Below are positions 1 through 64,000 of a stretch of 64,000 bases of DNA, piece after piece. The notes below the pieces were generated by a model that saw only the letters and a list, made by a program, of their open reading frames with translations, had not been told where the DNA came from and made no database searches. The stretch lies in contig NZ_JOMJ01000003.1 of NCBI RefSeq assembly GCF_000711295.1, forward strand, positions 1,933,501 to 1,997,500, written 5' to 3'. The stretch's first letter is position 1. Each line of letters opens with the position of its first letter. The DNA comes from Desulfohalovibrio reitneri. Lineage in GTDB: Bacteria; Desulfobacterota; Desulfovibrionia; Desulfovibrionales; Desulfovibrionaceae. The position numbers and the translations under genes are program-made.

Positions 1-483
1 GGTTCCGCCCGAGACGTGGGCCACCCGCACCCGGTCCACGGCGTCGGCCACGCCGCCGCCCCGGCGGACCACCTGGCGCAGGCTGTCCGAAGGGATCAGC
101 CCGGTGCCGGGTTCGCCAGGCTCGCCCAGCATGACCCGCTGCAGGATGTCGCGGGTGGTCTCCGAGGTGTCGCCCGCGGCCCAGGCGCGGATGGGCCTGT
201 GGAACCGCCGCCCCTCCCACCAGTCCGGGTAGAGGCCGGTCAGGTGCAGGGCCAGCTCGTAGCCGCCCACGCCCTCGGTCTTGCCCACCCGGTTGGCCGC
301 CAGCATGAGCCGCTGGCGGTGGTCCGCGCCCAACCGGAAGAACTCCATGTGGCGGGGGTAGCCGGAGCGGGCCAGGGGGCCTTCGTCCGGGTAGTAGCCG
401 AACAGCCTGCGCCCCCGCGCCCTCCGGGCCTGCTCCTCCAGCAGCCGGGCCTTCTCCGCCAGCAGGTCGCGTTTAGCGGTCAA
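1..483 (-). CDS. Phage terminase large subunit, N-terminal part (runs off the window)
   Basis: This is the ATPase/nuclease motor that packages DNA into phage or GTA capsids. The visible 161 residues show a charged N-terminal helix (1-26), a FGYYP/GYPRHMEFF segment, and the Walker-A-like motif AANRVGKTEG at about 62-71, typical of TerL proteins. The rest lies outside the window. No ATG is available; the best start is TTG at 483, overlapping the end of the small-subunit gene by 11 bp, as is usual for translationally coupled terS-terL pairs. The order terS then terL on the same strand supports the call. The start codon is less certain than the identity. Confidence 0.8.
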   Translation of the reverse strand, partial: MTAKRDLLAEKARLLEEQARRARGRRLFGYYPDEGPLARSGYPRHMEFFRLGADHRQRLMLAANRVGKTEGVGGYELALHLTGLYPDWWEGRRFHRPIRAWAAGDTSETTRDILQRVMLGEPGEPGTGLIPSDSLRQVVRRGGGVADAVDRVRVAHVSGGT

Positions 484-925
484 GCTCCACCTCCAACGCC
501 TTGACCCGGGCCGCAAGCTCCGCGTCGCTTAGCCCGGCCAGCTCGTCAGCCGGGGCGGAACGCTTGGACAGCCACTCCTTGGCCGCGCCCGGGTCGGGCG
601 GCACCCGTTTGCGCACCACCCGTTCCTCCTTCACCTCCAGGGCGGTGGTGCCGTCCTCCCGCGTCACCGGCACGCGCTTGCGTGTCACCTCGGCCACGGA
701 GAACCCCACCGCGCGGCGGTACAGCGCCCGCTCCACCCGGCCGTCGAAGGTCCGCTTGCCATCGGTCACGGCCCGGGCGAACTCCGGCTTCTCCCGCCGC
801 CACTGCTGCACCGTGGACTTGGCCACGCCCAGCAGCTCGGCCAGCTTGGCGTCGGAAAACCCCTCACGGCAGGCCACCCGGGCCATGCGGCAGAAATCCC
901 GGCGGTACTTGCTTTTGGCGGGCAT
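473..925 (-). CDS. Phage terminase small subunit-like DNA-binding protein
   Basis: The 150-aa protein begins at ATG 925 behind a GGAGGAG ribosome site; a longer reading frame upstream lacks such a site. Residues about 22-45 (FSDAKLAELLGVAKSTVQQW) form a helix-turn-helix of the kind by which TerS recognises the packaging site. The segment RALYRRAVGFSVAEVTRKRV is typical of phage small terminases. The C-terminus is acidic and helical. The start overlaps the stop of the upstream gene (ATGA) and the end overlaps terL. TerS is inferred from the fold and the position next to terL; a phage regulator with the same HTH is the alternative. Confidence 0.75.
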   Translation of the reverse strand: MPAKSKYRRDFCRMARVACREGFSDAKLAELLGVAKSTVQQWRREKPEFARAVTDGKRTFDGRVERALYRRAVGFSVAEVTRKRVPVTREDGTTALEVKEERVVRKRVPPDPGAAKEWLSKRSAPADELAGLSDAELAARVKALEVELDR

Positions 926-1209
926 CAGCTCCTCCCCCACAGGCGGAAAAGCCACTGCCCGGCCAGCACGCCCAGGGAGGCCAGCACGGACGAGGCGGCG
1001 GCCAGGCGGGACTGGCCCCGCTCCACCGCCTCCAGCCGCTTCTGGGCCTCGGCGATATCGGCGTTCAGACTGTCCAGCCGCTTGGCCCGCTCGGCGCACC
1101 GCTCGGCCAGCCTGGCCTCAATGCGGCCCACGGCCACCAGCAGCTCGCCCTGGCCATGGCGCAGGGCGTCCACCGCCTCCCACAGATTGTGGATGTCGCG
1201 CTCGCTCAT
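925..1209 (-). CDS. Small phage protein: coiled coil plus C-terminal membrane helix
   Basis: I do not recognise a named family for this 94-aa protein. Residues about 10-68 are heptad-rich and charged (EARLAERCAERAKRLDSL), predicting a coiled coil. Residues about 70-88 (ASSVLASLGVLAGQWLF) form one membrane segment followed by a short basic tail. It overlaps its neighbours on both sides by 4 bp (ATGA). Small coiled-coil membrane proteins between holin and terminase genes often act with the holin in lysis timing; that role here is inference from position. Confidence 0.6.
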   Translation of the reverse strand: MSERDIHNLWEAVDALRHGQGELLVAVGRIEARLAERCAERAKRLDSLNADIAEAQKRLEAVERGQSRLAAASSVLASLGVLAGQWLFRLWGRS

Positions 1210-1748
1210 CCGGACACCTCCGCGTACTTGGCGGCCAGCCGCCGCGAGGTGGCGTTGTCCGGCATGCCGCCCAGGCCGGGGCGGCCCAGGCGCAGCTTCA
1301 CCGCGCCTTTGTCAAAGGCGGAGCGGCCCAGGAAATAGTAGCCGTAGACCCACAGGCTCATCTCGGTGAGGGCCGCGAACTTGGCTTCCTCGGCCACGCC
1401 CCAGAATGTCCCGGCCACCACCGCGAAAGTGAGGCACAGCAGGCACAACGGCCGCACGTTGCGCGACAGCGCCGTGCCGTGGCGCATGTCCGCCTGGTGG
1501 CGCCTGGTCAGCTCCTTTTGCAGCCCCATCTCCACCCCGGCCCAGACCTTCTCGAACTCCAGGGCGAACTCCTGGCGCGTTCGCACCAGCTCCACCGCCT
1601 CCTCCGGGCTGGCCGCTCCGGTCACGCGCATGGCCACCCCGGCGGCTTTCTCCGCCACCCGCTGCGCCTCGCTGCCCTCCCCCGCCAACCACTTGGCGAT
1701 GGTCGGAGCCACCGAGGCCAATCCGGCTATGATGCTCACGGGATCCAT
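1206..1748 (-). CDS. 3TM-type phage/GTA holin
   Basis: The 180-aa protein starts at ATG 1748 (GGAGTGGGA upstream); the longer reading frame lacks support. The N-terminus MDPVSIIAGLASVAPTIAKW with the following AEKAAGVA..TG..SPEEAV motif matches the holin family first described in gene transfer agents (GTA_holin_3TM type). An amphipathic helix rich in Arg/Glu spans about 50-95. Membrane segments lie at about 100-118 and 126-143. It would permeabilise the inner membrane at lysis. It is the first gene of the visible phage cluster; no integrase, repressor or lysogeny gene lies between it and the chromosomal feo genes. Confidence 0.7.
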   Translation of the reverse strand: MDPVSIIAGLASVAPTIAKWLAGEGSEAQRVAEKAAGVAMRVTGAASPEEAVELVRTRQEFALEFEKVWAGVEMGLQKELTRRHQADMRHGTALSRNVRPLCLLCLTFAVVAGTFWGVAEEAKFAALTEMSLWVYGYYFLGRSAFDKGAVKLRLGRPGLGGMPDNATSRRLAAKYAEVSG

Positions 1749-1910
1749 TCCCACTCCGTTCAGACTGCCCGTTGCGCGACGACCGGAACCAACGGCCCCA
1801 AACCGGCGTCCCCCGCCGCGTGAGAGAGAGCCTAGCCCCGCCTCCGAGCCCGGGGCGCACACGGGCGCACTCGTTCAGCCCAAGGGCGCACATTCGCTAT
1901 TGACAGGGTT

Positions 1911-1944
1911 CAGGCTGATCAGAAGGCATCGCTTGATCAGCCTG
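1911..1944. repeat. Inverted repeat, 11-bp perfect arms
   Basis: The arms CAGGCTGATCA and TGATCAGCCTG are separated by 12 nt. No T-run follows on either strand, so a simple terminator is unlikely. It lies about 160 bp upstream of the holin start. An operator or RNA hairpin in the leader of the phage-like operon is possible but unproven. Confidence 0.6.
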
Positions 1945-1985
1945 ATGCGTTGGATTGAGAGAGTATGAGGGGGGAGTGAAGAATG

Positions 1986-2016
1986 CATGTATCGAGGCGG
2001 GTTGCCTCGATACATG
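1986..2016. repeat. Inverted repeat, 13-bp perfect arms, 5-nt loop
   Basis: The arms CATGTATCGAGGC and GCCTCGATACATG form a strong hairpin with loop GGGTT. No T-tract follows on either side. It could be an operator or an RNA structure at the border between the phage-like cluster and the chromosome. The rest of the stretch 1749-2086 shows no convincing gene. Confidence 0.6.
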
Positions 2017-2086
2017 GGCCCCAAGTGGAAGAAGACGGGTGTAAGGGAATGCGAGGCGGCTGGCGGGAGTTGGAGTTCAGGGCAGT

Positions 2087-2421
2087 GGGAGAGGGAGGAA
2101 AAACCCTTTAAAAAAGTTTTTCCTCCCTCTCCCTCTCCCACACCCACACCCTCCTTTTCCGAAAATTTGTATCGCTCGCTTCGCTCGGGGGCGTGGTACA
2201 ATCATGTAGCAGCAGGGTTGCCATCCCAATTCCGCGTTCAACGCATCTGAAACCAAACGGACGGGCAAGGTTTTACCGGCTAAGATAGCCCCATAATAGC
2301 CCGTGCGCCGTGGTGCTCCCCGCCCGCGCTCTTACTCGCGCCCTCCCGCGAAACACATGCAAAGGGAGTTTGCCGCGGGGTCCAGGGGGCGCGCAGCCCC
2401 CTGGTCGCCGAAGGCGAAATG
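2087..2421 (+). repeat. Dispersed intergenic repeat, copy A
   Basis: This copy opens with a hairpin of 18-bp perfect arms (2087-2104 and 2116-2133) around an A/T loop. It continues with the shared CGCTTCGCTCGGGGGCGTG block, a core near 2230-2281 (ACGCATCTGAAACCAAACGG ending in TTTTACCGGCT), the ACATGCAAAG block, and closes with the CCAGGGGGC/GCCCCCTGG and CGCCGAAGGCG hairpins. The same blocks recur near 20.5, 36.5 and 38.3 kb. No plausible reading frame spans it. It lies between the phage-like cluster and the 3' end of feoB. Confidence 0.75.
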
Positions 2422-2479
2422 TCTTTTTGGCACTGGTCGCCCGAAAGGGCGAAATCCTCTTTCTACGTATTCCCAATAA

Positions 2480-2515
2480 GAAAGGGCGCGGCGGGTTTTC
2501 CCGCCGCGCCCTTTC
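2480..2515 (-). terminator. Rho-independent terminator of the leftward feo operon
   Basis: A 16-bp perfect stem (2480-2495 paired with 2500-2515) with a 4-nt loop lies 18 bp beyond the feoB stop. On the minus strand it is followed by a weak U-rich stretch (TTATT). Confidence 0.75.
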
Positions 2516-2533
2516 GATCTGTTGGGATTCGCC

Positions 2534-4732
2534 TTACCCGAGGGTTTGGTAGAGGGCTACGGAGACGGCGAAGGCGAAGAGGGTGTTGAATACCACGGAG
2601 AAGGCGGCCCAGCCCCAGCCCCCGGTTTCCTGGCGGATGGTGACGACGCTGACGAAGCATGGCGCGTAGAGCATGATGAAGGCCATGACGGACACGCCTT
2701 TGGCCAGTGTCCAGGAGGGATCGCGTTTGATGCGGCTGGTGAGCTGGGCTGCTTCCTCGGGGTTGGTTTCGCCCAGGGAGTAGGCGGTGCCCAGGGTGGA
2801 GACGATGACTTCCTTGGCGGCGAATCCGCCGATGAGGGCGATGTTCAGCCGCCAGTCGAAGCCAGCGGCCCGGGTGACGTTTTCCAGAGAGGTGCCCAGC
2901 TTGCCCGCCACGGAGTGCCGCAGCCGCAGGCCTCCGAGTTCGCTGGAGGTGTCGGCCAACCGCTTCCGCAGTGTTTCCGCGCGTTCCGGGTCGGTTGCCT
3001 GGGCGAGTTCGGCCTGGGTCTGTTCCATGCGCTGTTCGAGCGGGGCGGTCTGGTCCTCGGGCGCGCCGGGGTAGGTCATGGCGGCCCAGAGGATGATGGA
3101 CAGGGCCAGGATGACCGTGGCCGCCTTCTTGATGTACTGCCAAGTGCGCTCCCAGGTGTGGATGAGCATGCCGCGCAGGGTGGGCAGGCGGTAGGGGGGC
3201 AGTTCCATGACGAAGGGGGTGGAGGGCCCCCGGATGAGGGTCAGCCGCAGGACCTTGGCCACCACCAGGGCGAAGAGCCAGGCGCCGATGGTCACGGCGA
3301 ACATGGCCTGCGCCTGCCGGGTGGGGAAGAATACGGCCGTGAGCAGGATGAAGACGGGCAGCTTGGCCCCGCAGGTCATGAAGGGCGCGGTGAGGATGGT
3401 GGCCAGTTTTTCCTTTGGGGAGCGCAGGGTGCGGGCGGCCATGATGCCGGGCACGGCGCAGCCCCCGGCGATGCCGCCGGAGACGATGAAGGGCATGACC
3501 GAGCAGCCGTGCAGGCCGAATACGCGGAATACGCGGTCCAGCATGTAGGCGATGCGGGCCATGTAGCCGGAGTCCTCCAGGAAGGCGATGATGAAGAAGA
3601 TGATGGCGATGAGCGGCACGAAGGAGAGCACGCCGCCCACGCCGTCGATGACGCCGGAGACCAGCAGGGAGCGCAGGGGGCCTTCCGGCAGCAGGGACTG
3701 CGCCGTGCCGCCCAGCCAGGCGAAGATGTCGCCCATCCAGGTGACGGGTATGTCGCCCACGGAGAAGGTGATCTGGTAGATGAGGTAGAGTACGGCGACC
3801 ATGACGGCCGGGCCGAGCAGCTTGTGGGTCAGGAAGGTGTCCACCTGGTCGGACAGCGCCACCCGGTCCATGCGGCGGACCTTGACCACGCCCTGCTTGA
3901 GGATGGAGGAGATGAAGCCGTAGCGGTAGTCGGCGATGAGGGCTTCGGGGTAGGTGCCCAGGGTCTTCTGGCAGTGGTCGGCCACCGAGGCCACGAGCGC
4001 CTCCAGCTCGCTGGAGGTCGCGGCGTCCTTGGCCCGGCCCATTTCCAGGACTTCCTCGTCGCTTTCCAGGTACTTCAGGGCGATTCAGCGGGGGGAGTAG
4101 TTGCCTCCGGCGAAGTCCCGCTCCTCGATAAGGGTGGTCATTTCCGAGAGCACGGGGTCGAGGTCCGGGCCGTAGGAGATCTCCAGGGGCTGCCGCCTGC
4201 TGCCACGCTCGACCGCCACGCGCGCGGTTTCCTCGGCCAGCTCGGCCACGCCCGCGCCGGTGCGGGCCACCGTGGGGACCACGGGGCAGCCGAGGAGTTC
4301 GGCCAGCCGGTCGGCGTCGATTTCCATGCCGTGCCGCCGCGCCTCGTCCATCATGTTCAGGGAGAGGACCACGGGCACGCCGATCTCCAGCAGCTGCACC
4401 GTGAGGTAAAGGTTGCGCTCCAGAACCGCGGCGTTGACCACGTTGACGGCCGCCCGGGGGTCGTCCTCGATGAGTACGTGGCGGGCGACCAGTTCCTCCT
4501 GGGAGTAGGCGGTCAGGGAGTAAGTGCCGGGCAGGTCCAACACGTGCAGTTCGCCGTGGCTGGTGGCCACAAAGCCCTCTTTCTTGTCAACGGTGATTCC
4601 GGGGTAGTTGCCCACGTGCTGGCGCGCCCCGGTGAGGGCGTTGAAGAGGGTGGTCTTGCCCGCGTTGGGGTTGCCCGCCAGGGCCACGGTCATGCGCGGG
4701 CCTTGGGCATGCCCGGTGGCGGCCTGGACCAT
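2534..4732 (-). pseudogene. feoB: Ferrous iron transport protein B, interrupted by in-frame TGA
   Basis: FeoB is the GTPase-coupled inner-membrane Fe2+ permease. Codons 1-215 encode the G domain (Walker A GNPNAGKTT at about 20-28, DLPGTYSL, LNMMDE). A TGA at 4087-4085 (codon 216) then stops the frame. The same frame continues without shift through IALKYLESDEEV to the full membrane domain; an internal ATG at 4042 opens a 502-codon ORF. In the intact paralogue at 9633-11774 the residue at this position is Trp (RWIALKYLE), so the simplest explanation is TGG to TGA. Total length with the stop read through is 732 codons, normal for FeoB. It lies 1 bp after feoA. Function could survive as two polypeptides or by readthrough. 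A sequencing error is possible. Confidence 0.85.
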
Positions 4733-4733
4733 G

Positions 4734-4997
4734 TCAGGCTTCCTCGGGCTGTTCGCCGGGTGCCACGGGTTCCACGGTGATGTGGTCGGCCTCGTTGTTG
4801 CGCAGGGTGAGGGTGAAGTTCTTCAGGCGCAGGGCCACGGGATCCTTGAGGGGAGCGCGGCCCACCACCAGGATTTCCGAGCCGGGCACGAGCCCCATGT
4901 CGCGGATGCGGCGGCCCATCTCGCCTGAGGCCTTGATGGAGCGCACGATGGCGCGGTCGCCCTTGGCGAGCTGGCGCAGTCCCTTGGTCTCGGCCAT
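4734..4997 (-). CDS. feoA: FeoA-domain protein
   Basis: This 87-aa SH3-like FeoA protein works in the cytoplasm with FeoB in ferrous iron uptake. The family signature is clear: GEMGRRIRDMGLVPGSEILVVGRAPLKDP followed by LRNNEADHI near the C-terminus. It is closely similar to the FeoA encoded at 9382-9636. It overlaps the upstream Cys-rich membrane protein gene (ATGA) and ends 1 bp before feoB, so the genes are translationally coupled. Confidence 0.92.
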   Translation of the reverse strand: MAETKGLRQLAKGDRAIVRSIKASGEMGRRIRDMGLVPGSEILVVGRAPLKDPVALRLKNFTLTLRNNEADHITVEPVAPGEQPEEA

Positions 4998-5239
4998 CAG
5001 GCGTCACCGCCTTTGCGGTCCGCGCGGATTTCCCCTTCCGGTTTGTCCGCGATGCCCATGCCGCCGGGCGACGGGCTGCGTGAACCGGGGCGGGGTTCGG
5101 AGCATCCGGAGGCCTCGGGGCAGCCGGAGCAGGAGTCGTCGCAGCCGCACCCCTGTCCCTTGGCCTGGCCGCGCAGGCGGCGGGCGAAGTACAGGGCCGC
5201 CAGGACGACCAGGATGATGACGATGATGGTTTGCCACAT
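4997..5239 (-). CDS. FeoB-associated Cys-rich membrane protein
   Basis: The 80-aa protein has one N-terminal membrane helix (TIIVIILVVLAALYFARRL, about 4-22). A cytoplasmic tail follows with the Cys cluster CGCDDSCSGCPEASGC. This architecture matches the small FeoB-associated Cys-rich proteins that occur in feo operons of anaerobes and may hand over iron or sense redox state. It overlaps feoA by 4 bp. The C-terminal third (Pro/Ser/Gly then acidic-basic) is low complexity. Family assignment is good; the biochemical role is not established. Confidence 0.8.
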   Translation of the reverse strand: MWQTIIVIILVVLAALYFARRLRGQAKGQGCGCDDSCSGCPEASGCSEPRPGSRSPSPGGMGIADKPEGEIRADRKGGDA

Positions 5240-5266
5240 GGCGGAAACCTCGTTTGGGCTGCAATG

Positions 5267-5294
5267 AAAAAGGGCGGCAGTCCGGCCGCCCTTT
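5267..5294 (-). terminator. Hairpin between the small feoA and the Cys-rich protein gene
   Basis: The stem AAAGGGCGGC (5269-5278) pairs with GCCGCCCTTT (5285-5294). On the minus strand the hairpin ends in a run of T and follows the small feoA-like gene. It could terminate partially or attenuate expression of the downstream feo genes. Confidence 0.55.
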
Positions 5295-5319
5295 CATGAA
5301 ACGGTTGAGAGCGGCCGGC

Positions 5320-5547
5320 TCAATCCACAGGGGAGGCCAGCACCTTCTCGGCCAAGCCGTGCCCCAGCACCAGGTCGCTGCCGCGCACGCGCAACCGGCA
5401 AGGGCCACCGGTGCAGCCGGAAATCTCCACCAGGGTTCCGGGGGTCAGCCCCAGGGCGCACAGCCGGCACCTGGCGCCGCACCCACTGGCGGCGTACTCC
5501 TCCACACGGACCCTGGCTCCGCTTCGAAAACTGGTCAAAGGCTGCAT
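5320..5547 (-). CDS. Short FeoA-like protein with Cys cluster
   Basis: The 75-aa protein starts at ATG 5547 behind GGAGGAA; a longer upstream extension has no support. Fold cues are FeoA/SH3-like: the LGLTPGTLVEI turn and the C-terminal LRVRGSDLVLGHGLAEKV. Unlike the other FeoA proteins here it carries five Cys (SGCGARCRLC and GCTGGPC), suggesting metal or Fe-S binding. It is the first gene after the Fur-like box at 5604-5622. A hairpin separates it from the rest of the operon. FeoA family membership is fairly sure; the role of the cysteines is inference. Confidence 0.8.
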   Translation of the reverse strand: MQPLTSFRSGARVRVEEYAASGCGARCRLCALGLTPGTLVEISGCTGGPCRLRVRGSDLVLGHGLAEKVLASPVD

Positions 5548-5603
5548 GGTCTTTCTTCCTCCCCTTGAAGTGTCTTGACCACCGTTCACGCCTTCCATGG
5601 TAT

Positions 5604-5622
5604 GCAATTGAGAATCATTGTC
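5604..5622 (-). promoter_or_regulatory. Putative Fur box upstream of the leftward feo operon
   Basis: The 19-bp site GCAATTGAGAATCATTGTC matches the classical Fur consensus GATAATGATAATCATTATC at 14 of 19 positions. It lies about 57 bp upstream of the small feoA-like gene. The next gene upstream is itself a Fur-family regulator. Confidence 0.7.
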
Positions 5623-5667
5623 AATGGGGGGGGCGAGAGTTTTCTTCCGAATTATCCCTGTCCATCA

Positions 5668-6132
5668 TTATTCCCGTGATTCGTCGTCCTCGGCCCGGCA
5701 GGCGGGGCAGAGGCCGTAGAGGTACATGCTGTGGCCGGTGAGGAGGAAGCCGTGTTCCCTGGCCAGTTCCTCCTGCAGCCGCTCGATGCGCTCGTCCGCC
5801 ACCTCCACGGTGCGGCGGCACCGTTCACAGATGAGGTGGTCGTGGTGCTCCTGGTCGGCGGCGCGCTCGTAGCGCACCGCACCGTCGGAGAAATCCACCT
5901 CCCGCGCAAGCCCGGAGTCGGCCAGCAGCTTGAGGGTGCGGTAGACCGTGGCCTGGCCCAGGGAGGGGTCCTCCTGGCGGGCCAGGTTGTGCAGCTCTTC
6001 GCTGGTCAGGTGTCCCCGGCGCCGCAGAAAGACGTCCAGGATACGCATGCGCTGGGGCGTGACCTTGAGGCCGTTGCGGCCCAGGTATTCCTTGAAGGAC
6101 TCTTCCTGTTCGCGGATCGTTTCCTCGCGCAT
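5668..6132 (-). CDS. Fur-family metal-responsive repressor
   Basis: The 154-aa protein has the Fur layout: a winged-helix DNA-binding domain at about 15-90 (VTPQRMRILDVFL, SLGQATVYRTLKLL) and a C-terminal metal-binding dimerisation domain. Ligand-type residues are visible in QEHHDHLICERC and in the second Cys pair LCPAC, which would form a structural Zn site. It lies directly upstream of the feo operon on the same strand, with a Fur-like box between. An iron-sensing Fur is most likely, but PerR or Zur cannot be excluded from sequence alone. Confidence 0.88.
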   Translation of the reverse strand: MREETIREQEESFKEYLGRNGLKVTPQRMRILDVFLRRRGHLTSEELHNLARQEDPSLGQATVYRTLKLLADSGLAREVDFSDGAVRYERAADQEHHDHLICERCRRTVEVADERIERLQEELAREHGFLLTGHSMYLYGLCPACRAEDDESRE

Positions 6133-6285
6133 GGACGATTGCTAGCCTCGGGACCGGCACCTGTCAACGTATTGCCGCCCATCCTCTGGGTTCATTGACT
6201 TTGCCCGCTTGATGTCCAAAGGATGACCGGATAGAAAAACGGCATCCGTTCCACATCCACGAGGGGAAGTGGAGGAGACCACCAA

Positions 6286-7566
6286 ATGGCCCAGGCTGCA
6301 TGCCCGGAAAACGGGCGGGGACAGGCCGTCCTGTTCGTCGAGGACGACGCCATAACCCGCGAGGACGTGGCGCGGACCATCAGTTCCGTGGCTTCCGTGG
6401 TCCATGTGGCCGGGGATGGCCGGGAGGGGCTGGAGGCCTACCTGCGGCTTAGGCCGGAGATCGTGGTCACGGACCTGCGCATGCCCGGCATGGACGGTCT
6501 GGATCTGTGCCGCCGCATCCGCCGGGAGGACCCCCACGCCTATATCATCGTCGCCTCGGCCTACGGCGACATGGACAATCTTTTCGAATCCATCAATATC
6601 GGCGTGGACAGCTTCGTCCGCAAGCCCATCGAGACGGAACAGCTCACCACCGCCCTGCGCCGGGCCATGGACGACCCAAGGCGCGGCCCCGGGGCGGACC
6701 ACAGGCTGCTGGACCACAGCCCGGATTTCCTGCTGACCACCGACGGGGAGCGGGTCCACTATCTCAACCGCAGCCTGCGGCGCTTTCTTGGCCTCGACGC
6801 CGGGAGCGGGACGGACGCGGGCGGACTGGTCAACCGCCTGTTGCGGGGCAAGCCGCCGGGCGGCGGGCGGCCGCCGGAAAACTGGCTGCGCGAGCTGACC
6901 AGCCTGGGCGAGCGTGAACTGGTCCTGACCATGGACGACCCGATGGAATCCGGCGACAATCGCGCCGTGCTCGTCCGCAACCGGTGCCTGCCCACCGGCA
7001 ACGGCCACGCCCCGCTGTTCAGCGTCTCCTTCACCGACGTCACCCACATTCAGCGCGAACGGGACTTCTACCTGGACTTGGCGCTCAAGGATCCCCTCAC
7101 CGGCACCGCCAACCGCGCCCGCTTTTTCGACGAGCTGCGGCGCGAGTGCTGGCGGGCGGACCGCTATTGTCACCCCCTTTCCCTGCTCATGTTCGACCTG
7201 GACGACTTCAAGCGGGTCAACGACGAATTCGGGCACCGCGCGGGTGATCACGTGCTGGCCGAGGTGGCCGGCCTGGTCTCCGCCCGCATCCGCAAGGTGG
7301 ACATTTTCGCCCGCTACGGCGGGGAGGAGTTCTTCATCATCGCGCCTGACACTCCATTGCCCGGGGGCACGGAGCTGGCCGAAAAGCTGCGCCGGGCCAT
7401 CGCGGGCCACGATTTCGGACGCGGGGTGGGCGTCACCTGCTCCTTCGGCGTGGTCTCGCGACTGGTCAGCGAGCCCACCCAGTACCTGCTGGAGCGGGCG
7501 GACAGCGCCCTGTACCGGGCCAAGCTGGCGGGCAAGAACCGCACCCACACCGCCGCGCCGCGCTGA
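6286..7566 (+). CDS. REC-PAS-GGDEF response regulator (diguanylate cyclase)
   Basis: The 426-aa protein has an N-terminal receiver domain (about 13-130; acidic pair ED at 19-21, phospho-acceptor Asp63 in VVTDLRMPG, Lys in RKPIE), a PAS-like middle (about 145-255) and a C-terminal GGDEF domain (about 270-420). The active-site motif is GGEEF near 345-349, a functional variant. The RKVD motif five residues before it is the c-di-GMP inhibitory I-site. It should make c-di-GMP from two GTP under control of an unlinked kinase. A GGAGG site precedes the ATG. It stands alone between minus-strand genes. Confidence 0.93.
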   Translation: MAQAACPENGRGQAVLFVEDDAITREDVARTISSVASVVHVAGDGREGLEAYLRLRPEIVVTDLRMPGMDGLDLCRRIRREDPHAYIIVASAYGDMDNLFESINIGVDSFVRKPIETEQLTTALRRAMDDPRRGPGADHRLLDHSPDFLLTTDGERVHYLNRSLRRFLGLDAGSGTDAGGLVNRLLRGKPPGGGRPPENWLRELTSLGERELVLTMDDPMESGDNRAVLVRNRCLPTGNGHAPLFSVSFTDVTHIQRERDFYLDLALKDPLTGTANRARFFDELRRECWRADRYCHPLSLLMFDLDDFKRVNDEFGHRAGDHVLAEVAGLVSARIRKVDIFARYGGEEFFIIAPDTPLPGGTELAEKLRRAIAGHDFGRGVGVTCSFGVVSRLVSEPTQYLLERADSALYRAKLAGKNRTHTAAPR

Positions 7567-7572
7567 TCCCGG

Positions 7573-8508
7573 CTACGTCACCGAGGCCAGCAGCAGCCCG
7601 CCCAGGACGGCCACGGCCAGCGCCCCGCCCAGGGTGAGGGCGGCGTGCAGGCGGGCGAAGGCCTTTTCGCGGCGGCGCGCCAGGCGCAGCAGCGCACCGC
7701 GCGAACCGATGGCCAGCAGGGCGAAGGCCGAGGTGGTCAGCCCCATGCCCAGGGAGACCGAGGCCATGGCCAGCAGGCCGGTGCGGACGAGCTGGTGGGA
7801 GACGGCGAAGAGCAGGATGAGGGCCGCGCCGGGACAGGGCACCAGCCCGGCCGCCGCCGCGGTGAGCACCAGCCCGCCCCGGCCGGAGCGCGGCGGGTGG
7901 TCGTGGTGGTGGAGGGGCCCGCCGCGCCGGTACTCCAGCAGCCCGCGCAGAAAGAGTCCCAGCCCCACCGCCAGGATGAGGCCGTAGCTGATCTTCTCCA
8001 GGAACAGCCCGCCTTCCTCAACCGCCTGCCCCCCGGCCAGCCCAAGCAGTTCCGCCCCGCCCAGCACCAGCACCGAGGCGGAGACGACGTGGGTAAGCAT
8101 GGTCAGGTTGCCGAAGGCGATGCCCGAGGCCACTCCGCCCGGCCGCCCCAGGAAGTAGGTGGCTGTGATGGTCTTGCCGTGTCCAGGCCCCACGGCGTGC
8201 ACCACCCCGTAGAGGAAGGCCAGCCCCATGAAGGCCCAGAAGGCTCCGCCCCAGGGGTTTTCCCGGATGCTGCCCGCGGCCCGCACCATCGACAGCCGCA
8301 GCTCCCGCTGCATGGCGCTGGTGGTCCGCAGCAGGCCGGAGAGGATGGACGGGGAGGAGGACTCCTCCCCGCGGACCCCGGCCGGGGCGGACTCCCCGCT
8401 CTCCTGGGAACTGCTGAGGAAGGGGTTGCGGACGGCGGAGGCCTGCGCGGCCAGGACCAGGCAGGCCAGGACCAGCAGCAGCGCGACCGGAAGGCGCCAC
8501 CGGGTCAT
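7573..8508 (-). CDS. NicO/RcnA-type nickel-cobalt transporter family membrane protein
   Basis: The 311-aa polytopic membrane protein has an N-terminal signal-like helix (1-24), a soluble Ser/Glu-rich stretch to about 85, and then about six membrane segments. Diagnostic NicO motifs are HAVGPGHGKT in the first core helix and GLVPCPGA in a later helix. A His-rich loop (LHHHDHPP) lies between them and could bind metal. It overlaps the upstream DUF1007 gene by 4 bp. The DUF1007-NicO pair is a recurring two-gene unit. Fur-like boxes lie upstream, so iron or a related metal is a plausible substrate, but direction of transport and metal are inference. Confidence 0.85.
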   Translation of the reverse strand: MTRWRLPVALLLVLACLVLAAQASAVRNPFLSSSQESGESAPAGVRGEESSSPSILSGLLRTTSAMQRELRLSMVRAAGSIRENPWGGAFWAFMGLAFLYGVVHAVGPGHGKTITATYFLGRPGGVASGIAFGNLTMLTHVVSASVLVLGGAELLGLAGGQAVEEGGLFLEKISYGLILAVGLGLFLRGLLEYRRGGPLHHHDHPPRSGRGGLVLTAAAAGLVPCPGAALILLFAVSHQLVRTGLLAMASVSLGMGLTTSAFALLAIGSRGALLRLARRREKAFARLHAALTLGGALAVAVLGGLLLASVT

Positions 8509-9236
8509 TTTTTCTTGAAACGGACGACGTAGCCGTCCGGGGTGATCTGGTCGTGGAAGTAGGCCAGGGAGGGCAGCATGTCCACCCAGGCCTCCATGTC
8601 GAACTGTTCCGAGGGACCCTTGAGAGGTACTTCGCCCTGGAAGGAGTCTACGTCCACGTTGGCCTTGAACCGCTGGTAGTCGTCGGGGCTCGGCCCGGCG
8701 CCGGTGCCGAATTGCGGGTCCTTGGTGGGGTCCGTCCCGCCCCCGCCCTGGGGTGAGACCAGGGTGACGAAGGTGTAGAAGGAGGCGTCAAAGACCGCCA
8801 CCTTGACTTCCTTTTCCGTGTCCGCCGCGGCCACGTGGCAGGGCACGAAGAACTCGTAGACCATTTTGTTGCCGTCCATGCCGGCGGTGAAGTCCGTGGC
8901 CCATTCCGCCTTGAATGGCTTCCCGTCGATGAGGACGTGGGTGAAATAGCTGTTGTTGGCGATGTGGGAGAAGCTCTTCTCCTCCACCGAGGCGGCCTCG
9001 GCCTCGCTCAACTCGAAATCGTTGTTCGTGTCCACCATCTGCATGACCTGCACCGAGAGCATCTCGTCCAGGGTCCAGTGCTGGCGGAAGCCAGCCAGGC
9101 CGTTCTCGTCGAAGACCACGGTGAGCACGCATTCCACGAAGGCGTGGGGGTGGGCGCGGGCCGGGGAGGGGGCGGCCGCCAGGGCGGCCAGGGCCAGCGG
9201 CAGCACCAGCCCGAGGGGAAGGATGAAGCGTCGCAT
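8505..9236 (-). CDS. DUF1007 family periplasmic protein
   Basis: The 243-aa protein starts at ATG 9236. A clear signal peptide (MRRFILPLGLVLPLALAALA to ARA, about 1-28) exposes an N-terminal HPHAF motif, typical of DUF1007 and suited to metal binding. Residues about 69-80 (DTNNDFELSEAE) resemble an EF-hand loop. The remainder is beta-rich. It is coupled to the NicO gene by a 4-bp overlap and diverges from feoA-feoB across an intergenic region with two Fur-like boxes. It probably delivers a metal to the NicO partner; this is inference from co-occurrence. Confidence 0.85.
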   Translation of the reverse strand: MRRFILPLGLVLPLALAALAAAPSPARAHPHAFVECVLTVVFDENGLAGFRQHWTLDEMLSVQVMQMVDTNNDFELSEAEAASVEEKSFSHIANNSYFTHVLIDGKPFKAEWATDFTAGMDGNKMVYEFFVPCHVAAADTEKEVKVAVFDASFYTFVTLVSPQGGGGTDPTKDPQFGTGAGPSPDDYQRFKANVDVDSFQGEVPLKGPSEQFDMEAWVDMLPSLAYFHDQITPDGYVVRFKKK

Positions 9237-9282
9237 GGCCGCAGGATGGTCACGGAATAAAAAAAAGCAAGCCTTTCTTGTT

Positions 9283-9301
9283 GACAATGACAATCGTTCT
9301 C
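9283..9301. promoter_or_regulatory. Putative Fur box 1 in the feoA2/DUF1007 divergent region
   Basis: GACAATGACAATCGTTCTC matches the Fur consensus at about 15 of 19 positions. It is placed 47 bp upstream of the DUF1007 start and about 80 bp upstream of feoA, where it could govern both directions. Confidence 0.7.
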
Positions 9302-9327
9302 ATTAAAAAACCGACCCAAGGCGTTTG

Positions 9328-9346
9328 GAAAATGAGAATCGATTTC
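9328..9346. promoter_or_regulatory. Putative Fur box 2 upstream of feoA2
   Basis: GAAAATGAGAATCGATTTC matches the Fur consensus at about 14 of 19 positions. It lies 36 bp upstream of the feoA start and 27 bp from box 1. Confidence 0.65.
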
Positions 9347-9381
9347 AATTTAACCGGCGCGCAGCCGCCGAGGAGCTTTCC

Positions 9382-9636
9382 ATGTCCCAGCCCCTGCCAC
9401 TGCGATACCTGCAGCAGAACCAGAAGGCCAAGGTGGTGCGCGTCACCGCTTCCGGAGAGATGGGCCGCCGCATCCGCGACATGGGCCTCAACCCCGGCGC
9501 GGAGCTGACCGTGACTGGCCGCGCCCCCCTGTACGACCCCGTGGCCCTGAAGCTGGCGGGCTTCACCCTGACCCTGCGCAACAACGAGGCGGACCACATC
9601 GAGGTGGAGCCGCTGCGGGACGGAGACCGCGTATGA
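9382..9636 (+). CDS. feoA: FeoA-domain protein (second system)
   Basis: The 84-aa protein starts at ATG 9382 behind GAGGAG; the in-frame upstream ATG at 9325 lies within the Fur box region and is unlikely. The motifs GEMGRRIRDMGLNPGAELTVTGRAPLYDP and LRNNEADHI define FeoA. It resembles the FeoA at 4734-4997 closely, implying duplication of the feo unit. Its stop overlaps the feoB start (ATGA). It supports FeoB-driven Fe2+ import. Confidence 0.93.
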   Translation: MSQPLPLRYLQQNQKAKVVRVTASGEMGRRIRDMGLNPGAELTVTGRAPLYDPVALKLAGFTLTLRNNEADHIEVEPLRDGDRV

Positions 9637-11774
9637 GCACCCTCAATCTGGCCCTGGCGGGCAATCCCAACTCCGGCAAGACCACTCTTTTCAACGCCGT
9701 CACCGGCGCCCGGCAGCGGGTGGGCAACTATCCGGGCGTGACCGTGGAGCGCAAGGAAGGCACCGTTCGCGTGGGCGCGGACAGCGTGCACCTTGTGGAC
9801 CTGCCCGGCTGCTACTCCCTGACCGCCTACACCCCGGAAGAGCTGGTGGCCAGGCAGGTGCTCATCGACGAGCGGCCCCAGGCCGTGGTGCAGGTGGCCG
9901 ACGCCACCGCCCTGGAGCGCAGCCTCTACCTGACGGTGCAGTTTCTGGAGCTGGGCTTCCCCGTGGTCCTGGCCCTGAACATGATGGACGAGGTCAAGCG
10001 CAGGGGCATGCGCATCGACGCGGCCAAATTGGCCGAGCTGTTCAACATGCCCGTGGTGGAGACCGTGGCCCGCGAGGGCCGGGGCAAGGAGGAACTGCTG
10101 GAGGAGGCGGCCAAGGCCGCCGCCCGCTCCGGTGAACTGCGCTCCTTCCGCCTCTCCTATGGCCCGGACATCGACCCCGCCCTGGAGGACATGACCGCCA
10201 TGCTGGACGGGACCGGGGTGGACATGGGCGCGCCCAACCGTTGGATCGCCCTGAAGTACCTGGAGGGCGACGAGGAGGTGGTGCGCAAGGGCCGCGCCGC
10301 CGCTCCCGAGCTTTCCAGGCGGCTCGAGGAGCGCGTGGACGAGGTTCGCCGCCATCTGCTGGCCACCCTGGAAACCTACCCCGAGGCGGTCATCGCCGAC
10401 TACCGCTACGGCTTCATTTCCTCGGTGCTCAAGCAGGGCGTGCTGCGGCGCAACGAGCGCAAGCAGCGCATCGAGATCACCGAGATGCTGGACAAGGTCC
10501 TCACCCACCGCCTCCTGGGGCCGGCCATTATGCTGGGTGTACTCTACGGCCTGTTCGAACTGACCTTCACCGTGGGCGAGATTCCCATGGGCTGGCTGGG
10601 GGCCTTCTTCGGCTGGCTGTCCGGCTCGGTGGAGGCCGCCATGCCCGCCGGGCCCCTGCGCTCGCTGTTGGTCTCGGGCATCATCGACGGCGTGGGCGGC
10701 GTGCTGGGCTTCGTGCCCCTCATCGCGGTCATGTTCCTGGCCATCACCTTTCTGGAGGACGCCGGCTACATGGCCCGCATGGCCTATATGCTGGACCGCG
10801 TCTTCCGCATCTTCGGCCTGCACGGCTGCTCGGTGATGCCCTTCCTGGTCTCCGGCGGACTGCCCGGCGGCTGCGCCGTGCCCGGCGTCATGGCCGCCCG
10901 AACCCTGCGCAGCCCGCGCGAGAAGCTGGCCACCCTGCTCACCGCCCCCTTCATGACCTGCGGGGCCAAAGTGCCGGTGTTCATCCTGCTGGCCGCGGCC
11001 TTCTTCCCCGGCCAGGCGGCCCAGGTCATGTTCTTCGTCACCCTGGGCGCCTGGGCCATGGCCCTGCTGGTCTCCAAGCTGCTGCGCTCCACGCTTTTGC
11101 GCGGCGAGTCCACACCCTTCGTCATGGAGCTGCCGCCCTACCGCATGCCCACCCTGCGCGGCCTGCTCATCCACACCTGGGACCGCGCCTGGGCCTACAT
11201 CCGCAAGGCGGGCACCGTCATTCTGGCCGTGTCCATTCTCATCTGGGCGGCCATGACCTACCCCGGCCTGCCCGAGGACCAGGCCGCCGCCTTCGAACAG
11301 CAGCGCGTCCAGGCGGAACAGGCGGTTCAGGGCGAGGCCCTGGCCGAGCGGCTGGCCGCCATCGACCAGCGGGAGGCGGCCGCCACCCTGAAGAACTCCG
11401 CTGCCGGACGCATCGGCGCGGCCCTGGAGCCGGTCACGCTGGCCGCGGGCTTCGACTGGCGCACCAACATCGCCCTGGTCGGCGGCTTCGCGGCCAAGGA
11501 GGTCATCGTCTCCACCATGGGCACGGCCTACTCGCTGGGCGAGGTGGATCCCGAGGAGACCGGCGGGCTGGTCAGCCGCATCCAGGCGGACCCCACCTGG
11601 TCCAAGGCCACGGCCATCGCCCTCATCGCCTTCGTGCTGCTCTACGCGCCCTGCTTCGTGACCGTGGTCACCATGGCCCGGGAGTCCTCCTGGCGCTGGG
11701 CGGCCCTGTCCATGTCCATGAACACGGCCATCGCCTTCCTGCTGGCGGTGGCCATCTACCAGATAGGCGCCTAG
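9633..11774 (+). CDS. feoB: Ferrous iron transport protein B (intact copy)
   Basis: The 713-aa protein imports Fe2+ at the inner membrane. The G domain occupies about 1-165 (Walker A GNPNSGKTT at 10-18, DLPGCYSL, LNMMDE). A helical linker with RWIALKYLEGDEEV follows near 195-210. The membrane domain has the Gate motifs VSGIIDGVGGVLGFVP and MPFLVSGGLPGGCAVPG and the conserved C-terminal FDWRTNIALVGGFAAKE. It is intact and of normal length, unlike the paralogue at 2534-4732. Overlap with feoA shows translational coupling. Upstream Fur-like boxes suggest iron repression. Confidence 0.95.
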   Translation: MSTLNLALAGNPNSGKTTLFNAVTGARQRVGNYPGVTVERKEGTVRVGADSVHLVDLPGCYSLTAYTPEELVARQVLIDERPQAVVQVADATALERSLYLTVQFLELGFPVVLALNMMDEVKRRGMRIDAAKLAELFNMPVVETVAREGRGKEELLEEAAKAAARSGELRSFRLSYGPDIDPALEDMTAMLDGTGVDMGAPNRWIALKYLEGDEEVVRKGRAAAPELSRRLEERVDEVRRHLLATLETYPEAVIADYRYGFISSVLKQGVLRRNERKQRIEITEMLDKVLTHRLLGPAIMLGVLYGLFELTFTVGEIPMGWLGAFFGWLSGSVEAAMPAGPLRSLLVSGIIDGVGGVLGFVPLIAVMFLAITFLEDAGYMARMAYMLDRVFRIFGLHGCSVMPFLVSGGLPGGCAVPGVMAARTLRSPREKLATLLTAPFMTCGAKVPVFILLAAAFFPGQAAQVMFFVTLGAWAMALLVSKLLRSTLLRGESTPFVMELPPYRMPTLRGLLIHTWDRAWAYIRKAGTVILAVSILIWAAMTYPGLPEDQAAAFEQQRVQAEQAVQGEALAERLAAIDQREAAATLKNSAAGRIGAALEPVTLAAGFDWRTNIALVGGFAAKEVIVSTMGTAYSLGEVDPEETGGLVSRIQADPTWSKATAIALIAFVLLYAPCFVTVVTMARESSWRWAALSMSMNTAIAFLLAVAIYQIGA

Positions 11775-11797
11775 CCGGGCGCCGAGGGAGAAGCCCC

Positions 11798-11947
11798 ATG
11801 TCGTGCAAAGCCACCATCGGTTCCGCGACTTCAGCCAAACAGTTCCTCGGCTCGTTCACACGCTCCCTGCGCCGCACGGAACACCGCCGGTCCGGCGACA
11901 CCGGCAAGCCCGAGGCACCCTCCAGCCAACGGGCGAACACCCCCTGA
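11798..11947 (+). CDS. Possible 49-aa protein downstream of feoB
   Basis: A short ORF starts at ATG 11798 with a GAGGGAG site 8 bp upstream, 23 bp after feoB and on the same strand. The peptide begins MSCKATIGSATSAKQFLGSF and has a basic, Arg-rich C-terminal half. No family is recognised. Support is only the ribosome site, the position and termination before a terminator. It may be a small feo-associated protein or a chance ORF. Confidence 0.35.
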   Translation: MSCKATIGSATSAKQFLGSFTRSLRRTEHRRSGDTGKPEAPSSQRANTP

Positions 11948-11952
11948 CCCCG

Positions 11953-11985
11953 CGGCCCGGAAGCCCCACCTCCGCTTCCGGGCCG
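11953..11985 (+). terminator. GC-rich hairpin after the feoAB2 operon
   Basis: The arms CGGCCCGGAAGC (11953-11964) and GCTTCCGGGCCG (11974-11985) form a 12-bp perfect stem. There is no T-run, so it may be a stabilising 3' hairpin, with the stronger terminator 26 bp further on. Confidence 0.5.
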
Positions 11986-12010
11986 CCTTGGGGAGGTTGG
12001 CGTACAGGCC

Positions 12011-12049
12011 GGGCGGCCGGGGCGCATTGCGCTCCGGCCGCCCTTTTTT
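12011..12049 (+). terminator. Rho-independent terminator of the feoAB2 operon
   Basis: The stem GGGCGGCCGG (12011-12020) pairs with CCGGCCGCCC (12034-12043). An inner GCGC/GCGC stem caps it and six T follow (12044-12049). The stretch 11948-12119 holds these two hairpins and the yggS promoter region. Confidence 0.85.
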
Positions 12050-12119
12050 ACGACGCCGCGGCTGCTCCGCGCCGCCGCGACGGTTGTCCTTTCACTTCAA
12101 TTGTACTTTAATTCGCCGC

Positions 12120-12824
12120 ATGCCTGACATGGAACACGGAGAGTATGCCTCCCGGCTGGCCGGAGTGCGCGGCCGCATCGAGGAGGCCGCCAAGCGGTCG
12201 GGGCGGGACGCGTCCGAGGTGGTGCTGGTGGCGGTGTCCAAGTGGCACGGCGCGGCCAGCGTGCGCGCCCTGTACGAGGCGGGCCAGCGCGACTTCGGCG
12301 AGTCGTACGTGCAGGAGGCGCTGGCCAAGGCGGAGGAATTGTCCGACCTGGACGCGCGCTGGCACTTCATCGGGGGGTTGCAGACCAACAAGGCCAAGTT
12401 CGTGGCCGGCGGGTTTCACCTGGTTCACTCCCTGGACTCCATAAAACTGGCCCGCGCCTTGCATAACCGAGCGGAGGCGGCCGGAGCGGTGCAGGATGTG
12501 CTGCTTCAGGTCAACCTGGCCGGCGAGGAACAGAAGCGGGGCCTGGCCGAGGACGAGGCCGCCCGCCTGCTGGAAGCCGCCGGGGACCTGCCGGGAATCC
12601 GCCCGCGGGGCTTGATGACCATGCCCCCGTTCAGCGAGGACCCGGAGGCGTCGAGGCCCTTGTTCGCGCGGCTGCGCAAGCTGCGCGACGGCCTGGAGCG
12701 GAAGTTCGGCCTGGACCTGCCCGAGTTGTCCATGGGCATGTCCGGCGATTTTCCCCAGGCGGTGGAGGAGGGGGCGACCCTCGTCCGCGTGGGAACGGAC
12801 CTGTTCGGTCCCAGGGAATACTGA
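12120..12824 (+). CDS. yggS: YggS-type pyridoxal-phosphate homeostasis protein
   Basis: The 234-aa PLP-binding protein has the alanine-racemase-like barrel but no racemase partner domain. The PLP lysine is Lys41 in VLVAVSKWH. Further family motifs are DFGESYVQEA, WHFIGGLQTNKAKF, HSLDSIKLA, QVNLAGEEQKRG, GLMTMPP and LSMGMSGDFPQAVEEGATLVRVGTDLFG. It keeps the B6 and amino-acid pools balanced. The start at 12120 or the second Met at 12129 are both possible; neither has a strong ribosome site. It precedes the motA operon by 45 bp and may be cotranscribed with it. Confidence 0.92.
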   Translation: MPDMEHGEYASRLAGVRGRIEEAAKRSGRDASEVVLVAVSKWHGAASVRALYEAGQRDFGESYVQEALAKAEELSDLDARWHFIGGLQTNKAKFVAGGFHLVHSLDSIKLARALHNRAEAAGAVQDVLLQVNLAGEEQKRGLAEDEAARLLEAAGDLPGIRPRGLMTMPPFSEDPEASRPLFARLRKLRDGLERKFGLDLPELSMGMSGDFPQAVEEGATLVRVGTDLFGPREY

Positions 12825-12869
12825 CCGCCGGGGGCGGTCGAAGCGACCAAGGAAGGAGCTTGCCTGGCC

Positions 12870-13631
12870 ATGGATTTGGCGACAGTCATCGGCATCGTGC
12901 TTGCCATGGGGCTGGTTGTTTCGGCCATCTTGTTGGGGTCGAGCCTGCTCATATTCATTTCCGCGCCGTCCGCCCTCATCGTCATCGGCGGCACCATCGG
13001 CGCCACCCTGGTGAACTACCCGCTGGGCAGCGTGCTCGGCGTGGTGGGCATCTTCAAGAAGACCTTCTTCTCCACGGTGGAGAACCCCTCCGAGATCATC
13101 GCCCGCTTCATGGACTACGCCAATCGCGCCCGCCGCGAGGGCATCCTCTCCCTGGAGCCGCTGCTCAAGGAGATCGACGACGCCTATCTGCGCAAGGGGC
13201 TGCAGCTGACGGTGGACGGCCTGGAGCCGCAGACCATCGAGGAGATCATGCAGGCCGAGGTGGATTACCTGGAGCAGCGCCACGAAACCGGCGCGGAGAT
13301 CGTGGCCGCCATGGGCGCCTACGCCCCGGCCCTGGGCATGATCGGCACGGTCATAGGCCTGGTGCAGATGCTGCAATCCATGTCCGACCCCTCCACCATC
13401 GGCCCGGCCATGGCCGTGGCTCTGTTGACCACGCTGTACGGCGCCATCCTGGCCAACCTGTTCTTCAACCCCCTGGCGGGCAAGCTGAAGAACCGCTCCC
13501 GGGAGGAGCTGCTCACCAGGGAGCTGATCATGGAGGGCATCCTGTCCATCTCCAAGGGCGAAAACCCGCGTATCATCGAGGAGAAGCTGAACAGCTTCCT
13601 GCCTCCCAAACAGCGGCAGAGCTCGGACTAG
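12870..13631 (+). CDS. motA: Flagellar stator protein MotA/PomA
   Basis: The 253-aa inner-membrane protein forms the ion-conducting stator with MotB. Four membrane segments lie at about 5-25, 29-50, 148-170 and 180-203. The cytoplasmic loop between TM2 and TM3 contains RARREGILSLEPLL with the conserved Arg/Glu that contact FliG. The GMIGTVIGLVQML and LLTTLYGAILANL segments are characteristic. The length and N-terminus (MDLATVIGIVLA) recall Na+-type PomA as well as MotA, so the coupling ion is not decided. A GGAAGGAGC site precedes the ATG. It heads an operon of eight motility genes. Confidence 0.93.
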   Translation: MDLATVIGIVLAMGLVVSAILLGSSLLIFISAPSALIVIGGTIGATLVNYPLGSVLGVVGIFKKTFFSTVENPSEIIARFMDYANRARREGILSLEPLLKEIDDAYLRKGLQLTVDGLEPQTIEEIMQAEVDYLEQRHETGAEIVAAMGAYAPALGMIGTVIGLVQMLQSMSDPSTIGPAMAVALLTTLYGAILANLFFNPLAGKLKNRSREELLTRELIMEGILSISKGENPRIIEEKLNSFLPPKQRQSSD

Positions 13632-13649
13632 GAGCGGAGCCGGGGCGTC

Positions 13650-14504
13650 ATGGCCAGGAAGAAAAAGAAGAAGGGCGGCGGCGACGACATGCCGACCTGG
13701 CTCATCACGTTCTCGGACATGATGACCCTGCTGTTGACCTTCTTCGTGCTGCTCAACTCCATGGCCGTCATCGACGAGCGGCGGAAGCTGGTGGCCCTGG
13801 GCTCCATCATCGGCACCTTCGGCATGGGTTCGGAGAGCATCGACGTGCTGACCAAGGCCCAGACCAGGAAAACCGTGGAGCCCGGCCCCATGGAGGACGT
13901 GGAGGACCTGCAGATGCTCAAGGAGATGGTCTGGGACGACGCGGAAAAGGACCTGCGTTTCGCCGAGTCGCGTTTCGTGCAGATCTTCTCCGTGTCCTCG
14001 GACGTGCTCTTCCCGCCGGGGGAGACGGAGCTTACCGGCCGGGGCAGGGAGCTTTTGAACCGGATTCTGCCGGTGCTGCGCCAAGTGGATTACCCCCTGC
14101 TGCTGGCGGGCCACACCGCCACCCTGCGCGACGAGCTGGGCGAGGAATTCCGCGTGCGGGACCTGCGCGCCACGGTGGACCCTTCATGGCGCATCTCCCT
14201 GCTGCGGACGCTGGCGGTCTACCAGTACCTCATCGGCAACGGCATGGACCCGGCCATGCTGCGCATGGAGGCCTTCGGCCGCTACCGTCCGCGCCATGAC
14301 AACGAGACCCCCGAGGGGCGCGGCGCCAACCGCCGGGTGGACATCGTGCTGGACAAGCGCCAGGAGGCCCTCCGGGCGGAGATTTCCAGGCGGCTGCCCC
14401 CGGGCGGGGGGGACGCCGGGCGCTACGAGGTGGACGGCTTCGTTTTCAGCGTGGGCGGCAACCGGACGGAAGGCGGCCAGCCCGTCGGGGAGGGCGCTCC
14501 CTGA
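13650..14504 (+). CDS. motB: MotB-family stator protein with OmpA-like domain (first copy)
   Basis: The 284-aa protein has a basic N-terminus (MARKKKKKGGG), one membrane helix (about 17-38) containing the ion-binding Asp23 in TFSDMMTLLLTFFVLL, a linker, and an OmpA-like peptidoglycan-binding domain (about 115-230; GHTATLRDE, RTLAVYQYLIGNGMDP, GRGANRRVDI). It anchors the stator to the cell wall. It follows motA by 18 bp and overlaps a second MotB-like gene by 1 bp. A 50-residue Gly/Arg-rich tail follows the OmpA domain. Confidence 0.9.
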   Translation: MARKKKKKGGGDDMPTWLITFSDMMTLLLTFFVLLNSMAVIDERRKLVALGSIIGTFGMGSESIDVLTKAQTRKTVEPGPMEDVEDLQMLKEMVWDDAEKDLRFAESRFVQIFSVSSDVLFPPGETELTGRGRELLNRILPVLRQVDYPLLLAGHTATLRDELGEEFRVRDLRATVDPSWRISLLRTLAVYQYLIGNGMDPAMLRMEAFGRYRPRHDNETPEGRGANRRVDIVLDKRQEALRAEISRRLPPGGGDAGRYEVDGFVFSVGGNRTEGGQPVGEGAP

Positions 14505-15238
14505 TGGCCCGCAAAAAGAAGGACGCCAAGGGGTCCTCCGGACCCAAGCAGACCTGGCTGGTCACTTTCGGGGACCTTGTCACGCTGCTGTTGACCTTCT
14601 TCGTGCTGCTGCTGAGCATGTCCTCCATGGACCGCAGCATCCTGACACGGGTCAGCGTCTTTACCCGGGACCTGGGCTTTCTCACCTACCGGGGGGCGGG
14701 CAAGGTCAGCCCCGAGGTGGAGTTGGTGGTGGAACTCATGGAGCGGCCGCAGGACCTGCTCATGCAGCGGGACCGCATCAAGGACCTGCTCTTCCCCGAT
14801 GAGGTGCTGCCGGAGAAGATCGACCGGGCCACCCTGGAAGAGAACCTGGAGATCCTCAAGCGTCCCGAGGGGGTGGCCCTGGTGCTCTCGGACAAGCTGC
14901 TCTTCGAGAGCGGCTCGGCCGAACTGACCCAGGGGGCGCGGGAGATCCTGGCCCAGGTGCTGCCCGTGCTTGACATGCTGGCCGCCCCGGTCAACGTTGC
15001 CGGCTACTCAGACGCCGTGGGCGGCGCATCGGAGAGCAACTACATCCTGGCGGGGCGGCGGGCGAGGTCCGTGATGACCTATTTCCTCTCCCGGGGGATG
15101 CCCCCGGAGTTGTTTTCGGTCTCGGCCTACGGGCCGCACCTGCCTCTGGCCAGCAACGAGACGCCCGAGGGCAGGGCCAGGAACCGCCGCGTGGAGATAC
15201 TTGTGCGAACCCAGCCGCTGCTTGGCGGCTATGCCTAA
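14504..15238 (+). CDS. motB: MotB-family stator protein with OmpA-like domain (second copy)
   Basis: The 244-aa protein is a paralogue of the preceding gene. Asp24 in TFGDLVTLLLTFFVLLLSM is the ion-binding residue of the single membrane helix. The OmpA-like domain (about 120-240) has LFESGSAELTQGAREILAQV, GYSDAVGGASESNYILAGRRA and ARNRRVEI. Two MotB-type genes behind one motA suggest a PomB/MotB-plus-MotX-like arrangement or a heteromeric stator. Its ATG overlaps the TGA of the first copy, which implies coupled translation. Which copy is the main stator partner cannot be read from sequence. Confidence 0.9.
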   Translation: MARKKKDAKGSSGPKQTWLVTFGDLVTLLLTFFVLLLSMSSMDRSILTRVSVFTRDLGFLTYRGAGKVSPEVELVVELMERPQDLLMQRDRIKDLLFPDEVLPEKIDRATLEENLEILKRPEGVALVLSDKLLFESGSAELTQGAREILAQVLPVLDMLAAPVNVAGYSDAVGGASESNYILAGRRARSVMTYFLSRGMPPELFSVSAYGPHLPLASNETPEGRARNRRVEILVRTQPLLGGYA

Positions 15239-15250
15239 AGGAGCTGGACC

Positions 15251-15763
15251 GTGGCCGAAGAAGAACAACAAGAAGAACAGCCCAAATCCAAGAAGAAGGG
15301 GCTCTTGAAGTGGATCATCCTGGTGGTCCTCTTCCTGGGGCTGGCCGGCGGCGGCTACTACGTCTACACCACCTACTTCGCCGGCGGGGAGAAGGGCGGC
15401 GAGGCGCAGCAGGAGGAGGCCGCCGAGGAGGCCGCCAGCGACCAGACCTCGGCCGAGGGCTACAAGGACCTGGTCACGCTGCCCACCTTTGTGGTCAACC
15501 TGGCCGACCCCCTGGGGCGGCGCTACCTCAAGCTGTCCATGGACGTGGAGGTGACGGACGAGAAGGCCGCCCAGGAGCTGACCAACAAGGAGGCGCAGGT
15601 GCGCGACGCCATCATCCTGCTACTCTCCTCCAAGACCTTCCAGGACCTCTCCACCATAGAGAGCAAGCTGCAGCTCAAGAAGGAGATAGTGGAGCGGTTG
15701 AACCAGGTGCTGGGCGGACCCAAGGTCCTGCGGGTATTTTTCACGGAAATGGTCGTCCAGTAG
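15251..15763 (+). CDS. fliL: Flagellar basal body-associated protein FliL
   Basis: The 170-aa protein starts at GTG 15251, 7 bp after a good AAAGGAG site. It has a charged cytoplasmic N-terminus, one membrane helix (about 20-40, WIILVVLFLGLAGGGYYVYT) and a periplasmic FliL domain (about 75-170) with LPTFVVNLADPLGRRYLKLSMDVEV. FliL surrounds the stator and supports its activity. It lies between the motB pair and fliN. Confidence 0.92.
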   Translation: MAEEEQQEEQPKSKKKGLLKWIILVVLFLGLAGGGYYVYTTYFAGGEKGGEAQQEEAAEEAASDQTSAEGYKDLVTLPTFVVNLADPLGRRYLKLSMDVEVTDEKAAQELTNKEAQVRDAIILLLSSKTFQDLSTIESKLQLKKEIVERLNQVLGGPKVLRVFFTEMVVQ

Positions 15764-15850
15764 CGACGGCCGTTTGACAGCGGCCCCGCCAGGGGCCACA
15801 ACGGCTAAAGAAGGCGCGTCCAGGCGGCGCGCCCGGCCGAAGGAGATGCC

Positions 15851-16378
15851 ATGGGCGACGAGATGGACCAAGACAAGCTGGCCGAAGAGTGGGCCGCCGC
15901 GCTGGGCGCGGAGGAAGAAGAGGACGGCGAGGGCCTGGATCTGGGCGGCGGCGAGTCCGAACAGAACCTGGCCGACGAGTGGGCCGCTGCCCTGGCCGAC
16001 CAGGAAGAGGACGGCATCAAGAAGGAGAAGGAGCAGGACTACCTCTCCTCCCAGTCCCACGGGGCCGATTTCAAGGATTTGACGCAGGAGGCCAAGGCCC
16101 CGCGGCAGGACGGCACCAAGCGGGACCTGGACTTCATCCTGGACATCCCCCTGGAGGTCTCGGCCGAGCTGGGCCGCACCAAGCTGCTCATCAACGAGCT
16201 GCTGCAGCTGGGCCAGGGTTCGGTGGTGGAGCTGAACAAGCTGGCGGGCGAGCCGCTGGAGATCTACGTCAACGGCAAGCTGGTGGCGCGCGGCGAGGCG
16301 GTGGTCATCAACGAGAAGTTCGGCATCCGCCTGACCGACATCATCAGCCCCATCGAACGGGTGAAGCAGCTTGGCTAG
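15851..16378 (+). CDS. fliN: Flagellar motor switch protein FliN
   Basis: The 175-aa protein carries a long acidic N-terminal extension (about 1-90; two repeats of the type LAEEWAAALG/LADEWAAALAD at 9-16 and 41-49) before the C-terminal SpoA/FliN domain (about 92-175). The latter has FILDIPLEVSAELGRTKLLINELLQLGQGSVVELNKLAGEPL and VINEKFGIRLTDI. FliN forms the C-ring with FliM and FliG. The repeated WAAAL helices may be CheY- or FliH-interacting motifs; this is inference. No fliM lies beside it. Confidence 0.93.
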   Translation: MGDEMDQDKLAEEWAAALGAEEEEDGEGLDLGGGESEQNLADEWAAALADQEEDGIKKEKEQDYLSSQSHGADFKDLTQEAKAPRQDGTKRDLDFILDIPLEVSAELGRTKLLINELLQLGQGSVVELNKLAGEPLEIYVNGKLVARGEAVVINEKFGIRLTDIISPIERVKQLG

Positions 16379-16769
16379 TCCGGTTCACGCGGCCCAGGCG
16401 GCGGCCACCGCCGCCGCGCAGACGCAGCCCGGGGGCGTGCCCGACCCCACGGGCTCCATGTTCACGGTCATCGCCTCGCTGCTGCTTCTGCTGGCGGTCC
16501 TTTTCGCGGGGTTCTGGCTGCTCAGGAAGTTCGGCCACAAGGCCGGACTGAACTTGGGCGGGGGTTCCGGCAAGGGGGGCCTGAAGCTGGTGGCCCAGAT
16601 GCCCCTGGGGCCCAAAAGGTCTGTTGTTGTGGTCCGGTTCTTGAATAGGGAGATGGTACTCGGCGTGACCGAGCATTCCATCAACCTGCTCACGGAGCTG
16701 GAGCACGACAATGGCGAAACGGATTTCGCGCAAACCCTGGCGGGGCAGAGCCGCAAAGCTTCTTCTTAG
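16371..16769 (+). CDS. fliO: Flagellar export protein FliO-like
   Basis: The 132-residue frame between fliN and fliP encodes a short periplasmic N-terminus, one membrane helix (MFTVIASLLLLLAVLFAGFWLL, about 30-51) and a small cytoplasmic domain (GGLKLVAQMPLGPKRSVVVVRFLNREMVLGVTE) typical of FliO. FliO assists FliP assembly in the export gate. The start is taken as TTG 16371, overlapping the fliN stop; ATG 16458 is an alternative that would leave only the helix onward. It overlaps fliP by 59 bp. Confidence 0.82.
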   Translation: MASPVHAAQAAATAAAQTQPGGVPDPTGSMFTVIASLLLLLAVLFAGFWLLRKFGHKAGLNLGGGSGKGGLKLVAQMPLGPKRSVVVVRFLNREMVLGVTEHSINLLTELEHDNGETDFAQTLAGQSRKASS

Positions 16770-17493
16770 CCTCGCCGTCCTGCTGGCCTTGCCGGCCCTG
16801 GGCCTGGCCCAGGAGATACCCACCATTTCGCTGAACCTGGCTGGCGGCCAGACCGAGCCGGAGAAGGTCTCCCTGCTGCTGGAGATCCTCTTCGCCCTGA
16901 CGGTCCTCTCCCTCGCCCCGGCCATCATGCTCACGGTGACTTCGTTCACCCGGCTGATCATCGTTTTCCACTTCCTGCGCCAGGCCATGGGCACGGCCAC
17001 CATGCCGCCCAACCAGGTCATGATCTCCCTGGCCATTTTCCTGACGCTGGTGATCATGTTCCCCGTGGGCAAGAAAATAAACGATCAGGCCTTTCAGCCC
17101 TACATGGACCAGCAGATCGGCTTCTCCACCGCCCTGGACAGGGCCCAGGTGCCGCTGCGGGAGTTTCTCTTCAAGCACACCCGCGAGAAGGACCTTTCCA
17201 TTTTCTATTCCATCACCAAGATGGACCGCCCCCAGACCAAAGAGGACGTGCCCACCATCATGCTGGCGGCGGGCTACCTCATCAGCGAGCTCAAGACCGG
17301 CTTCACCATCGGCTTCATGATCTACATACCCTTCCTCATCCTGGACATGGTGGTGGCCTCCATCCTGCTGTCCATGGGCATGATGATGCTGCCGCCGGTC
17401 ATGATCTCGCTGCCGTTCAAAGTGCTGCTTTTCGTCATGGTCGACGGCTGGAACCTGCTGGTCGGCTCCATGGTCAACACCTACGCCATCTGA
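16711..17493 (+). CDS. fliP: Flagellar export gate protein FliP
   Basis: The 260-aa export-gate protein has a cleavable signal sequence (about 15-34, LLLSLAVLLALPALGLAQ), as usual for FliP. Membrane segments carry LTVLSLAPAIMLTVTSFTRLIIVFHFLRQAMGT and the C-terminal PFLILDMVVASILLSMGMMMLPP. KLLLF..DGWNLL near the end is also diagnostic. The start at 16711 lies inside fliO; no later ATG would keep the signal peptide. It is followed by fliQ after 10 bp. Confidence 0.96.
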   Translation: MAKRISRKPWRGRAAKLLLSLAVLLALPALGLAQEIPTISLNLAGGQTEPEKVSLLLEILFALTVLSLAPAIMLTVTSFTRLIIVFHFLRQAMGTATMPPNQVMISLAIFLTLVIMFPVGKKINDQAFQPYMDQQIGFSTALDRAQVPLREFLFKHTREKDLSIFYSITKMDRPQTKEDVPTIMLAAGYLISELKTGFTIGFMIYIPFLILDMVVASILLSMGMMMLPPVMISLPFKVLLFVMVDGWNLLVGSMVNTYAI

Positions 17494-17503
17494 GGAGGAC
17501 GCC

Positions 17504-17773
17504 GTGACACCGGAATTCGTAGTGGGATTCGCCAGGGGAGCCATCGAGCTGACCCTGACCGTGGCCCTGCCCATGCTGGCCGTGGGCCTGACGGTGGGCA
17601 TCATCGTCAGCGTGCTGCAGGCAGCCACGCAGATTCAGGAGATGACCCTGACCTTCGTCCCCAAGATCGTCTCCATCTTCATCGCCCTGATCTTCGCCTT
17701 CCCCTGGATCATGGACAAGATGATCGCCTATACCCGCAACCTCTTTTTGAGCCTGCCCAACTACATCCATTGA
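17504..17773 (+). CDS. fliQ: Flagellar export gate protein FliQ
   Basis: The 89-aa protein starts at GTG 17504 behind AGGAGGA. Two membrane helices (about 15-40 and 52-75) with the ALPMLAVGLTVGIIVSVLQAATQIQEMTLTFVPKI block are typical of FliQ. It closes the motA-fliQ operon. Its last 13 bp overlap the end of the convergent rRNA methyltransferase gene. FliR is not adjacent. Confidence 0.95.
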   Translation: MTPEFVVGFARGAIELTLTVALPMLAVGLTVGIIVSVLQAATQIQEMTLTFVPKIVSIFIALIFAFPWIMDKMIAYTRNLFLSLPNYIH

Positions 17774-18537
17774 GCACGAGCGAGAAGCGCCAGCAGCATG
17801 GCCCCGGCCTGGGCCACGCCAAGGGACTCGAAGCCGCCGGGCATGGGAATCTCCACCAAGGCGTCGCACCGCTTGGCCACGTTCGGGCGGAGGCCCTTCT
17901 CCTCGTTGCCCAGGACCAGCACGCAGGGGAAGGCGGGGTCCAGGCCGTAGGCGGACAGCGCGTTCCCGCCGCCCCCGGCGGCGCCGTAGACGAACAGGCC
18001 CCGGTCGCGGCAGACATCGAGGGATTTGGCCAAGTTGGTCACATGCGCCACGGGCAGCCGGGCCAGCGCCCCGGCCGAGGCCTTGGACGCCCCCCCTCCC
18101 AGCCTGGCCGAGCCGTGGCGGGGCAACAGCAGCCCGGCCCCGCCCAGGGCCAGCAGGCTGCGGGCCAGCGCGCCAAGGTTGCCGGTGTCCTGCACCTGGT
18201 CCAGGGCCAGCAGCACGGGCAGGGGGGCCTCGGCCACCCCGTCCAGCAGGTCGTCCAGGGAGGACAGGGGAGCGGGCGCCAGCCGGGCGGCAACGCCCTG
18301 GTGGTTGACGCCGGGAGGCACCTCCCGCTCCAGCTCGGCCCTCTCGGCCAGGCGGAAGCGGACTCCTTGCCGGCGGCAGACGTCCAGAACCTTGCCCAGG
18401 GCCCCGCCCTTGCCGCCGCGCTGCACGACCACGCTCTCAATGCGGCCGGGGGCGCTCTCAAGCCATTCCAGAACGGGCTTGCGGCCCCAGACGGTCTCGT
18501 CGGCCCCGGGGTCGCCCGGGGCGCGTTCGGAAGCCAT
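17761..18537 (-). CDS. rlmB: TrmH/RlmB-family 2'-O-ribose methyltransferase
   Basis: The 258-aa SPOUT enzyme would methylate 23S rRNA (RlmB type) using SAM. The N-terminal substrate-binding domain (about 15-90) has VWGRKPVLEWLESAPGRIESV. SPOUT motifs are LALDQVQDTGNLGALARS, CVLVLGNEEKGLRPNV and IPMPGGFESLGVAQAGAML. The last motif has Gly where most relatives have Asn (SLNV), a small deviation. The start ATG 18537 is chosen because of the AAGGAGAGG site; the longer frame is not credible. RlmB versus another TrmH-family rRNA/tRNA target is not certain. Confidence 0.87.
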   Translation of the reverse strand: MASERAPGDPGADETVWGRKPVLEWLESAPGRIESVVVQRGGKGGALGKVLDVCRRQGVRFRLAERAELEREVPPGVNHQGVAARLAPAPLSSLDDLLDGVAEAPLPVLLALDQVQDTGNLGALARSLLALGGAGLLLPRHGSARLGGGASKASAGALARLPVAHVTNLAKSLDVCRDRGLFVYGAAGGGGNALSAYGLDPAFPCVLVLGNEEKGLRPNVAKRCDALVEIPMPGGFESLGVAQAGAMLLALLARAQWM

Positions 18538-18670
18538 GAAAATCCTCTCCTTTTGGTGGGGAACGGCCCCAGGAATCGTTGCCAACCCTGGCAAAGTCAG
18601 GTAGCAGGTAGCGCATTGTAGCCGCCGCGCGCGGCAACCGCAATGAAACCAATGACCCCCCGGGAGGAAC

Positions 18671-20347
18671 ATGCGCGTTCTTCGCGTGAAAGCCCCCCTG
18701 CGTGCCGCCCTCGTCCTGTTCTGTCTCACTCTGCTCCTCGGCTGCGCAGCCAAGGCCCCCAATCAGTCCGCCGAGCCCGAATCGGCCGCCGTGTCGTCAG
18801 GCAACGAAACCGCGGCGGAAGCCGTGGAGACCAGCTCGGACAACCAGACCGTCGCCGTTGAGGAAAGCGGGAGCGTTTCCCCGGCCACGGAAGGCGAACG
18901 GCTCGACCCGGAACTGGCAGCCGAGGCGCCCGAGATTCCCCAGGAACTGACCCCGCAGCAGGAGAAGGTCCTGGAGGAAAAGACCTCCGAACTTGAATTC
19001 GAACTGGACGTCAAGGAGACTGAAACCTTCGTCCGCTATTTCAAGTACTTCACCGCCCGCGACTCCCAGGGGCGCAGCACCCGGGGCCGCCGCGCCTTCG
19101 AGCGCTGGCTGGAACGGGCCCGCCCCTACCTGCCCTACGTGCGGGAGGTCATCCGCCAGCGCGGCCTGCCCGAGGACCTCATCTTCCTGCCCTTCGCCGA
19201 GTCCGGCTACAATCCCAAGGCCTACTCCCGAGCCGGGGCCGCGGGCATGTGGCAGTTCATGCCCTTCACAGGCCGCAAGTACGGCCTGGAAGTGGACTGG
19301 TGGATCGACCAGCGCCGCGACCCCTACAAGGCCACCCACTCGGCCGTGGACTACCTGACCAGGCTGCATGAGATGTTCGACGACTGGCACCTGGCCCTGG
19401 CCGCCTACAACGCTGGCGAGGGCCGCGTGGGCCGGGCCATCAAGCGCAGCGGCTGCAACGACTACTTCGAAATGACCGAGTCGCGGCGCTACCTGCCCAG
19501 GGAAACCCGCAACTACGTGCCCAAGATTCTGGCGATTCTGAAAATCGTCAAGAATCTTGAGGAACTGGGCTTCAAGCCCATCGACTGGAACTATGACCCC
19601 AAACTCAAGGCCGTGGACGTTCCCGGCGGCACGGACCTCCTGGCCATGGCCGACGCCTCGGGCGTCCCTTGGAAGGAGTTCGAGCGGCTCAACCCCGCCT
19701 ACCGCCGCACCGTCAGCCCCCCGGACATCACCACCAAGGCCAGGCTGCCCCAGGACAAGATCCAACCCGCCCTGGCCTACCTGGAAAAGCCCGAGTCCCG
19801 GCCCTACGCGGGCTACTCACGCTACAAGGTCCGCAGCGGCGATTCCTGGTGGCGCATTTCCCGCCGCTTCCATGTGCCCATCGCCGTGCTCAAGCAGGTC
19901 AACAAGCGCTACTCCAACCTGCTCAAGCCCGGCCAGTGGCTGACCATCCCAGCCCAGGGCAAGGCCCTGGCGGTGGACACCTCCGTGGAGAAAACCCGCC
20001 AAGTGGCCAAGCGCCGGGCCAACTACACCGTCTGCAGCGGCGACACCCTCTGGGAGATCGCCCGCGCCCACCAGATCAGCCTGTCCTCGCTCAAGCAGGC
20101 CAACGGGCTGACCTCCGGACGCTACCTGCGCGTGGGGCAGAAACTCTACATCCCCGGCGGCGTTGTGGGCGGATCCAGCGGCTCCGGCGACCTGCGGGAA
20201 ATCACCTACCAGGTCCGCCGCGGCGACACCATCTGGGCCATCGCCCGCCGCTACAACGTCAACCCTTCCCACCTGCTGAGCTGGAACAACCTCACCAGGC
20301 ACAGCATCATCAGACCCGGACAGGAACTGACCATCAAGGTCGACTAG
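18671..20347 (+). CDS. mltD: Lipoprotein lytic murein transglycosylase with three LysM repeats (MltD-like)
   Basis: The 558-aa lipoprotein has a signal peptide with lipobox LLGC (Cys25), a Glu/Ala-rich linker (about 30-110), an SLT catalytic domain (about 150-270) and three LysM repeats near 382-425, 449-492 and 514-557. Catalytic Glu177 sits in LPFAESGYNPKAYSRAGAAGMWQFMP; ALAAYNAGEGRV completes the site. It cleaves peptidoglycan glycan strands in the periplasm. It follows fliQ and rlmB; wall opening for flagella is a possible but unproven role. A strong terminator follows. Confidence 0.93.
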   Translation: MRVLRVKAPLRAALVLFCLTLLLGCAAKAPNQSAEPESAAVSSGNETAAEAVETSSDNQTVAVEESGSVSPATEGERLDPELAAEAPEIPQELTPQQEKVLEEKTSELEFELDVKETETFVRYFKYFTARDSQGRSTRGRRAFERWLERARPYLPYVREVIRQRGLPEDLIFLPFAESGYNPKAYSRAGAAGMWQFMPFTGRKYGLEVDWWIDQRRDPYKATHSAVDYLTRLHEMFDDWHLALAAYNAGEGRVGRAIKRSGCNDYFEMTESRRYLPRETRNYVPKILAILKIVKNLEELGFKPIDWNYDPKLKAVDVPGGTDLLAMADASGVPWKEFERLNPAYRRTVSPPDITTKARLPQDKIQPALAYLEKPESRPYAGYSRYKVRSGDSWWRISRRFHVPIAVLKQVNKRYSNLLKPGQWLTIPAQGKALAVDTSVEKTRQVAKRRANYTVCSGDTLWEIARAHQISLSSLKQANGLTSGRYLRVGQKLYIPGGVVGGSSGSGDLREITYQVRRGDTIWAIARRYNVNPSHLLSWNNLTRHSIIRPGQELTIKVD

Positions 20348-20370
20348 GCGAATACAAGAAAAAGCCCCCG

Positions 20371-20416
20371 AGGGGTTGCAAGCGAGGCGGGACCTCGCTT
20401 GCAACCCCTCTTTTTT
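20371..20416 (+). terminator. Rho-independent terminator after the transglycosylase gene
   Basis: A 17-bp perfect stem (20371-20387 with 20393-20409) and 5-nt loop is followed by C and six T. Confidence 0.9.
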
Positions 20417-20454
20417 GGAGAGCAGAAAGCAAGGGAATACGAGGTCGGGACAGC

Positions 20455-20780
20455 GGGAGAAGGAAAAAAACCCTTTAAAAAGGGTTCATTCCTCCCCCCC
20501 CACCCTCTTTTTCCAAAGTTTCTATCGCGCGCTTCGCTCGGGGGCGTGTTGCGGTCGGGCAGCAGCCGGTGAACAACAGCCCAGTTTCGCGTCCAGCGCA
20601 TGTGACGCGAAACGGCCAGGGCAGGGATTTACCGGCTGAAAGAGTCCGGCAATCGTGGGTTCGCCGGAGTGCTTCCGCGTATCACCCTGACACGCACCCT
20701 TCCGCGAACCCACATGCAAAGTTACTTTCCCGCAGGGTCCAGGGGGCGCGTAGCGCCCTGGTCGCCGAAGGCGAAATCTT
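20455..20780 (+). repeat. Dispersed intergenic repeat, copy B
   Basis: It has the same block order as copy A: an A/T hairpin (AACCCTTT 20469-20476 with AAAGGGTT 20479-20486), the CGCTTCGCTCGGGGGCGTG block, a core palindrome TTTCGCGTC/GACGCGAAA (20585-20593 and 20604-20612) followed by GGCCAGGGCAGGGATTTACC, the ACATGCAAAGTTACTT block, and the CCAGGGGGC/GCGCCCTGG plus CGCCGAAGGCG hairpins. It lies between two convergent genes. The rest of 20348-20863 holds terminators and no credible gene. Confidence 0.78.
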
Positions 20781-20808
20781 CTCTTCCCTTCTTTTCTTCT
20801 GGGTGAGA

Positions 20809-20840
20809 GCCCGGAGAGAGGGCGGGCCCTCTCTCCGGGC
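20809..20840 (-). terminator. Hairpin downstream of the first acyl-CoA ligase gene
   Basis: A 14-bp perfect stem (20809-20822 with 20827-20840) with loop CGGG lies 23 bp after the minus-strand gene. No T-run follows, so it may be a processing or stabilising hairpin. Confidence 0.55.
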
Positions 20841-20863
20841 GCCGGAGGCGGTGCGCGGATTTT

Positions 20864-22510
20864 TTACGCTTGGTCCAGGTCGCGTTCGCGGATTTCGGCG
20901 CGTTTGATCTTGCCGGAGATGGTCTTGGGGAGTTCGGCGGCGAACTCGATGATGCGGGGGTATTTGTAGGGCGCGGTGACTTTTTTGACGTGGTCCTGGA
21001 TTTCCTTGATGAGGTCGTCCGAGGGCTCGTAGCCGGGGGAGAGGACGCAGGTGGCCTTGATGGCCTGCCCGCGCACGGGGTCGGGCACGCCGGTGACGGC
21101 GGCTTCCACCACGGAAGGGTGGGAGACGATGGCGGACTCCACCTCGAAGGGCCCGACGCGGTAGCCGGAGGATTTGATGAGGTCGTCGTTGCGGCCGAGG
21201 AACCAGAGGTAGCCGTCCTCGTCCATCCAGGCCTTGTCGCCGGTGTGGTAGTAGTCGCCGCCCATGACCTTGAAGGTCTTGCCGGGTTCGTCCAGATAGC
21301 CGGTGAACAGGCCCACGGGGCGGTTCTTGTCGATGCGCACGCAGATTTCGCCTTCCTCCCCCGGGGGGCAGAGTTCGCCGTCCGGGTCGATCAGGGCAGC
21401 CTCCCAGCCGGGCGCGGGGCGTCCGATGGAGCCGGGTTTGGGGTCCATGAAGGGGAAGGTGGCTATCTGCAGGCAGGTCTCGGTTTGGCCGTAGCCTTCG
21501 TGCAGGGGGAGGCCGGTGGCCTCGAGCCAGGCGTGGTAGACCGACTCGTTGAGCAGTTCGCCCGCGGTGGTGCAGTGACGCAGGGCGGAGAGGTCGTACT
21601 GGGAGAGGTCCTGCCGCACCAGGAAGCGGTAGACGGTGGGCGGCGCGCAGAAGCCGCTGACCTTGTGCTCGGCCAGCAGCTCCAGGAGATTGACCGGATC
21701 GAACTTGCCCCGGAAGTCCCAGGCGAACACGGCGGCCCCGGCCATCCACTGTCCGTAGAACTTGCCCCAGACGGCCTTGCCCCAGCCGGTGTCGGCCAGG
21801 GTGAAGTGCAGGTCGCCGTCGCGGAGGTTGTGCCAGTAGACGCCGGTGGTGAAGTGGCCCAGGGGGTAGGTGTGGGTATGCTCCACCATCTTGGGCAGGC
21901 CGGTGGTGCCGGAGGTGAAGAAGATGAGCAGGGCGTCGTCGCCGCCCGGTTTTTCGCCCTGGGGCTGGTAGTCGGGGGAAGCGGCCTCCACGATCTCGTC
22001 GTAGTGGCTCCAGGGCGTCTCCGCGGGCTGCCGCCCGGTCTGCACCAGCACGGTCAGGGAGGGGCACGCGGGCAGGGCCTCGTCCACCTTGGGGGTGATG
22101 GAGTCCTCGCAGACCACACCCTTGATCTTGGCGTAGTTGACCCGGAACTCCAGGTCCTTGGGCGTGAGCATGGCGGGCGAGGGCACGGCTACGGCGCCCA
22201 GCTTGTGCAGGGCCAGCATGGAGGTCCAGAATTCCACCCGGCGGTAGAGGATGAGCATGACCCGGTCGCCTTTGCGCAGGCCTTGTCCGGCCAGGGCGTT
22301 GGCCAGGCGCGCGGATTGCTCGGCGAACCAGCCGAAAGTGAATTCGCTGCGGACGCCGTCGTCGTCCACGTGGACGAGGGCGGTCTTGTCCGGCTCGGCG
22401 CGGGCCTTCTCGTCCAGGAAGTCGAAGGCGAAGTTGTAGTTTTCGGGCACCTCGAGGTGGAAGTCCCGGAGAAATTCCTCGTAGCTGTTGGGATGCAGGC
22501 GTTCCGTCAT
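20864..22510 (-). CDS. AMP-forming acyl/aryl-CoA ligase (first paralogue)
   Basis: The 548-aa ANL-superfamily enzyme activates a carboxylic acid with ATP and transfers it to CoA. The P-loop is IFFTSGTTGLPKMVEHTH (a Met replaces the usual Gly-Val). Further motifs are GYGQTE near residue 330, YHTGDKAWMDEDGYLWFLGRNDDLIKSSGYRVGP and the C-terminal catalytic Lys in PKTISGKIKRAEIR. The N-terminus (NYNFAFDFLDEKA) resembles medium-chain or benzoate-type ligases more than long-chain FadD. The start ATG 22510 is preceded by GGGAAC only. It follows an XRE-cupin regulator by 10 bp. The substrate is not known. Confidence 0.88.
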   Translation of the reverse strand: MTERLHPNSYEEFLRDFHLEVPENYNFAFDFLDEKARAEPDKTALVHVDDDGVRSEFTFGWFAEQSARLANALAGQGLRKGDRVMLILYRRVEFWTSMLALHKLGAVAVPSPAMLTPKDLEFRVNYAKIKGVVCEDSITPKVDEALPACPSLTVLVQTGRQPAETPWSHYDEIVEAASPDYQPQGEKPGGDDALLIFFTSGTTGLPKMVEHTHTYPLGHFTTGVYWHNLRDGDLHFTLADTGWGKAVWGKFYGQWMAGAAVFAWDFRGKFDPVNLLELLAEHKVSGFCAPPTVYRFLVRQDLSQYDLSALRHCTTAGELLNESVYHAWLEATGLPLHEGYGQTETCLQIATFPFMDPKPGSIGRPAPGWEAALIDPDGELCPPGEEGEICVRIDKNRPVGLFTGYLDEPGKTFKVMGGDYYHTGDKAWMDEDGYLWFLGRNDDLIKSSGYRVGPFEVESAIVSHPSVVEAAVTGVPDPVRGQAIKATCVLSPGYEPSDDLIKEIQDHVKKVTAPYKYPRIIEFAAELPKTISGKIKRAEIRERDLDQA

Positions 22511-22520
22511 GGGTTGTTCC

Positions 22521-23072
22521 CTAGATGATGACGTCGATGAAGCGGGCGGGCTTGCCGTCCAGGCCGCGCAGGCTGTGGGGTGTGTGGGAGTCGAAGTAGA
22601 GGCTGTCGCCGGGTTCCAGGACCACGGTCTTTTCCCCAAGGGTCAACTCCAGCCTGCCTTCCAGCAGGTAGATGAACTCCTGCCCGGGGTGGTGGGCGGG
22701 TTCCACTTCGCCGGGTTCCTTGGGCGGTGCGATGACTTCGAAAGGCTCCATTTTGCGCCCGGCGAAGCGGTAGGCCAGGGACTTGTAGTCGTAGGAGACG
22801 CGGCGGTCCACGGAGAGCCCCTCGTCGCGGCGGACCAGGGTGTAGGACCTGAGGTGCGGCTCGCCGCCGGAGATGAGCTCGGTGGTGTCCACGCCGCAGG
22901 CCTTGGCGGCCTTGAAGAGGAAGCTGACCGGAATCTCGTGCTCGCCGGACTCGTACCGGGCCACCTCGTCAGGCCCGGACTCGGTCTTGTCGGCCATCTC
23001 CTGGATGGTGAAGCCCACGGCCTCGCGCAGGGCGCGGAGCCTGGGGGCGATCTCCTTGTAAGCGTGTTCCAT
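22521..23072 (-). CDS. XRE-family regulator with C-terminal cupin (first copy)
   Basis: The 183-aa protein combines an N-terminal HTH (about 8-65; FTIQEMADKTESGPDEVARYESGEHEIP) with a C-terminal cupin sensor (about 105-180; HHPGQEFIYLLEGRLELTLGEKTVVLEPGDSLYFDSHTPHSLRG). Such proteins repress their own locus and respond to small molecules or metals in the cupin. It sits between the two acyl-CoA ligase genes, 12 bp from the one upstream and 10 bp from the one downstream. It probably senses the ligase substrate or product; this is inference. Confidence 0.88.
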   Translation of the reverse strand: MEHAYKEIAPRLRALREAVGFTIQEMADKTESGPDEVARYESGEHEIPVSFLFKAAKACGVDTTELISGGEPHLRSYTLVRRDEGLSVDRRVSYDYKSLAYRFAGRKMEPFEVIAPPKEPGEVEPAHHPGQEFIYLLEGRLELTLGEKTVVLEPGDSLYFDSHTPHSLRGLDGKPARFIDVII

Positions 23073-23084
23073 GTCCGGCTCTCC

Positions 23085-24743
23085 TTATTGCATGGCTTCG
23101 GGGAAGAGGTCCCCGGCCATTTCGCGCAGCTTGTATTTCTGGACCTTGCCCGAGGCGGTCATGGGATAGTCCTCCACGAAGGCCACGTATTTGGGTATCT
23201 TGTGCCAGGCGATTTGTCCCCGGCAGGAATCGCGCACGTCCTCGGGCCGTAGCTCGAACCCGGGCTGGGGCTTGACGAAGGCCCCCACCTCCTCGCCGTA
23301 TTTGCGGGAGGGCACGCCCACCACCTGCACGTCCTGGATGCCGTCGAGAGTGTAGAGGAACTCCTCAATCTCGCGGGGGTAGATATTCTCCCCGCCTCGG
23401 ATGATCATGTCCTTGAGGCGGCCGGTGATGGCCAGATAGCCCTCCTCGTCCATGACCCCCAGGTCGCCGGAGTGCAGCCAGCCGTCGGCGTCGATGGTCT
23501 CGGCGGTGGCTTTTTCTTTGTTGTAGTAGCCGTTCATGACGTTGTAGCCCCGGCAGCAGACCTCGCCCTGCTGGCCCCGGGGCAGCTCCTCGCCGGTTTC
23601 CGGGTCGGCCACTTTTACCTCGATGGCGGGCATGGCCTTGCCCACGGTCCCGGTGCGGTGGCGGATGTCGTCGTCCACCCGGGTCTGGGTCATGACGGGG
23701 GAGGCCTCGGTGAGGCCGTAGCAGATGGTGATCTCGCTCATGTGCATACGCTCCATGACCTGGCGCATGACCCGCACCGGGCAGGGCGAACCGGCCATGA
23801 TGCCGGTGCGCAGCGAGGAGTAGTCGAAGCGGTCGAAGAGCTTGTTCTCCAGGATGGCGATGAACATGGTGGGCACGCCGTAGAGGGCGGTGCATTTCTC
23901 CTGGTCCACCGAGGCCATGACGTCCACCGGCTTGAAGGCTTCCAGGATGACCATGCAGGACCCGTGGGCCACGCAGGCCAGCACCCCCAGCACGCAGCCG
24001 AAGCAGTGGAAGAGCGGCACCGGGATGCAGACCCGCTCGTCCTCGGTGAAGACCTGGTTGGCCCCGATCCAGTAGCCGTTGTTGCCGATGGAGGAGTGGC
24101 TGAGCATGACCCCCTTGGGAAAGCCGGTGGTCCCGGAGGTGTACTGCATGTTGACCACGTCGGAGGGGTCCAGGGAGGCCTGGCGCTCGGCGTAGTCCTC
24201 GTCGGAGACCATGGAGGCCATGGACAGGATCTCGGGGATGGAGGTCATGCCCCGGTGCTTTTCCTGGCCCAGGAAGAAGGCCCGGCGCAGGTGCGGGAAA
24301 TCCTTGGCGTGCAGCTCGCCGCGGGCGTTGGTGCGCAGCTCGGGGATGAGCTCGTAGAGCATGCCCACGTAGTCGGTGTCGCGGTAGCGGTCGATGACGA
24401 AGATGTTCTCGCACTCGCTCTGCTGCAGCAGGTACTTCAGCTCCGAGGACTTGTAGGAGGTGTTCACCGTGAGCAGCACCGCGCCGATCTTGGCGGTGGC
24501 GAACTGCAGGGCCACCCAGTAGGGCACGTTGGTGGCCCATACGGCCACCTTTTCGCCCCGCTGGATGCCAAGGGCCATGAGCCCCTTGGCCAGGCGGTCC
24601 ACAAGCGCGCCGAACTGGCGGTAGGTCAGGCGGAAATCACGGTCCACGTAGACCAGGGCCTCCTTTTCGGGGAAGGCGGCCACTGTCTCGTCGAGCATCT
24701 GGCCCAGGGTGATGCGGCGGACTGGCTCTGTACGCTCGGCCAT
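23085..24743 (-). CDS. AMP-forming acyl-CoA ligase, FadD-like (second paralogue)
   Basis: The 552-aa enzyme has all ANL motifs: MQYTSGTTGFPKGVMLSH, YGLTEASPVMTQT, WLHSGDLGVMDEEGYLAITGRLKDMIIRGGENIYPREIEEF and the Lys in MTASGKVQKYKLRE. The sequence resembles fatty-acyl-CoA synthetases acting on medium or branched chains. It diverges markedly from the paralogue at 20864-22510, so the two are unlikely to be a recent duplication. It follows its XRE-cupin partner with a gap of 3 bp. Confidence 0.9.
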   Translation of the reverse strand: MAERTEPVRRITLGQMLDETVAAFPEKEALVYVDRDFRLTYRQFGALVDRLAKGLMALGIQRGEKVAVWATNVPYWVALQFATAKIGAVLLTVNTSYKSSELKYLLQQSECENIFVIDRYRDTDYVGMLYELIPELRTNARGELHAKDFPHLRRAFFLGQEKHRGMTSIPEILSMASMVSDEDYAERQASLDPSDVVNMQYTSGTTGFPKGVMLSHSSIGNNGYWIGANQVFTEDERVCIPVPLFHCFGCVLGVLACVAHGSCMVILEAFKPVDVMASVDQEKCTALYGVPTMFIAILENKLFDRFDYSSLRTGIMAGSPCPVRVMRQVMERMHMSEITICYGLTEASPVMTQTRVDDDIRHRTGTVGKAMPAIEVKVADPETGEELPRGQQGEVCCRGYNVMNGYYNKEKATAETIDADGWLHSGDLGVMDEEGYLAITGRLKDMIIRGGENIYPREIEEFLYTLDGIQDVQVVGVPSRKYGEEVGAFVKPQPGFELRPEDVRDSCRGQIAWHKIPKYVAFVEDYPMTASGKVQKYKLREMAGDLFPEAMQ

Positions 24744-24746
24744 GGC

Positions 24747-25310
24747 CTACTCCGGGAAGTAGAGGACGGCGTAGATTTCGGCCTTGTCCGGGCCGGCCGC
24801 GTGCACGCTGTGAGGGACGATGGAGTTGAAGTAGAGGCTGTCCCCGGGGCCGAGGACGTGGGTTTCCTTGCCGTGGATGAGCTCCACTTCGCCGGACATG
24901 ACCACGATGAACTCCTCGCCCTGGTGGGAGGTCATCTCCTTCCCGCCCTCTTCGGGGAACAACTCGATGAAGAAGGGCTCCATGTGGCGGTCGGACTTGC
25001 CCTTGGCCAGGGGATGGAAGCGCAGGGCGGGCTTGCCCCCGCCGCCGGTGTGCATGACCAGCTCGGGCTGGCGCTCCGAGGCGCGGGTGATGCAGGGGTC
25101 GGCGCACTCCAGGTCGTCGAGGAAGGTGCCCAGCCTGACGCCCAGGGCGCGGGAGACCTTGAGCAGGGGCATCAGCGAGGGGTAGGCCTCGCGCTCCTCC
25201 AGCTCCTCGATGAAGGACTCCTTGAGCCCGGTGCGTTCAGCCAACTCCGAGCGGCTGATTTCGGCCTTTTCACGGTACGCCTTGACGCGGCGGCCAAGCT
25301 TGGACTGCAT
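24747..25310 (-). CDS. XRE-family regulator with C-terminal cupin (second copy)
   Basis: The 187-aa protein starts at ATG 25310, 7 bp after AGGGAGG (a GTG two codons earlier is an alternative). The HTH is at about 4-60 (AEISRSELAERTGLKESFIEELEE) and the cupin at about 112-185 (HQGEEFIVVMSGEVELIHGKETHVLGPGDSLYFNSIVPHSV). It has the same architecture as the gene at 22521-23072 but low identity. Its stop lies 3 bp before the ligase start. It is likely the local repressor and sensor for acid activation. Confidence 0.88.
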   Translation of the reverse strand: MQSKLGRRVKAYREKAEISRSELAERTGLKESFIEELEEREAYPSLMPLLKVSRALGVRLGTFLDDLECADPCITRASERQPELVMHTGGGGKPALRFHPLAKGKSDRHMEPFFIELFPEEGGKEMTSHQGEEFIVVMSGEVELIHGKETHVLGPGDSLYFNSIVPHSVHAAGPDKAEIYAVLYFPE

Positions 25311-25385
25311 CCACACACCTCCCTGGGAAATTCCCGGGAAGGTCTACACCAAGACGGCCCGAAAGGCCAGGGGCGGCGGGGGGGA

Positions 25386-26924
25386 TTACCTGCCGCGCAG
25401 CTTGGCGCGGCGCTCCTGGACGAAGGACTCCAGGTGGTACTTCTTGATGCGGTAGCCCATCTGCCGCAGGGTGATGCCCAGTTCCTCGGCGGCGCGGGAC
25501 TGGATGAAGGCGTTGCGCTCCAGGGCGGAGACCACCTCGCGCTTCTCCATGTCCTGCAGGCTGGTGGTTTCCTCGCGGCGCTGGGGCGCGGTTCCCAGGA
25601 AGAACTGGGAGGGGATGTCCTCCAGGTCGATCTGCTCGCTCTCCACCATGATGGCCAGCCGCTCCACCAGGTTCTCCATCTCGCGGACGTTGCCGGGCCA
25701 GTGGTAGCGCATGAGCGAGTCCAGGGCGGCCGGGGAAAAGACCAGGCGGCGGTTGTACTCCTTCTCCATGCGGCCCAGGAAATGATTCAGCAGCGGCGGG
25801 ATGTCCTCGCTGCGCTCGCGCAGGGGCGGCACCCGCAGGGGAAAGACGTTGAGCCGGTAGAAGAGGTCCTCGCGGAAGGTGCCCCGGGAGACCTCGTCCA
25901 TGAGGTCCTTGTTGGTGGCCGCGATGATGCGCACGTCCGCCTTGCGGGTCTTGGTGGAGCCCAACCGCTCGAACTCCTTTTCCTGCAGCACGCGCAGCAG
26001 CTTGGCCTGCACGCCCTGCCCCAGCTCGCCGATCTCGTCCAGGAAGATGGTGCCCTGGTCCGCCTCCTCGAAGCGGCCGGCTTTGGCGGAGGTGGCCCCG
26101 GTGAAGGCTCCTTTCTCGTGGCCGAACAGCTCGGACTCCAGCAGGTTTTCCGGCAGGGCGGCGCAGTTGACCTTGATGAAGGGCTGGCCGTTGCGCTCGG
26201 ACAACTCGTGGATGATGCGGGCGGTGAGGGTCTTGCCCGTGCCGGACTCGCCCAGCAGGAGCACCGTGGCCCTGGTGGGCGAGACCTTCTCGATCATCTG
26301 CCGCACCGTTTCCATGGCCGGGGAGCGGCCCACGATGAAAAAGCGCTGGTAGTTCTCCGAGAGCTTGGAGCGCAGGATGGAGATTTCCTTGCGCAGGCTC
26401 ATCTGCCGTTCCTCCACCTTGCGGTTGAGCTGGATGAACTGGCCGATGAGGGTGGAGAGCACCCGCAAAAAGGAGACGTCCTCGTCGAAGGAGACCTCGT
26501 CCTCGAAGAGGCGGTCCACGTTGAGCACGCCCACGGGCTGGCCCGCCAGCATGACGGGCACGCCGATGAAGGAGACGCGCCCCTTCTCGAAGCGGCGGGA
26601 CTGGGTCTTGTCCAGGAAGAGGGGCTCCTTGGCCACGTCCGGCACAACGAAGGGCTCCCCGGTCTGGAAGACGTGGCCGGTGACGCCCTCGTCCAGGCGG
26701 TAGACGCCGCGCTCGCGCTCCTCGGGCGAGAGGCCGTGGGAGGCGCGAATGGCCAGGCGGCCGTGCTCGTCCAGCAGGGTCACTGTGGCGCGCCGCATGG
26801 CCAGGGAGTCGGAGAGGATGGTCAGGATGGATTCAAGGGTGCGGTCCAGGTCCAGGGCCTGGCCGATGATGGCGGACGCCTCGGAGAGGACTTCCAGTTC
26901 AAGGGCGGCGATGTCGGTGCGCAT
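25386..26924 (-). CDS. Sigma-54-dependent NifA-like transcriptional activator (GAF-AAA+-Fis)
   Basis: The 512-aa protein starts at ATG 26924. It has an N-terminal GAF sensor (about 15-165), an AAA+ domain (about 195-430) with Walker A GESGTGKT, the sigma-54 contact [12 protein letters not shown], Walker [12 protein letters not shown] and arginine finger region [26 protein letters not shown], and a Fis-type HTH at the C-terminus ([23 protein letters not shown]). It activates sigma-54 promoters in response to a GAF ligand. It heads a five-gene run with the XRE-cupin/ligase pairs. I found no canonical -24/-12 promoter within the run. Confidence 0.93.
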
Positions 26925-27089
26925 GATGGTTTCCCGACAAGGTGAGAGCAAGGAGCGTGCCCGGTGGGGCGGCGTGGAGGCCAGGATGGCTGGTTGGAGG
27001 GGCTTGCCGCCCGGAATGACTGGGTTTCGGAGATATTCTCCGGGCGGCCGTTTCGGGAACAGGGGTGCCGACAGGGACGGTGGTTTTTT

Positions 27090-27109
27090 TACGATTTGAG
27101 AAAATCGTA
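27090..27109. promoter_or_regulatory. Palindrome in an AT-rich intergenic region
   Basis: The arms TACGATTT and AAATCGTA are separated by GAGA. It lies in the only AT-rich stretch nearby (27080-27140), about 165 bp upstream of the sigma-54 activator. A regulator-binding site or promoter region for the minus-strand operon is likely; the protein that binds is unknown. Confidence 0.5.
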
Positions 27110-27152
27110 CATTATTGTATTAATTTTAAAGGGTGTGTTTTGCAAAAATAAG

Positions 27153-27183
27153 AAAAGCCAGCCGAGCGTGTCGACTGGCTTTT
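27153..27183 (-). terminator. Rho-independent terminator of ald
   Basis: The stem AAAAGCCAG (27153-27161) pairs with CTGGCTTTT (27175-27183). On the minus strand it is followed by CTTATTTTT. It lies 28 bp after the ald stop. Confidence 0.85.
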
Positions 27184-27210
27184 GCGTTTGGAGACGGAAT
27201 TGAAAAAAGG

Positions 27211-28317
27211 CTAAGACAGGACGGTCTCCGGGGCCACGCAGGCCATGTCGAAGGCCTCGCCCACCGCGGCGCAGGTCAGCTTGCCCTGGCGCACGTTCAG
27301 CCCCAGCCGCAGGGGCTGGTCTTCGCGCAGGGCGTCCAGTCCCTTGTCAGCCAGCTTCAGGGCGTAGGGCAGGGTCTGGTTGACCAGGGCGAAGGTGGAG
27401 GTGCGGGGCACCGCGCCGGGCATGTTGGCAACGCCGTAGTGGACCACCCCGTCCACCACGTAGGTGGGGTCGGCGTGGGTGGTGGGCTTGATGGTTTCCA
27501 TGCAGCCGCCCTGGTCCACGGCCACGTCCACCACCACGGCGCCCTCCTTCATGGTGGAGATCATGTTGCGCGTCACCAGGCTGGGGGCCTTGGCCCCGGG
27601 GATGAGCACCGCGCCGATGAGCAGGTCGGACTTGGCCACCATCTCGCGCACGTTGGCCTCGGTGGAGTTCATGGTCACGATGCGGCCGCCGAAAACGTCG
27701 TCCAGGTAGGACATGCGGGCGTGGTTCACGTCCAGCACGGTCACTCGCGCGCCCAGGCCCACGGCGATCTTGATGGAGTTGATGCCCACCACGCCGCCGC
27801 CCAGGATGACCACCTCGGCCGGGGCCACGCCGGGCACACCGCCCAGCAGCATGCCGCGCCCGCCCCGGGTCTTTTCCAGGGAGTGCGCGCCAACCTGTGG
27901 GGCCAGCCGCCCGGCCACTTCGCTCATGGGAGTCAGCAGGGGCAGGCTGTTGTCAGGCAACTGCACTGTTTCATAGGCGATGCCCGTAACCCGGCTCTCG
28001 AGCATTGCTTCGGTCAGCCCCCGGTCGGCGGCCAAGTGCAAATATGTAAAGAGGAGCAGGTCCTCGCGCAGGTAGCCGAACTCCTCGGCCAGCGGCTCCT
28101 TGACCTTGATGACCATGTCCGCTTCCCAGGCCTCGTCCCGGCCCACCATGGTGGCCCCGGCATCGACGTACTCCTGGTCGGGCATGCCCGAGCCCACGCC
28201 GGCGTCCTTCTCAACCAGCACGGTGTGGCCGCGCCGGGTGAGGGCCTCCACGCCGCCGGGGGTCATGGCCACCCGGTTTTCCCACGCCTTTATCTCTCTG
28301 GGGATGCCAACGATCAC
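27211..28317 (-). CDS. ald: Alanine dehydrogenase
   Basis: The 368-aa cytoplasmic enzyme interconverts L-alanine and pyruvate plus ammonia with NAD+. Motifs are [20 protein letters not shown] at the N-terminus, VKEPL and YLHLAAD (catalytic Lys and His), the NAD-binding [22 protein letters not shown], and [21 protein letters not shown]. Length is normal. The start is GTG 28317 with AGGAG 8 bp upstream. It is monocistronic with its own terminator. It can serve in alanine catabolism or ammonia assimilation. Confidence 0.96.
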
Positions 28318-28382
28318 TAGCTATGCTCCTGGTTGCAAGAATGTGAATCGCCAAGATCAAGTAGCAGGGGGATGGGGGGTGG

Positions 28383-29597
28383 TCAACGCGCCAGCAGCAC
28401 CGTCACGGCCGCGCCGTCGGCCGAGACCACCCGCACCGCGTGGTTGTCCGTGTCCGCCAGCAACCAGCCGTTCGGGGCCGGAGCCAGCCCGCGCGGCCCC
28501 TGAAAGCGCGGTTTGGGGCCGTCCACCACGCCGCGCCCGGTGCCCGCCAGCCGTCTCGACTCATCCACCACGAACACGGCGTGCCCGCAGGGATCGGCCG
28601 CGGCCAGCTGGTCTCCGCTCCAGGCCGGGGCCAGCAGGCAGCGCGCGCCGAAGGATTCCGGGGCGGGGACGGTCTCGGTGAAGCCCCGGCCGTCCTCGTC
28701 CACCCGCAGGCCGCCGGTGACGGCATCCGCCACCCACACCCGCTGCCCGTCCGTGGCCAGCCCGCCGCACTCCTCCGGCGCGCCGACCAGCCGCTCCACC
28801 ACTTCGCCGGTCTCCGGGTCCAGGCCGACCACGCCGCCGGTTCCCAGGGCCACCCAGGGCCGCCCGCGCGCGAAGGCCACGCCGCAGGGCCAGTCCAGCC
28901 CCTCGGCCAGCACCCGCCCCTCGCCGGTGAGAACGTCCAGCTCCAGCACCCGGCCCGCGCCGCTCTCGGCCACCAGGGCCAGGCTCTCCCCGCCGCCGGG
29001 AGCCAGGGCGCAAGGCCGATCCAGCCCCTCCACCTTGGCCCGGGGCAGGGCCATGGGCTTGTCCTCCTGGGGCTCGGCCAGCAGCAGGGAATCCGGCTGG
29101 CAGACCGCCAGCCGCCCGGCCAGCCCCAGCACGGCCAGGGGAAAGCGCACCGTCTCCGGGTCGAAGGGCTCCTCCTCCGGGCGCACGGGCGGCCGGCCGG
29201 CCGGTTCCAGCCGCTCCAGTTCGGCGGCCAGCCGGGCCGGTGCGTCCGCACCCTCGGCGCGGTCGGCCACGGTGCCGTCCGGGCCCAGCAGCGCGGCGGC
29301 CGGGGCCGGGGGCAGGCGCAGGGAGCCGGACAGGCTTCCGTCCGGGTCGTGCAGCACGGGCACCCCCACCCCCTCGCGCAGCACCGCCTTGCGCGCGGCC
29401 TGCACGTCCTGCCCGAAGCGGGGCCGGTGCACGGCCGCCACGGCGTGGTGGCGGGCGTACTCCTCCGCCCGGCGCAGCATGGCCAGGCAGGCCGGGGAGT
29501 CGAAATCCACCGCCAGGACGAGCACGGTGGAGGGGATGTCCGGCGAGCGGCCGCCGGTGTTCAGCCAACTGGATGGGGAGGCGTCGGAAAACAGCAT
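28383..29597 (-). CDS. NHLRC2-like protein: degenerate thioredoxin domain plus NHL repeats
   Basis: The 404-aa protein starts at ATG 29597; upstream extension is Arg/Pro-rich and not credible. Residues about 8-140 resemble the thioredoxin-like domain of NHLRC2 proteins (SSWLNTGGRSPDIP, AVHRPRFGQD, VLHDPDGSL), but the redox CxxC is missing: DFDSPACL stands where the motif belongs. Residues about 170-404 form a beta-propeller of NHL-type repeats (GLDRPCALAPGG, GLDWPCGVAFARG, FQGPRGLAPAPNGWLLADTDNHAVRVV). No signal peptide is seen. A non-redox binding role is probable. The function is unknown. Confidence 0.75.
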   Translation of the reverse strand: MLFSDASPSSWLNTGGRSPDIPSTVLVLAVDFDSPACLAMLRRAEEYARHHAVAAVHRPRFGQDVQAARKAVLREGVGVPVLHDPDGSLSGSLRLPPAPAAALLGPDGTVADRAEGADAPARLAAELERLEPAGRPPVRPEEEPFDPETVRFPLAVLGLAGRLAVCQPDSLLLAEPQEDKPMALPRAKVEGLDRPCALAPGGGESLALVAESGAGRVLELDVLTGEGRVLAEGLDWPCGVAFARGRPWVALGTGGVVGLDPETGEVVERLVGAPEECGGLATDGQRVWVADAVTGGLRVDEDGRGFTETVPAPESFGARCLLAPAWSGDQLAAADPCGHAVFVVDESRRLAGTGRGVVDGPKPRFQGPRGLAPAPNGWLLADTDNHAVRVVSADGAAVTVLLAR

Positions 29598-29807
29598 GGC
29601 CCGGGTGTACCCCGCCGGGCGGCGGGGGGCAACGGCCCGTGGCGGGCAAAAGCCCGGATTCACTCCGCCTGGAAAAAGAGGTGGTATGGGTTGAGGGCGA
29701 AGGTGCCGCTTCGCACCCGCTGGTAGCGGGCGGCCCACGCTCATAGGACGGCCCGGGCGGGATGGCAAGCCGCTCCGGAGCCAAGTGTAGTGCGAAAATG
29801 GAAAGAT

Positions 29808-29846
29808 AAAAAAAGCGGGGCCGCCTTACTACCAAGGCGGCCCCGC
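29808..29846 (-). terminator. Rho-independent terminator after tRNA-Lys
   Basis: A 13-bp perfect stem (29815-29827 with 29834-29846) is followed on the minus strand by seven T (29808-29814). It lies 8 bp beyond the tRNA CCA end. Confidence 0.92.
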
Positions 29847-29854
29847 GAAATGCT

Positions 29855-29930
29855 TGGTGGGCCGTGTTGGGATCGAACCAACGACTCTCTGCTTAAAAGG
29901 CAGATACTCTACCGGCTGAGTTAACGGCCC
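29855..29930 (-). tRNA. tRNA-Lys (anticodon UUU)
   Basis: The 76-nt gene folds into a full cloverleaf: acceptor GGGCCGT/ACGGCCC, anticodon stem CTGCC..GGCAG around loop CTTTTAA (anticodon TTT), T-arm with GGTTCGATCC, and an encoded CCA end. It lies 62 bp downstream of serS on the same strand and is followed by a strong terminator, so the two may be cotranscribed. Confidence 0.97.
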
Positions 29931-29992
29931 GTCGGGAAGGGGGTCTTATCTAGCCATGTGGCGGCCTGGTGTCAACAGCCGTGTGGATTCGG

Positions 29993-31270
29993 CTATCCTT
30001 CGGGGTCGATGGAGGCGCGGCCGCCCAAGTAGGGACGCAGGGCCTGGGGGATGTCCACCCCGCCGTCCGCCCGCTGGTGGTTTTCCAGAATAGCCACCAT
30101 GGTGCGGCCCACTGCCAGGCCGGAGCCGTTGAGGGTATGGGCCAGGCGGCTCTTCTTCTCGCCCTTGATCTTGCACCGGATGCCCGCCCGGCGGGCCTGG
30201 AAGTCCTCGAAGTTGGAGCAGGAGGAAATCTCGCGGTAGGCGTTCTGTCCCGGCAGCCAGACCTCCAGGTCGTACGTCTTGGCCGCGGAGAAGCCCAGGT
30301 CGCCCGCGCACAGGGTGGCCACCCGGTAGGGCAGCTCCAGCTCCTTGAGGATGGCCTCGGCGTGGCCGGTCAGCTCCTCCAGCCGGTCGTACGACTCGTC
30401 CGGGTGGACGAAGCGCACCAGCTCCACCTTGTTGAACTGGTGCATGCGGATAAGGCCCCGGGTGTCCTTGCCGTAGGACCCCGCCTCGGAGCGGAAGCAG
30501 GACGTGTAGGCGCAGTAGTCCAGGGGCAGGGAGGACCCGTCCAGGGTCTCGCCCGCGTGCAGGTTGGTCACCGGCACCTCGGCCGTGGGGATGAGCCAGT
30601 AGTCGGTCTCCCGCAGCTTGAAGAGGTCCTCCTCGAACTTGGGGAGCTGGCCCGTGCCGGTCATGGCCGCGGAGTTGACGATGACCGGGGGCATGACCTC
30701 GGTGTACCCGGCGGCTGTCTGCCTATCCAGCATGAAGGCCGCCAGGGCCCGCTCCAGGGCCGCGGCCCAGCCCTTGAGCACGCAGAAGCGCGAGCCCGCG
30801 ATCTTGGCCGCCCGCTCGAAGTCGAAGCCGCCCAGGGCCAGCCCCAGGTCCACGTGGTCCCTGGGCTCGAAGTCGAACTCCGGCGGCTCGCCCCAGGTGC
30901 GCTCCACCCGGTTGTCGTCCTCGTCCTTCCCCTCGGGCACGCTCTCGTGCGGCACGTTGGGGATTTGCATGAGGATCTCGTGCACCCTGGAGTCGATCTC
31001 CTTGGCCTCGGCGTCAAGCCGCTTGATCTCGTCGGACAGCCCGCCCAGGGAATCCAGCAGCGGACCGGCGTCCTGACCTTCTTTCTTGGCCAGGCCCACC
31101 TTTTTGGAGGAGGCGTTGCGCTGTTGCTTGAGATCCTCCACCTCGCCGATGACCTCGCGGCGGCGGGCGTCCAGCTTCTCGTATTCGTCCAGGTCCAGGC
31201 GGGAGCCGCGCTTGGCCAGCGCCTCCCGCACCACATCCGGATTCTTGCGTACAAATCGAATGTCCAGCAT
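29993..31270 (-). CDS. serS: Seryl-tRNA synthetase
   Basis: The 425-aa class II synthetase charges tRNA-Ser. The N-terminal long coiled-coil arm spans about 30-105. Motif 2 is [22 protein letters not shown] and motif 3 is [29 protein letters not shown] is the serine pocket region. Length is normal. It precedes tRNA-Lys on the minus strand and diverges from the GNAT-nitrilase gene. Confidence 0.97.
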
Positions 31271-31418
31271 ATCTCGCTCCCGCCGCCCCCTCTACAGGAA
31301 TCCGGGCCGGATGGCTACGGTCCCGCGCCGGGCCCCCGGCCCGCCTCTTTGGCGGCCCGGCCGCCGTGTGGTAGGCTTCATGTTTCAACACACGGAAAAA
31401 TTCCCCCGAGGTCCCATA

Positions 31419-32990
31419 ATGGAAGAGAACACCGCCCCGGAAACAGAACACCACGACACCGACCACAAGCTGCGGCTGCGCAACCTGACCATGGACGACT
31501 ACGACCGCGTCCGCGAGGTCTCCGGCCGCGTCTACCGCATGGTGGACAAGCCCTACGCCCCGGAGGAGATCGCGGCCATGGTCCGCAAGTTCCCCGAAGG
31601 GCAGATCTGCATCGAGGACAAGGGGGAAGTGGTGGCCGTGGCCCTGACCATGATCGTGGACTTCTCGGTCATCGGCGAGGAACACACCTACTTCGACGTG
31701 GTGGGCCGCGACTGGGCCCTGAAACGCCACGACCCGGAAGGCGACTACCTCTACGGCATCGAAATCTTCGTGGACCCGGACTACCAGGGCATGCGCCTGG
31801 GCCGCCGCCTGTACGACGCGCGCAAGGAACTCTGCGAGAACATGAACCTCAAGGGCATCCTGCTCGGCGGCCGCATCCCTGGATACCGCAAGCACGCCGA
31901 GGACTTCACACCCCAGCAGTACATCCGCAAGGTCAAGAACCGCGAGCTGCACGACCCGGTCCTCTCCTTCCAGCTCTCCAACGACTTCCACATCCGCCGC
32001 GTGCTCAAGGGCTACTGGCCCGAGGACTCCCAGTCCCAGGGCTACGCCGTGTTGCTGGAGTGGGTGAACGTCTACTACGAGAAGAAGACCCGCCTCATCG
32101 GCGGCACCAAGTCCATCGCCCGCCTGGGCGTGGTGCAGTGGCAGATGCGCCGCTTCGAGCACTTCGACGACTTCATGCAGCAGGCCGAGTTCTTCATCGA
32201 TACGGTCTCCGACTACGGCGGCGACATCATCCTCTTCCCCGAGCTCTTCAACGCCCCGCTCATCCACCAGTTCGACGACCGCCACCCGGTGGAGGCCATG
32301 CGCGCCCTGGCCGCCCACACCGAGCCCATGCGCGAGTCCATGCTGGAAATGGCCGTCTCCTACAATATCAACATCGTCACCGGCAGCGTGCCGGAACTCA
32401 TCGACGGCCACCTCTACAACGTCTCCTACCTCTGCCGCCGCGACGGCACCTGGGACGCCCAGTACAAGCTCCACATCACCCCGGACGAGCTCCACTCCTG
32501 GGGCCTCACCGGCGGCGGACAACTCAAGGTCTTCGAGACGGACGTGGGCAAGGTGGGCATCAACATCTGCTTCGACGTGGAATTCCCCGAACTGGCCCGC
32601 CTGCAGGCCGCCCAGGGCATGCGCCTGCTGCTGGTCCCCTTCTGGACCGACACCAAGAACGGCTACCTGCGCGTGCGCCGCTGCGCTCAGGCCCGGGCCA
32701 TCGAAAACGAATGCTACGTGGCCATCTCCGGCTCCGTAGGCAACATCCCCAAGGTCGAAACCATGGGCATCCAGTACTCCCAGGCGGGCGTCTTCACCCC
32801 CTCCGATTTCTCTTTCCCCCACGACGCCATCGCCACGGAAACCACGCCCGGCAACGAAACCGCCGTTATCACCGACCTGGACATGGACCTCATCAAGGAA
32901 CTTCGCGCCAAGGGCAGCGTCCGCAACGTGGAATGCCGCCGCACCGACCTCTACGACCTGTGCTGGATCTCCGAAGTCAAAATGGATTGA
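31419..32990 (+). CDS. Fusion of GNAT acetyltransferase and carbon-nitrogen hydrolase
   Basis: The 523-aa protein starts at ATG 31419 (CCGAGG upstream). The N-terminal half (about 14-215) is a GNAT domain (YGIEIFVDPDYQGMRLGRRLYDARKELCENM). The C-terminal half (about 225-500) is a nitrilase-fold amidohydrolase with the Glu-Lys-Cys triad in LFPELFNAPL, QYKLHITPDE and NICFDVEFPELARL. Such two-domain proteins are widespread in bacteria but no substrate is settled; amide hydrolysis coupled to acyl transfer on a small molecule is plausible. It stands alone between serS and the amphi-Trp gene. Confidence 0.9.
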   Translation: MEENTAPETEHHDTDHKLRLRNLTMDDYDRVREVSGRVYRMVDKPYAPEEIAAMVRKFPEGQICIEDKGEVVAVALTMIVDFSVIGEEHTYFDVVGRDWALKRHDPEGDYLYGIEIFVDPDYQGMRLGRRLYDARKELCENMNLKGILLGGRIPGYRKHAEDFTPQQYIRKVKNRELHDPVLSFQLSNDFHIRRVLKGYWPEDSQSQGYAVLLEWVNVYYEKKTRLIGGTKSIARLGVVQWQMRRFEHFDDFMQQAEFFIDTVSDYGGDIILFPELFNAPLIHQFDDRHPVEAMRALAAHTEPMRESMLEMAVSYNINIVTGSVPELIDGHLYNVSYLCRRDGTWDAQYKLHITPDELHSWGLTGGGQLKVFETDVGKVGINICFDVEFPELARLQAAQGMRLLLVPFWTDTKNGYLRVRRCAQARAIENECYVAISGSVGNIPKVETMGIQYSQAGVFTPSDFSFPHDAIATETTPGNETAVITDLDMDLIKELRAKGSVRNVECRRTDLYDLCWISEVKMD

Positions 32991-33007
32991 GCGTGGAGAG
33001 CGGACCG

Positions 33008-33043
33008 AAAAAAAGCGGCGGAGAGGCAAAGCCTCCCCGCCGC
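33008..33043 (-). terminator. Rho-independent terminator of the amphi-Trp gene
   Basis: The stem GCGGCGGAGAGGC (33015-33027) pairs with GCCTCCCCGCCGC (33031-33043) with one mismatch. Seven T follow on the minus strand. Confidence 0.85.
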
Positions 33044-33071
33044 ATGGCGTGCGAATCGGGAGAAAGCGCCT

Positions 33072-33380
33072 TCAGGCTTCCTCTTCACAGGCCCCGCAGG
33101 TGCAGACAGCCACACAGCCGCAGGGCAGGGTCTCTTCGAACCATTCCACTTCGATGGAAATCTTGGTTTTGGTGCCGTCATCCTTGGCCTTGCGCTTGGC
33201 CTCGAACTCCACGTTGACTTCGCAGGGCACGTCGATCACTTCGGTGGTCCCGTCCTCGGTGGTGAACTCTATCCTGCCGCTGGACAGGCCGGCGGCCACC
33301 TGCTTCAGCAGCATGCCCGCGTTGTAGGCGTAACGGGTCTCTTCCATCTTGGCCAACGTGTTCTTGCTCTTGGAACCCAT
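33072..33380 (-). CDS. Amphi-Trp domain protein with Cys-rich tail
   Basis: The 102-aa protein starts at ATG 33380 behind AAGGAGAAG. It matches the amphi-Trp domain: a helical start (TRYAYNAGMLLKQVAAGLSSG), then strands with alternating charges (RIEFTTEDGTTEVIDVPCEVNVEFEAKRKA) ending in ISIEVEWFEE with the conserved Trp. A tail LPCGCVAVCTCGACEEEA adds five Cys that could bind a metal. The function of the family is unknown. It ends at its own terminator. Confidence 0.75.
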   Translation of the reverse strand: MGSKSKNTLAKMEETRYAYNAGMLLKQVAAGLSSGRIEFTTEDGTTEVIDVPCEVNVEFEAKRKAKDDGTKTKISIEVEWFEETLPCGCVAVCTCGACEEEA

Positions 33381-33546
33381 CTCGCTTCTCCTTGAAGGTT
33401 GGTATCCACGTGGTGCCGCGGGCCGGCCCGGGCCGGGCGGTGTGACTGTCATCGTGCAGAATACAAGCCGCCCCGCCTTTTGTCGTGACAATTCAATGAA
33501 CATCGTCCCGCTCCAGCGGAAAGGGGCGAAAAGGCCCGGAGCCAGG

Positions 33547-34875
33547 CTATTCGTCCGGCTGGTAGTAGACGTGCTGCCCGGTGGATTCCAGCACGCTGCG
33601 CCAGTAGTTGGAGCAGGTATCAATGCGTTTGCGCCCCCGCGTGACCAGGCCGAGGGGCATGTGCACGTAATGGCCGTTCCATTTGGAGACGACCATGGCC
33701 GTCTTGCCCGCCATGGCGGCGTGGACGGCGTTCTGGCCCAGAAATCCGCAGTAGATGCCGTCGTTGGAGTTGGCCGGCACGGAGCGGACCATGTAGCTGG
33801 GGTCGATGTACTTGAGGGTGTAGTCCAGCCCGGCCTTTTGCATGTACTGGTCGATCTCCTTGCGCAGCAGCCCGGTTATGTCGCCCAGCTTGATGTTGCC
33901 CGAAGGGTCGGTCTCGCCGGATTCCGGCAGCAGGTGCTGCCCGGCGCCCTCCGCCACCACCACCACGGCGTGCCCGCGCTTTTTCAGCCTGCGGTGCAGG
34001 GCCGTGAGGAAACCATGGGGGCCGGAGATCTCGAACTCGTCCTCCGGCACCAGCACGAAGTCCACGTCGCGCAGGGCCAGGGCGGACTGGGCCGCGATGA
34101 ATCCCGCCTGCCGCCCCATGACCTTGACCAGCCCGATGCCGTTGGGAACGCCCAGGGCTTCGGTATGGGCGCAGCGGATGGCCACGGTGGCCTTTTCCAC
34201 GGCCGTGTCGAAGCCGAAGGTGTTGGCCACGAAGTTGATGTCGTTGTCGATGGTCTTGGGCACCCCGATGACGCCGATCTTGATGTTGCGCCGCTTGATC
34301 TCCTCCACGAGGGCGCTGGCCGCGTGCATGGTGCCGTCGCCGCCTATCATGAACAGCACGCCGATGTTGTGCCGCTCCAGAAAGTCCACGATGACCTCCA
34401 TGGGCTGCGGCCCCCGCGACGAGCCAAGAATGGTGCCGCCGAATTCGTGGATGTGCGTCACGTTGTCCGGGGTCAGCTCCATGAGCTCGTGCCCGTGGTC
34501 GGGGTTGAAGCCCTCCAGCCCGTAGCGCACACCGTAGAACCCTGCGATGTCGTAGTTGTGGTGCGCCTCCAGCACCATGGACCGGATGACGTCGTTGATG
34601 CCGGGGCAGAGGCCGCCGCATGTAACCACGGCCGCCTTTGTCTTGGCGGGGTCGAAGTAGATCCTGTCGCGCGGACCGGCCAGCTCCAGGGTGGCGTTTC
34701 GGCCGTCCTTGAGCTCGCTTCGCACGGCCATGTTCACATAGACCAGGATGCGCTCGCCGTCGGAGATGTAGCGCCCGGCGCCCAGCGGCGTCTCGATCTT
34801 GGCCCGCCCGAGGGTCTCGATGGCGGTGTCGCTTGGCGGGCTGTGGTCCGGAACGCAGATATTTTCTTGGGACAT
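33547..34875 (-). CDS. pfkA: ATP-dependent 6-phosphofructokinase (TP0108 type)
   Basis: The 442-aa protein phosphorylates fructose 6-phosphate in glycolysis. Key motifs are VVTCGGLCPGINDVI, FMIGGDGTMHAASAL and GVPKTIDNDI. GGDG keeps the Gly typical of ATP-dependent enzymes, while the Lys of PKTIDND is typical of PPi-dependent ones. This mixed signature is characteristic of the long ATP-dependent PFKs related to TP0108 and trypanosome PFK. The start is ATG 34875 with GAGGAGCGAGC upstream. It diverges from hsp20. Confidence 0.88.
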   Translation of the reverse strand: MSQENICVPDHSPPSDTAIETLGRAKIETPLGAGRYISDGERILVYVNMAVRSELKDGRNATLELAGPRDRIYFDPAKTKAAVVTCGGLCPGINDVIRSMVLEAHHNYDIAGFYGVRYGLEGFNPDHGHELMELTPDNVTHIHEFGGTILGSSRGPQPMEVIVDFLERHNIGVLFMIGGDGTMHAASALVEEIKRRNIKIGVIGVPKTIDNDINFVANTFGFDTAVEKATVAIRCAHTEALGVPNGIGLVKVMGRQAGFIAAQSALALRDVDFVLVPEDEFEISGPHGFLTALHRRLKKRGHAVVVVAEGAGQHLLPESGETDPSGNIKLGDITGLLRKEIDQYMQKAGLDYTLKYIDPSYMVRSVPANSNDGIYCGFLGQNAVHAAMAGKTAMVVSKWNGHYVHMPLGLVTRGRKRIDTCSNYWRSVLESTGQHVYYQPDE

Positions 34876-34951
34876 GCTCGCTCCTCGCGCGTGGGATTTC
34901 GATCCAACCTTTATGCCTACGCCACAAGGCGGCGGGCTGGCAAGACGGTTA

Positions 34952-34979
34952 TTGACTCCCCGGCCGCGCGACTTATACT
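34952..34979 (+). promoter_or_regulatory. Putative sigma-70 promoter of hsp20-htpX
   Basis: TTGACT (34952-34957) and TATACT (34974-34979) are separated by 16 bp. They lie about 92 bp upstream of the hsp20 ATG and face rightward. Confidence 0.6.
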
Positions 34980-35070
34980 GCCGGAAATACATCGGCGATA
35001 CTCCACGCGGACCGGGCCCGCCTCATGCCGGAAGCCCGGATCAGGCATTCCTATTCCATTGGAGCGTACA

Positions 35071-35508
35071 ATGGCCAAGACAACACGCGCGCCCTGGATG
35101 GGCCTCATCGAGGACCTCGGCGAACAGATGGACGACATGATGCGCGAACCCCGCCGCGCGCGGCGGGACGCACACGTCTGGCAACCCCAGGCCGACATAT
35201 TCGAGACCGCTGAAAACATCACCCTGCAGGTGGAACTCCCCGGCGTGGCCCGGGAGGACATCCGCCTGGAGGTCAAGAACCGCACTCTCTGGCTCTACGG
35301 CGAACGACGCTTCGAAAAGGACGCCGGGGAGACCGTCTATCATCAGCTGGAACGGTCCTACGGCGCCTTCGCCCGTAAATTCTCGCTGCCAGGCGGTGCG
35401 GACCCGGACACCATGCGGGCCCACCTGCGCGAGGGCCTGCTCACCGTGGTCATTCCCAAACGGCCCAGGGATACCGGCCGCCGCATCCAGGTCAACTGCA
35501 TCGACTAA
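35071..35508 (+). CDS. Small heat-shock protein, Hsp20 family
   Basis: The 145-aa chaperone has a short N-terminal arm and an alpha-crystallin domain (about 45-135): WQPQADIFETAENITLQVELPGVAREDIRLEVKNRTLWLYGERR, then YHQLERSYGAFARKFSLP and LREGLLTVVIPKRP. It holds unfolded proteins in the cytoplasm. The start ATG 35071 has TTGGAGCG 6 bp upstream. htpX follows after 42 bp, forming a protein-quality-control pair. Confidence 0.95.
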   Translation: MAKTTRAPWMGLIEDLGEQMDDMMREPRRARRDAHVWQPQADIFETAENITLQVELPGVAREDIRLEVKNRTLWLYGERRFEKDAGETVYHQLERSYGAFARKFSLPGGADPDTMRAHLREGLLTVVIPKRPRDTGRRIQVNCID

Positions 35509-35550
35509 GAGACAACCACACAATCACAATCCGAGAAAGGGAACACAGCC

Positions 35551-36405
35551 GTGACCAGCCAACTGAAGACCGCACTGCTCCTCGGAGCGCTCACCGCCAT
35601 CATCGTCCTCATCGGCCGCGCCATCGGCGGGCCCGGAGGCATGGTCATCGCCTTCATCATCGCCGTGGCCATGAACGTTGGCAGCTACTGGTATTCGGAC
35701 AAGATCGTCCTGCGCATGTACAAGGCCAAGGAACTGGCCGAGCACGACGCCCCGGCCATTCACAAAATGGTGGACGATCTGGCCCGCGAGGCGGGCATCC
35801 CCAAGCCCAAACTCATGCTTGTGCCCCAGCAGCAGCCCAACGCCTTCGCCACCGGCCGCTCGCCCTCCAACGCCGTGGTGGCCGTCACCCAGGGCATCGT
35901 GCAGACCCTCTCCCCCGAGGAGCTCAAGGGCGTCATCGCCCACGAGATGGGACACATCAAGAACCGCGACATCCTCATCCAATCCATCGCCGCCGTCCTG
36001 GGCGGAGCCATCATGATCCTGGCCAACATCGCCCAGTTCACCGCCATTTTCGGCGGCATGGGCGGCAACGACGACGAGGGCGGCAACCCCATCGCCGCCC
36101 TGGCCCTGGCCATCATCGCCCCCTTTGCCGCTATGCTCATCCAGATGGCCATCTCCCGCTCGCGCGAATACTTGGCCGACCGCACCGGCGCGGCCCTCTG
36201 CCATCACCCGGAACACCTGGCCTCGGCCCTGGAAAAAATCAGCGCCCACGCCCAGCGCCAACCCATGAAAGGCGCCAACCCGGCCACCGAGAACATGTTT
36301 ATCATCTCCCCCTTCTCCGCCGGACGCGCCGCCCACCTCTTCGCCACCCACCCTCCTGTTGAGGACCGCGTGGCGCGCCTGCGCTCCATGGCCGGCAAGG
36401 TCTAG
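35551..36405 (+). CDS. htpX: Membrane zinc metalloprotease HtpX
   Basis: The 284-aa protein of the inner membrane degrades misfolded membrane proteins. Two N-terminal membrane helices (about 6-45), the zinc site HEMGH at 131-135 with the downstream Glu in SREYLADRTGA, and two further membrane segments (about 148-165 and 184-200) follow the family pattern. The start is GTG 35551 after GAAAGGGA. The C-terminus FATHPPVEDRVARLRSM is the typical HtpX end. Confidence 0.95.
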   Translation: MTSQLKTALLLGALTAIIVLIGRAIGGPGGMVIAFIIAVAMNVGSYWYSDKIVLRMYKAKELAEHDAPAIHKMVDDLAREAGIPKPKLMLVPQQQPNAFATGRSPSNAVVAVTQGIVQTLSPEELKGVIAHEMGHIKNRDILIQSIAAVLGGAIMILANIAQFTAIFGGMGGNDDEGGNPIAALALAIIAPFAAMLIQMAISRSREYLADRTGAALCHHPEHLASALEKISAHAQRQPMKGANPATENMFIISPFSAGRAAHLFATHPPVEDRVARLRSMAGKV

Positions 36406-36432
36406 AGGGCGTAAGCAGGCGATTGGAAAAAT

Positions 36433-36469
36433 AAAGCCGCTTCCGGGGCGACGCCCCGGAAGCGGCTTT
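36433..36469 (+). terminator. Rho-independent terminator of htpX
   Basis: A 17-bp stem (36433-36449 with 36453-36469) with loop GAC ends in TTTT. A-rich sequence on the other side makes it bidirectional. Confidence 0.88.
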
Positions 36470-36498
36470 TCGCGTTTGTGGGGGAGAAGGGGAGAGAG

Positions 36499-36822
36499 AA
36501 GATTTCGCCCTTCGGGCGGGCAGGGCCTGCTCGGCCCTGGACTCGGGACAAGCTCCCTGTGCATGCGTGTTCACGGGATGGGGCGCGGCGGGAACACGGG
36601 AGGGGAGCACCCCGGGGTGTGGGTGGTTGTGAAGCGCGTTGACCCGGCAGAACGTTACCTTGGCCGTTTCGCTTCACATGCGTTGGACGGGAAACTGGGC
36701 TGGCATCCCCGGCTCCTTCCTTTCCGCGCCACGCCCCGGGGCGAAGTGAGCGCCAAGCGAATTGTTCAGGAGGGGGAGGAAGGGAACCTTTTTCTGACTG
36801 CAAAAAAAAGTTCCCTTCCCCC
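36499..36822 (-). repeat. Dispersed intergenic repeat, copy C
   Basis: Read on the minus strand it has the block order of copies A and B: an A/T hairpin with arms GGAAGGGAAC/GTTCCCTTCC (36778-36787 and 36810-36819), CACTTCGCCCCGGGGCGTG, the core CCCAGTTTCCCGTCCAACGC followed by ATGTGAAGCGAAACGGCCA, ACGCATGCACAGGGAGCTTG, and the closing GC hairpins ending in GAAGGGCGAAATC. It fills most of the space between the convergent htpX and protease genes. Confidence 0.75.
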
Positions 36823-36834
36823 ACCAATATCCGG

Positions 36835-38163
36835 TCAGTCCTTCCGTTCGGCGCAGCTGTCGGTTATTCCCGCGCCGCCCAGGGCTTCCTGGATGGGAAT
36901 GAAGAAATTGATGCTTGTGGACGTGCCCATGCCATCCAGGTACCCGCTCACGGACACGCCCACCACCTCGCCGTGAGCATTGAACAGGGGGCCGCCGCTG
37001 TTGCCGCCCAGGATGGACACGTCGGCCTGGATGAGGTGGCCGCCGGAACTCGAGTCCTTGCGTATGGCGCTGACCACGCCCTTGGTCACGGTGGTGTCGA
37101 ACGCCAGCTTCATGGGGCTGCCCACGGCGAATACGTCCTGCGCCGGTTTCGGGAACCCGTCCGCAATCGGCAAGGCTGGGAGCTTGGCCTGGCACTTGAT
37201 GAGGGCCACGTCGCGCACCGGGTTGTTGCGGATGACCTTGCCGGGCAGCTCGTAGCCCTGCTGGAAGCGCAGGGTGACTTCCTCGAGCTCCCCCACCACA
37301 TGGCTATTGGTCAGCACGTAGCCGCTGCCGCTGATCACGAAACCCGAACCGTGCGAGTTGTTGGCGAGGACCGTGACCACCGAGGAAAGGTACTTGCCGT
37401 TGTTTTCGGCGAAATTTCCCTTGGCGCGGCCGTCCAGGCAGACGGAGATAGTGTCCGGCGTTTCCACTCGCCTGGGCGGTTCGCCGGCGAGTTCATGGAA
37501 GGACTCGTCGTTGGCCAGGTCCACCGTGGCGTCCTCGAAAGCCTCGGTGAAGAGCAGGTAGAAGCCGTCGCTGCGCCCCTCGGTGCTGTTGCTGTACCCG
37601 ATGGTGTCGGTTTGCATCACCGTCCGCCGCTGCCTGGCGTCATACACGGACCATTCCACCCCCAGGCGCATCTCCCCGCGGGTCGTGCCCAGGGGAAAGC
37701 CGGCCCAGATGCCGTGCTCGTTGCAGATGTTGGCCTGGATGTCGTCGACATTGGCCGCCAGGCGATACCGGGCGCTGCCCAGCTCGTCGCCCCGGTCGAA
37801 CACCACGGAAGGGTCGCCGACCACGTTGTACCCCTCCCGCTTCATGGTCTCGTAGAAAAGCATCGCCAGTTCATCGTCCTGGCCGGAGAGGTGGCCGCGC
37901 CCACTGGACCACATCAGGGCGCCGTCATAGGTATAGTTGCATATCTTGCCGTCGGACGTGTAGCCGGAATACAGCGCGCCGATCCTGGTGGCCCGCTTGA
38001 CCGTGATGATGGCCCTGTCCATGCCGATGCGCGGCATCTCCCGGTAATCGCCCTTCTCGATCTCGGGGTTGTCCACGTCCGGGGCGATGGGAACCTTCTT
38101 GGTGCCGCACCCCGTGGCGAACAACATCGCCACCACCGCCAATACAAGCAAAACACGCCGCAT
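36835..38163 (-). CDS. Lipoprotein with C-terminal trypsin-like serine protease domain
   Basis: The 442-aa protein starts at ATG 38163 behind GGAGGATT. A signal peptide ends in lipobox FATGC (Cys19). Residues about 25-230 form a domain I do not recognise. Residues about 245-435 are a chymotrypsin-fold protease of the DegP/HtrA type without a PDZ domain: GSGFVISGSGYVLTNSHVVG (His), NNPVRDVALIKC (Asp) and ADVSILGGNSGGPLFN (Ser). It is probably attached to a membrane facing the periplasm. The N-terminal domain may sense or bind the substrate. Confidence 0.87.
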   Translation of the reverse strand: MRRVLLVLAVVAMLFATGCGTKKVPIAPDVDNPEIEKGDYREMPRIGMDRAIITVKRATRIGALYSGYTSDGKICNYTYDGALMWSSGRGHLSGQDDELAMLFYETMKREGYNVVGDPSVVFDRGDELGSARYRLAANVDDIQANICNEHGIWAGFPLGTTRGEMRLGVEWSVYDARQRRTVMQTDTIGYSNSTEGRSDGFYLLFTEAFEDATVDLANDESFHELAGEPPRRVETPDTISVCLDGRAKGNFAENNGKYLSSVVTVLANNSHGSGFVISGSGYVLTNSHVVGELEEVTLRFQQGYELPGKVIRNNPVRDVALIKCQAKLPALPIADGFPKPAQDVFAVGSPMKLAFDTTVTKGVVSAIRKDSSSGGHLIQADVSILGGNSGGPLFNAHGEVVGVSVSGYLDGMGTSTSINFFIPIQEALGGAGITDSCAERKD

Positions 38164-38639
38164 GATCCGCAATCCTCCGGTTTCAGGACTGCGAACAGAT
38201 ACTCTCCGGCCTGTAAAAAAGCAAGTATATATAGTTCTTCCGGCTGGCTGGGGGAGAGGGAAGGGGGGAAGATTTCGCCCTGCGGGCGACCAGGGGGCTG
38301 CGCGCCCCCTGGACCCTGCGGCAAAGTAACTTTGCATGTGTGTTCGCGGGATGGTGCGCGTCAGGTGAAAGGCGAGGGAGCACTCCGGCGTACCCTCGAT
38401 TGTTGGACTATCCCAACCGGTAAAACCCCGCCCTGGCCGTATGGCTCCAGACGCGTTGGACGCGGAGTTGGGCGGCAATCACCCGCCTGCCTCGTTCCTC
38501 GCATCACGCCCCCGAGCGAAGCGAGACCCAAGCGAGTTTTTTGGAGGGATGGAGGGGGCTTGGGGTATCCTGCCCCCAGTTTGAAACAGCCTTGATCTAA
38601 GTGGAAGTCCGTGGCTTCTCAACAGGCAGGAGGTTTGCC

Positions 38640-38912
38640 ATGAAGCGACGGAAGTGGACCCCGGAGCAGAAGACTCGGGTCGTCCTCGAAGGCCTTCGAG
38701 GACGACCCGTGGGCGAAGTGTGCGCCGAGTACGCCATCTCGCAGAACCAGTATTACAAGTGGCGCGATCAATTCCTTGCCCAGGCGCACAGAGCGTTCGA
38801 GCAAGAGCACGGCGCACAGCGTACGGCCAGACTTGAGCGCGAAAACATGAAGCTCAAAAGCCTGATCGGTGAGTTGACCATTGAGCTAAAAAAAAGCGGG
38901 CCGTTCGGATGA
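38640..38912 (+). CDS. IS3-family transposase OrfA (HTH protein)
   Basis: The 90-aa protein starts at ATG 38640 behind CAGGAGG. It has an HTH (RKWTPEQKTRVVLEGLRGRP, AEYAISQNQYYKWRDQFL) and a C-terminal leucine-zipper-like helix (RTARLERENMKLKSLIGELTIEL), as in OrfA proteins that bind IS ends. A run of eight A at 38888-38895 near its 3' end fits the slippery heptamer A AAA AAA for -1 frameshifting into orfB, which lies in the -1 frame. orfB also has its own overlapping ATG (38909). Confidence 0.92.
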   Translation: MKRRKWTPEQKTRVVLEGLRGRPVGEVCAEYAISQNQYYKWRDQFLAQAHRAFEQEHGAQRTARLERENMKLKSLIGELTIELKKSGPFG

Positions 38913-39684
38913 AGCGCGGACCATATGCAAAGGTCGCCGAGCGCAACGCCGACCTCCTGGCCCGCATTCGCGGCATCAAGGCCGACCATCCGTTCTGGGG
39001 ATACCGTCGGGTCTGGGCGTTCCTGCGCTTCGTGGACGGCGTTGTCGTCGGCCAAAACCGCGTCTACCGGCTCATGAGCGAGCATGACCTCACGGTGAAG
39101 CCAACCTGCGACTCAAGGCCAAACGCAAGCCGACCGGCGTCAAGCCCCGGCCCTCGCGACCCAACGAGTGGTGGGGTATCGACATGACCAAAATCAAGAT
39201 TGACGGCTACGGCTGGCTGTACGTGGTCATTGTGCTTGACTGGCGCACCAAGAAGGTCGTCGGCCACTACGCCGGCGATCAAGCCAAGGCATGGCATTGG
39301 CTCTCGGCGCTCAACGCGGCTGTCGGCAGGCAGTTCCCCGAAGGCGTGCGCGGCGGCGGTCTTCATCTCATGGCCGACAACGGCTGCCAACCGACCTCGA
39401 CGAGCTTTATGAAGGCTTGCCGCGTCATGGACATCAAACTCGCCTTCACCAGCTACAACAACCCCAAAGGCAACGCCGACACAGAGCGCTTCATGCGCAC
39501 CATGAAGGAAGAGCTGGTCTGGATCAATGAATGGCGTAGCCCGACGGCCTTTTACCAAGCCTTGGGCTCCTGGATCGAAGAATACAACCAAGGCTACCTG
39601 CACTCGGCGCTGGGGTATAAAACCCCGGTGACAACCGAGCAGGAACTGATCAACTCGCGGACTCTCTTACAAAAGGCTTGCTAA
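38909..39684 (+). pseudogene. IS3-family transposase OrfB, frameshifted
   Basis: The first part (38909 to about 39100) reads through HPFWGYRRVWAFL, VGQNRVYRLMSEHDLTVKP and then leaves frame. Restoring one base near 39102 (a C in a C-run) gives VKPNLRLKAKRK and joins the downstream frame with PNEWWGIDMTKIKIDGYGWLY. The catalytic triad is intact: Asp at 39181-39183, Asp of MADNG at 39376-39378, and Glu of DTERF at 39484-39486 (D-35-E spacing). The single-base deletion should inactivate the transposase unless it is a sequencing error. Confidence 0.9.
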
Positions 39685-39763
39685 ACCGGGGGCAGTACAG
39701 GGGGCAGGATAAGGGTATCCTTTTTTGTCGCCAGAAAAAAAGGTTCCCTTCCTCCCCAACTTC

Positions 39764-39940
39764 CTATTTCACAATGTCGTGGTACTGGCTTCGTTGGCGC
39801 AGTTCGTGGGTTTTGTATTCGTCGAAGCGGTCGCCGAGGTTGGTGGGTTTGGGGCGTCGGGGGAGAGTGAGCCGCTTGAGGATGAGGAGTATGGCGACCA
39901 GGGCCAGGGCTGCCAGGGCGTAGGGCATCCAGGTGCTCAT
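39764..39940 (-). CDS. 58-aa single-pass membrane protein in the NAGGN operon
   Basis: The short ORF starts at ATG 39940, overlapping the TGA of the peptidase gene by 4 bp (ATGA), and ends at TAG 39764. The protein has one N-terminal membrane helix (MPYALAALALVAILLIL, about 5-21), then a basic Pro-rich stretch (KRLTLPRRPKPT) and a charged helix (DRFDEYKTHELRQRSQYH). No family is recognised. The overlap suggests true translation. It could anchor or regulate an enzyme of the operon; this is inference. Confidence 0.7.
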   Translation of the reverse strand: MSTWMPYALAALALVAILLILKRLTLPRRPKPTNLGDRFDEYKTHELRQRSQYHDIVK

Positions 39941-41100
39941 GGCTCCTCCGTGGCTGGTCCGGGTTGGTTGGTGAATCCGGCGAGCGGACCCATGACGTGG
40001 CGGTCGCGGATGGCCACGGGCTCGCTTTGCATGTACAGCGCCACCAGTTCGGCCACGGACTGCAGGGAGTCGGTGTGGGTGCGTTCGTAGCCGTGGGAGG
40101 CGTCCACGCCGAAGCAGGCCAGGGCGGTGCGCAGGTCGTTGCCCGCTTCGATGGCCGCGGCGGCGTCGCAGCGGTAGTATTTGAAGACGTCGCGCTGGTG
40201 GGGGATTCCGGCCTGGTGGCAGATTTCCAGCAGCTTGTGGGTCAGGTGGTAGTCGAAGGGTCCGGAGGAATCCATCATGGCCAGGGTGACGCCGAATTCC
40301 TTGGAGTTCTGGTCGCGTCCGGAGGGCGCGTTGTCGATGGAGACCAACTCGGCCACGTCGCCGTGCAGCACGCTGGACGCGCCCGAGCCCACCTCCTCGG
40401 TGAGGGTGAACAGCAGGTGGCAGTCCACGGGCAGTTCCGCGCCGCTTTCAACGGCGTGCTTGGCCGCGGCCATGAGGATGGCCACCCCGGCCTTGTCGTC
40501 CAGGTGGCGGGAGTTGATGAAGCCGGTGGGGGTGACTTCCGGGGCGGCGTCGAAGGCCACGAAGTCGCCCACGTGGATTTCCATCCATTCCAGGTCCTCG
40601 CGGCAGGTGACGTACTCGTCCAGCCGCACCTCCACGTTGTCCCAGTCCACGGGCTGGGTGTCGATCTGGTGGTGGTAGGTGTGGCCGGAAGCCTTGTTGG
40701 GCAGCACGGTGCCGCGCAGGGGGCGTTTTTCGCAGAACACGGTGACGCGGGCCCCCTCGGCGAAGCGTGAGGACCAGGCGCCCACGGGCGCCAGTTTCAG
40801 GCGGCCGTTGTCCTTGAGTTCCGTGACCATGCCGCCGATGGTGTCCAGGTGGGCCACCACGGCCCGGTCCGGGCTGCTCATGCGTCCGGCGAGGTCGGCG
40901 CGGATGGCCCCGCGCCGGGTCAGCTCGAAGGGGATGGACAGCTGCCGCAACTCGTCGCACAGGAAGCGGACGATATTGTCCGTGTAGCCCGTGGGGCTGG
41001 GTATCTGGACCAGCCGCAGCAGCAGGTCCAGGCAGTAGTCCATGTCGATCTCCGGCCGCTGGAGGCTGATGCCCGCGACCCCGCTCTGCGGATCACTCAT
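39937..41100 (-). CDS. M42-family aminopeptidase-like protein of the NAGGN system
   Basis: The 387-aa protein starts at ATG 41100, overlapping the end of the small Nif11-like gene by 8 bp. Metal ligands typical of M42/M28 co-catalytic peptidases are visible: VVAHLDTIGG (His, Asp), RHLDDKAGVA (Asp), TLTEEVGSG (Glu pair), SIDNAPSG (Asp) and a C-terminal His in ERTHTDS. Proteins of this type recur beside the NAGGN biosynthesis genes, where they are thought to hydrolyse or recycle the osmolyte. Its operon partners are ngg and the amidotransferase gene. Confidence 0.9.
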   Translation of the reverse strand: MSDPQSGVAGISLQRPEIDMDYCLDLLLRLVQIPSPTGYTDNIVRFLCDELRQLSIPFELTRRGAIRADLAGRMSSPDRAVVAHLDTIGGMVTELKDNGRLKLAPVGAWSSRFAEGARVTVFCEKRPLRGTVLPNKASGHTYHHQIDTQPVDWDNVEVRLDEYVTCREDLEWMEIHVGDFVAFDAAPEVTPTGFINSRHLDDKAGVAILMAAAKHAVESGAELPVDCHLLFTLTEEVGSGASSVLHGDVAELVSIDNAPSGRDQNSKEFGVTLAMMDSSGPFDYHLTHKLLEICHQAGIPHQRDVFKYYRCDAAAAIEAGNDLRTALACFGVDASHGYERTHTDSLQSVAELVALYMQSEPVAIRDRHVMGPLAGFTNQPGPATEEP

Positions 41101-41275
41101 TGGCCGCTCCGCGCCGGTCCATGTACGTGGCCAATTCTTCCATGTCGAAGTCATAGCCATTGGATTTGGCGAAGGCAATGACCTGCAGCGGGTCGCTCAT
41201 GGCCTTGACCGCGCGCAACGCCTCCTCGTCCGCGGCCAGCCATTCCAGGAATCGGCGAAGCTGTTCCGTGCTCAT
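41093..41275 (-). CDS. Stand-alone Nif11-domain small protein
   Basis: The 60-aa protein matches the Nif11 domain along its length: MSTEQLRRFLEWLAADEEAL, then the VKAMSDPLQVIAFAKSNGYDF segment and DMEELATYM. Nif11 domains are best known as leader peptides of nitrile-hydratase/Nif11 RiPP precursors and as small proteins near nif genes. Here there is no GG cleavage site and no core peptide, only a short RRGAANE tail. It overlaps the synthetase gene upstream (ATGA) and the peptidase gene downstream. The role in an osmolyte operon is unknown; an enzyme-binding or regulatory function is possible. Confidence 0.82.
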   Translation of the reverse strand: MSTEQLRRFLEWLAADEEALRAVKAMSDPLQVIAFAKSNGYDFDMEELATYMDRRGAANE

Positions 41276-43050
41276 GTCTCCTCCTCGCCCTGGCCGTACT
41301 CCCCGGCCAGCGGCCGGCCCCGGACGGCTGTCTGGGGAAAGAGCAGGTCCAGGTAGGCCTCGGCCGTGGGCTGGGGCTCGTGGTTGGCCAGGCCGGGCCG
41401 CTCGTTGGCCTCGATGACCACGTAGTCCGGCCCCTCAACTTCCGGCACCATGAAGTCGAAGCCCACCACCGGGATGTCCAGCACGCGTGAGGCCTCCTCC
41501 GCGGCGCGGGCCAGCTCCGGATGCAGCTGGGGGGTGACGTCGTGGATGGTGCCGCCGGTGTGCAGGTTGGCGGTCTTGCGCACCTCGATTTCCTCGTCCT
41601 GTTCCACCACGTCGTTCCAGCCGTAGCCCGCCTCGCGCAGGCAGCGTTCGGTCTCGGCGTCCATGGGGATGGAGGACTCCCCGCCGGTGGCCGCGCCCCT
41701 GCGGCGGCTCTGCTTTTCGATGAGCTGGCGGGCGGTGTGCCGGCCCGTACCCAGAATACGGGCGGGCTTGCGTACGGCCGCGGCGATGAGCTTGTGGCCG
41801 ATGACGATGAGGCGCAGGTCGTCGCCCTCCTCGAACCGTTCCAGCAGCACGTCGCCTGAGACCTTGCGCGCCTCGGCCACGGCCGCCTCCAGGGAGTCCG
41901 GGTCGCGCACGTCCACGGTGATGCCCGCGCCCTGCTCGCCCTGGCGCGGCTTGACCACCACCCGGCCGTGCTCGTTCAGGAAGGCGGTGTTTTCCTCGGG
42001 CGTGCCCGCCTTGGTCTGCTCAGGCACGCGGATGCCGGCGGCCGCCAGGGTGCGGCGGGTCAGGGCTTTGTCGTCGCAGCGCACGAAGGCGATGGCCGAG
42101 GTCAGTTCGGACAGCGACTCCCAGCAGACGATGGAGCGGCCGCCGTGGGTCAGCTCCACCAGCCCCTTTTCCTCGTCCAGAATGCGCACGCCCACGCCGC
42201 GCCGCCTGGCTTCCTTGACCACCAGGTCGGCGTAGGGGTTGAGGAAGTGCTTGCCCTCGGGCGGAGTGAAAAGCGGCTCGTTGATGGGATTGCGCACCTT
42301 CACCGCGAAAACCGGCACCCGCTTGAAGCCCAGCTTCTCATACAGCCCGATGGCCTGGACGTTGTCGTGCATCACGGAAAGATCCATGTAGTCGCGGCCG
42401 CGCGCCTGGAAGTATTCGATGGCGTGGCGCACCAGGGCCTCGCCCACGCCGGGAGCCTGGGCCTGGGTGTCCACGCCCAGGCACCAGAAGCTGGAGCCGT
42501 TTTCCGGGTCGCGGAAGGCCTCGGTGTGGTCCACGCCGGTGATGGTACCGATGACCTCCCCGGTGGAAACGTCCTCGGCCACGAAATAGTGCAGGGCCCG
42601 GGAGTGGCGCTTGCCGTGAACGAACTCCTCGTCCGGCTGCACCATGCCGCGCGAGGCGTAGATGCGGTTCATGGCCTCGGCGTCCTCCATGGTGGCCACC
42701 CGGCGGATGACGAAGCCTCCGTGCCTGCGCTTGGGCTGCTGGTACTGGCTGAACCACAGCCGGTAGGTGTGGGAGGGGTCCAGGAAGAGCCGGTCCGGGG
42801 CCAGGGAGAGCACCACGTGGGGGTCACGCAGGTAGAAGGCGATGTCCCGTCGTCCCTCCTCCTCGTTCAGCAGCTCCTCGGCCAGGCTCCCGGCGTCCTC
42901 GAAGGTGTGCCCCCACAGCAGCCTGCCCCAGCCGCAGTCCGTGACCGCGTCGCGCTTGATGCGCCGCGCGCTCTCCGGGTCCATCTCGCGCCAGGAGCGC
43001 ACCGTGGGGACGCTGGACCGTTCCAGTCTGTGCCTGATGTTGGCGGCCAT
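41272..43050 (-). CDS. ngg: N-acetylglutaminylglutamine synthetase (GNAT plus ATP-grasp)
   Basis: The 592-aa bifunctional enzyme acetylates glutamine and ligates a second glutamine to make the NAGGN precursor. The N-terminal half has a GNAT domain (about 110-260; WCLGVDTQAQAPGVGEALVRHAIEYFQARG). The C-terminal half is an ATP-grasp (about 290-575) with VVVKPRQGEQGAGITV, VLLERFEEGDDLRLIVIG, PVVGFDFMVPE and VIEANERPGL. It follows the amidotransferase gene by 13 bp and overlaps the Nif11-like gene. The product is a compatible solute made under salt stress. Confidence 0.92.
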   Translation of the reverse strand: MAANIRHRLERSSVPTVRSWREMDPESARRIKRDAVTDCGWGRLLWGHTFEDAGSLAEELLNEEEGRRDIAFYLRDPHVVLSLAPDRLFLDPSHTYRLWFSQYQQPKRRHGGFVIRRVATMEDAEAMNRIYASRGMVQPDEEFVHGKRHSRALHYFVAEDVSTGEVIGTITGVDHTEAFRDPENGSSFWCLGVDTQAQAPGVGEALVRHAIEYFQARGRDYMDLSVMHDNVQAIGLYEKLGFKRVPVFAVKVRNPINEPLFTPPEGKHFLNPYADLVVKEARRRGVGVRILDEEKGLVELTHGGRSIVCWESLSELTSAIAFVRCDDKALTRRTLAAAGIRVPEQTKAGTPEENTAFLNEHGRVVVKPRQGEQGAGITVDVRDPDSLEAAVAEARKVSGDVLLERFEEGDDLRLIVIGHKLIAAAVRKPARILGTGRHTARQLIEKQSRRRGAATGGESSIPMDAETERCLREAGYGWNDVVEQDEEIEVRKTANLHTGGTIHDVTPQLHPELARAAEEASRVLDIPVVGFDFMVPEVEGPDYVVIEANERPGLANHEPQPTAEAYLDLLFPQTAVRGRPLAGEYGQGEEET

Positions 43051-43063
43051 CGTTCCGTCCTCC

Positions 43064-44845
43064 TTACTTCACGCCCTGGGCTTGCAGCCACATTTCCAGC
43101 AAACCGAGCTGCCACAGCTTGGAGCCGCGCAACGGGGTGATGTGCTCCTCCGGCGCGTCCAGAAGCTCCCGCACGTAGTCGTCGTGGAACAGACCGCGCC
43201 GCTTGGCCTCCGGGGCGTGCAGCACGTCGCGCACGCTCTCCAGGAAGGGCCCGCGCAGGTACTTCAGGGCGGGCACCGGGAAATACCCCTTGGGCCGGTC
43301 GATGACCTCCGCCGGAATGACCCGGCGGGCGGCCTCCTTGAGCACGTGCTTGCCCCCGGACTTGACCTTCAGCTCCGCTGGGATGCGCCCGGCCATCTCC
43401 ACAAGCTCGTGGTCCAGGAAGGGCACCCGCGCCTCAAGCCCCCAGGCCATGGTCATGTTGTCCACCCGCTTCACCGGGTCGTCAGTGAGCATGACCGTGG
43501 TGTCCAGCTTCAAGGCCTTGTCGATGGCCCGCTGGCTGCCGCCCGTCTCGAAGGCGCGGCGCACGAACTCCGTGGGCGCGTCGCCCGGGGACAGATGCTC
43601 CGGCCGCACCGCCCGCAGGTACTCCTCCCGGTCTCGGTCGAAGAACACCTTGGAGTAGTCGGCCACCGGGTCGGCGCTGTCCAGCAGCGGGGGATACCAG
43701 TGGTAGCCGCCGAAAACCTCGTCCGCGCCCTGGCCGCTCTGCACCACCTTCACGTGGCGGGAGACCTCGCGGGACAGCAGGTAGAAGCCCACGTTGTCGT
43801 GGCTGACCATGGGTTCGCTCATGGCCGCCACGCAGCCGGGCAGCGCCTTCAGGGTCTCCTCGGGGCTGATGCGCAACTTGTGGTGGCGGGTGCCGAACTC
43901 CCGCGCCACCACGTCGGAATACTTGAACTCGTCCCCCTCCTCGTCGCCCACGGTCTCGAAGCCGATGGAGAAGGTCTCCAGGCCGCGCTGGCCCGCCTTG
44001 GCCAACAGCCCCACCACCAGGGAGGAATCCAGGCCGCCGGAGAGCAGCACGCCCACGGGCACGTCCGCGGTTAGCCGCCGCTCCACGGAAAGCCGCATGG
44101 CCTCCAGCACCAGCTCCTGCCACTCCTCCTCGGAGCGCTGCTGGTCCTCTTGCTTGGTCGGGCCAAAGTCCGCGTCCCACCAGCGCTTGGGCTCGCCCAC
44201 GCGGCCTTCCTCCACCACCATGGTGTGGCCCGGCTCCAGCTTGCGCACGCCCCGCAGGATGGTCAGCGGGGCCGGCACCACCGCGTGGAAGGTCAGGTAG
44301 TGGTGCAGGGCCTCGGGGTCGATGGAGTCGTCCACCCCGCCGGAAGCCAGCAGGGCGGGCAGGGTGGAAGCGAAGCGGAAGGCCCCGTCCACCCTGGAGA
44401 AATACAGCGGCTTGATGCCCAGCCGGTCGCGCGCCAGCAGCACGCGGCCCGAGTCACGCTCCCAGACGGCCAGGGCGAACATGCCCTGCAGCCGCTCAAC
44501 AAAGCCGTCGCCCCAGGCGTGATACGCCTTGATCAGCACCTCGGTATCGCCCGAGGAAAAAAAGCGGTACCCCTTGCCTTGCAGCTCTTCCCGCAGTTCC
44601 TTGTAATTGTAGATGCATCCGTTGAACACGATGGACAGCCCAAGCTCCGGGTCCACCATGGGCTGGGCCGCCTTTTCCGACAAATCGATGATCTTCAGCC
44701 GCCGGTGGCCGAAAGCCGCCGCACCCTGGGCGCGCAGCCCCCGGCCGTCCGGGCCGCGCGGCGACATGCACCGCGCCATGGCCGCCACCGCCGAAACGTC
44801 GGCTTCCTCGGAATCCAAACGGATTTCACCACAAATACCGCACAT
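43064..44845 (-). CDS. asnO: N-acetylglutaminylglutamine amidotransferase (asparagine synthetase-like)
   Basis: The 593-aa class II amidotransferase starts at ATG 44845 behind AAGGAGATTT, so that the nucleophile is Cys2 (MCGICGE). The glutaminase domain covers about 2-210 (MSPRGPDGRG, FNGCIYNYKELREEL). The synthetase domain (about 230-590) has the pyrophosphate loop VGVLLSGGLDSSLVVG and VVQSGQGADEVFGGYHWYP. It amidates the C-terminus of N-acetylglutaminylglutamine. It heads the NAGGN operon. Asparagine synthetase is excluded mainly by the neighbours. Confidence 0.92.
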   Translation of the reverse strand: MCGICGEIRLDSEEADVSAVAAMARCMSPRGPDGRGLRAQGAAAFGHRRLKIIDLSEKAAQPMVDPELGLSIVFNGCIYNYKELREELQGKGYRFFSSGDTEVLIKAYHAWGDGFVERLQGMFALAVWERDSGRVLLARDRLGIKPLYFSRVDGAFRFASTLPALLASGGVDDSIDPEALHHYLTFHAVVPAPLTILRGVRKLEPGHTMVVEEGRVGEPKRWWDADFGPTKQEDQQRSEEEWQELVLEAMRLSVERRLTADVPVGVLLSGGLDSSLVVGLLAKAGQRGLETFSIGFETVGDEEGDEFKYSDVVAREFGTRHHKLRISPEETLKALPGCVAAMSEPMVSHDNVGFYLLSREVSRHVKVVQSGQGADEVFGGYHWYPPLLDSADPVADYSKVFFDRDREEYLRAVRPEHLSPGDAPTEFVRRAFETGGSQRAIDKALKLDTTVMLTDDPVKRVDNMTMAWGLEARVPFLDHELVEMAGRIPAELKVKSGGKHVLKEAARRVIPAEVIDRPKGYFPVPALKYLRGPFLESVRDVLHAPEAKRRGLFHDDYVRELLDAPEEHITPLRGSKLWQLGLLEMWLQAQGVK

Positions 44846-45004
44846 ACTTGGAAATCTCCTTGTCTGAACCAAAAAAGGGAAGAGGGGCGCGGAAACAAAA
44901 AGCCCCGCCACTCTTTCCTTCTACACCAGCCAAGGAAGAAGAAAAGGGGAACGCATCGAGGACATATCGGGTAGGAAAACGTACCCGAAGGGTAGAAGGA
45001 GGCA

Positions 45005-45095
45005 GGGAAGAGGGGGAGAAGGTTCCGCCTTCGGCGACCAGTGCCGCGCAGGCCCTGGTCGACCGGCTGGGCGAAATCTTCCTCTTCCCTTCTTC
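45005..45095 (+). repeat. Dispersed intergenic repeat, partial copy E
   Basis: The segment GCCTTCGGCGACCAG, CCCTGGTCGACC and GGGCGAAATCTTCCTCTTCC resembles the closing GC-hairpin block of copies A-D. The core and the A/T hairpin are absent. It lies between the NAGGN operon and the YkgJ-like gene. The rest of the gap 44846-45101 shows nothing recognisable. Confidence 0.5.
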
Positions 45096-45101
45096 CGCTT
45101 C

Positions 45102-45707
45102 TTACAGCTGCGGCGGTCCCTGGACGATCATCTGGGACAGGGTGAGGTCCACCTTGGGGAGTTGGTTGAAGCGGGAGCCGAGGAAGGATTGTTCCAGTTC
45201 CACCAGGCGGCGGTAAAGGGGGGTTCGGTCCAGGGCTGGGGGCGTAACGCCGTGTTCCCGCATTTGCTCGGCAATCCGCTGGGAGAGGTGGCAGCCGGGG
45301 AAGCGGGAGACTGTTTTCGTGCGCGGGCTGGTGAGGGTGTTGGGGATTCCGTGCAGGCGGCAGATCATGAGGCGGTGCTGGTAGAGGATGCAGAGGCCGT
45401 CCACGTTGACCGGGCACATGGCCTTGGGTGTTTGGCCCACGGCCATGGAGGCGCGGACCTGCTCCAGGTTGTCCTTGGCGCGGTCGATGACGGCTTGGCG
45501 GGTTTCCTGGTCCAGGGAGTCCATGCCTTCCCAGAAGTAGGCCCATTCCAGGTAGGTGTGGTGCTGGAAGTGGGAGACGCAGCAGTTGTCCGTGCAGCCT
45601 TTGCAGGTATGTCCCATGGCCTGGGCCACCTTGTCGTATTCGGTCTGCATGTCGTTGTAGAGGGCGGCCAGCTTGCGGAAGGCCGCCTTTCGTCCGAGCC
45701 GTTTCAC
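45102..45707 (-). CDS. YkgJ-like Cys-cluster protein
   Basis: The 201-aa protein has the Zn/Fe-S-cluster-like motif HTCKGCTDNCCVSH near residues 33-46 and further cysteines in MCPVNVDGLCILYQHRLMICRLHGIP and FPGCHL, the pattern of the YkgJ/CxxCxxCC family. The biochemical function is unknown. It overlaps the shikimate kinase gene by 4 bp, so the two are translationally coupled. The N-terminus is basic and helical. Confidence 0.8.
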   Translation of the reverse strand: MKRLGRKAAFRKLAALYNDMQTEYDKVAQAMGHTCKGCTDNCCVSHFQHHTYLEWAYFWEGMDSLDQETRQAVIDRAKDNLEQVRASMAVGQTPKAMCPVNVDGLCILYQHRLMICRLHGIPNTLTSPRTKTVSRFPGCHLSQRIAEQMREHGVTPPALDRTPLYRRLVELEQSFLGSRFNQLPKVDLTLSQMIVQGPPQL

Positions 45708-46252
45708 GCTTGGGATTCCTCCAGGTGGCGGGTCACGGCCCGCAGGATTTGGTTGGCGCAGGTTTCCGGGGTTTCGGTGTCGGTGCGCACGGTCACGTCT
45801 GCCGCCGCCAGGTACAGGGGGCGGCGTTCCTCGTAGACGTCCTCCAGGCAGTAGCCGTCGGGGCAGACGAAGGCGCGCCCCTCGGCGGGGCCGACGCGCT
45901 TGAGAAAGGTTTCCAGGGAGATGTCCAGGAAGACCACGGTGCCCAGCAGCCGAAGGCGGTCCATGGCCGCCCTGGAGTAGACCACGCTGCCGCCGGTGGA
46001 GACCACCAGCCGCTTGACCCCGAGGTTGGCCACCACTTCCTCCTCCAGGTGGAGAAAGGTCTCCCGGCCGCAGGAGTCCATGATGTCCTGCAGGGGGCGG
46101 CCGTGGGTGGCTTCAAGGAGCCGGTCGGTGTCCATGTGCTCCCATCCCAGCTTGTGCGCCAGCAGGGGGGCCAGGGTGGACTTGCCCGCCCCGGCGATGC
46201 CGATGAGGATGACGCAGGTCTCGTCCGGTATGGCGTGTTCGGCGGCGGGCAT
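45704..46252 (-). CDS. aroK: Shikimate kinase
   Basis: The 182-aa P-loop kinase phosphorylates shikimate in chorismate biosynthesis. Motifs are ILIGIAGAGKSTLAPLLAHKLG (Walker A), HMDTDRLLEATHG (shikimate-binding Asp), LVVSTGGSVV (GGG motif with Ser in the third position) and ERRPLYLAAADVTV (lid and C-terminal region). The N-terminus MPAAEHAIPDET is a few residues longer than usual. The TGGS variant and the genomic setting leave some chance that it is a related gluconate-type kinase. Confidence 0.8.
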   Translation of the reverse strand: MPAAEHAIPDETCVILIGIAGAGKSTLAPLLAHKLGWEHMDTDRLLEATHGRPLQDIMDSCGRETFLHLEEEVVANLGVKRLVVSTGGSVVYSRAAMDRLRLLGTVVFLDISLETFLKRVGPAEGRAFVCPDGYCLEDVYEERRPLYLAAADVTVRTDTETPETCANQILRAVTRHLEESQA

Positions 46253-46310
46253 GGCTGGAGGATGGGGCGTGGCGGGAGGTCTGTCAACTCTCCCGGTGCC
46301 GGGGGCGGAA

Positions 46311-47039
46311 TCAGCCGCCCAGGTAGGCTTTCTTGACTTCGGGGTCGCGCATGAGTTCGTCGCAGGGGCCGCCCGCCACGATCTCGCCGGTGTCCAGCAC
46401 GTAGCCCCGGTGGGCGAACTTCAGCGCCAGGTTGGCGTTCTGCTCGATGAGCAGGATGGTCATGCCTTCCTCGTTGAGCTGCTTCAGGGCCCGGAACATG
46501 TCGTACATGAGCAGGGGGGCCAGGCCCATGGAGGGCTCGTCCAGCATGAGGAACTCGCAGCGGGTCATGAGGGCGCGGCCCACGGCCAGCATCTGCTGTT
46601 CGCCGCCGGAGAGCTGCTCCGAGCGCTGGCGTTTGCGTTCGGCCAGCCGGGGGAAGAGGGCGTAGACCCGCTCGTAGTCCTTTTCCACGGCCGAGGCGTC
46701 GTCCTTGCGGGCGTAGGTGGCCAGGACCAGGTTCTCCTCCACCGTGAGGTTGCCGAAGATGTGGCGGCCCTCCGGGACCAGGGCCATGCCCAGTTTGTCC
46801 ACCACCACGTGGGGCGGGGTCTTGAGGATGGACTCGCCCTTGAAGAGGATGTCGCCGCCGGTGACCTTGGGCGCCTCGGGCGGCGGCAGGCGCATGATGG
46901 AATGCAGGGTGGTGGTCTTGCCCGCGCCGTTGGCCCCGATGAGGGTGACGATCTCCCCCCGTTCCACGTGGAAGGAGACGCCGTGCAGGGCCTCGATGTT
47001 GCCGTATTTGACATAGAGATCGCTGACTTGCAGGTACAT
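46311..47039 (-). CDS. livF: Branched-chain amino acid ABC transporter ATP-binding protein LivF
   Basis: The 242-aa ATPase powers amino-acid import. It has Walker A GANGAGKTTTLHS, signature LSGGEQQMLAVGRALM, Walker B FLMLDEPSMGLAP and the H-loop region LIEQNANLAL. The length and the LALKFAHRGYVLDTGEIV end are typical of LivF. It is the last gene of the livJ-H-M-G-F cluster, 6 bp after livG. Confidence 0.95.
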   Translation of the reverse strand: MYLQVSDLYVKYGNIEALHGVSFHVERGEIVTLIGANGAGKTTTLHSIMRLPPPEAPKVTGGDILFKGESILKTPPHVVVDKLGMALVPEGRHIFGNLTVEENLVLATYARKDDASAVEKDYERVYALFPRLAERKRQRSEQLSGGEQQMLAVGRALMTRCEFLMLDEPSMGLAPLLMYDMFRALKQLNEEGMTILLIEQNANLALKFAHRGYVLDTGEIVAGGPCDELMRDPEVKKAYLGG

Positions 47040-47045
47040 GGCGCT

Positions 47046-47813
47046 CTAGAGTGTGTCGTCGCCCAGGTAGGCCTTGATGACCGCCGGGTCGGACTGGATT
47101 TGCTCGGGGGTGCCCTGGGCGATGGTGCGGCCGAAGTCGATGACCTGGATCCACTGGCAGAGGTTCATGACCACGGTCATCTGGTGCTCGATCATCCAGA
47201 TGGTGATGTCGAACTTTTCGTGAATCCAGCGGATGAGCTTGATGAGCCCCTCCACGTCCGCGGAGTTCAGCCCGGCGGCTGGCTCGTCCAGCAGCAGCAG
47301 CTTGGGCTTGGTGGACAGGGCGCGGGCGATTTCCACCTTGCGTTGCAGGCCGTAGGGCAGGTTCTTGGGCAGTTCGGCCGCGTAGCGGTCCAGCTCCAGG
47401 GCCTGGAGCAACTCGTGCGCGGTGGAGTCTATCTCCGCCTCGCGCCGGGCGTGGCGGCGGGTGCGCAGCAGGCAGTCGGCCAGGGTGTAGCCCATGCGGT
47501 AGTGCTGGGAGACGCGGATGTTGTCCAGCACGGACATGTCGTGCCAGAGGCGGATGTTCTGGAAGGTGCGGGCCACGCCCATGGCCGTGACCTGATGCGG
47601 CTTCTTGCCGGAGATGGACTTGCCGTCGAGGACGATTTCTCCCTCGCTGGGGGCGTAGAAGCCGGAGACCATGTTGAAGACGGTGGTCTTACCCGCGCCG
47701 TTGGGACCGATGAGTCCGATGAGCTCGCCGCCCTTGAGCCGCAGGGAGAAGTCGCTGACGGCGGTGAGGCCGCCGAAGCGCATGGTCAGGTTATTGGCTT
47801 CAACCAGGGACAT
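47046..47813 (-). CDS. livG: Branched-chain amino acid ABC transporter ATP-binding protein LivG
   Basis: The 255-aa ATPase has Walker A GPNGAGKTTVFNMVSG, the LivG-specific GVARTFQNIRLWHDMSVLDNI, a signature variant LPYGLQRKVEIARAL, and Walker B LLLDEPAAGLN. It pairs with LivF on the membrane channel LivHM. It lies 9 bp after livM. Confidence 0.95.
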   Translation of the reverse strand: MSLVEANNLTMRFGGLTAVSDFSLRLKGGELIGLIGPNGAGKTTVFNMVSGFYAPSEGEIVLDGKSISGKKPHQVTAMGVARTFQNIRLWHDMSVLDNIRVSQHYRMGYTLADCLLRTRRHARREAEIDSTAHELLQALELDRYAAELPKNLPYGLQRKVEIARALSTKPKLLLLDEPAAGLNSADVEGLIKLIRWIHEKFDITIWMIEHQMTVVMNLCQWIQVIDFGRTIAQGTPEQIQSDPAVIKAYLGDDTL

Positions 47814-47822
47814 CCGGACTAC

Positions 47823-48839
47823 CTATTTGAACTTGAAGTATTTTTTCAGCCTGGGGAAGACGTCCGACAGTTCCTTATTGCCCATGATGCCCTCGGGCCG
47901 GAACATCATCAGCAGGATGAGGATCAGCGGAATGATGACCCACTTGAGGATCTGCAGGGGGCGCAGGGCTTCCAGCAGCAGGGTGAAGGCCACGGCGGAG
48001 ATGACCGAGCCGGAGATGGAGCCCATGCCGCCCATGTAGACCATGACCATGGCCTCGGTGGACTTGAGGATGGTGAAGGAACCGGGGTTCACGTAGCCCA
48101 CCACGTGGGCGAACAGCCCGCCCGCCAGCCCGGCCAGGCCGGAGGAGAGCATGAAGGTCACCAGCTTGATGCGGTTGGTGTTGACGCTCATGATTTCCGC
48201 GGCCACCTCGTCCTGGCAGATGGCCATGACGCCCTTGCCGTAGGTGGAGGTGACGTAGCGGCGGATGACCCACACGCAGAAGACCGCGGTGACGAAGCAC
48301 CAGATGAGCATCCAGGGCAGCTCGGCCGTGGACTCCATGGCCGTGGTCACGCGGCGCATGCCCATGAACCCTCTGGCTCCGCCGATGGCGTCGATGTTCT
48401 CGATGGCGCTCTTGACGATGTAGTTGGCCGCGATGGTGACGATGGCCAAGTAGTCGCCGCGCGTCTTGAAGGAGGGGATGGCCACCAGCAGGCCGAAAAG
48501 CGAGGCCACGGCCGCTCCGGCCAGGAGCGCCAGGGGGAAGAAGGCCACGGACAGGGACTCGGGCAGCAGCGGCGCGCCGAAGACCGTGTCCTGGGCGAAG
48601 AGGGCCACGGTGATGAGGGAGGAGACGTAGGCCCCCACGGCCATGAAGGCGGCGTGCCCGCAGGCGAATTCGCCCATGTGGCCGTTGATGAGGTTGAGGG
48701 AGGCGGACATGATGACGTTGATGCCCATGAACATGAGCACCGACTGGGTGTAGAGGTCCAGTCCTCCCCCCTGGGCCAGGGTGACGAGCAGGCCGAGGAC
48801 CGCGGCCAGGATGAGGGGTACGGTGAGGCGGCGCATCAT
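47823..48839 (-). CDS. livM: Branched-chain amino acid ABC transporter permease LivM
   Basis: The 338-aa permease has about 9-10 membrane segments. Family features are GYVSS-like AVGAYVSSLITVALF, the FKTRGDYLAIVTIAANYIV loop and the EAA-like AEIMSVNTNRIKLVTFMLSSGLAGLAGGLF. It ends LMMFRPEGIMGNKELSD, a usual LivM tail. The start lies 1 bp after the livH stop. Confidence 0.94.
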   Translation of the reverse strand: MMRRLTVPLILAAVLGLLVTLAQGGGLDLYTQSVLMFMGINVIMSASLNLINGHMGEFACGHAAFMAVGAYVSSLITVALFAQDTVFGAPLLPESLSVAFFPLALLAGAAVASLFGLLVAIPSFKTRGDYLAIVTIAANYIVKSAIENIDAIGGARGFMGMRRVTTAMESTAELPWMLIWCFVTAVFCVWVIRRYVTSTYGKGVMAICQDEVAAEIMSVNTNRIKLVTFMLSSGLAGLAGGLFAHVVGYVNPGSFTILKSTEAMVMVYMGGMGSISGSVISAVAFTLLLEALRPLQILKWVIIPLILILLMMFRPEGIMGNKELSDVFPRLKKYFKFK

Positions 48840-48840
48840 G

Positions 48841-49770
48841 TCAGATCTTGGTGGTCCGGGCCATGCCGAAGAGGCCGGTGGGCTTGTAGGTCATGATGAT
48901 CAGCAGGATGGTGAAGCTGATGAGGTCGCGGAAGGTGGACGGGAATACGGCCACCACCATGATTTCCACGAAGCCCAGCAGAAAGCCGCCCGCGAACGCC
49001 CCCCGGATGGAGCCGATGCCCCCGACCACGGCCGCGATGAAGGCCTTCCAGCCCACCATGGCGCCCATGTAGGGGTCGAGGATGGGGTAGGACATGGCGA
49101 AGAGCAGTCCGCCCAGCCCGGCCACGGAACTGCCCAGGATGAAGGTGAAGACGATGACCGTGTCCACCGGGATGCCCATGAGGGGGATGGCGAACTTGTC
49201 CCAGGAGATGGCCCGCATGGCCATGCCGATCTTGGTGCGGGTGACGATGAGGCGCAGGCCGATGAAGACGAGGACCGCGGTGAGGATGACGATCACCTTG
49301 AGGTTGGTGAAGCGTATCCAGCCGAAGTCGAAGATGACCTTGTCGATGAGTTCGGGGAAGTTGCGGCGCGAGGCACCCAGCAGGGCCAGGTTGCCATTCG
49401 ACAGGATGAGGCCGCACATGAGCGCGGTGATGACCACGTAGAGGCGGTGCGCGCCCTTGCGGCGCAATGGCCGGTAGGCCACCCGTTCCAGGGTTACGCC
49501 CACTGCCGCCGTAAGGATCATGACCAGGGGCACGCTGAGCGCAAGGATGGCCCAGCCCGGCAGGTCGAAGGGCAGGGCGAAGGCGTAGTGCCCCAGGAAG
49601 AAGGTGGCCACGAAAAAGGCGATGTACGCCCCGACCATGAAGACGTCGCCGTGGGCGAAGTTGATCAGCAGCAGGACGCCGTAGACCAGGCAGTAGCCGA
49701 GGGCGATGAGGGAGTAGAAGCTCCCCCACTGCAGGGCGTTGAGGATGTTCTGAAGGATCGTCTCGATCAC
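48841..49770 (-). CDS. livH: Branched-chain amino acid ABC transporter permease LivH
   Basis: The 309-aa permease begins MIETILQNILNALQWGSFYS and has ALGYCLVYGVLLLINFAHGDVFMVGAY, the signature start of LivH. AMRAISWDKFAIPLMGIPVDTVI is the cytoplasmic loop contacting the ATPase. GGIGSIRGAFAGGFLLGF and LIIMTYKPTGLFG complete the family pattern. It forms the channel with LivM. Confidence 0.95.
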   Translation of the reverse strand: MIETILQNILNALQWGSFYSLIALGYCLVYGVLLLINFAHGDVFMVGAYIAFFVATFFLGHYAFALPFDLPGWAILALSVPLVMILTAAVGVTLERVAYRPLRRKGAHRLYVVITALMCGLILSNGNLALLGASRRNFPELIDKVIFDFGWIRFTNLKVIVILTAVLVFIGLRLIVTRTKIGMAMRAISWDKFAIPLMGIPVDTVIVFTFILGSSVAGLGGLLFAMSYPILDPYMGAMVGWKAFIAAVVGGIGSIRGAFAGGFLLGFVEIMVVAVFPSTFRDLISFTILLIIMTYKPTGLFGMARTTKI

Positions 49771-49849
49771 GCGGCTCCGCCTTCTCGCAGGAAAAGGGCC
49801 CGGGGAGCGGAGTACCCGCCCCCCGGGGGGAAGTCAATTGGCCGGGCCG

Positions 49850-51025
49850 CTAGGGGCAGACCGACTTGTAGAAGGTGAACTCGCCCTGGTCGTTGATCTT
49901 GACCACCACGGCGCACTTCACGGGGTCGCCGTCCTCGTTGAAGGACATGGTGCCGGTGATGCCCTCGAAGGAGGCCATGCCGCCCAGGGCGGTCATGACT
50001 TCCTCGCGCCGCTGCTCAAGCTCGCCGTTGAGGCCGGCGCGCTGGACGGCGTCGAGCATGATGTGGATGGCGTCCCAGGTCAGGGCGGCCACGTCGTCAG
50101 GGGTTTCGCCGTAGGCGGCCTCGTAGTCCTCGATGAACTCCTTGGTCTTGCCGGTGGCTCCGGCGGCGGCGTAGTGGGTGGTGAAGAACTGGCCCTTGCA
50201 GTCGTCGCCGCAAAGGTTCATCAGCTCGGCCGAGCCCCAGGAGTCGGAGCCCAGGATGGGCTTGTCCCAGCCCAGGTCGTGCGCCTGCTTGGCGATGAGG
50301 GCCACCTCGGAATAGTACTGGGGCAGGAAGAGCACGTCGGCGTCGGAATTGACGATGTTGGTCAGCTGGGCGCTGAAGTCCTGGTCCTTGGTGGTGAAGG
50401 TCTCGGAGGCCACCACGGAGCCTTTGCCGTGGATTTCCTCGAAGGCCTTGGTGAAGAACTCGGCCAGCCCCTTGGGGTAGTCGGAGGCGATGTCGTAGAG
50501 CACGGCGGCCTTGTCGGCCCCGAACTCCTCGGTGGCGAACTTGGCGGCCACCGGACCCTGGAAGGGGTCCAGGAAGCAGGCCCGGAAGACGTAGGGGCGG
50601 TTCTTGGTGGTGGTGGGGTTGGTGGACCAGGGAGAGATCATGGGGGTCATGTTGGCGTCGGCCACCTCGCCCGCGGGGATGGCCTGCTTGGAGCTCTGGG
50701 GTCCGATGAGGCCCAGCACGCGGTCCTGCTCGATGAGCTTCAGGGCCGCGGACACGGCGGACTCGGCCTTGGACTCGTTGTCCTCGTAGACGAACTCCAG
50801 GGGCAGCATCTCCTCGCCCACCCGCAGCCCGCCTGCGTCGTTGATGCGTTTTTTCAGCATCTCGGCGGCGTTCTTGGAGGATTCGCCCACCTTGGGGATG
50901 TCGCCGGTGAGGGGGATGTTGAAACCGATCTTGACGACCTTCTCGTCGCCGTCTCCGCCGCCGCAGCCGAAAGCCAGCAGGGCGGACAGGGCGAGAGCCG
51001 CGAGCAGAATGACATGTTTGCGCAT
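49850..51025 (-). CDS. livJ: Branched-chain amino acid ABC transporter substrate-binding lipoprotein
   Basis: The 391-aa lipoprotein starts at ATG 51025 (AAGGAGCACCC upstream). The signal peptide ends in lipobox LAFGC (Cys21) followed by a GGGDGDE linker. The rest is a type I periplasmic binding protein: KIGFNIPLTGDIPKVGESSKNAAEMLKK, LGLIGPQSSKQAIPAGEVADANMTPMISPWSTNP, DFSAQLTNIVNSDADVLFLPQY. It captures amino acids for LivHMGF. A gap of 79 bp separates it from livH. Confidence 0.93.
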   Translation of the reverse strand: MRKHVILLAALALSALLAFGCGGGDGDEKVVKIGFNIPLTGDIPKVGESSKNAAEMLKKRINDAGGLRVGEEMLPLEFVYEDNESKAESAVSAALKLIEQDRVLGLIGPQSSKQAIPAGEVADANMTPMISPWSTNPTTTKNRPYVFRACFLDPFQGPVAAKFATEEFGADKAAVLYDIASDYPKGLAEFFTKAFEEIHGKGSVVASETFTTKDQDFSAQLTNIVNSDADVLFLPQYYSEVALIAKQAHDLGWDKPILGSDSWGSAELMNLCGDDCKGQFFTTHYAAAGATGKTKEFIEDYEAAYGETPDDVAALTWDAIHIMLDAVQRAGLNGELEQRREEVMTALGGMASFEGITGTMSFNEDGDPVKCAVVVKINDQGEFTFYKSVCP

Positions 51026-51180
51026 CTGGGTGCTCCTTGGCGCGGGTGAATGAGGCTGTACCCCGAACATGACGTGCAGACATACCCGATGCGGCATCGT
51101 TTATTCAAGTCAAAATCCGCCGCACGCGGGAACAACGTGATGTTTTTCTAAAAATGGAAAGAGGGGGTTGCGGGGTAAGC

Positions 51181-51195
51181 CGTAATCAGATTACG
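51181..51195. promoter_or_regulatory. Palindrome CGTAATC-A-GATTACG
   Basis: The 15-bp perfect palindrome lies in the divergent region between livJ and the XRE-hybrid kinase gene, 48 bp upstream of the kinase ATG. It is a candidate operator, possibly for the HTH domain of that kinase. Confidence 0.5.
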
Positions 51196-51243
51196 TGTCG
51201 TCGGTTGGAAAATCATGTACTGTACGATCAAGGTGGACAGATC

Positions 51244-53847
51244 ATGAGCAACGACGTCGCCAGCCTCCGCAACGCTTTTGGCGAACGGCTGCGCTTTCTG
51301 CGCGGCCTGGCGGAAATGACCCAGGCCGAGCTGGCGGAGCGCTCCGGCATTTCCCTGGAACATTTCAGCAAGCTGGAGCGGGGCGCGGCCTCCCCCTCCT
51401 TCTCCTCCATATGCGCCCTGGCCGCGGCCCTGCACACCGAACCGGCCAACCTTTTCCTGCATGGCGGGCAGGTCTGCGACCTCCCGGAACACCCGACCTC
51501 GAGCGGGGCGGACCTGGAGTGGGCCCGCTACCTCTCCGGGGTGGGGCTGTGGAGTTTCGACCCCGCTTCCCAGAAATTCGAGTGGTCCGGGGAGTCCCTC
51601 CGTCTGCTGGGCCTCGGCGGGGACGGGGAGTCCGGCCTGGAGGCGGTGCTCGCCCGGGTCCACCCCGGGGACGCCCAGCGCGTGCGGATGGCCTGGGAAG
51701 GGGAGCTGGAGGGCGCGCCGGGACGGCCCATGCAATTCCGGCTTCAGTTGCAGGGCGGCAAGGAGCGGCTGGTCATCCGCACCTGCGAGGCGGATGAATC
51801 AGGCCTCCTGCGCGGCGCGCTGGTGGACGTCACCGAGCGGCGGCGGCTGGAGGAGAGCCTGGCCAGCACCCGCGCCGGGCTGGAGGACATGGTGAACCGC
51901 CGCACCCGCGACCTCCACCGCACCGTGGCGGCCCTCAACGAAGAGATCGCCGGCCACAGGGAAACGGAGGGGGCGCTGCGGCGGACCACGGACCTGTTCA
52001 ACGCGGTCATGGAAGGGGTCAACGAGGTCATCTGGGTGCGCGACCTGACAGACGGCCGCATCCTGCACGTCAACCCCGCCTGCGAACGCATCCTCGGCCG
52101 CAGCGTGCGCAGCATGCTTGAGGCCCCGGAGACGTTCATGGAGGCCTTCCATCCGGGCGACCGCGAGCCCCTGCGGGAGGCCATCAGGCGGCTGCGGGAG
52201 GAGGGCTCCCCACTGCGCATGGACGCGCGCATCATTCCGCCCGAGGGCGGGGTGCGCCACGTGCGCCTGCGCGGATATCCGGTGCGCGGCGGCGACACCC
52301 CCATGGTGGTGGGCCTGGCCGAGGACGTCACCGACGAGCATTTGCGCCAGGAGCAGTTCCGCCTGCTGGTGGAGAACATCCGCGAGGTGTTTTGGGTGGT
52401 GGAGCCGGACCTGTCCGTGTCCTACGTCAGCCCCGCCATCTTGGACATGTTCGCCATGGACCCGGCCGAAATCCTGGCCGACGGCATGCGCTTTCTGGAC
52501 CGCGTTCATCCGGAGGACCGGGAAAAGGTGGTTCGGGCCATGCGCAGGCAGTGGGAGCAGGACGGCGAGGATTTCAACGTCACCTACCGGGTGGTGCGGC
52601 CGGACGGACAGGCCTGGATCTGGTCGCGGACCTATCCCGTGCGGGACGAGTCCGGCAACATCCAGCGGCTGGTGGGGCTGGCCGAGGACGTCACCGAGCA
52701 GGTGGAGCGGGAACAGGCCATCCGCAGGGAGAGCGAGGAGGCCAGGAAGGCCAGCCAGGCGGGCAGGGAGTACCTGGCCCAGACCAGCCACGAGGTGCGC
52801 AACCTTCTCTCCGGCATGCTTTCCGGCCTGGAACTGGTGCAGGCCAGGGACCTGGAGCCGGAAACGCTGGCCGACGTGCGGCGGGCCGTGGAGTCCGGAC
52901 GGGACCTGACCCGCGTGCTGGGCGACGTGCTGGATTTCTCCCGCCTGGAGGCCGGGCATCTGGATTTGGCCCGGGAACCCTTCGACCCGTCCGCCCTGGC
53001 CCGGGACGCCATGCGGCTGGTGGAGGGCGCGGCCGAGGCCGCCGGGCTGGAGATAGAGGCGGGGTTCGAGCCTGGCCTGCCGGACTGCGTGGAGGGCGAC
53101 CCGTTGCGGGTGCGGCAGATCCTCCTCAACCTGCTGAACAACGCGGTCAAGTACGCCGCGCCGGGGACGGCGGTGCTGCGCCTGGGCTCCGACGGGGGCG
53201 GCGGCCTGCGCTTCGTGGTGGAGGACGACGGCCCGGGCATGGACCCGGAGCTTTTGCAGGCGGTCCTTTCCCCGTACGCCCGGGGCGGCTCCGGCATCCA
53301 GCCGGGCGCGGGCCTGGGGCTGACCATCTGCGTCAAGCTGGCGGAGGCCATGGGCGGCTGGTTGTCGCTGTCCTCCGAGCCGGGCGGGGGGACCTGGGCC
53401 GAGGTGGCCCTGCCCTTGCCGGCGCGCTGCGGAAAATCCCTCGCGGAAGAAGAGGAGGCGGCGGCGATTCGGCCCCTGCGCCTTCTGCTGGTGGAGGACA
53501 ACCCGGTCAACCTGCTGGCCGCCCAGCGCACCCTGGAGGGGCAGGGGCACGAGGTGCTGCCAGCGGCGGACGGCCTCGAGGCCCTGCGCCTGCTGGCGGC
53601 CGAGGACGTTGACCTGGTGGTCATGGACCTGCAGATGCCCCGGCTCGACGGCCTGGAGGTGACGCGTCGCATCCGCGCCGGGGAGGAAGGGGTGCGCGAC
53701 CCGGACGTGCCCGTGGTGGCGCTGACCGCGCATGTGTTCGAGGACGACCGGGACAGCTGCCTGGAGGCGGGGATGAACGCCTTTTTGACCAAGCCGGTGG
53801 ACTGGTCGGCCTTTAACAAGACCGTTGCCGGGCTGGTATCCGGGTGA
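51244..53847 (+). CDS. Hybrid histidine kinase with N-terminal XRE HTH domain
   Basis: The 867-aa protein starts at ATG 51244. Domains in order: XRE-type HTH (about 10-68; FGERLRFLRGLAEMTQAELAERSGISLEHFSKLERG), three PAS domains (about 80-200, 255-375, 377-495; MVVGLAEDVTDEH and LVGLAEDVTEQ mark PAS ends), HisKA with His516 in YLAQTSHEVRNLLSGML, HATPase with LLNLLNNAVKYA and GAGLGLTICVKLAEAMGG, and a receiver with Asp795 in VVMDLQMPRLDG. There are no membrane segments, so it is cytoplasmic. The union of a DNA-binding domain and a kinase in one chain is unusual. Its target could be livJ or its own promoter. Confidence 0.92.
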   Translation: MSNDVASLRNAFGERLRFLRGLAEMTQAELAERSGISLEHFSKLERGAASPSFSSICALAAALHTEPANLFLHGGQVCDLPEHPTSSGADLEWARYLSGVGLWSFDPASQKFEWSGESLRLLGLGGDGESGLEAVLARVHPGDAQRVRMAWEGELEGAPGRPMQFRLQLQGGKERLVIRTCEADESGLLRGALVDVTERRRLEESLASTRAGLEDMVNRRTRDLHRTVAALNEEIAGHRETEGALRRTTDLFNAVMEGVNEVIWVRDLTDGRILHVNPACERILGRSVRSMLEAPETFMEAFHPGDREPLREAIRRLREEGSPLRMDARIIPPEGGVRHVRLRGYPVRGGDTPMVVGLAEDVTDEHLRQEQFRLLVENIREVFWVVEPDLSVSYVSPAILDMFAMDPAEILADGMRFLDRVHPEDREKVVRAMRRQWEQDGEDFNVTYRVVRPDGQAWIWSRTYPVRDESGNIQRLVGLAEDVTEQVEREQAIRRESEEARKASQAGREYLAQTSHEVRNLLSGMLSGLELVQARDLEPETLADVRRAVESGRDLTRVLGDVLDFSRLEAGHLDLAREPFDPSALARDAMRLVEGAAEAAGLEIEAGFEPGLPDCVEGDPLRVRQILLNLLNNAVKYAAPGTAVLRLGSDGGGGLRFVVEDDGPGMDPELLQAVLSPYARGGSGIQPGAGLGLTICVKLAEAMGGWLSLSSEPGGGTWAEVALPLPARCGKSLAEEEEAAAIRPLRLLLVEDNPVNLLAAQRTLEGQGHEVLPAADGLEALRLLAAEDVDLVVMDLQMPRLDGLEVTRRIRAGEEGVRDPDVPVVALTAHVFEDDRDSCLEAGMNAFLTKPVDWSAFNKTVAGLVSG

Positions 53848-53916
53848 TGCCCCGGATTGTCACGGCCCGCGCTTTGGGCTATGAACCGGGCCTCCCACCG
53901 GGACCGGAGGTGTGAC

Positions 53917-54528
53917 ATGTCCGAAGAAGCCCTGCGCCGCATATCCGAACACGCCGACGAGGGCGCCGAGCTGCGGCGGCGGTTCTTCCGGGAGCGCTCC
54001 GGCGAGGTCCTGGAGATCGCCCGCCTGGCGGCGGTCTGCCTGGCCTCGGGCGGCAAGCTGCTTTTCTGCGGCAACGGTGGCAGCGCGGCCGACGCGCAGC
54101 ACTTGGCGGCGGAGTTCGTCAACCGCTTCAAGCTGGAGCGCCCGCCCCTGCCCGCCCTGGCCTTGACCACGGACACCTCCGTGCTTACCGCCATCGGCAA
54201 CGACTACGGCTTCGACGAGGTATTCAGCAAGCAGGTGCAGGCCCTGGGCCGCAGGGGGGACATGCTTTTCGCCCTGTCCACCTCGGGCAACAGCCCCAAC
54301 GTGGTGGCCGCCCTGCGCGCGGCCCGCGACCTGGACATGACCCGCGTGGGCCTGACCGGCAAGGACGGCGGGGAGATGCTCTCCCTGTGCGACCGCTGCC
54401 TGCTGGTCCCGGGCAAGACCACCGCGCTGGTGCAGGAGGTGCACATCACCGCCGGGCACTGCGTGTGCGAGCTGGTGGACTACTTCCTCTTCGAGGCCGT
54501 GACCGAACTGCAGCCCTATCTGGGGTAG
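53917..54528 (+). CDS. gmhA: Phosphoheptose isomerase (SIS domain)
   Basis: The 203-aa protein starts at ATG 53917 behind GGAGG. SIS motifs are LLFCGNGGSAADAQHLAAEFVNRF, ALTTDTSVLTAIGNDYGFDEVFSKQV and LFALSTSGNSPNV. The metal/active-site pair lies in AAEF and in QEVHITAGHCVCELVDYF. It converts sedoheptulose 7-phosphate to D-glycero-D-manno-heptose 7-phosphate for LPS core. DiaA, a close homologue acting on DnaA, is the alternative. It is followed by fmdB-like and hemC genes. Confidence 0.86.
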   Translation: MSEEALRRISEHADEGAELRRRFFRERSGEVLEIARLAAVCLASGGKLLFCGNGGSAADAQHLAAEFVNRFKLERPPLPALALTTDTSVLTAIGNDYGFDEVFSKQVQALGRRGDMLFALSTSGNSPNVVAALRAARDLDMTRVGLTGKDGGEMLSLCDRCLLVPGKTTALVQEVHITAGHCVCELVDYFLFEAVTELQPYLG

Positions 54529-54552
54529 CCCCCAGGGCAAGGAGAGACGACG

Positions 54553-54783
54553 ATGCCCATTTTTGAATACAAGTGCGCCGCGTGCGGCCGCGAGTTCGAG
54601 GAACTGGTCTTCGGCGACCAGGCCCCGGCCTGCCCCGATTGCGCCAGCCACGACACGAAAAAGCTCATGTCCAGCTGCCGCCACAAGCACGGCGGCGGCT
54701 CCTCCGGCTTGGACTTCACCCCGCCCACCGGCTCCGGCGGAGGCTGCTCCGGCTGCTCCGGCGGTTCCTGTTCCACCTGCTAG
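54553..54783 (+). CDS. FmdB-family zinc-ribbon protein with Gly-Cys tail
   Basis: The 76-aa protein has the FmdB zinc ribbon at its N-terminus: [18 protein letters not shown] followed by [12 protein letters not shown] (two CxxC pairs). The C-terminal 25 residues are Gly/Ser/Cys-rich ([15 protein letters not shown]), with four more Cys. Family members are small putative regulators of unknown action. It lies 24 bp after gmhA and 8 bp before hemC. Confidence 0.85.
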
Positions 54784-54791
54784 GACGCTTC

Positions 54792-55721
54792 ATGGCCCAA
54801 CAGCTTCGCATCGGAACCCGGGGCTCCAAGCTCGCCCTGTGGCAGGCCAATCACGTGCGCGACCGCCTTATGGCCCAACACCCGGGCCTGGAGGTGGAGC
54901 TCGTGGTCATCAAGACCCAGGGCGACAAAATCCTGGACGTGCCCCTGGCCAAGATCGGCGGCAAGGCCCTCTTCGTGAAGGAGATCGAGGACGCCATCCT
55001 GGACGGCCGGGCCGACCTGGCCGTGCACTCCATGAAGGACGTGCCCACCGAGCTGCCCGGCGGGCTGGTGGTGGGCGTGACCCCGGAGCGGGAACTGCCC
55101 ACCGACACCCTGTGCTCGGTAAAGTACGGCGGCCTGGACGAACTGCCCCGGGGCGCGCTGGTGGGAACGGCCTCCCTGCGGCGGCAGGCCCAGCTCCTGG
55201 CCCTGCGGCCGGACCTCGTGATCGAGTCCTTGCGCGGCAACCTGGACACCCGCATGCAGAAGCTGCTGGACGGCAAGTACGACGCCATCGTCCTGGCCAC
55301 CTCCGGGCTCAAGCGGCTGGGCGTGGAGGCCCCGCGCATGGAGGTCCTGGGCCCGCCGCGCTTCATCCCGGCGGTCTCCCAGGGGGCGCTGGGCATCGAG
55401 TACCGCGAGGACGACGCCGAGACCCGCGCCCTGCTGGACTTCATGAACCACCCCGAGTCCCGCACCCGCGTGCTGGCCGAGCGCGGCTTCCTGACCCGCC
55501 TGGAGGGCGGCTGCCAAGTGCCCATCGCCGGGCACGCCGTGCTGGACGGCGAAACGGTCCACCTCACCGGCTTGGTATCGGACGTGCGGGGCAAACAGGT
55601 CATCCGCCGCGAGGGTTCCGCCCCCCTGGACGAGGCCTGGGACCTGGGCGTGCGGCTGGCGGACGAGGTGCTGGCCGCGGGCGGCAAGGAAATCCTGGAA
55701 GAGGTCTACTCCCAGGGCTGA
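54792..55721 (+). CDS. hemC: Porphobilinogen deaminase (hydroxymethylbilane synthase)
   Basis: The 309-aa enzyme condenses four porphobilinogen molecules in tetrapyrrole synthesis. Motifs are [89 protein letters not shown] and the cofactor Cys in [13 protein letters not shown]. Length is normal. It serves heme, siroheme and cobalamin pathways; cobT lies convergent next to it. Confidence 0.97.
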
Positions 55722-55722
55722 G

Positions 55723-56790
55723 TCAGCCCCCCGCGGTAACCACCCCGGCGTCCTCGAACCCAGCCATCTCGTTCCAGATGGCCGCGGCGCAGCGAAGCAG
55801 GTGCGCCCCCAGCACCGCTCCCGTGCCCTCGCCCAGGCGGAAGCCCAGGTTCAGCAGGGGCCGTTCCCCCATGGCCTCGATGACGGTGCGGTAGCCAGGC
55901 TCGGCCGAGTCGTGGGCCAGCACGCAGTACCGCTCCACCAGCGGCTGCACCGCCCGCGCCGCCAGATAGGCCGCCGTGGAGATGAAGCCGTCCACCACCA
56001 CCGTCTGGCGGTTGGCCGCGCCGCCCAGCACCAGCCCGGCCAGGGCGGCTATCTCGAACCCGCCCAGGGCGGCCAGGGTGTCCAGCGGCCCCCGGGCCAC
56101 GGCCTCCGCGTTCACCGCCAAGCCCTCGGCCACGATGGCCGCCTTGCGCGACACGCCGTCCGCGTCCAATCCGGTGCCCGGGCCGGTAACGGTTTGCGGG
56201 TCCATTCCCAGATAGGCGCAGAACAGTGCTGTGGACGGCGTGGTGTTCGCGATGCCCATGTCGCCCGTGACCAGGCAGCGCACTCCCTCCAGGGCGGCCT
56301 GGTCGGCCATGTCCAGGCCGATTCGCACGGCCTCGGCGCACTGCTGCGGAGACATGGCCGGGCCCCGGCTCAGGTCGGCGGTGCCCTCGGCCACCTTGCG
56401 GCGCACAAGCCCGGGGGCGCCCTCGAACTCCTCACCGGCCACGCCGCAGTCCGCCACCACCACCTCGGCCCCGCAGACGCGGGCCAGCACGTTCACCCCG
56501 GCGCCCCCGGCCAGGAAGTTGCCCACCATCTGGCGGGTCACTTCCTGGGGAAAGCAGCTCACCCCGCGTTCCACCACGCCGTGGTCCCCGGCCATGACGC
56601 AGACCCGCACCGGGTCTACGCGCGGCGGGCCGCTGTCGGCGATGAGGTAGAGTTTCAGGGCCAGTTCCTCCAACCTCCCCAGGCTGCCCACGGGCTTGGT
56701 GCGCGAGTCCAGGTGCGCCCGGCCGCGCTCTATCAGCGAATCATCCACGGGCCGCACGCGCGCGGCTGCCTCTTCAATGCGGGAATACAT
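55723..56790 (-). CDS. cobT: Nicotinate-nucleotide-dimethylbenzimidazole phosphoribosyltransferase
   Basis: The 355-aa enzyme activates the lower ligand of cobalamin. The start ATG 56790 lies behind CCAGGAGA. Motifs are RTKPVGSLGRLEELA, VMAGDHGVVERGVSCFPQEVT, NFLAGGAGVNVLAR, GDMGIANTTPSTAL and the catalytic region VDGFISTAAYLAA...LLNLGFRLGEGTGAVLG. Length is normal. It converges on hemC with 1 bp between stops. Confidence 0.96.
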   Translation of the reverse strand: MYSRIEEAAARVRPVDDSLIERGRAHLDSRTKPVGSLGRLEELALKLYLIADSGPPRVDPVRVCVMAGDHGVVERGVSCFPQEVTRQMVGNFLAGGAGVNVLARVCGAEVVVADCGVAGEEFEGAPGLVRRKVAEGTADLSRGPAMSPQQCAEAVRIGLDMADQAALEGVRCLVTGDMGIANTTPSTALFCAYLGMDPQTVTGPGTGLDADGVSRKAAIVAEGLAVNAEAVARGPLDTLAALGGFEIAALAGLVLGGAANRQTVVVDGFISTAAYLAARAVQPLVERYCVLAHDSAEPGYRTVIEAMGERPLLNLGFRLGEGTGAVLGAHLLRCAAAIWNEMAGFEDAGVVTAGG

Positions 56791-56896
56791 GAAACAAATC
56801 TCCTGGTTGCACGGATACAAAGCCGGGGAACATAGGTTCCCAATGGAGAAAAATCCAGCCCACCGGGGGGAGGCGCGGCGGCACGGTCCGGGAGGG

Positions 56897-57346
56897 TTAC
56901 GGCAGCTTGACGATGGTCAGCCAGAAGCCCTCGATGGAGCGAACCACCTCGATGAAGCGCTCGAAGTCCACCGGCTTGGTGATGAAGCAGTTGGCGTGGA
57001 GGTCGTAGGCCTTGAGCACGTCCTGCTCATCCTGGGAGATGGTCAGCACCACCACCGGGATGCGCTGCAGCTCCTCGTCCCGCTTGATCTCCCGCAGAAC
57101 CTCCAGGCCGTCCTTGCGGGGCAGGTTGAGGTCCAGGAGCATGAGGTCGGGCTTGCCGCACCCGGCGTACTTGCCTTCCCTGCGCAGGCACTGCAGGGCG
57201 GCCTCGCCGTCCTGCACCACCTCCAGGTCCACCTTGAGCTTGGACTCTTGCAGGGCTTCGGTGGTCAGTTCGATGTCGTCGGGATTGTCTTCCACGAGAA
57301 GGACGCGGATGGGGCGGGTGAGGTTGTGTTCCTCGGGGCTGGTCAT
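56897..57346 (-). CDS. Single-domain response regulator, Rcp1 type
   Basis: The 149-aa receiver starts at ATG 57346, overlapping the kinase stop. Motifs are VLLVEDNPDDIELTTEAL, the phospho-acceptor Asp in DLMLLDLNLPRKDGLEVL, and FITKPVDFERFIEVVRSIEGFW. The NPDD variant and the C-terminal SIEGFWL are typical of Rcp1-like regulators that partner phytochrome-type kinases. There is no output domain, so it probably acts by protein contact or in a phosphorelay. Confidence 0.92.
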   Translation of the reverse strand: MTSPEEHNLTRPIRVLLVEDNPDDIELTTEALQESKLKVDLEVVQDGEAALQCLRREGKYAGCGKPDLMLLDLNLPRKDGLEVLREIKRDEELQRIPVVVLTISQDEQDVLKAYDLHANCFITKPVDFERFIEVVRSIEGFWLTIVKLP

Positions 57347-58548
57347 GCGTGGTCTCCGGGTTGTGGCAGGGTGAAGGAGAAGGCGGCTCCCTGGCCGGGT
57401 CGGGAATCCACCCGCATGGTGCCGCCGTGCCGGTGGATGATCTTGTGGCACAGGGCCAGTCCCAGGCCCGTGCCGGAATACGTGGAAGGGGGATGGAGCT
57501 TCTTGAAGATGCCGAAGATCTTCTCCGCGTAGGCCGGGTCCAGGCCGATGCCGTTGTCAAGCACAGTGACGCGGACCATGTCCCCGTCGTCCGCCGCCGA
57601 GACGTGGATTCGCGGCGGCTCGGCTGAGCGGAACTTCAGGGCGTTGGAGAGGAGGTTGGCGAAGACGCTGCGCAACTGGACCGCGTCGGCCAGCACGCCG
57701 GGCAGGTGGTCGCGGGTGATTTCGGCGTCGTGCTCCCTGAACGAGGACTCCATGTCCCTGATGACGCCGTCGAGGACCGCGTCCGTATCCACGGGCGCGA
57801 GCTCCGCCCCGTGGGTGGTGACGCGGGAGTACCTGAGCAGGTCGTTGATGAGGTCCTGCAGCCGGGCGGCGGCGGCGATGGTCTTGTCCATGTAGCGCCG
57901 CACGTCGCCGTTCAGGTCCGGCAACCGCTTGCGGATGAGCTGCAGAAAGCCTGTGATGGAGCGCAGCGGCTCCTGCAGGTCGTGGGATACGATGAAGACG
58001 AACTGCTGCAACTCCTCGTTGGAGGCGGACAGTTTGGCCGCCTCCCTGGCCAGCTCCTCGCGGGTGCGGCGCGGTTCGGTGACATCGGACACTGCGAAAA
58101 CCACCCCGTCCAGGCCGCCGGATCGGTTGGCCAGGGGGGAGCCGTTTATGGACAGCAGGCTGCGGCGGCCGTCAGGCCAGCGGACCACGCGTTCCATGTT
58201 CTCCACAGCCTCGCCGGCCTGGAGCACCTCGGCGCAGGGCAGGCCCTGCTCCGGGGCGGGGGCGCCGTCGAGGTCGGTGACGGTCCAGGCGGGCTGTTCG
58301 TAGCCCTCGCCGTTGCCGTCGCGTAGCAGCCCGAGGATGGCTTCGGCGTGGCTGTTGGCGAATACGATCTGCCCTTCGGTGTCACAGACCGCGATGCCCA
58401 CGGGCGAGGTGTTGATGATCCGGGCCAGGAAGTCCCTGCCATCCAGATAGCGCAGGGGCTCGCCGCCGCCCTCCGAGCCGGGGGTGTCCACCCGCCGCTT
58501 GAGGCTGCGCAGGTCGCCGCGCAGGCTGGTTCCGTCCTTCTCCCCCAT
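57343..58548 (-). CDS. PAS histidine kinase (phytochrome-like HisKA)
   Basis: The 401-aa kinase starts at ATG 58548 behind GAGGAG. A PAS domain (about 38-165; NTSPVGIAVCDTEGQIVFANSHAEAILG) is followed by HisKA with the acceptor His in FIVSHDLQEPLRSITGFLQLI, and HATPase with NLLSNALKFR, GIGLDPAYAEKIFGIFKKLH and STYSGTGLGLALCHKIIHRHGG. No membrane segments are present. It is translationally coupled to the response regulator by a 4-bp overlap. The signal is unknown. Confidence 0.93.
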   Translation of the reverse strand: MGEKDGTSLRGDLRSLKRRVDTPGSEGGGEPLRYLDGRDFLARIINTSPVGIAVCDTEGQIVFANSHAEAILGLLRDGNGEGYEQPAWTVTDLDGAPAPEQGLPCAEVLQAGEAVENMERVVRWPDGRRSLLSINGSPLANRSGGLDGVVFAVSDVTEPRRTREELAREAAKLSASNEELQQFVFIVSHDLQEPLRSITGFLQLIRKRLPDLNGDVRRYMDKTIAAAARLQDLINDLLRYSRVTTHGAELAPVDTDAVLDGVIRDMESSFREHDAEITRDHLPGVLADAVQLRSVFANLLSNALKFRSAEPPRIHVSAADDGDMVRVTVLDNGIGLDPAYAEKIFGIFKKLHPPSTYSGTGLGLALCHKIIHRHGGTMRVDSRPGQGAAFSFTLPQPGDHA

Positions 58549-58608
58549 GTGCGTGAGGCTCCTCCGGTGGGCAGAATAGCCCGAGTTTCCGACGAAGTAC
58601 AAGGTGCG

Positions 58609-58640
58609 AAAAAAAGGCCCCCCGCCGGGGCGGGAGGCCT
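58609..58640 (-). terminator. Rho-independent terminator of glnA
   Basis: The stem 58615-58624 with 58631-58640 (AGGCC/GGCCT outer, GC-rich inner, one mismatch) is followed on the minus strand by seven T. It lies 28 bp after the glnA stop. Confidence 0.85.
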
Positions 58641-58667
58641 TGCTCGCGGTTGGTTGCCCGCTTCGCC

Positions 58668-60011
58668 CTAGGTGGTGGGCAGGTAGCGGCACAGCTCCCA
58701 TTCGGAGACGTGGGTGCGGAACTCGTCCCACTCGGCGAACTTGGCTTCCAGGTAGGCGTTGTGCATGTGCTCGCCCAGGACTTCCTTCATGACCTCGGAG
58801 TCGCGCAGGTGGGTCAGGGCCTCGTAGAGGGAGCCGGGCAGGGAGTCGATGCCGCGGCCTTCCATCTCGCGCTCGGTCATGGAGAAGATGTTGTCCTCGG
58901 TGGGGGAGGTCAGCTCGTAGCCTTCCTCGATGCCCTTGAGGCCGGCGCCCAGCATGGCGGCGGTGGCCAGGTAGGGGTTGGCCGTCGGGTCCGGGCAGCG
59001 CAGTTCGATGCGGGTGGCCGCTTCCTTGCCGGGCTTGTACATGGGCACCCGGATGAGGGAGGAACGGTTGCGGTTGGCCCAAGCGATGTAGACCGGGGCC
59101 TCGTAGCCCGGCACCAGGCGCTTGTAGGAGTTGACGATGGGGTTGGTGATGGCCACGAACTCCTTGGCGTGCTTCAGCAGGCCGGCGATGTAGGCCTTGC
59201 ACTCGTCGGAGAGGTTGTACTGGGCGTTGGGGTCGAAGAAGGCGTTCTTGCCGTTCTTGAACAGCGACTGGTGCACGTGCATGCCGGAGCCGTTCTCGCC
59301 GAACAGGGGCTTGGGCATGAAGGTGGCGTAGCAGCCGTGCTTGCGGGCGGTTTCCTTGACCACGACCTTGTAGGTCATGGCGGTGTCGGCCATCTTCAGG
59401 GCTTCCTGGTAGCGCAGGTCGATCTCGTGCTGGGAGGGGGCGACCTCGTGGTGAGAGTACTCCACCTGGATGCCCATGCGGTTCAGAGAGAAGATGATGT
59501 CGCGGCGGATGTCGTTGCCCAGGTCAAGCGGCGGGGCGTCGAAGTAGCCGCCGAAGTCCAGGACCTTGGGGTCGTTGGGGCTGGCGAAGGTGAAGAACTC
59601 CAGCTCGGGTCCCACGTACATGGTGTAGCCCTTGGAGGCGGCCTTCTCCAGCGCGGACTTGAGGATGAAGCGGGGGTCGCCGGCGAAGGGAGTGCCGTCG
59701 GGGTTCTTCACGTCGCAGAACATGCGGGCGACGGGGCGCTCGGTGGGGCGCCAGGAGACCAGCTGGAAGGTGGTGGGGTCGGGGAAGGCCACCATGTCCG
59801 ATTCCTCGATGCGGGCGAAGCCCAGGATGGAGGAACCGTCGAAGCCCATGCCCTCTTCGAAGGAGGCTTCCAGCTCGTTGGGGGTGATCTGGAAGGACTT
59901 CAGCGTGCCCACGATGTCGATGAACCAGTACTGGATGAAGCTGACGTTGTAGTCCTTGACGGCGCGCATCACGTCGTCGGCGTTCTTGCAATTGAAGACC
60001 GGAGTTTCCAT
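58668..60011 (-). CDS. glnA: Glutamine synthetase type I (alpha)
   Basis: The 447-aa enzyme forms glutamine from glutamate, ammonia and ATP. The start ATG 60011 follows GGAGGAGG. Motifs are GMGFDGSSILGFARIEESDM, YVGPELEFFTF, EVAPSQHEIDLRY, MPKPLFGENGSGMHVHQSLF, NSYKRLVPGYEAP and NRSSLIRVP. The length and the absence of the NLYDLP adenylylation motif (SLYEAL instead) point to the alpha subtype, which is controlled by feedback rather than adenylylation. It is monocistronic with its own terminator. Confidence 0.95.
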   Translation of the reverse strand: METPVFNCKNADDVMRAVKDYNVSFIQYWFIDIVGTLKSFQITPNELEASFEEGMGFDGSSILGFARIEESDMVAFPDPTTFQLVSWRPTERPVARMFCDVKNPDGTPFAGDPRFILKSALEKAASKGYTMYVGPELEFFTFASPNDPKVLDFGGYFDAPPLDLGNDIRRDIIFSLNRMGIQVEYSHHEVAPSQHEIDLRYQEALKMADTAMTYKVVVKETARKHGCYATFMPKPLFGENGSGMHVHQSLFKNGKNAFFDPNAQYNLSDECKAYIAGLLKHAKEFVAITNPIVNSYKRLVPGYEAPVYIAWANRNRSSLIRVPMYKPGKEAATRIELRCPDPTANPYLATAAMLGAGLKGIEEGYELTSPTEDNIFSMTEREMEGRGIDSLPGSLYEALTHLRDSEVMKEVLGEHMHNAYLEAKFAEWDEFRTHVSEWELCRYLPTT

Positions 60012-60167
60012 AATTTTTCCTCCTCCCGCGTTTTCGGGGTTGGGGTTTGCAGCCTTGCTGGCGACTCCCTTTTTCAAGATCAGGGCCAAGGCAAGCCGCG
60101 CCAGTCATTTCAAAGAGTTATGTGAAAATCACCACCGGCACGCCGGGCCGGGTTGGACAATTTTCGC

Positions 60168-60200
60168 AAAAAGGCTCGGGTATGGCCCGAGCCCCTTTTC
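60168..60200. terminator. Bidirectional terminator downstream of the radical SAM gene
   Basis: The stem GGCTCGGG (60173-60180) pairs with CCCGAGCC (60186-60193). It is flanked by five A on one side and CCTTTTC on the other, so a T-run follows on both strands. It ends the radical SAM gene on the minus strand and separates it from glnA. Confidence 0.85.
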
Positions 60201-60230
60201 ATTATTGTAAACCATACTCCGGGGGGTTTG

Positions 60231-61184
60231 TCACCGCCGGAGCATGCGCAGAAGGAAATCCGCCGTGCCCCCGGACCGCTCGTCCAGCCGCAGGCCCGCT
60301 GCCTCGGCTGCCTCTCTGGCCTCGCGGCATTCCACGGCGGTGGGGGAACGGTCCGCGCCCTCCATGGTCCGGGCGCGGTGGCAGGGCCGGTACTGCTCCA
60401 TCACGTTGACGTAGGTGTTGGGCGAGAGCGCCGCAAGCCAGGCGACCCATTCCCTTGCCCCGGCCAGGTCGTCCGGCATGACCAGGTGGCGGACAAGCAG
60501 GCCGCGCACGGCCACACCCTTGTCGTCCAGTTCCAGGTCGCCCACCTGGCGATGCATCTCGGCGATGGCCTCCCGCGCCTTCTCCGGGTAGTCGCGGGCG
60601 GCGCAGAATCGCGCCGCCGCGTCCGGGGACCAGAACTTGGCGTCCGGCATGTAGATGTCCACCACCCCGTCCAGCAGCCGCAGGGTCTCCACCTCGTCGT
60701 AGCCGCCGGAGTTGTACACGATGGGCAGGGTCAGCCCCTTGGCCGCGGCGATGTCCACCGCCTCCAGCACCTGCGGCACCACGTGGCTGGGCGTGACCAG
60801 GTTGACGTTCAGCGCGCCCTGGCGCTGCATGACCAGCATGCACTCGGCCAGCACCTCGGGCTCGGCCTCTTCGAAATCGCCGCCGCCCTGGGAGATTTCC
60901 GCGTTCTGGCAGAAGGCGCAGTCCAGGTTGCACTGGGCGAAGAAGATGGTGCCGGAGCCGGATTGGCCCACCAGCGGCTGTTCCTCGCCGAAATGCAGGT
61001 GGTGGGAGGCCACCTGGGCCAGCCGTCCCGTGCGGCAGAAGCCCAGTTCCCCCTCAAGCCGGTTCACACCGCATTGGCGGGGGCAGAGGCGGCAGTCCGC
61101 CAGCCTGGCCACGGCCTCCTCGGCCCTGGCCTTGAGCCGGTCGTCGCGGTGCAGGGGGATGTATGACGCGGACATGGAGTCCAT
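60231..61184 (-). CDS. PflX-like radical SAM protein
   Basis: The 317-aa protein has an N-terminal Cys motif (CRLCPRQCGVNRLEGELGFC) as in COG1313 PflX proteins. The radical SAM cluster is CNLDCAFCQN. Later conserved parts are GALNVNLVTPSHVVPQVLEAV, VYNSGGYDEVETLRLLDGVVDIYMPDAKFW and the C-terminal NVMEQYRPCHRA. It binds a 4Fe-4S cluster and SAM. The substrate is unknown; it is often annotated as pyruvate formate-lyase activating enzyme-like. The start may be ATG 61184 or 61175; neither has a strong ribosome site. Confidence 0.85.
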   Translation of the reverse strand: MDSMSASYIPLHRDDRLKARAEEAVARLADCRLCPRQCGVNRLEGELGFCRTGRLAQVASHHLHFGEEQPLVGQSGSGTIFFAQCNLDCAFCQNAEISQGGGDFEEAEPEVLAECMLVMQRQGALNVNLVTPSHVVPQVLEAVDIAAAKGLTLPIVYNSGGYDEVETLRLLDGVVDIYMPDAKFWSPDAAARFCAARDYPEKAREAIAEMHRQVGDLELDDKGVAVRGLLVRHLVMPDDLAGAREWVAWLAALSPNTYVNVMEQYRPCHRARTMEGADRSPTAVECREAREAAEAAGLRLDERSGGTADFLLRMLRR

Positions 61185-61224
61185 GCTACCACAGCCCCAA
61201 CGCAAGGCAACAAGGACCAGACCC

Positions 61225-61473
61225 ATGCACCGCCTGCCAGCCGTGGATTCCGCCAAGCTCCTCAAGGCCCTCAAGCGCGAGGGGTTCGAGGAACACCGCA
61301 GCAAAGGCTCCCATGTTCATCTCAAGCACCCGGACGGACGCTCCGCCACCATCCCCCGCCATTCCGGCGAGGAGCTGGGGCGCGACCTGCTGCGCCGCAT
61401 CATGCGCCAGACCGGCATGACCGTGGAGGACATGCGGGCCTGCCTGCGAAAGGACGATTCCTGCGGGGAATAG
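61225..61473 (+). CDS. HicA-family toxin-like protein without adjacent HicB
   Basis: The 82-aa protein has the dsRBD-like HicA fold: VDSAKLLKALKREGFEEHRSKGSHVHLKHPDGRSATIPRH with the catalytic His in GSHV, then ELGRDLLRRIMRQTGMTVEDM. HicA proteins are ribosome-independent mRNA interferases normally neutralised by HicB. No hicB-like ORF flanks it: a radical SAM gene lies on one side and era, on the opposite strand, on the other. The start ATG 61225 follows AAGGACC. It may be a solitary homologue used for RNA binding. Confidence 0.82.
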   Translation: MHRLPAVDSAKLLKALKREGFEEHRSKGSHVHLKHPDGRSATIPRHSGEELGRDLLRRIMRQTGMTVEDMRACLRKDDSCGE

Positions 61474-61476
61474 GGG

Positions 61477-62385
61477 CTATTCGCCAAGGCCCAGGGACCG
61501 GAGAAAGGAGGGGTTTTCGGTCCAGTCCGGCTGCACCTTGACCCACAACTCCAGGTGGACCTTGGTTCCGGTGAGCTGGCCGATCTCCTCGCGGGCCAGC
61601 TGGCCGATCTGCTTCAGCCGCTGGCCGCCCTTGCCGATGACCATGCCCTTGTGCGTCTGCCGGGCCACGTAGATGACCGCGTGGATGCGGGTGAAGTTGG
61701 GGTCCTCCTCCTCCCAGGACTCGATCTCCACGGCCGTGGAGTAGGGCAGCTCGTGGCGCAGCTCCAGGAACAGCTTTTCGCGGATGATCTCCTGGGCCAT
61801 GAAGCGCAGGGGCAGGGTGGAAAGCTGGTCCTCGGGAAAGAGGAAATCGCCCTCGGGCAGGAGCTTCACCGCGTGCTCCAGCATCTCGTCCACGCCGTCG
61901 CCGGTGAGGGCGGAGACCGGGAAGACCTCGGCCTGCGGCCAGGTCTCGTTGATGCGGGCCAGAAGGGCCAGCAGCTGGCGCTTGTCGTGGACGCGGTCGA
62001 TCTTGTTGGCCGCCACGAACAAGGGGGCCGGGGGACTCTGCAGCACCTCGGCCAGGGGCTGGGTCTCCTGCTCGAACAGCCTCGGCTTGTCCACGTACCG
62101 CTTGGCGTCCAGCATGAGCAGGATGACGTCGCCCTGGTTCATGGCCTCCCAGGCGGAGCGCAGCAGGAAGCGGTTCATCTCGCCCTTCAGCCGGTGCACG
62201 CCGGGCGTGTCCAGAAACAGCACCTGCGCCTCCGCCGTGGTCAGGATGCCGGTGATCTGGTTGCGGGTGGTCTGGGGCTTGGGCGTGACGATGGCCAGCT
62301 TCTCCCCCAGGGCGTGGTTGAGAAGGGTGGACTTGCCCGCGTTGGGGGGGCCCATGAGGGTGATGGTGCCGAAGCGCTTGCTCAT
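61477..62385 (-). CDS. era: GTPase Era
   Basis: The 302-aa GTPase supports 16S rRNA maturation and 30S assembly. Motifs are TLMGPPNAGKSTLLNHALGEKLAIVTPKPQTTRNQI (G1/G2), LFLDTPGVH (G3), VAANKIDRV (G4) and VSALTGDGVDEML (G5). The C-terminal KH domain (about 205-290) has IHAVIYVARQTHKGMVIGKGGQRLKQIGQLAREEI. The start ATG 62385 yields normal length. It converges with hicA, 3 bp apart. Confidence 0.97.
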   Translation of the reverse strand: MSKRFGTITLMGPPNAGKSTLLNHALGEKLAIVTPKPQTTRNQITGILTTAEAQVLFLDTPGVHRLKGEMNRFLLRSAWEAMNQGDVILLMLDAKRYVDKPRLFEQETQPLAEVLQSPPAPLFVAANKIDRVHDKRQLLALLARINETWPQAEVFPVSALTGDGVDEMLEHAVKLLPEGDFLFPEDQLSTLPLRFMAQEIIREKLFLELRHELPYSTAVEIESWEEEDPNFTRIHAVIYVARQTHKGMVIGKGGQRLKQIGQLAREEIGQLTGTKVHLELWVKVQPDWTENPSFLRSLGLGE

Positions 62386-62522
62386 GCTCCGGCGAGTATC
62401 CCCGCCCGCCGCCGGGGTCAAGGGGGAAGCGGGTTGCGTTCTGCCGCCTGCGTGACTATAGCTCCCCGGTATCTCCCCCGGGCGAGCCTTTTCCGGGGGT
62501 AGTCCCCAATCTGCGAGAATCC

Positions 62523-64000
62523 ATGGGCAAGAACCTCATCATAGTCGAGTCCCCGGCCAAGGTCCGGACCATCTCCAAGTTTCTGGGCAAGGACTACAGC
62601 GTGGAGGCCTCCGTGGGCCACGTGCGCGACCTGCCCTCCAAGGAGCTTGGCGTGGACGAGGAGCACGGCTTCGAGCCGAGCTACCAGGTCATCAGCGGCA
62701 AGGAGAAGGTGGTCAACAAGCTGCGCCAGGCCGCGGCCAAGGCCGACCACGTCTACCTGGCCCCGGACCCGGACCGCGAGGGAGAGGCCATCGCCTGGCA
62801 CGTGGCCGAACTGCTGCGCGAGGCCGGGGGGAAGAAAAAGAAAAAGGATGCGGAGGAAACCCCCATCAGCCGCATCCAGTTCAACGAGATTACCGCCCGG
62901 GCCGTGCGCGAGGCCCTGGAGCAGCCGCGCAGCCTGGACCGCTCCCTGTTCGAGAGCCAGCAGGCGCGCCGCATCCTGGACAGGCTGGTGGGCTACAAGC
63001 TCTCCCCCCTGCTGTGGAAGAAGGTCAAGCGGGGCATCTCCGCGGGCCGGGTGCAGTCCGTGGCCCTGCGCATCGTGGTGGACCGCGAGCGGGAGCGCAT
63101 GGTCTTCGAGCCCGAGGAGTATTGGCTCTTCAAGGCGGAATTGGAAGGCCCCGAGCCGCCTCCCCTGACCGCCGACCTGTGGAAGGTGGACGGCAAGAAG
63201 CCCGCCATCGGCTCGGGCGAGGAGGCCGAGGCCCTGGAGGGCCGCATGGAGGGCCAGCCCTTCATCGTGGCCGAGGTGGCTCAGAAGGAGCGCAAGCGCA
63301 ATCCCAAGCCGCCCTTCATCACCTCCACCCTGCAGCAGGACGCGGCCAACAAGCTGGGCTTCTCCGCCAAGAAGACCATGTCCACCGCCCAGCGCCTCTA
63401 CGAGGGCGTGGAGCTCGGCGACCGGGGCACCACCGCCCTCATCACCTACATGCGTACCGACTCGGTGCGCGTGTCCGGCGAAGCGCGCGGCGCGGCCCGC
63501 GACTTCCTGCTCAAGAAGATGGGCGACGAATACGTGCCGGACAAGCCGCGCGGTTACAAGACCAAGTCCGGCGCGCAGGACGCGCACGAGGCCATCCGCC
63601 CCATCGACGTCTTCCTCTCCCCGGAGGAGGTCAAGCCCTATCTGCCGCGCGACCAGTTCCGCCTCTACGAGCTCATCTGGCGGCGGTTCATGGCCTCGCA
63701 GATGGCCAGCGCCGTCATCCACGACACCGTGGTCACCATCGACCGCGGACCCACCCAGTGGCGGGCCAAGGGCGAGCGCATCCTCTTCCCCGGCTTCCTC
63801 AAGATCTACGGCATGGACGAGGCGGCCGAGTCCGCCCTGCCCAAGCTGGAACAGGGCATGGAGCTGACCCCCAAGAAGGTCTCCAAGGAACAGAAGTTCA
63901 CCCAGCCGCCCCCGCGCTACTCCGAAGCCTCCCTGGTCAAGGAGCTGGAGGACAAGGGCATCGGCCGCCCCTCCACCTACGCCCAGATCATCTCCACCCT
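62523..64000 (+). CDS. topA: DNA topoisomerase I, N-terminal part (runs off the window)
   Basis: The 492 visible codons encode a type IA topoisomerase that relaxes negative supercoils. The TOPRIM domain begins NLIIVESPAKVRTISKFLG (Glu9) and has YLAPDPDREGEAIAWHV. FESQQARRILDRLVGYKLSPLLW and GISAGRVQSVALRIVV are domain II/IV motifs. The catalytic Tyr309 lies in TALITYMRTDSVRVS. A charged insert (GGKKKKKDAEE) lies near residues 100-115. The reading frame is open to position 64000; the C-terminal zinc-ribbon region is outside. Confidence 0.97.
   Translation, partial: MGKNLIIVESPAKVRTISKFLGKDYSVEASVGHVRDLPSKELGVDEEHGFEPSYQVISGKEKVVNKLRQAAAKADHVYLAPDPDREGEAIAWHVAELLREAGGKKKKKDAEETPISRIQFNEITARAVREALEQPRSLDRSLFESQQARRILDRLVGYKLSPLLWKKVKRGISAGRVQSVALRIVVDRERERMVFEPEEYWLFKAELEGPEPPPLTADLWKVDGKKPAIGSGEEAEALEGRMEGQPFIVAEVAQKERKRNPKPPFITSTLQQDAANKLGFSAKKTMSTAQRLYEGVELGDRGTTALITYMRTDSVRVSGEARGAARDFLLKKMGDEYVPDKPRGYKTKSGAQDAHEAIRPIDVFLSPEEVKPYLPRDQFRLYELIWRRFMASQMASAVIHDTVVTIDRGPTQWRAKGERILFPGFLKIYGMDEAAESALPKLEQGMELTPKKVSKEQKFTQPPPRYSEASLVKELEDKGIGRPSTYAQIIST

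Follow-up and report, generated by a model that had tools for sequence, protein, structure and literature searches.

A single in-frame TGA at a conserved tryptophan codon in one of two feoB genes of Desulfohalovibrio reitneri, probably a recent nonsense mutation

The ferrous iron transporter FeoB is recognised by the Pfam domains FeoB_N, FeoB_Cyto, Gate and FeoB_C. In the crystallised cytosolic part of the protein from S. thermophilus (NFeoB) the G domain comprises residues 1-170 and the helical domain residues 171-270 (PMC3153494), and the role of the covalent link between GTPase and permease is an open mechanistic question. The literature was searched for split or nonsense-bearing feoB genes, but nothing directly applicable was found; a Helicobacter paper that speaks of a 'split' deals with feoA and feoB as separate genes. 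In-frame TGA codons are known from bacterial selenoprotein genes such as those of formate dehydrogenase, from UGA-to-Trp readthrough or recoding (leaky UGA, a suppressor or 4-bp-stem tRNA-Trp, or genetic code 4) and from single-nonsense pseudogenes or segregating null alleles. UGA is the leakiest stop codon and mostly Trp is inserted at it in E. coli, of which strain K-12 has an inefficient RF2 (PMC11126739). However, readthrough reaches very different levels: about 12% was measured in E. coli, whereas two Pseudomonas species showed 0.08% and 0.04% (PMC9481147).

The gene studied here, feoB1, occupies positions 2534-4732 on the minus strand of the 64-kb stretch of DNA that was analysed (the window). 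Its translation from 4732 to 2534 (732 codons) contains a sole internal stop, the TGA at 4087-4085 (codon 216), in agreement with a sequence-only reading of this DNA, which had described the frame as open except at this codon. The TGA is preceded by the residues GGNYSPR and followed by IALKYLE, and the intact paralogue feoB2 has RWIALKYLE at the matching site. In 110 aligned homologues, drawn from two collections so that some genes are counted twice, the codon is TGG (Trp) in 82, encodes Phe in 22 and Tyr in 6, and neither Cys nor a stop is found in any of them. The nearest relatives (G091 and G115, approximately 66-68% identical) have TGG as well. The same reading had taken the TGA for an altered Trp codon, and the homologues and the paralogue bear this out; one G-to-A transition is sufficient for the change. 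The stop falls within a conserved domain, where all of these homologues have a sense codon, as expected of a pseudogene created by a nonsense mutation.

When the TGA is read as Trp, feoB1 encodes 732 residues in a single frame with FeoB_N (15-168), FeoB_Cyto (187-282), Gate and FeoB_C in this order, and differs from an ordinary FeoB by this one codon. As sequenced, the same domains are distributed between two minus-strand ORFs. The N-terminal ORF (4085-4732, 215 amino acids) contains the complete G domain (residues 15-168), in which the G1, G3 and G4 motifs are intact, and the first third of the helical domain. The downstream ORF (2534-4042, 502 amino acids) starts at an internal ATG preceded by a GAGG and contains the remaining helical domain and the whole membrane part. 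The TGA had been placed by the sequence-only reading exactly in the linker between the G domain and the permease. This is incorrect, since residue 216 falls about one third of the way into the cytosolic helical domain (PF17910, FeoB_Cyto, 187-282) according to both Pfam and the alignment to crystallised NFeoB proteins, in which it corresponds to residue 203 of chain 2wia. The codon is situated 48 residues past the last residue of the G-domain profile and well ahead of the membrane part.

The remainder of feoB1 is intact. Of the positions conserved in at least 95% of the relatives, 214 out of 215 are kept, the sole departure being a Gly to Ala change at 538; in the same test feoB2 departs at 3 of 200 positions and the median relative at one. 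This single departure leaves room for no more than roughly 1% nonsynonymous change per site by neutral drift in feoB1, a bound to be taken as an order of magnitude only. The codon score and GC3 are about equal on either side of the TGA. An old pseudogene was ruled out by the 214 retained positions. Because the conserved residues are kept and the codon statistics are even, the lesion would be very recent, or not real, or parts of the gene would still be in use.

The second of these possibilities, namely that the true gene carries TGG and the TGA arose in base calling or assembly or from a minority variant, is the main rival to a nonsense mutation, and we regard it as unlikely but in need of serious consideration. 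It would agree with the intactness of all else in feoB1, with the single substitution required, and with the surroundings of the changed base, which belongs to a would-be GATC site and has six consecutive C nearby. When both strands of the 64 kb were scanned for coding potential, eight in-frame stops flanked on either side by coding signal turned up, and the feoB1 TGA is the only intragenic one and the sole such lesion seen in the window, which also suits an artefact. Each of the remaining seven simply marks where one tandem gene gives way to the next, so that a generally decayed or error-rich region was rejected. Against an artefact, the consensus seems good, since no further intragenic stop was found among the 57 genes of the window, nor any internal stop in 179 domains surveyed genome-wide (77 ABC and 102 response-regulator domains).

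The stop appears equally isolated among related genomes. The genus is represented by one genome. A survey of 150 genomes from the order listed at least 150 FeoB genes, three of which were flagged with a stop. In two of these (G104 with TAA and G146 with TAG) the aligned body contains no stop and the flagged codons lie at the ends of the matches, and only feoB1 has a stop in the body among the matches listed. No FeoB split at the site of the feoB1 TGA was present among the at least 150 listed genes. A recoding or split common to the lineage was therefore rejected.

A reassignment of UGA to Trp was discarded because TGA is an ordinary stop here, terminating 24 of the 57 window genes (a count that includes the N-terminal feoB1 ORF), and because no TGA occurs in frame in the 179 domains. 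A single tRNA-Trp gene was seen in the typed set of tRNAs, to which some hits with a long variable arm do not belong. It has a CCA anticodon, G24, A9, a C27-G43 pair and an intact 5-bp anticodon stem. It is thus without the UCA anticodon, the A24 of the Hirsh suppressor, a changed A9 or an unpaired 27-43, and a UGA suppressor tRNA-Trp was excluded; the changes discussed for UGA-reading tRNA-Trp (PMC13092985) are absent from it. The RF2 of the genome carries Ser just before the SGPGGQ motif. At this position the RF2 of E. coli K-12 carries Thr.

Leaky readthrough, in which the normal tRNA-Trp would misread the UGA, restore the Trp and yield a little full-length FeoB1, seems distinctly improbable. 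It could draw on the known leakiness of UGA and on the base that follows the feoB1 TGA, an A, a context in which UGA is reportedly leaky in E. coli and readily misread by tRNA-Trp (Engelberg-Kulka 1981, as cited in PMC5289835). It is opposed by the low levels seen in some bacteria, by the tRNA-Trp without suppressor features, by an RF2 that is not of the K-12 Thr type and by the absence of a structured recoding signal after the TGA. Traces of full-length FeoB1 are possible, but efficient readthrough is not predicted, since the tRNA-Trp shows no suppressor features. The locus therefore shares with known cases of UGA-to-Trp recoding a UGA at a Trp site followed by A, and differs from them in its normal tRNA-Trp, in the use of TGA as a stop throughout and in being an isolated case.

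Insertion of selenocysteine was considered as well, as the genome encodes a tRNA-Sec and the genes of two formate dehydrogenases (L165 and L166) contain an in-frame TGA (Sec) followed by nearly identical hairpins. These two genes served as a positive control. The 55 nucleotides after their TGA fold with -22.8 kcal/mol, compared with -11.8 kcal/mol in feoB1, where no hairpin follows the TGA and the RNA is less folded than its own shuffles (z +2.5). Moreover, the homologues have Trp, Phe or Tyr at the site and never Cys. In the absence of both a SECIS hairpin and Cys homologues, selenocysteine at feoB1 was rejected, and we consider its probability negligible. The gene resembles bacterial selenoprotein genes only in that its frame contains a TGA and the genome encodes a tRNA-Sec.

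The intact paralogue lies approximately 4.6 kb away on the opposite strand, where feoA (9382-9636, plus strand; PF04023, E 4.8e-19; start chosen by coding score) is paired with feoB2 (9633-11774, plus strand), which encodes 713 amino acids without a stop and with all FeoB domains. A tree of 101 sequences groups feoB1 with L039 and feoB2 with L054, and both pairings are well supported and belong to different clades, which excludes a recent duplication and indicates that the two genes are old paralogues.

On balance, we consider it probable that feoB1, in origin an ordinary feoB, has very recently become a pseudogene or is present as a segregating null allele, tolerated by virtue of feoB2. One G-to-A transition would have changed the conserved TGG into TGA, and translation would end within the cytosolic helical domain, with residue 215 as the last one incorporated. 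The product would consist of a soluble G domain and a truncated helical domain, and since it would lack the permease, this copy is expected to import little or no Fe2+. Its loss would probably be tolerated, as the nearby feoA-feoB2 pair makes a complete transporter. The sequence itself shows the codon, its descent from Trp, the intactness of the remaining gene and of the paralogue, and the ordinary meaning of TGA in this genome; we infer that the function of feoB1 is lost, that feoB2 compensates for it and that the base is real. Among the three fates proposed by the sequence-only reading (a dead gene, two chains or readthrough), a dead or nearly dead feoB1 is favoured, because the genome shows neither a suppressor tRNA-Trp nor the weak RF2 of K-12, the TGA lacks a recoding signal, and the Met of the internal ATG is not conserved in the paralogue; two chains and readthrough are both less likely. 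The good condition of both halves would nevertheless fit a gene that is still used equally well. With single-nonsense pseudogenes and segregating null alleles feoB1 shares the one transition, the intact remainder and the nearby intact paralogue, but no second lesion is present, so that it would be either very young or a sequencing error. Most likely, this is ordinary gene decay beside an intact backup copy. As a nonsense mutation it would be routine; for annotation, two functional Feo systems should not be counted here, and the feoB1 TGA should not be labelled as selenocysteine.

The permease part of feoB1 may still be made from the internal ATG with its SD-like GAGG. This ATG, at 4042-4040, is the 15th codon past the TGA, the distance given in the earlier reading. 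Restart of translation at this codon is plausible, since the duplex energy of the GAGG equals that of the true start (-5.9 kcal/mol) and the RNA at the site is weakly folded (z +2.5). The gene would then yield two chains, a 215-amino-acid G-domain protein and a permease restarted at 4042, which might associate as a split FeoB. Shorter FeoB G-domain constructs (165-188 amino acids) have been solved as structures, so that the N-terminal chain could fold, and both halves are conserved. However, the cut falls within the helical domain rather than between domains, the restart Met is absent from feoB2 (VVRKG there), the GAGG is a by-product of ordinary Asp-Glu-Glu codons, and the survey of the order (at least 150 listed genes) showed no FeoB split at the same place. 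Taken together, two chains are improbable. A more elaborate version, in which FeoB1 would be a naturally split transporter, with a G chain ended by the UGA, a permease from ATG 4042, a trace of readthrough by tRNA-Trp and a separately set stoichiometry of GTPase and permease, is to be viewed with strong doubt. Should the two chains be produced and functional, they would amount to a natural experiment on whether FeoB needs its GTPase covalently joined to the permease.

The feoB1 gene follows a set of genes in the same orientation. Directly upstream of it lies a second feoA (4734-4997, minus strand; PF04023, E 1.7e-19), preceded by a gene for a FeoB-associated Cys-rich membrane protein (4997-5239, minus strand; PF12669, E 2.2e-9), the first feoA (5320-5607, minus strand; PF04023, E 5e-12) and a gene for a Fur-family regulator (5668-6132, minus strand; PF01475, E 4.6e-37). 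The gene order fur-feoA-feoA-feoB is retained in the nearest relatives. Divergent from fur, on the plus strand (6286-7566), lies a gene for a response regulator with a GGDEF domain, and a similar gene adjoins the feo operon in several of the nearest relatives (L039, L173 and L174). The interval between the two feo systems contains genes for a NicO-type metal transporter and a DUF1007 protein (7573-9293, minus strand), the whole forming a metal-transport cluster. Next to the operon on its other side, a phage remnant or prophage edge (473-1739, minus strand) carries terminase small subunit-like (phrog_309, E 3.6e-26) and holin-like (phrog_3427, E 1e-6) genes. Elsewhere in the window, an integrase-core (rve) fragment of 166 amino acids (39184-39684, plus strand), located in a stretch of low coding score, is probably a transposase remnant.
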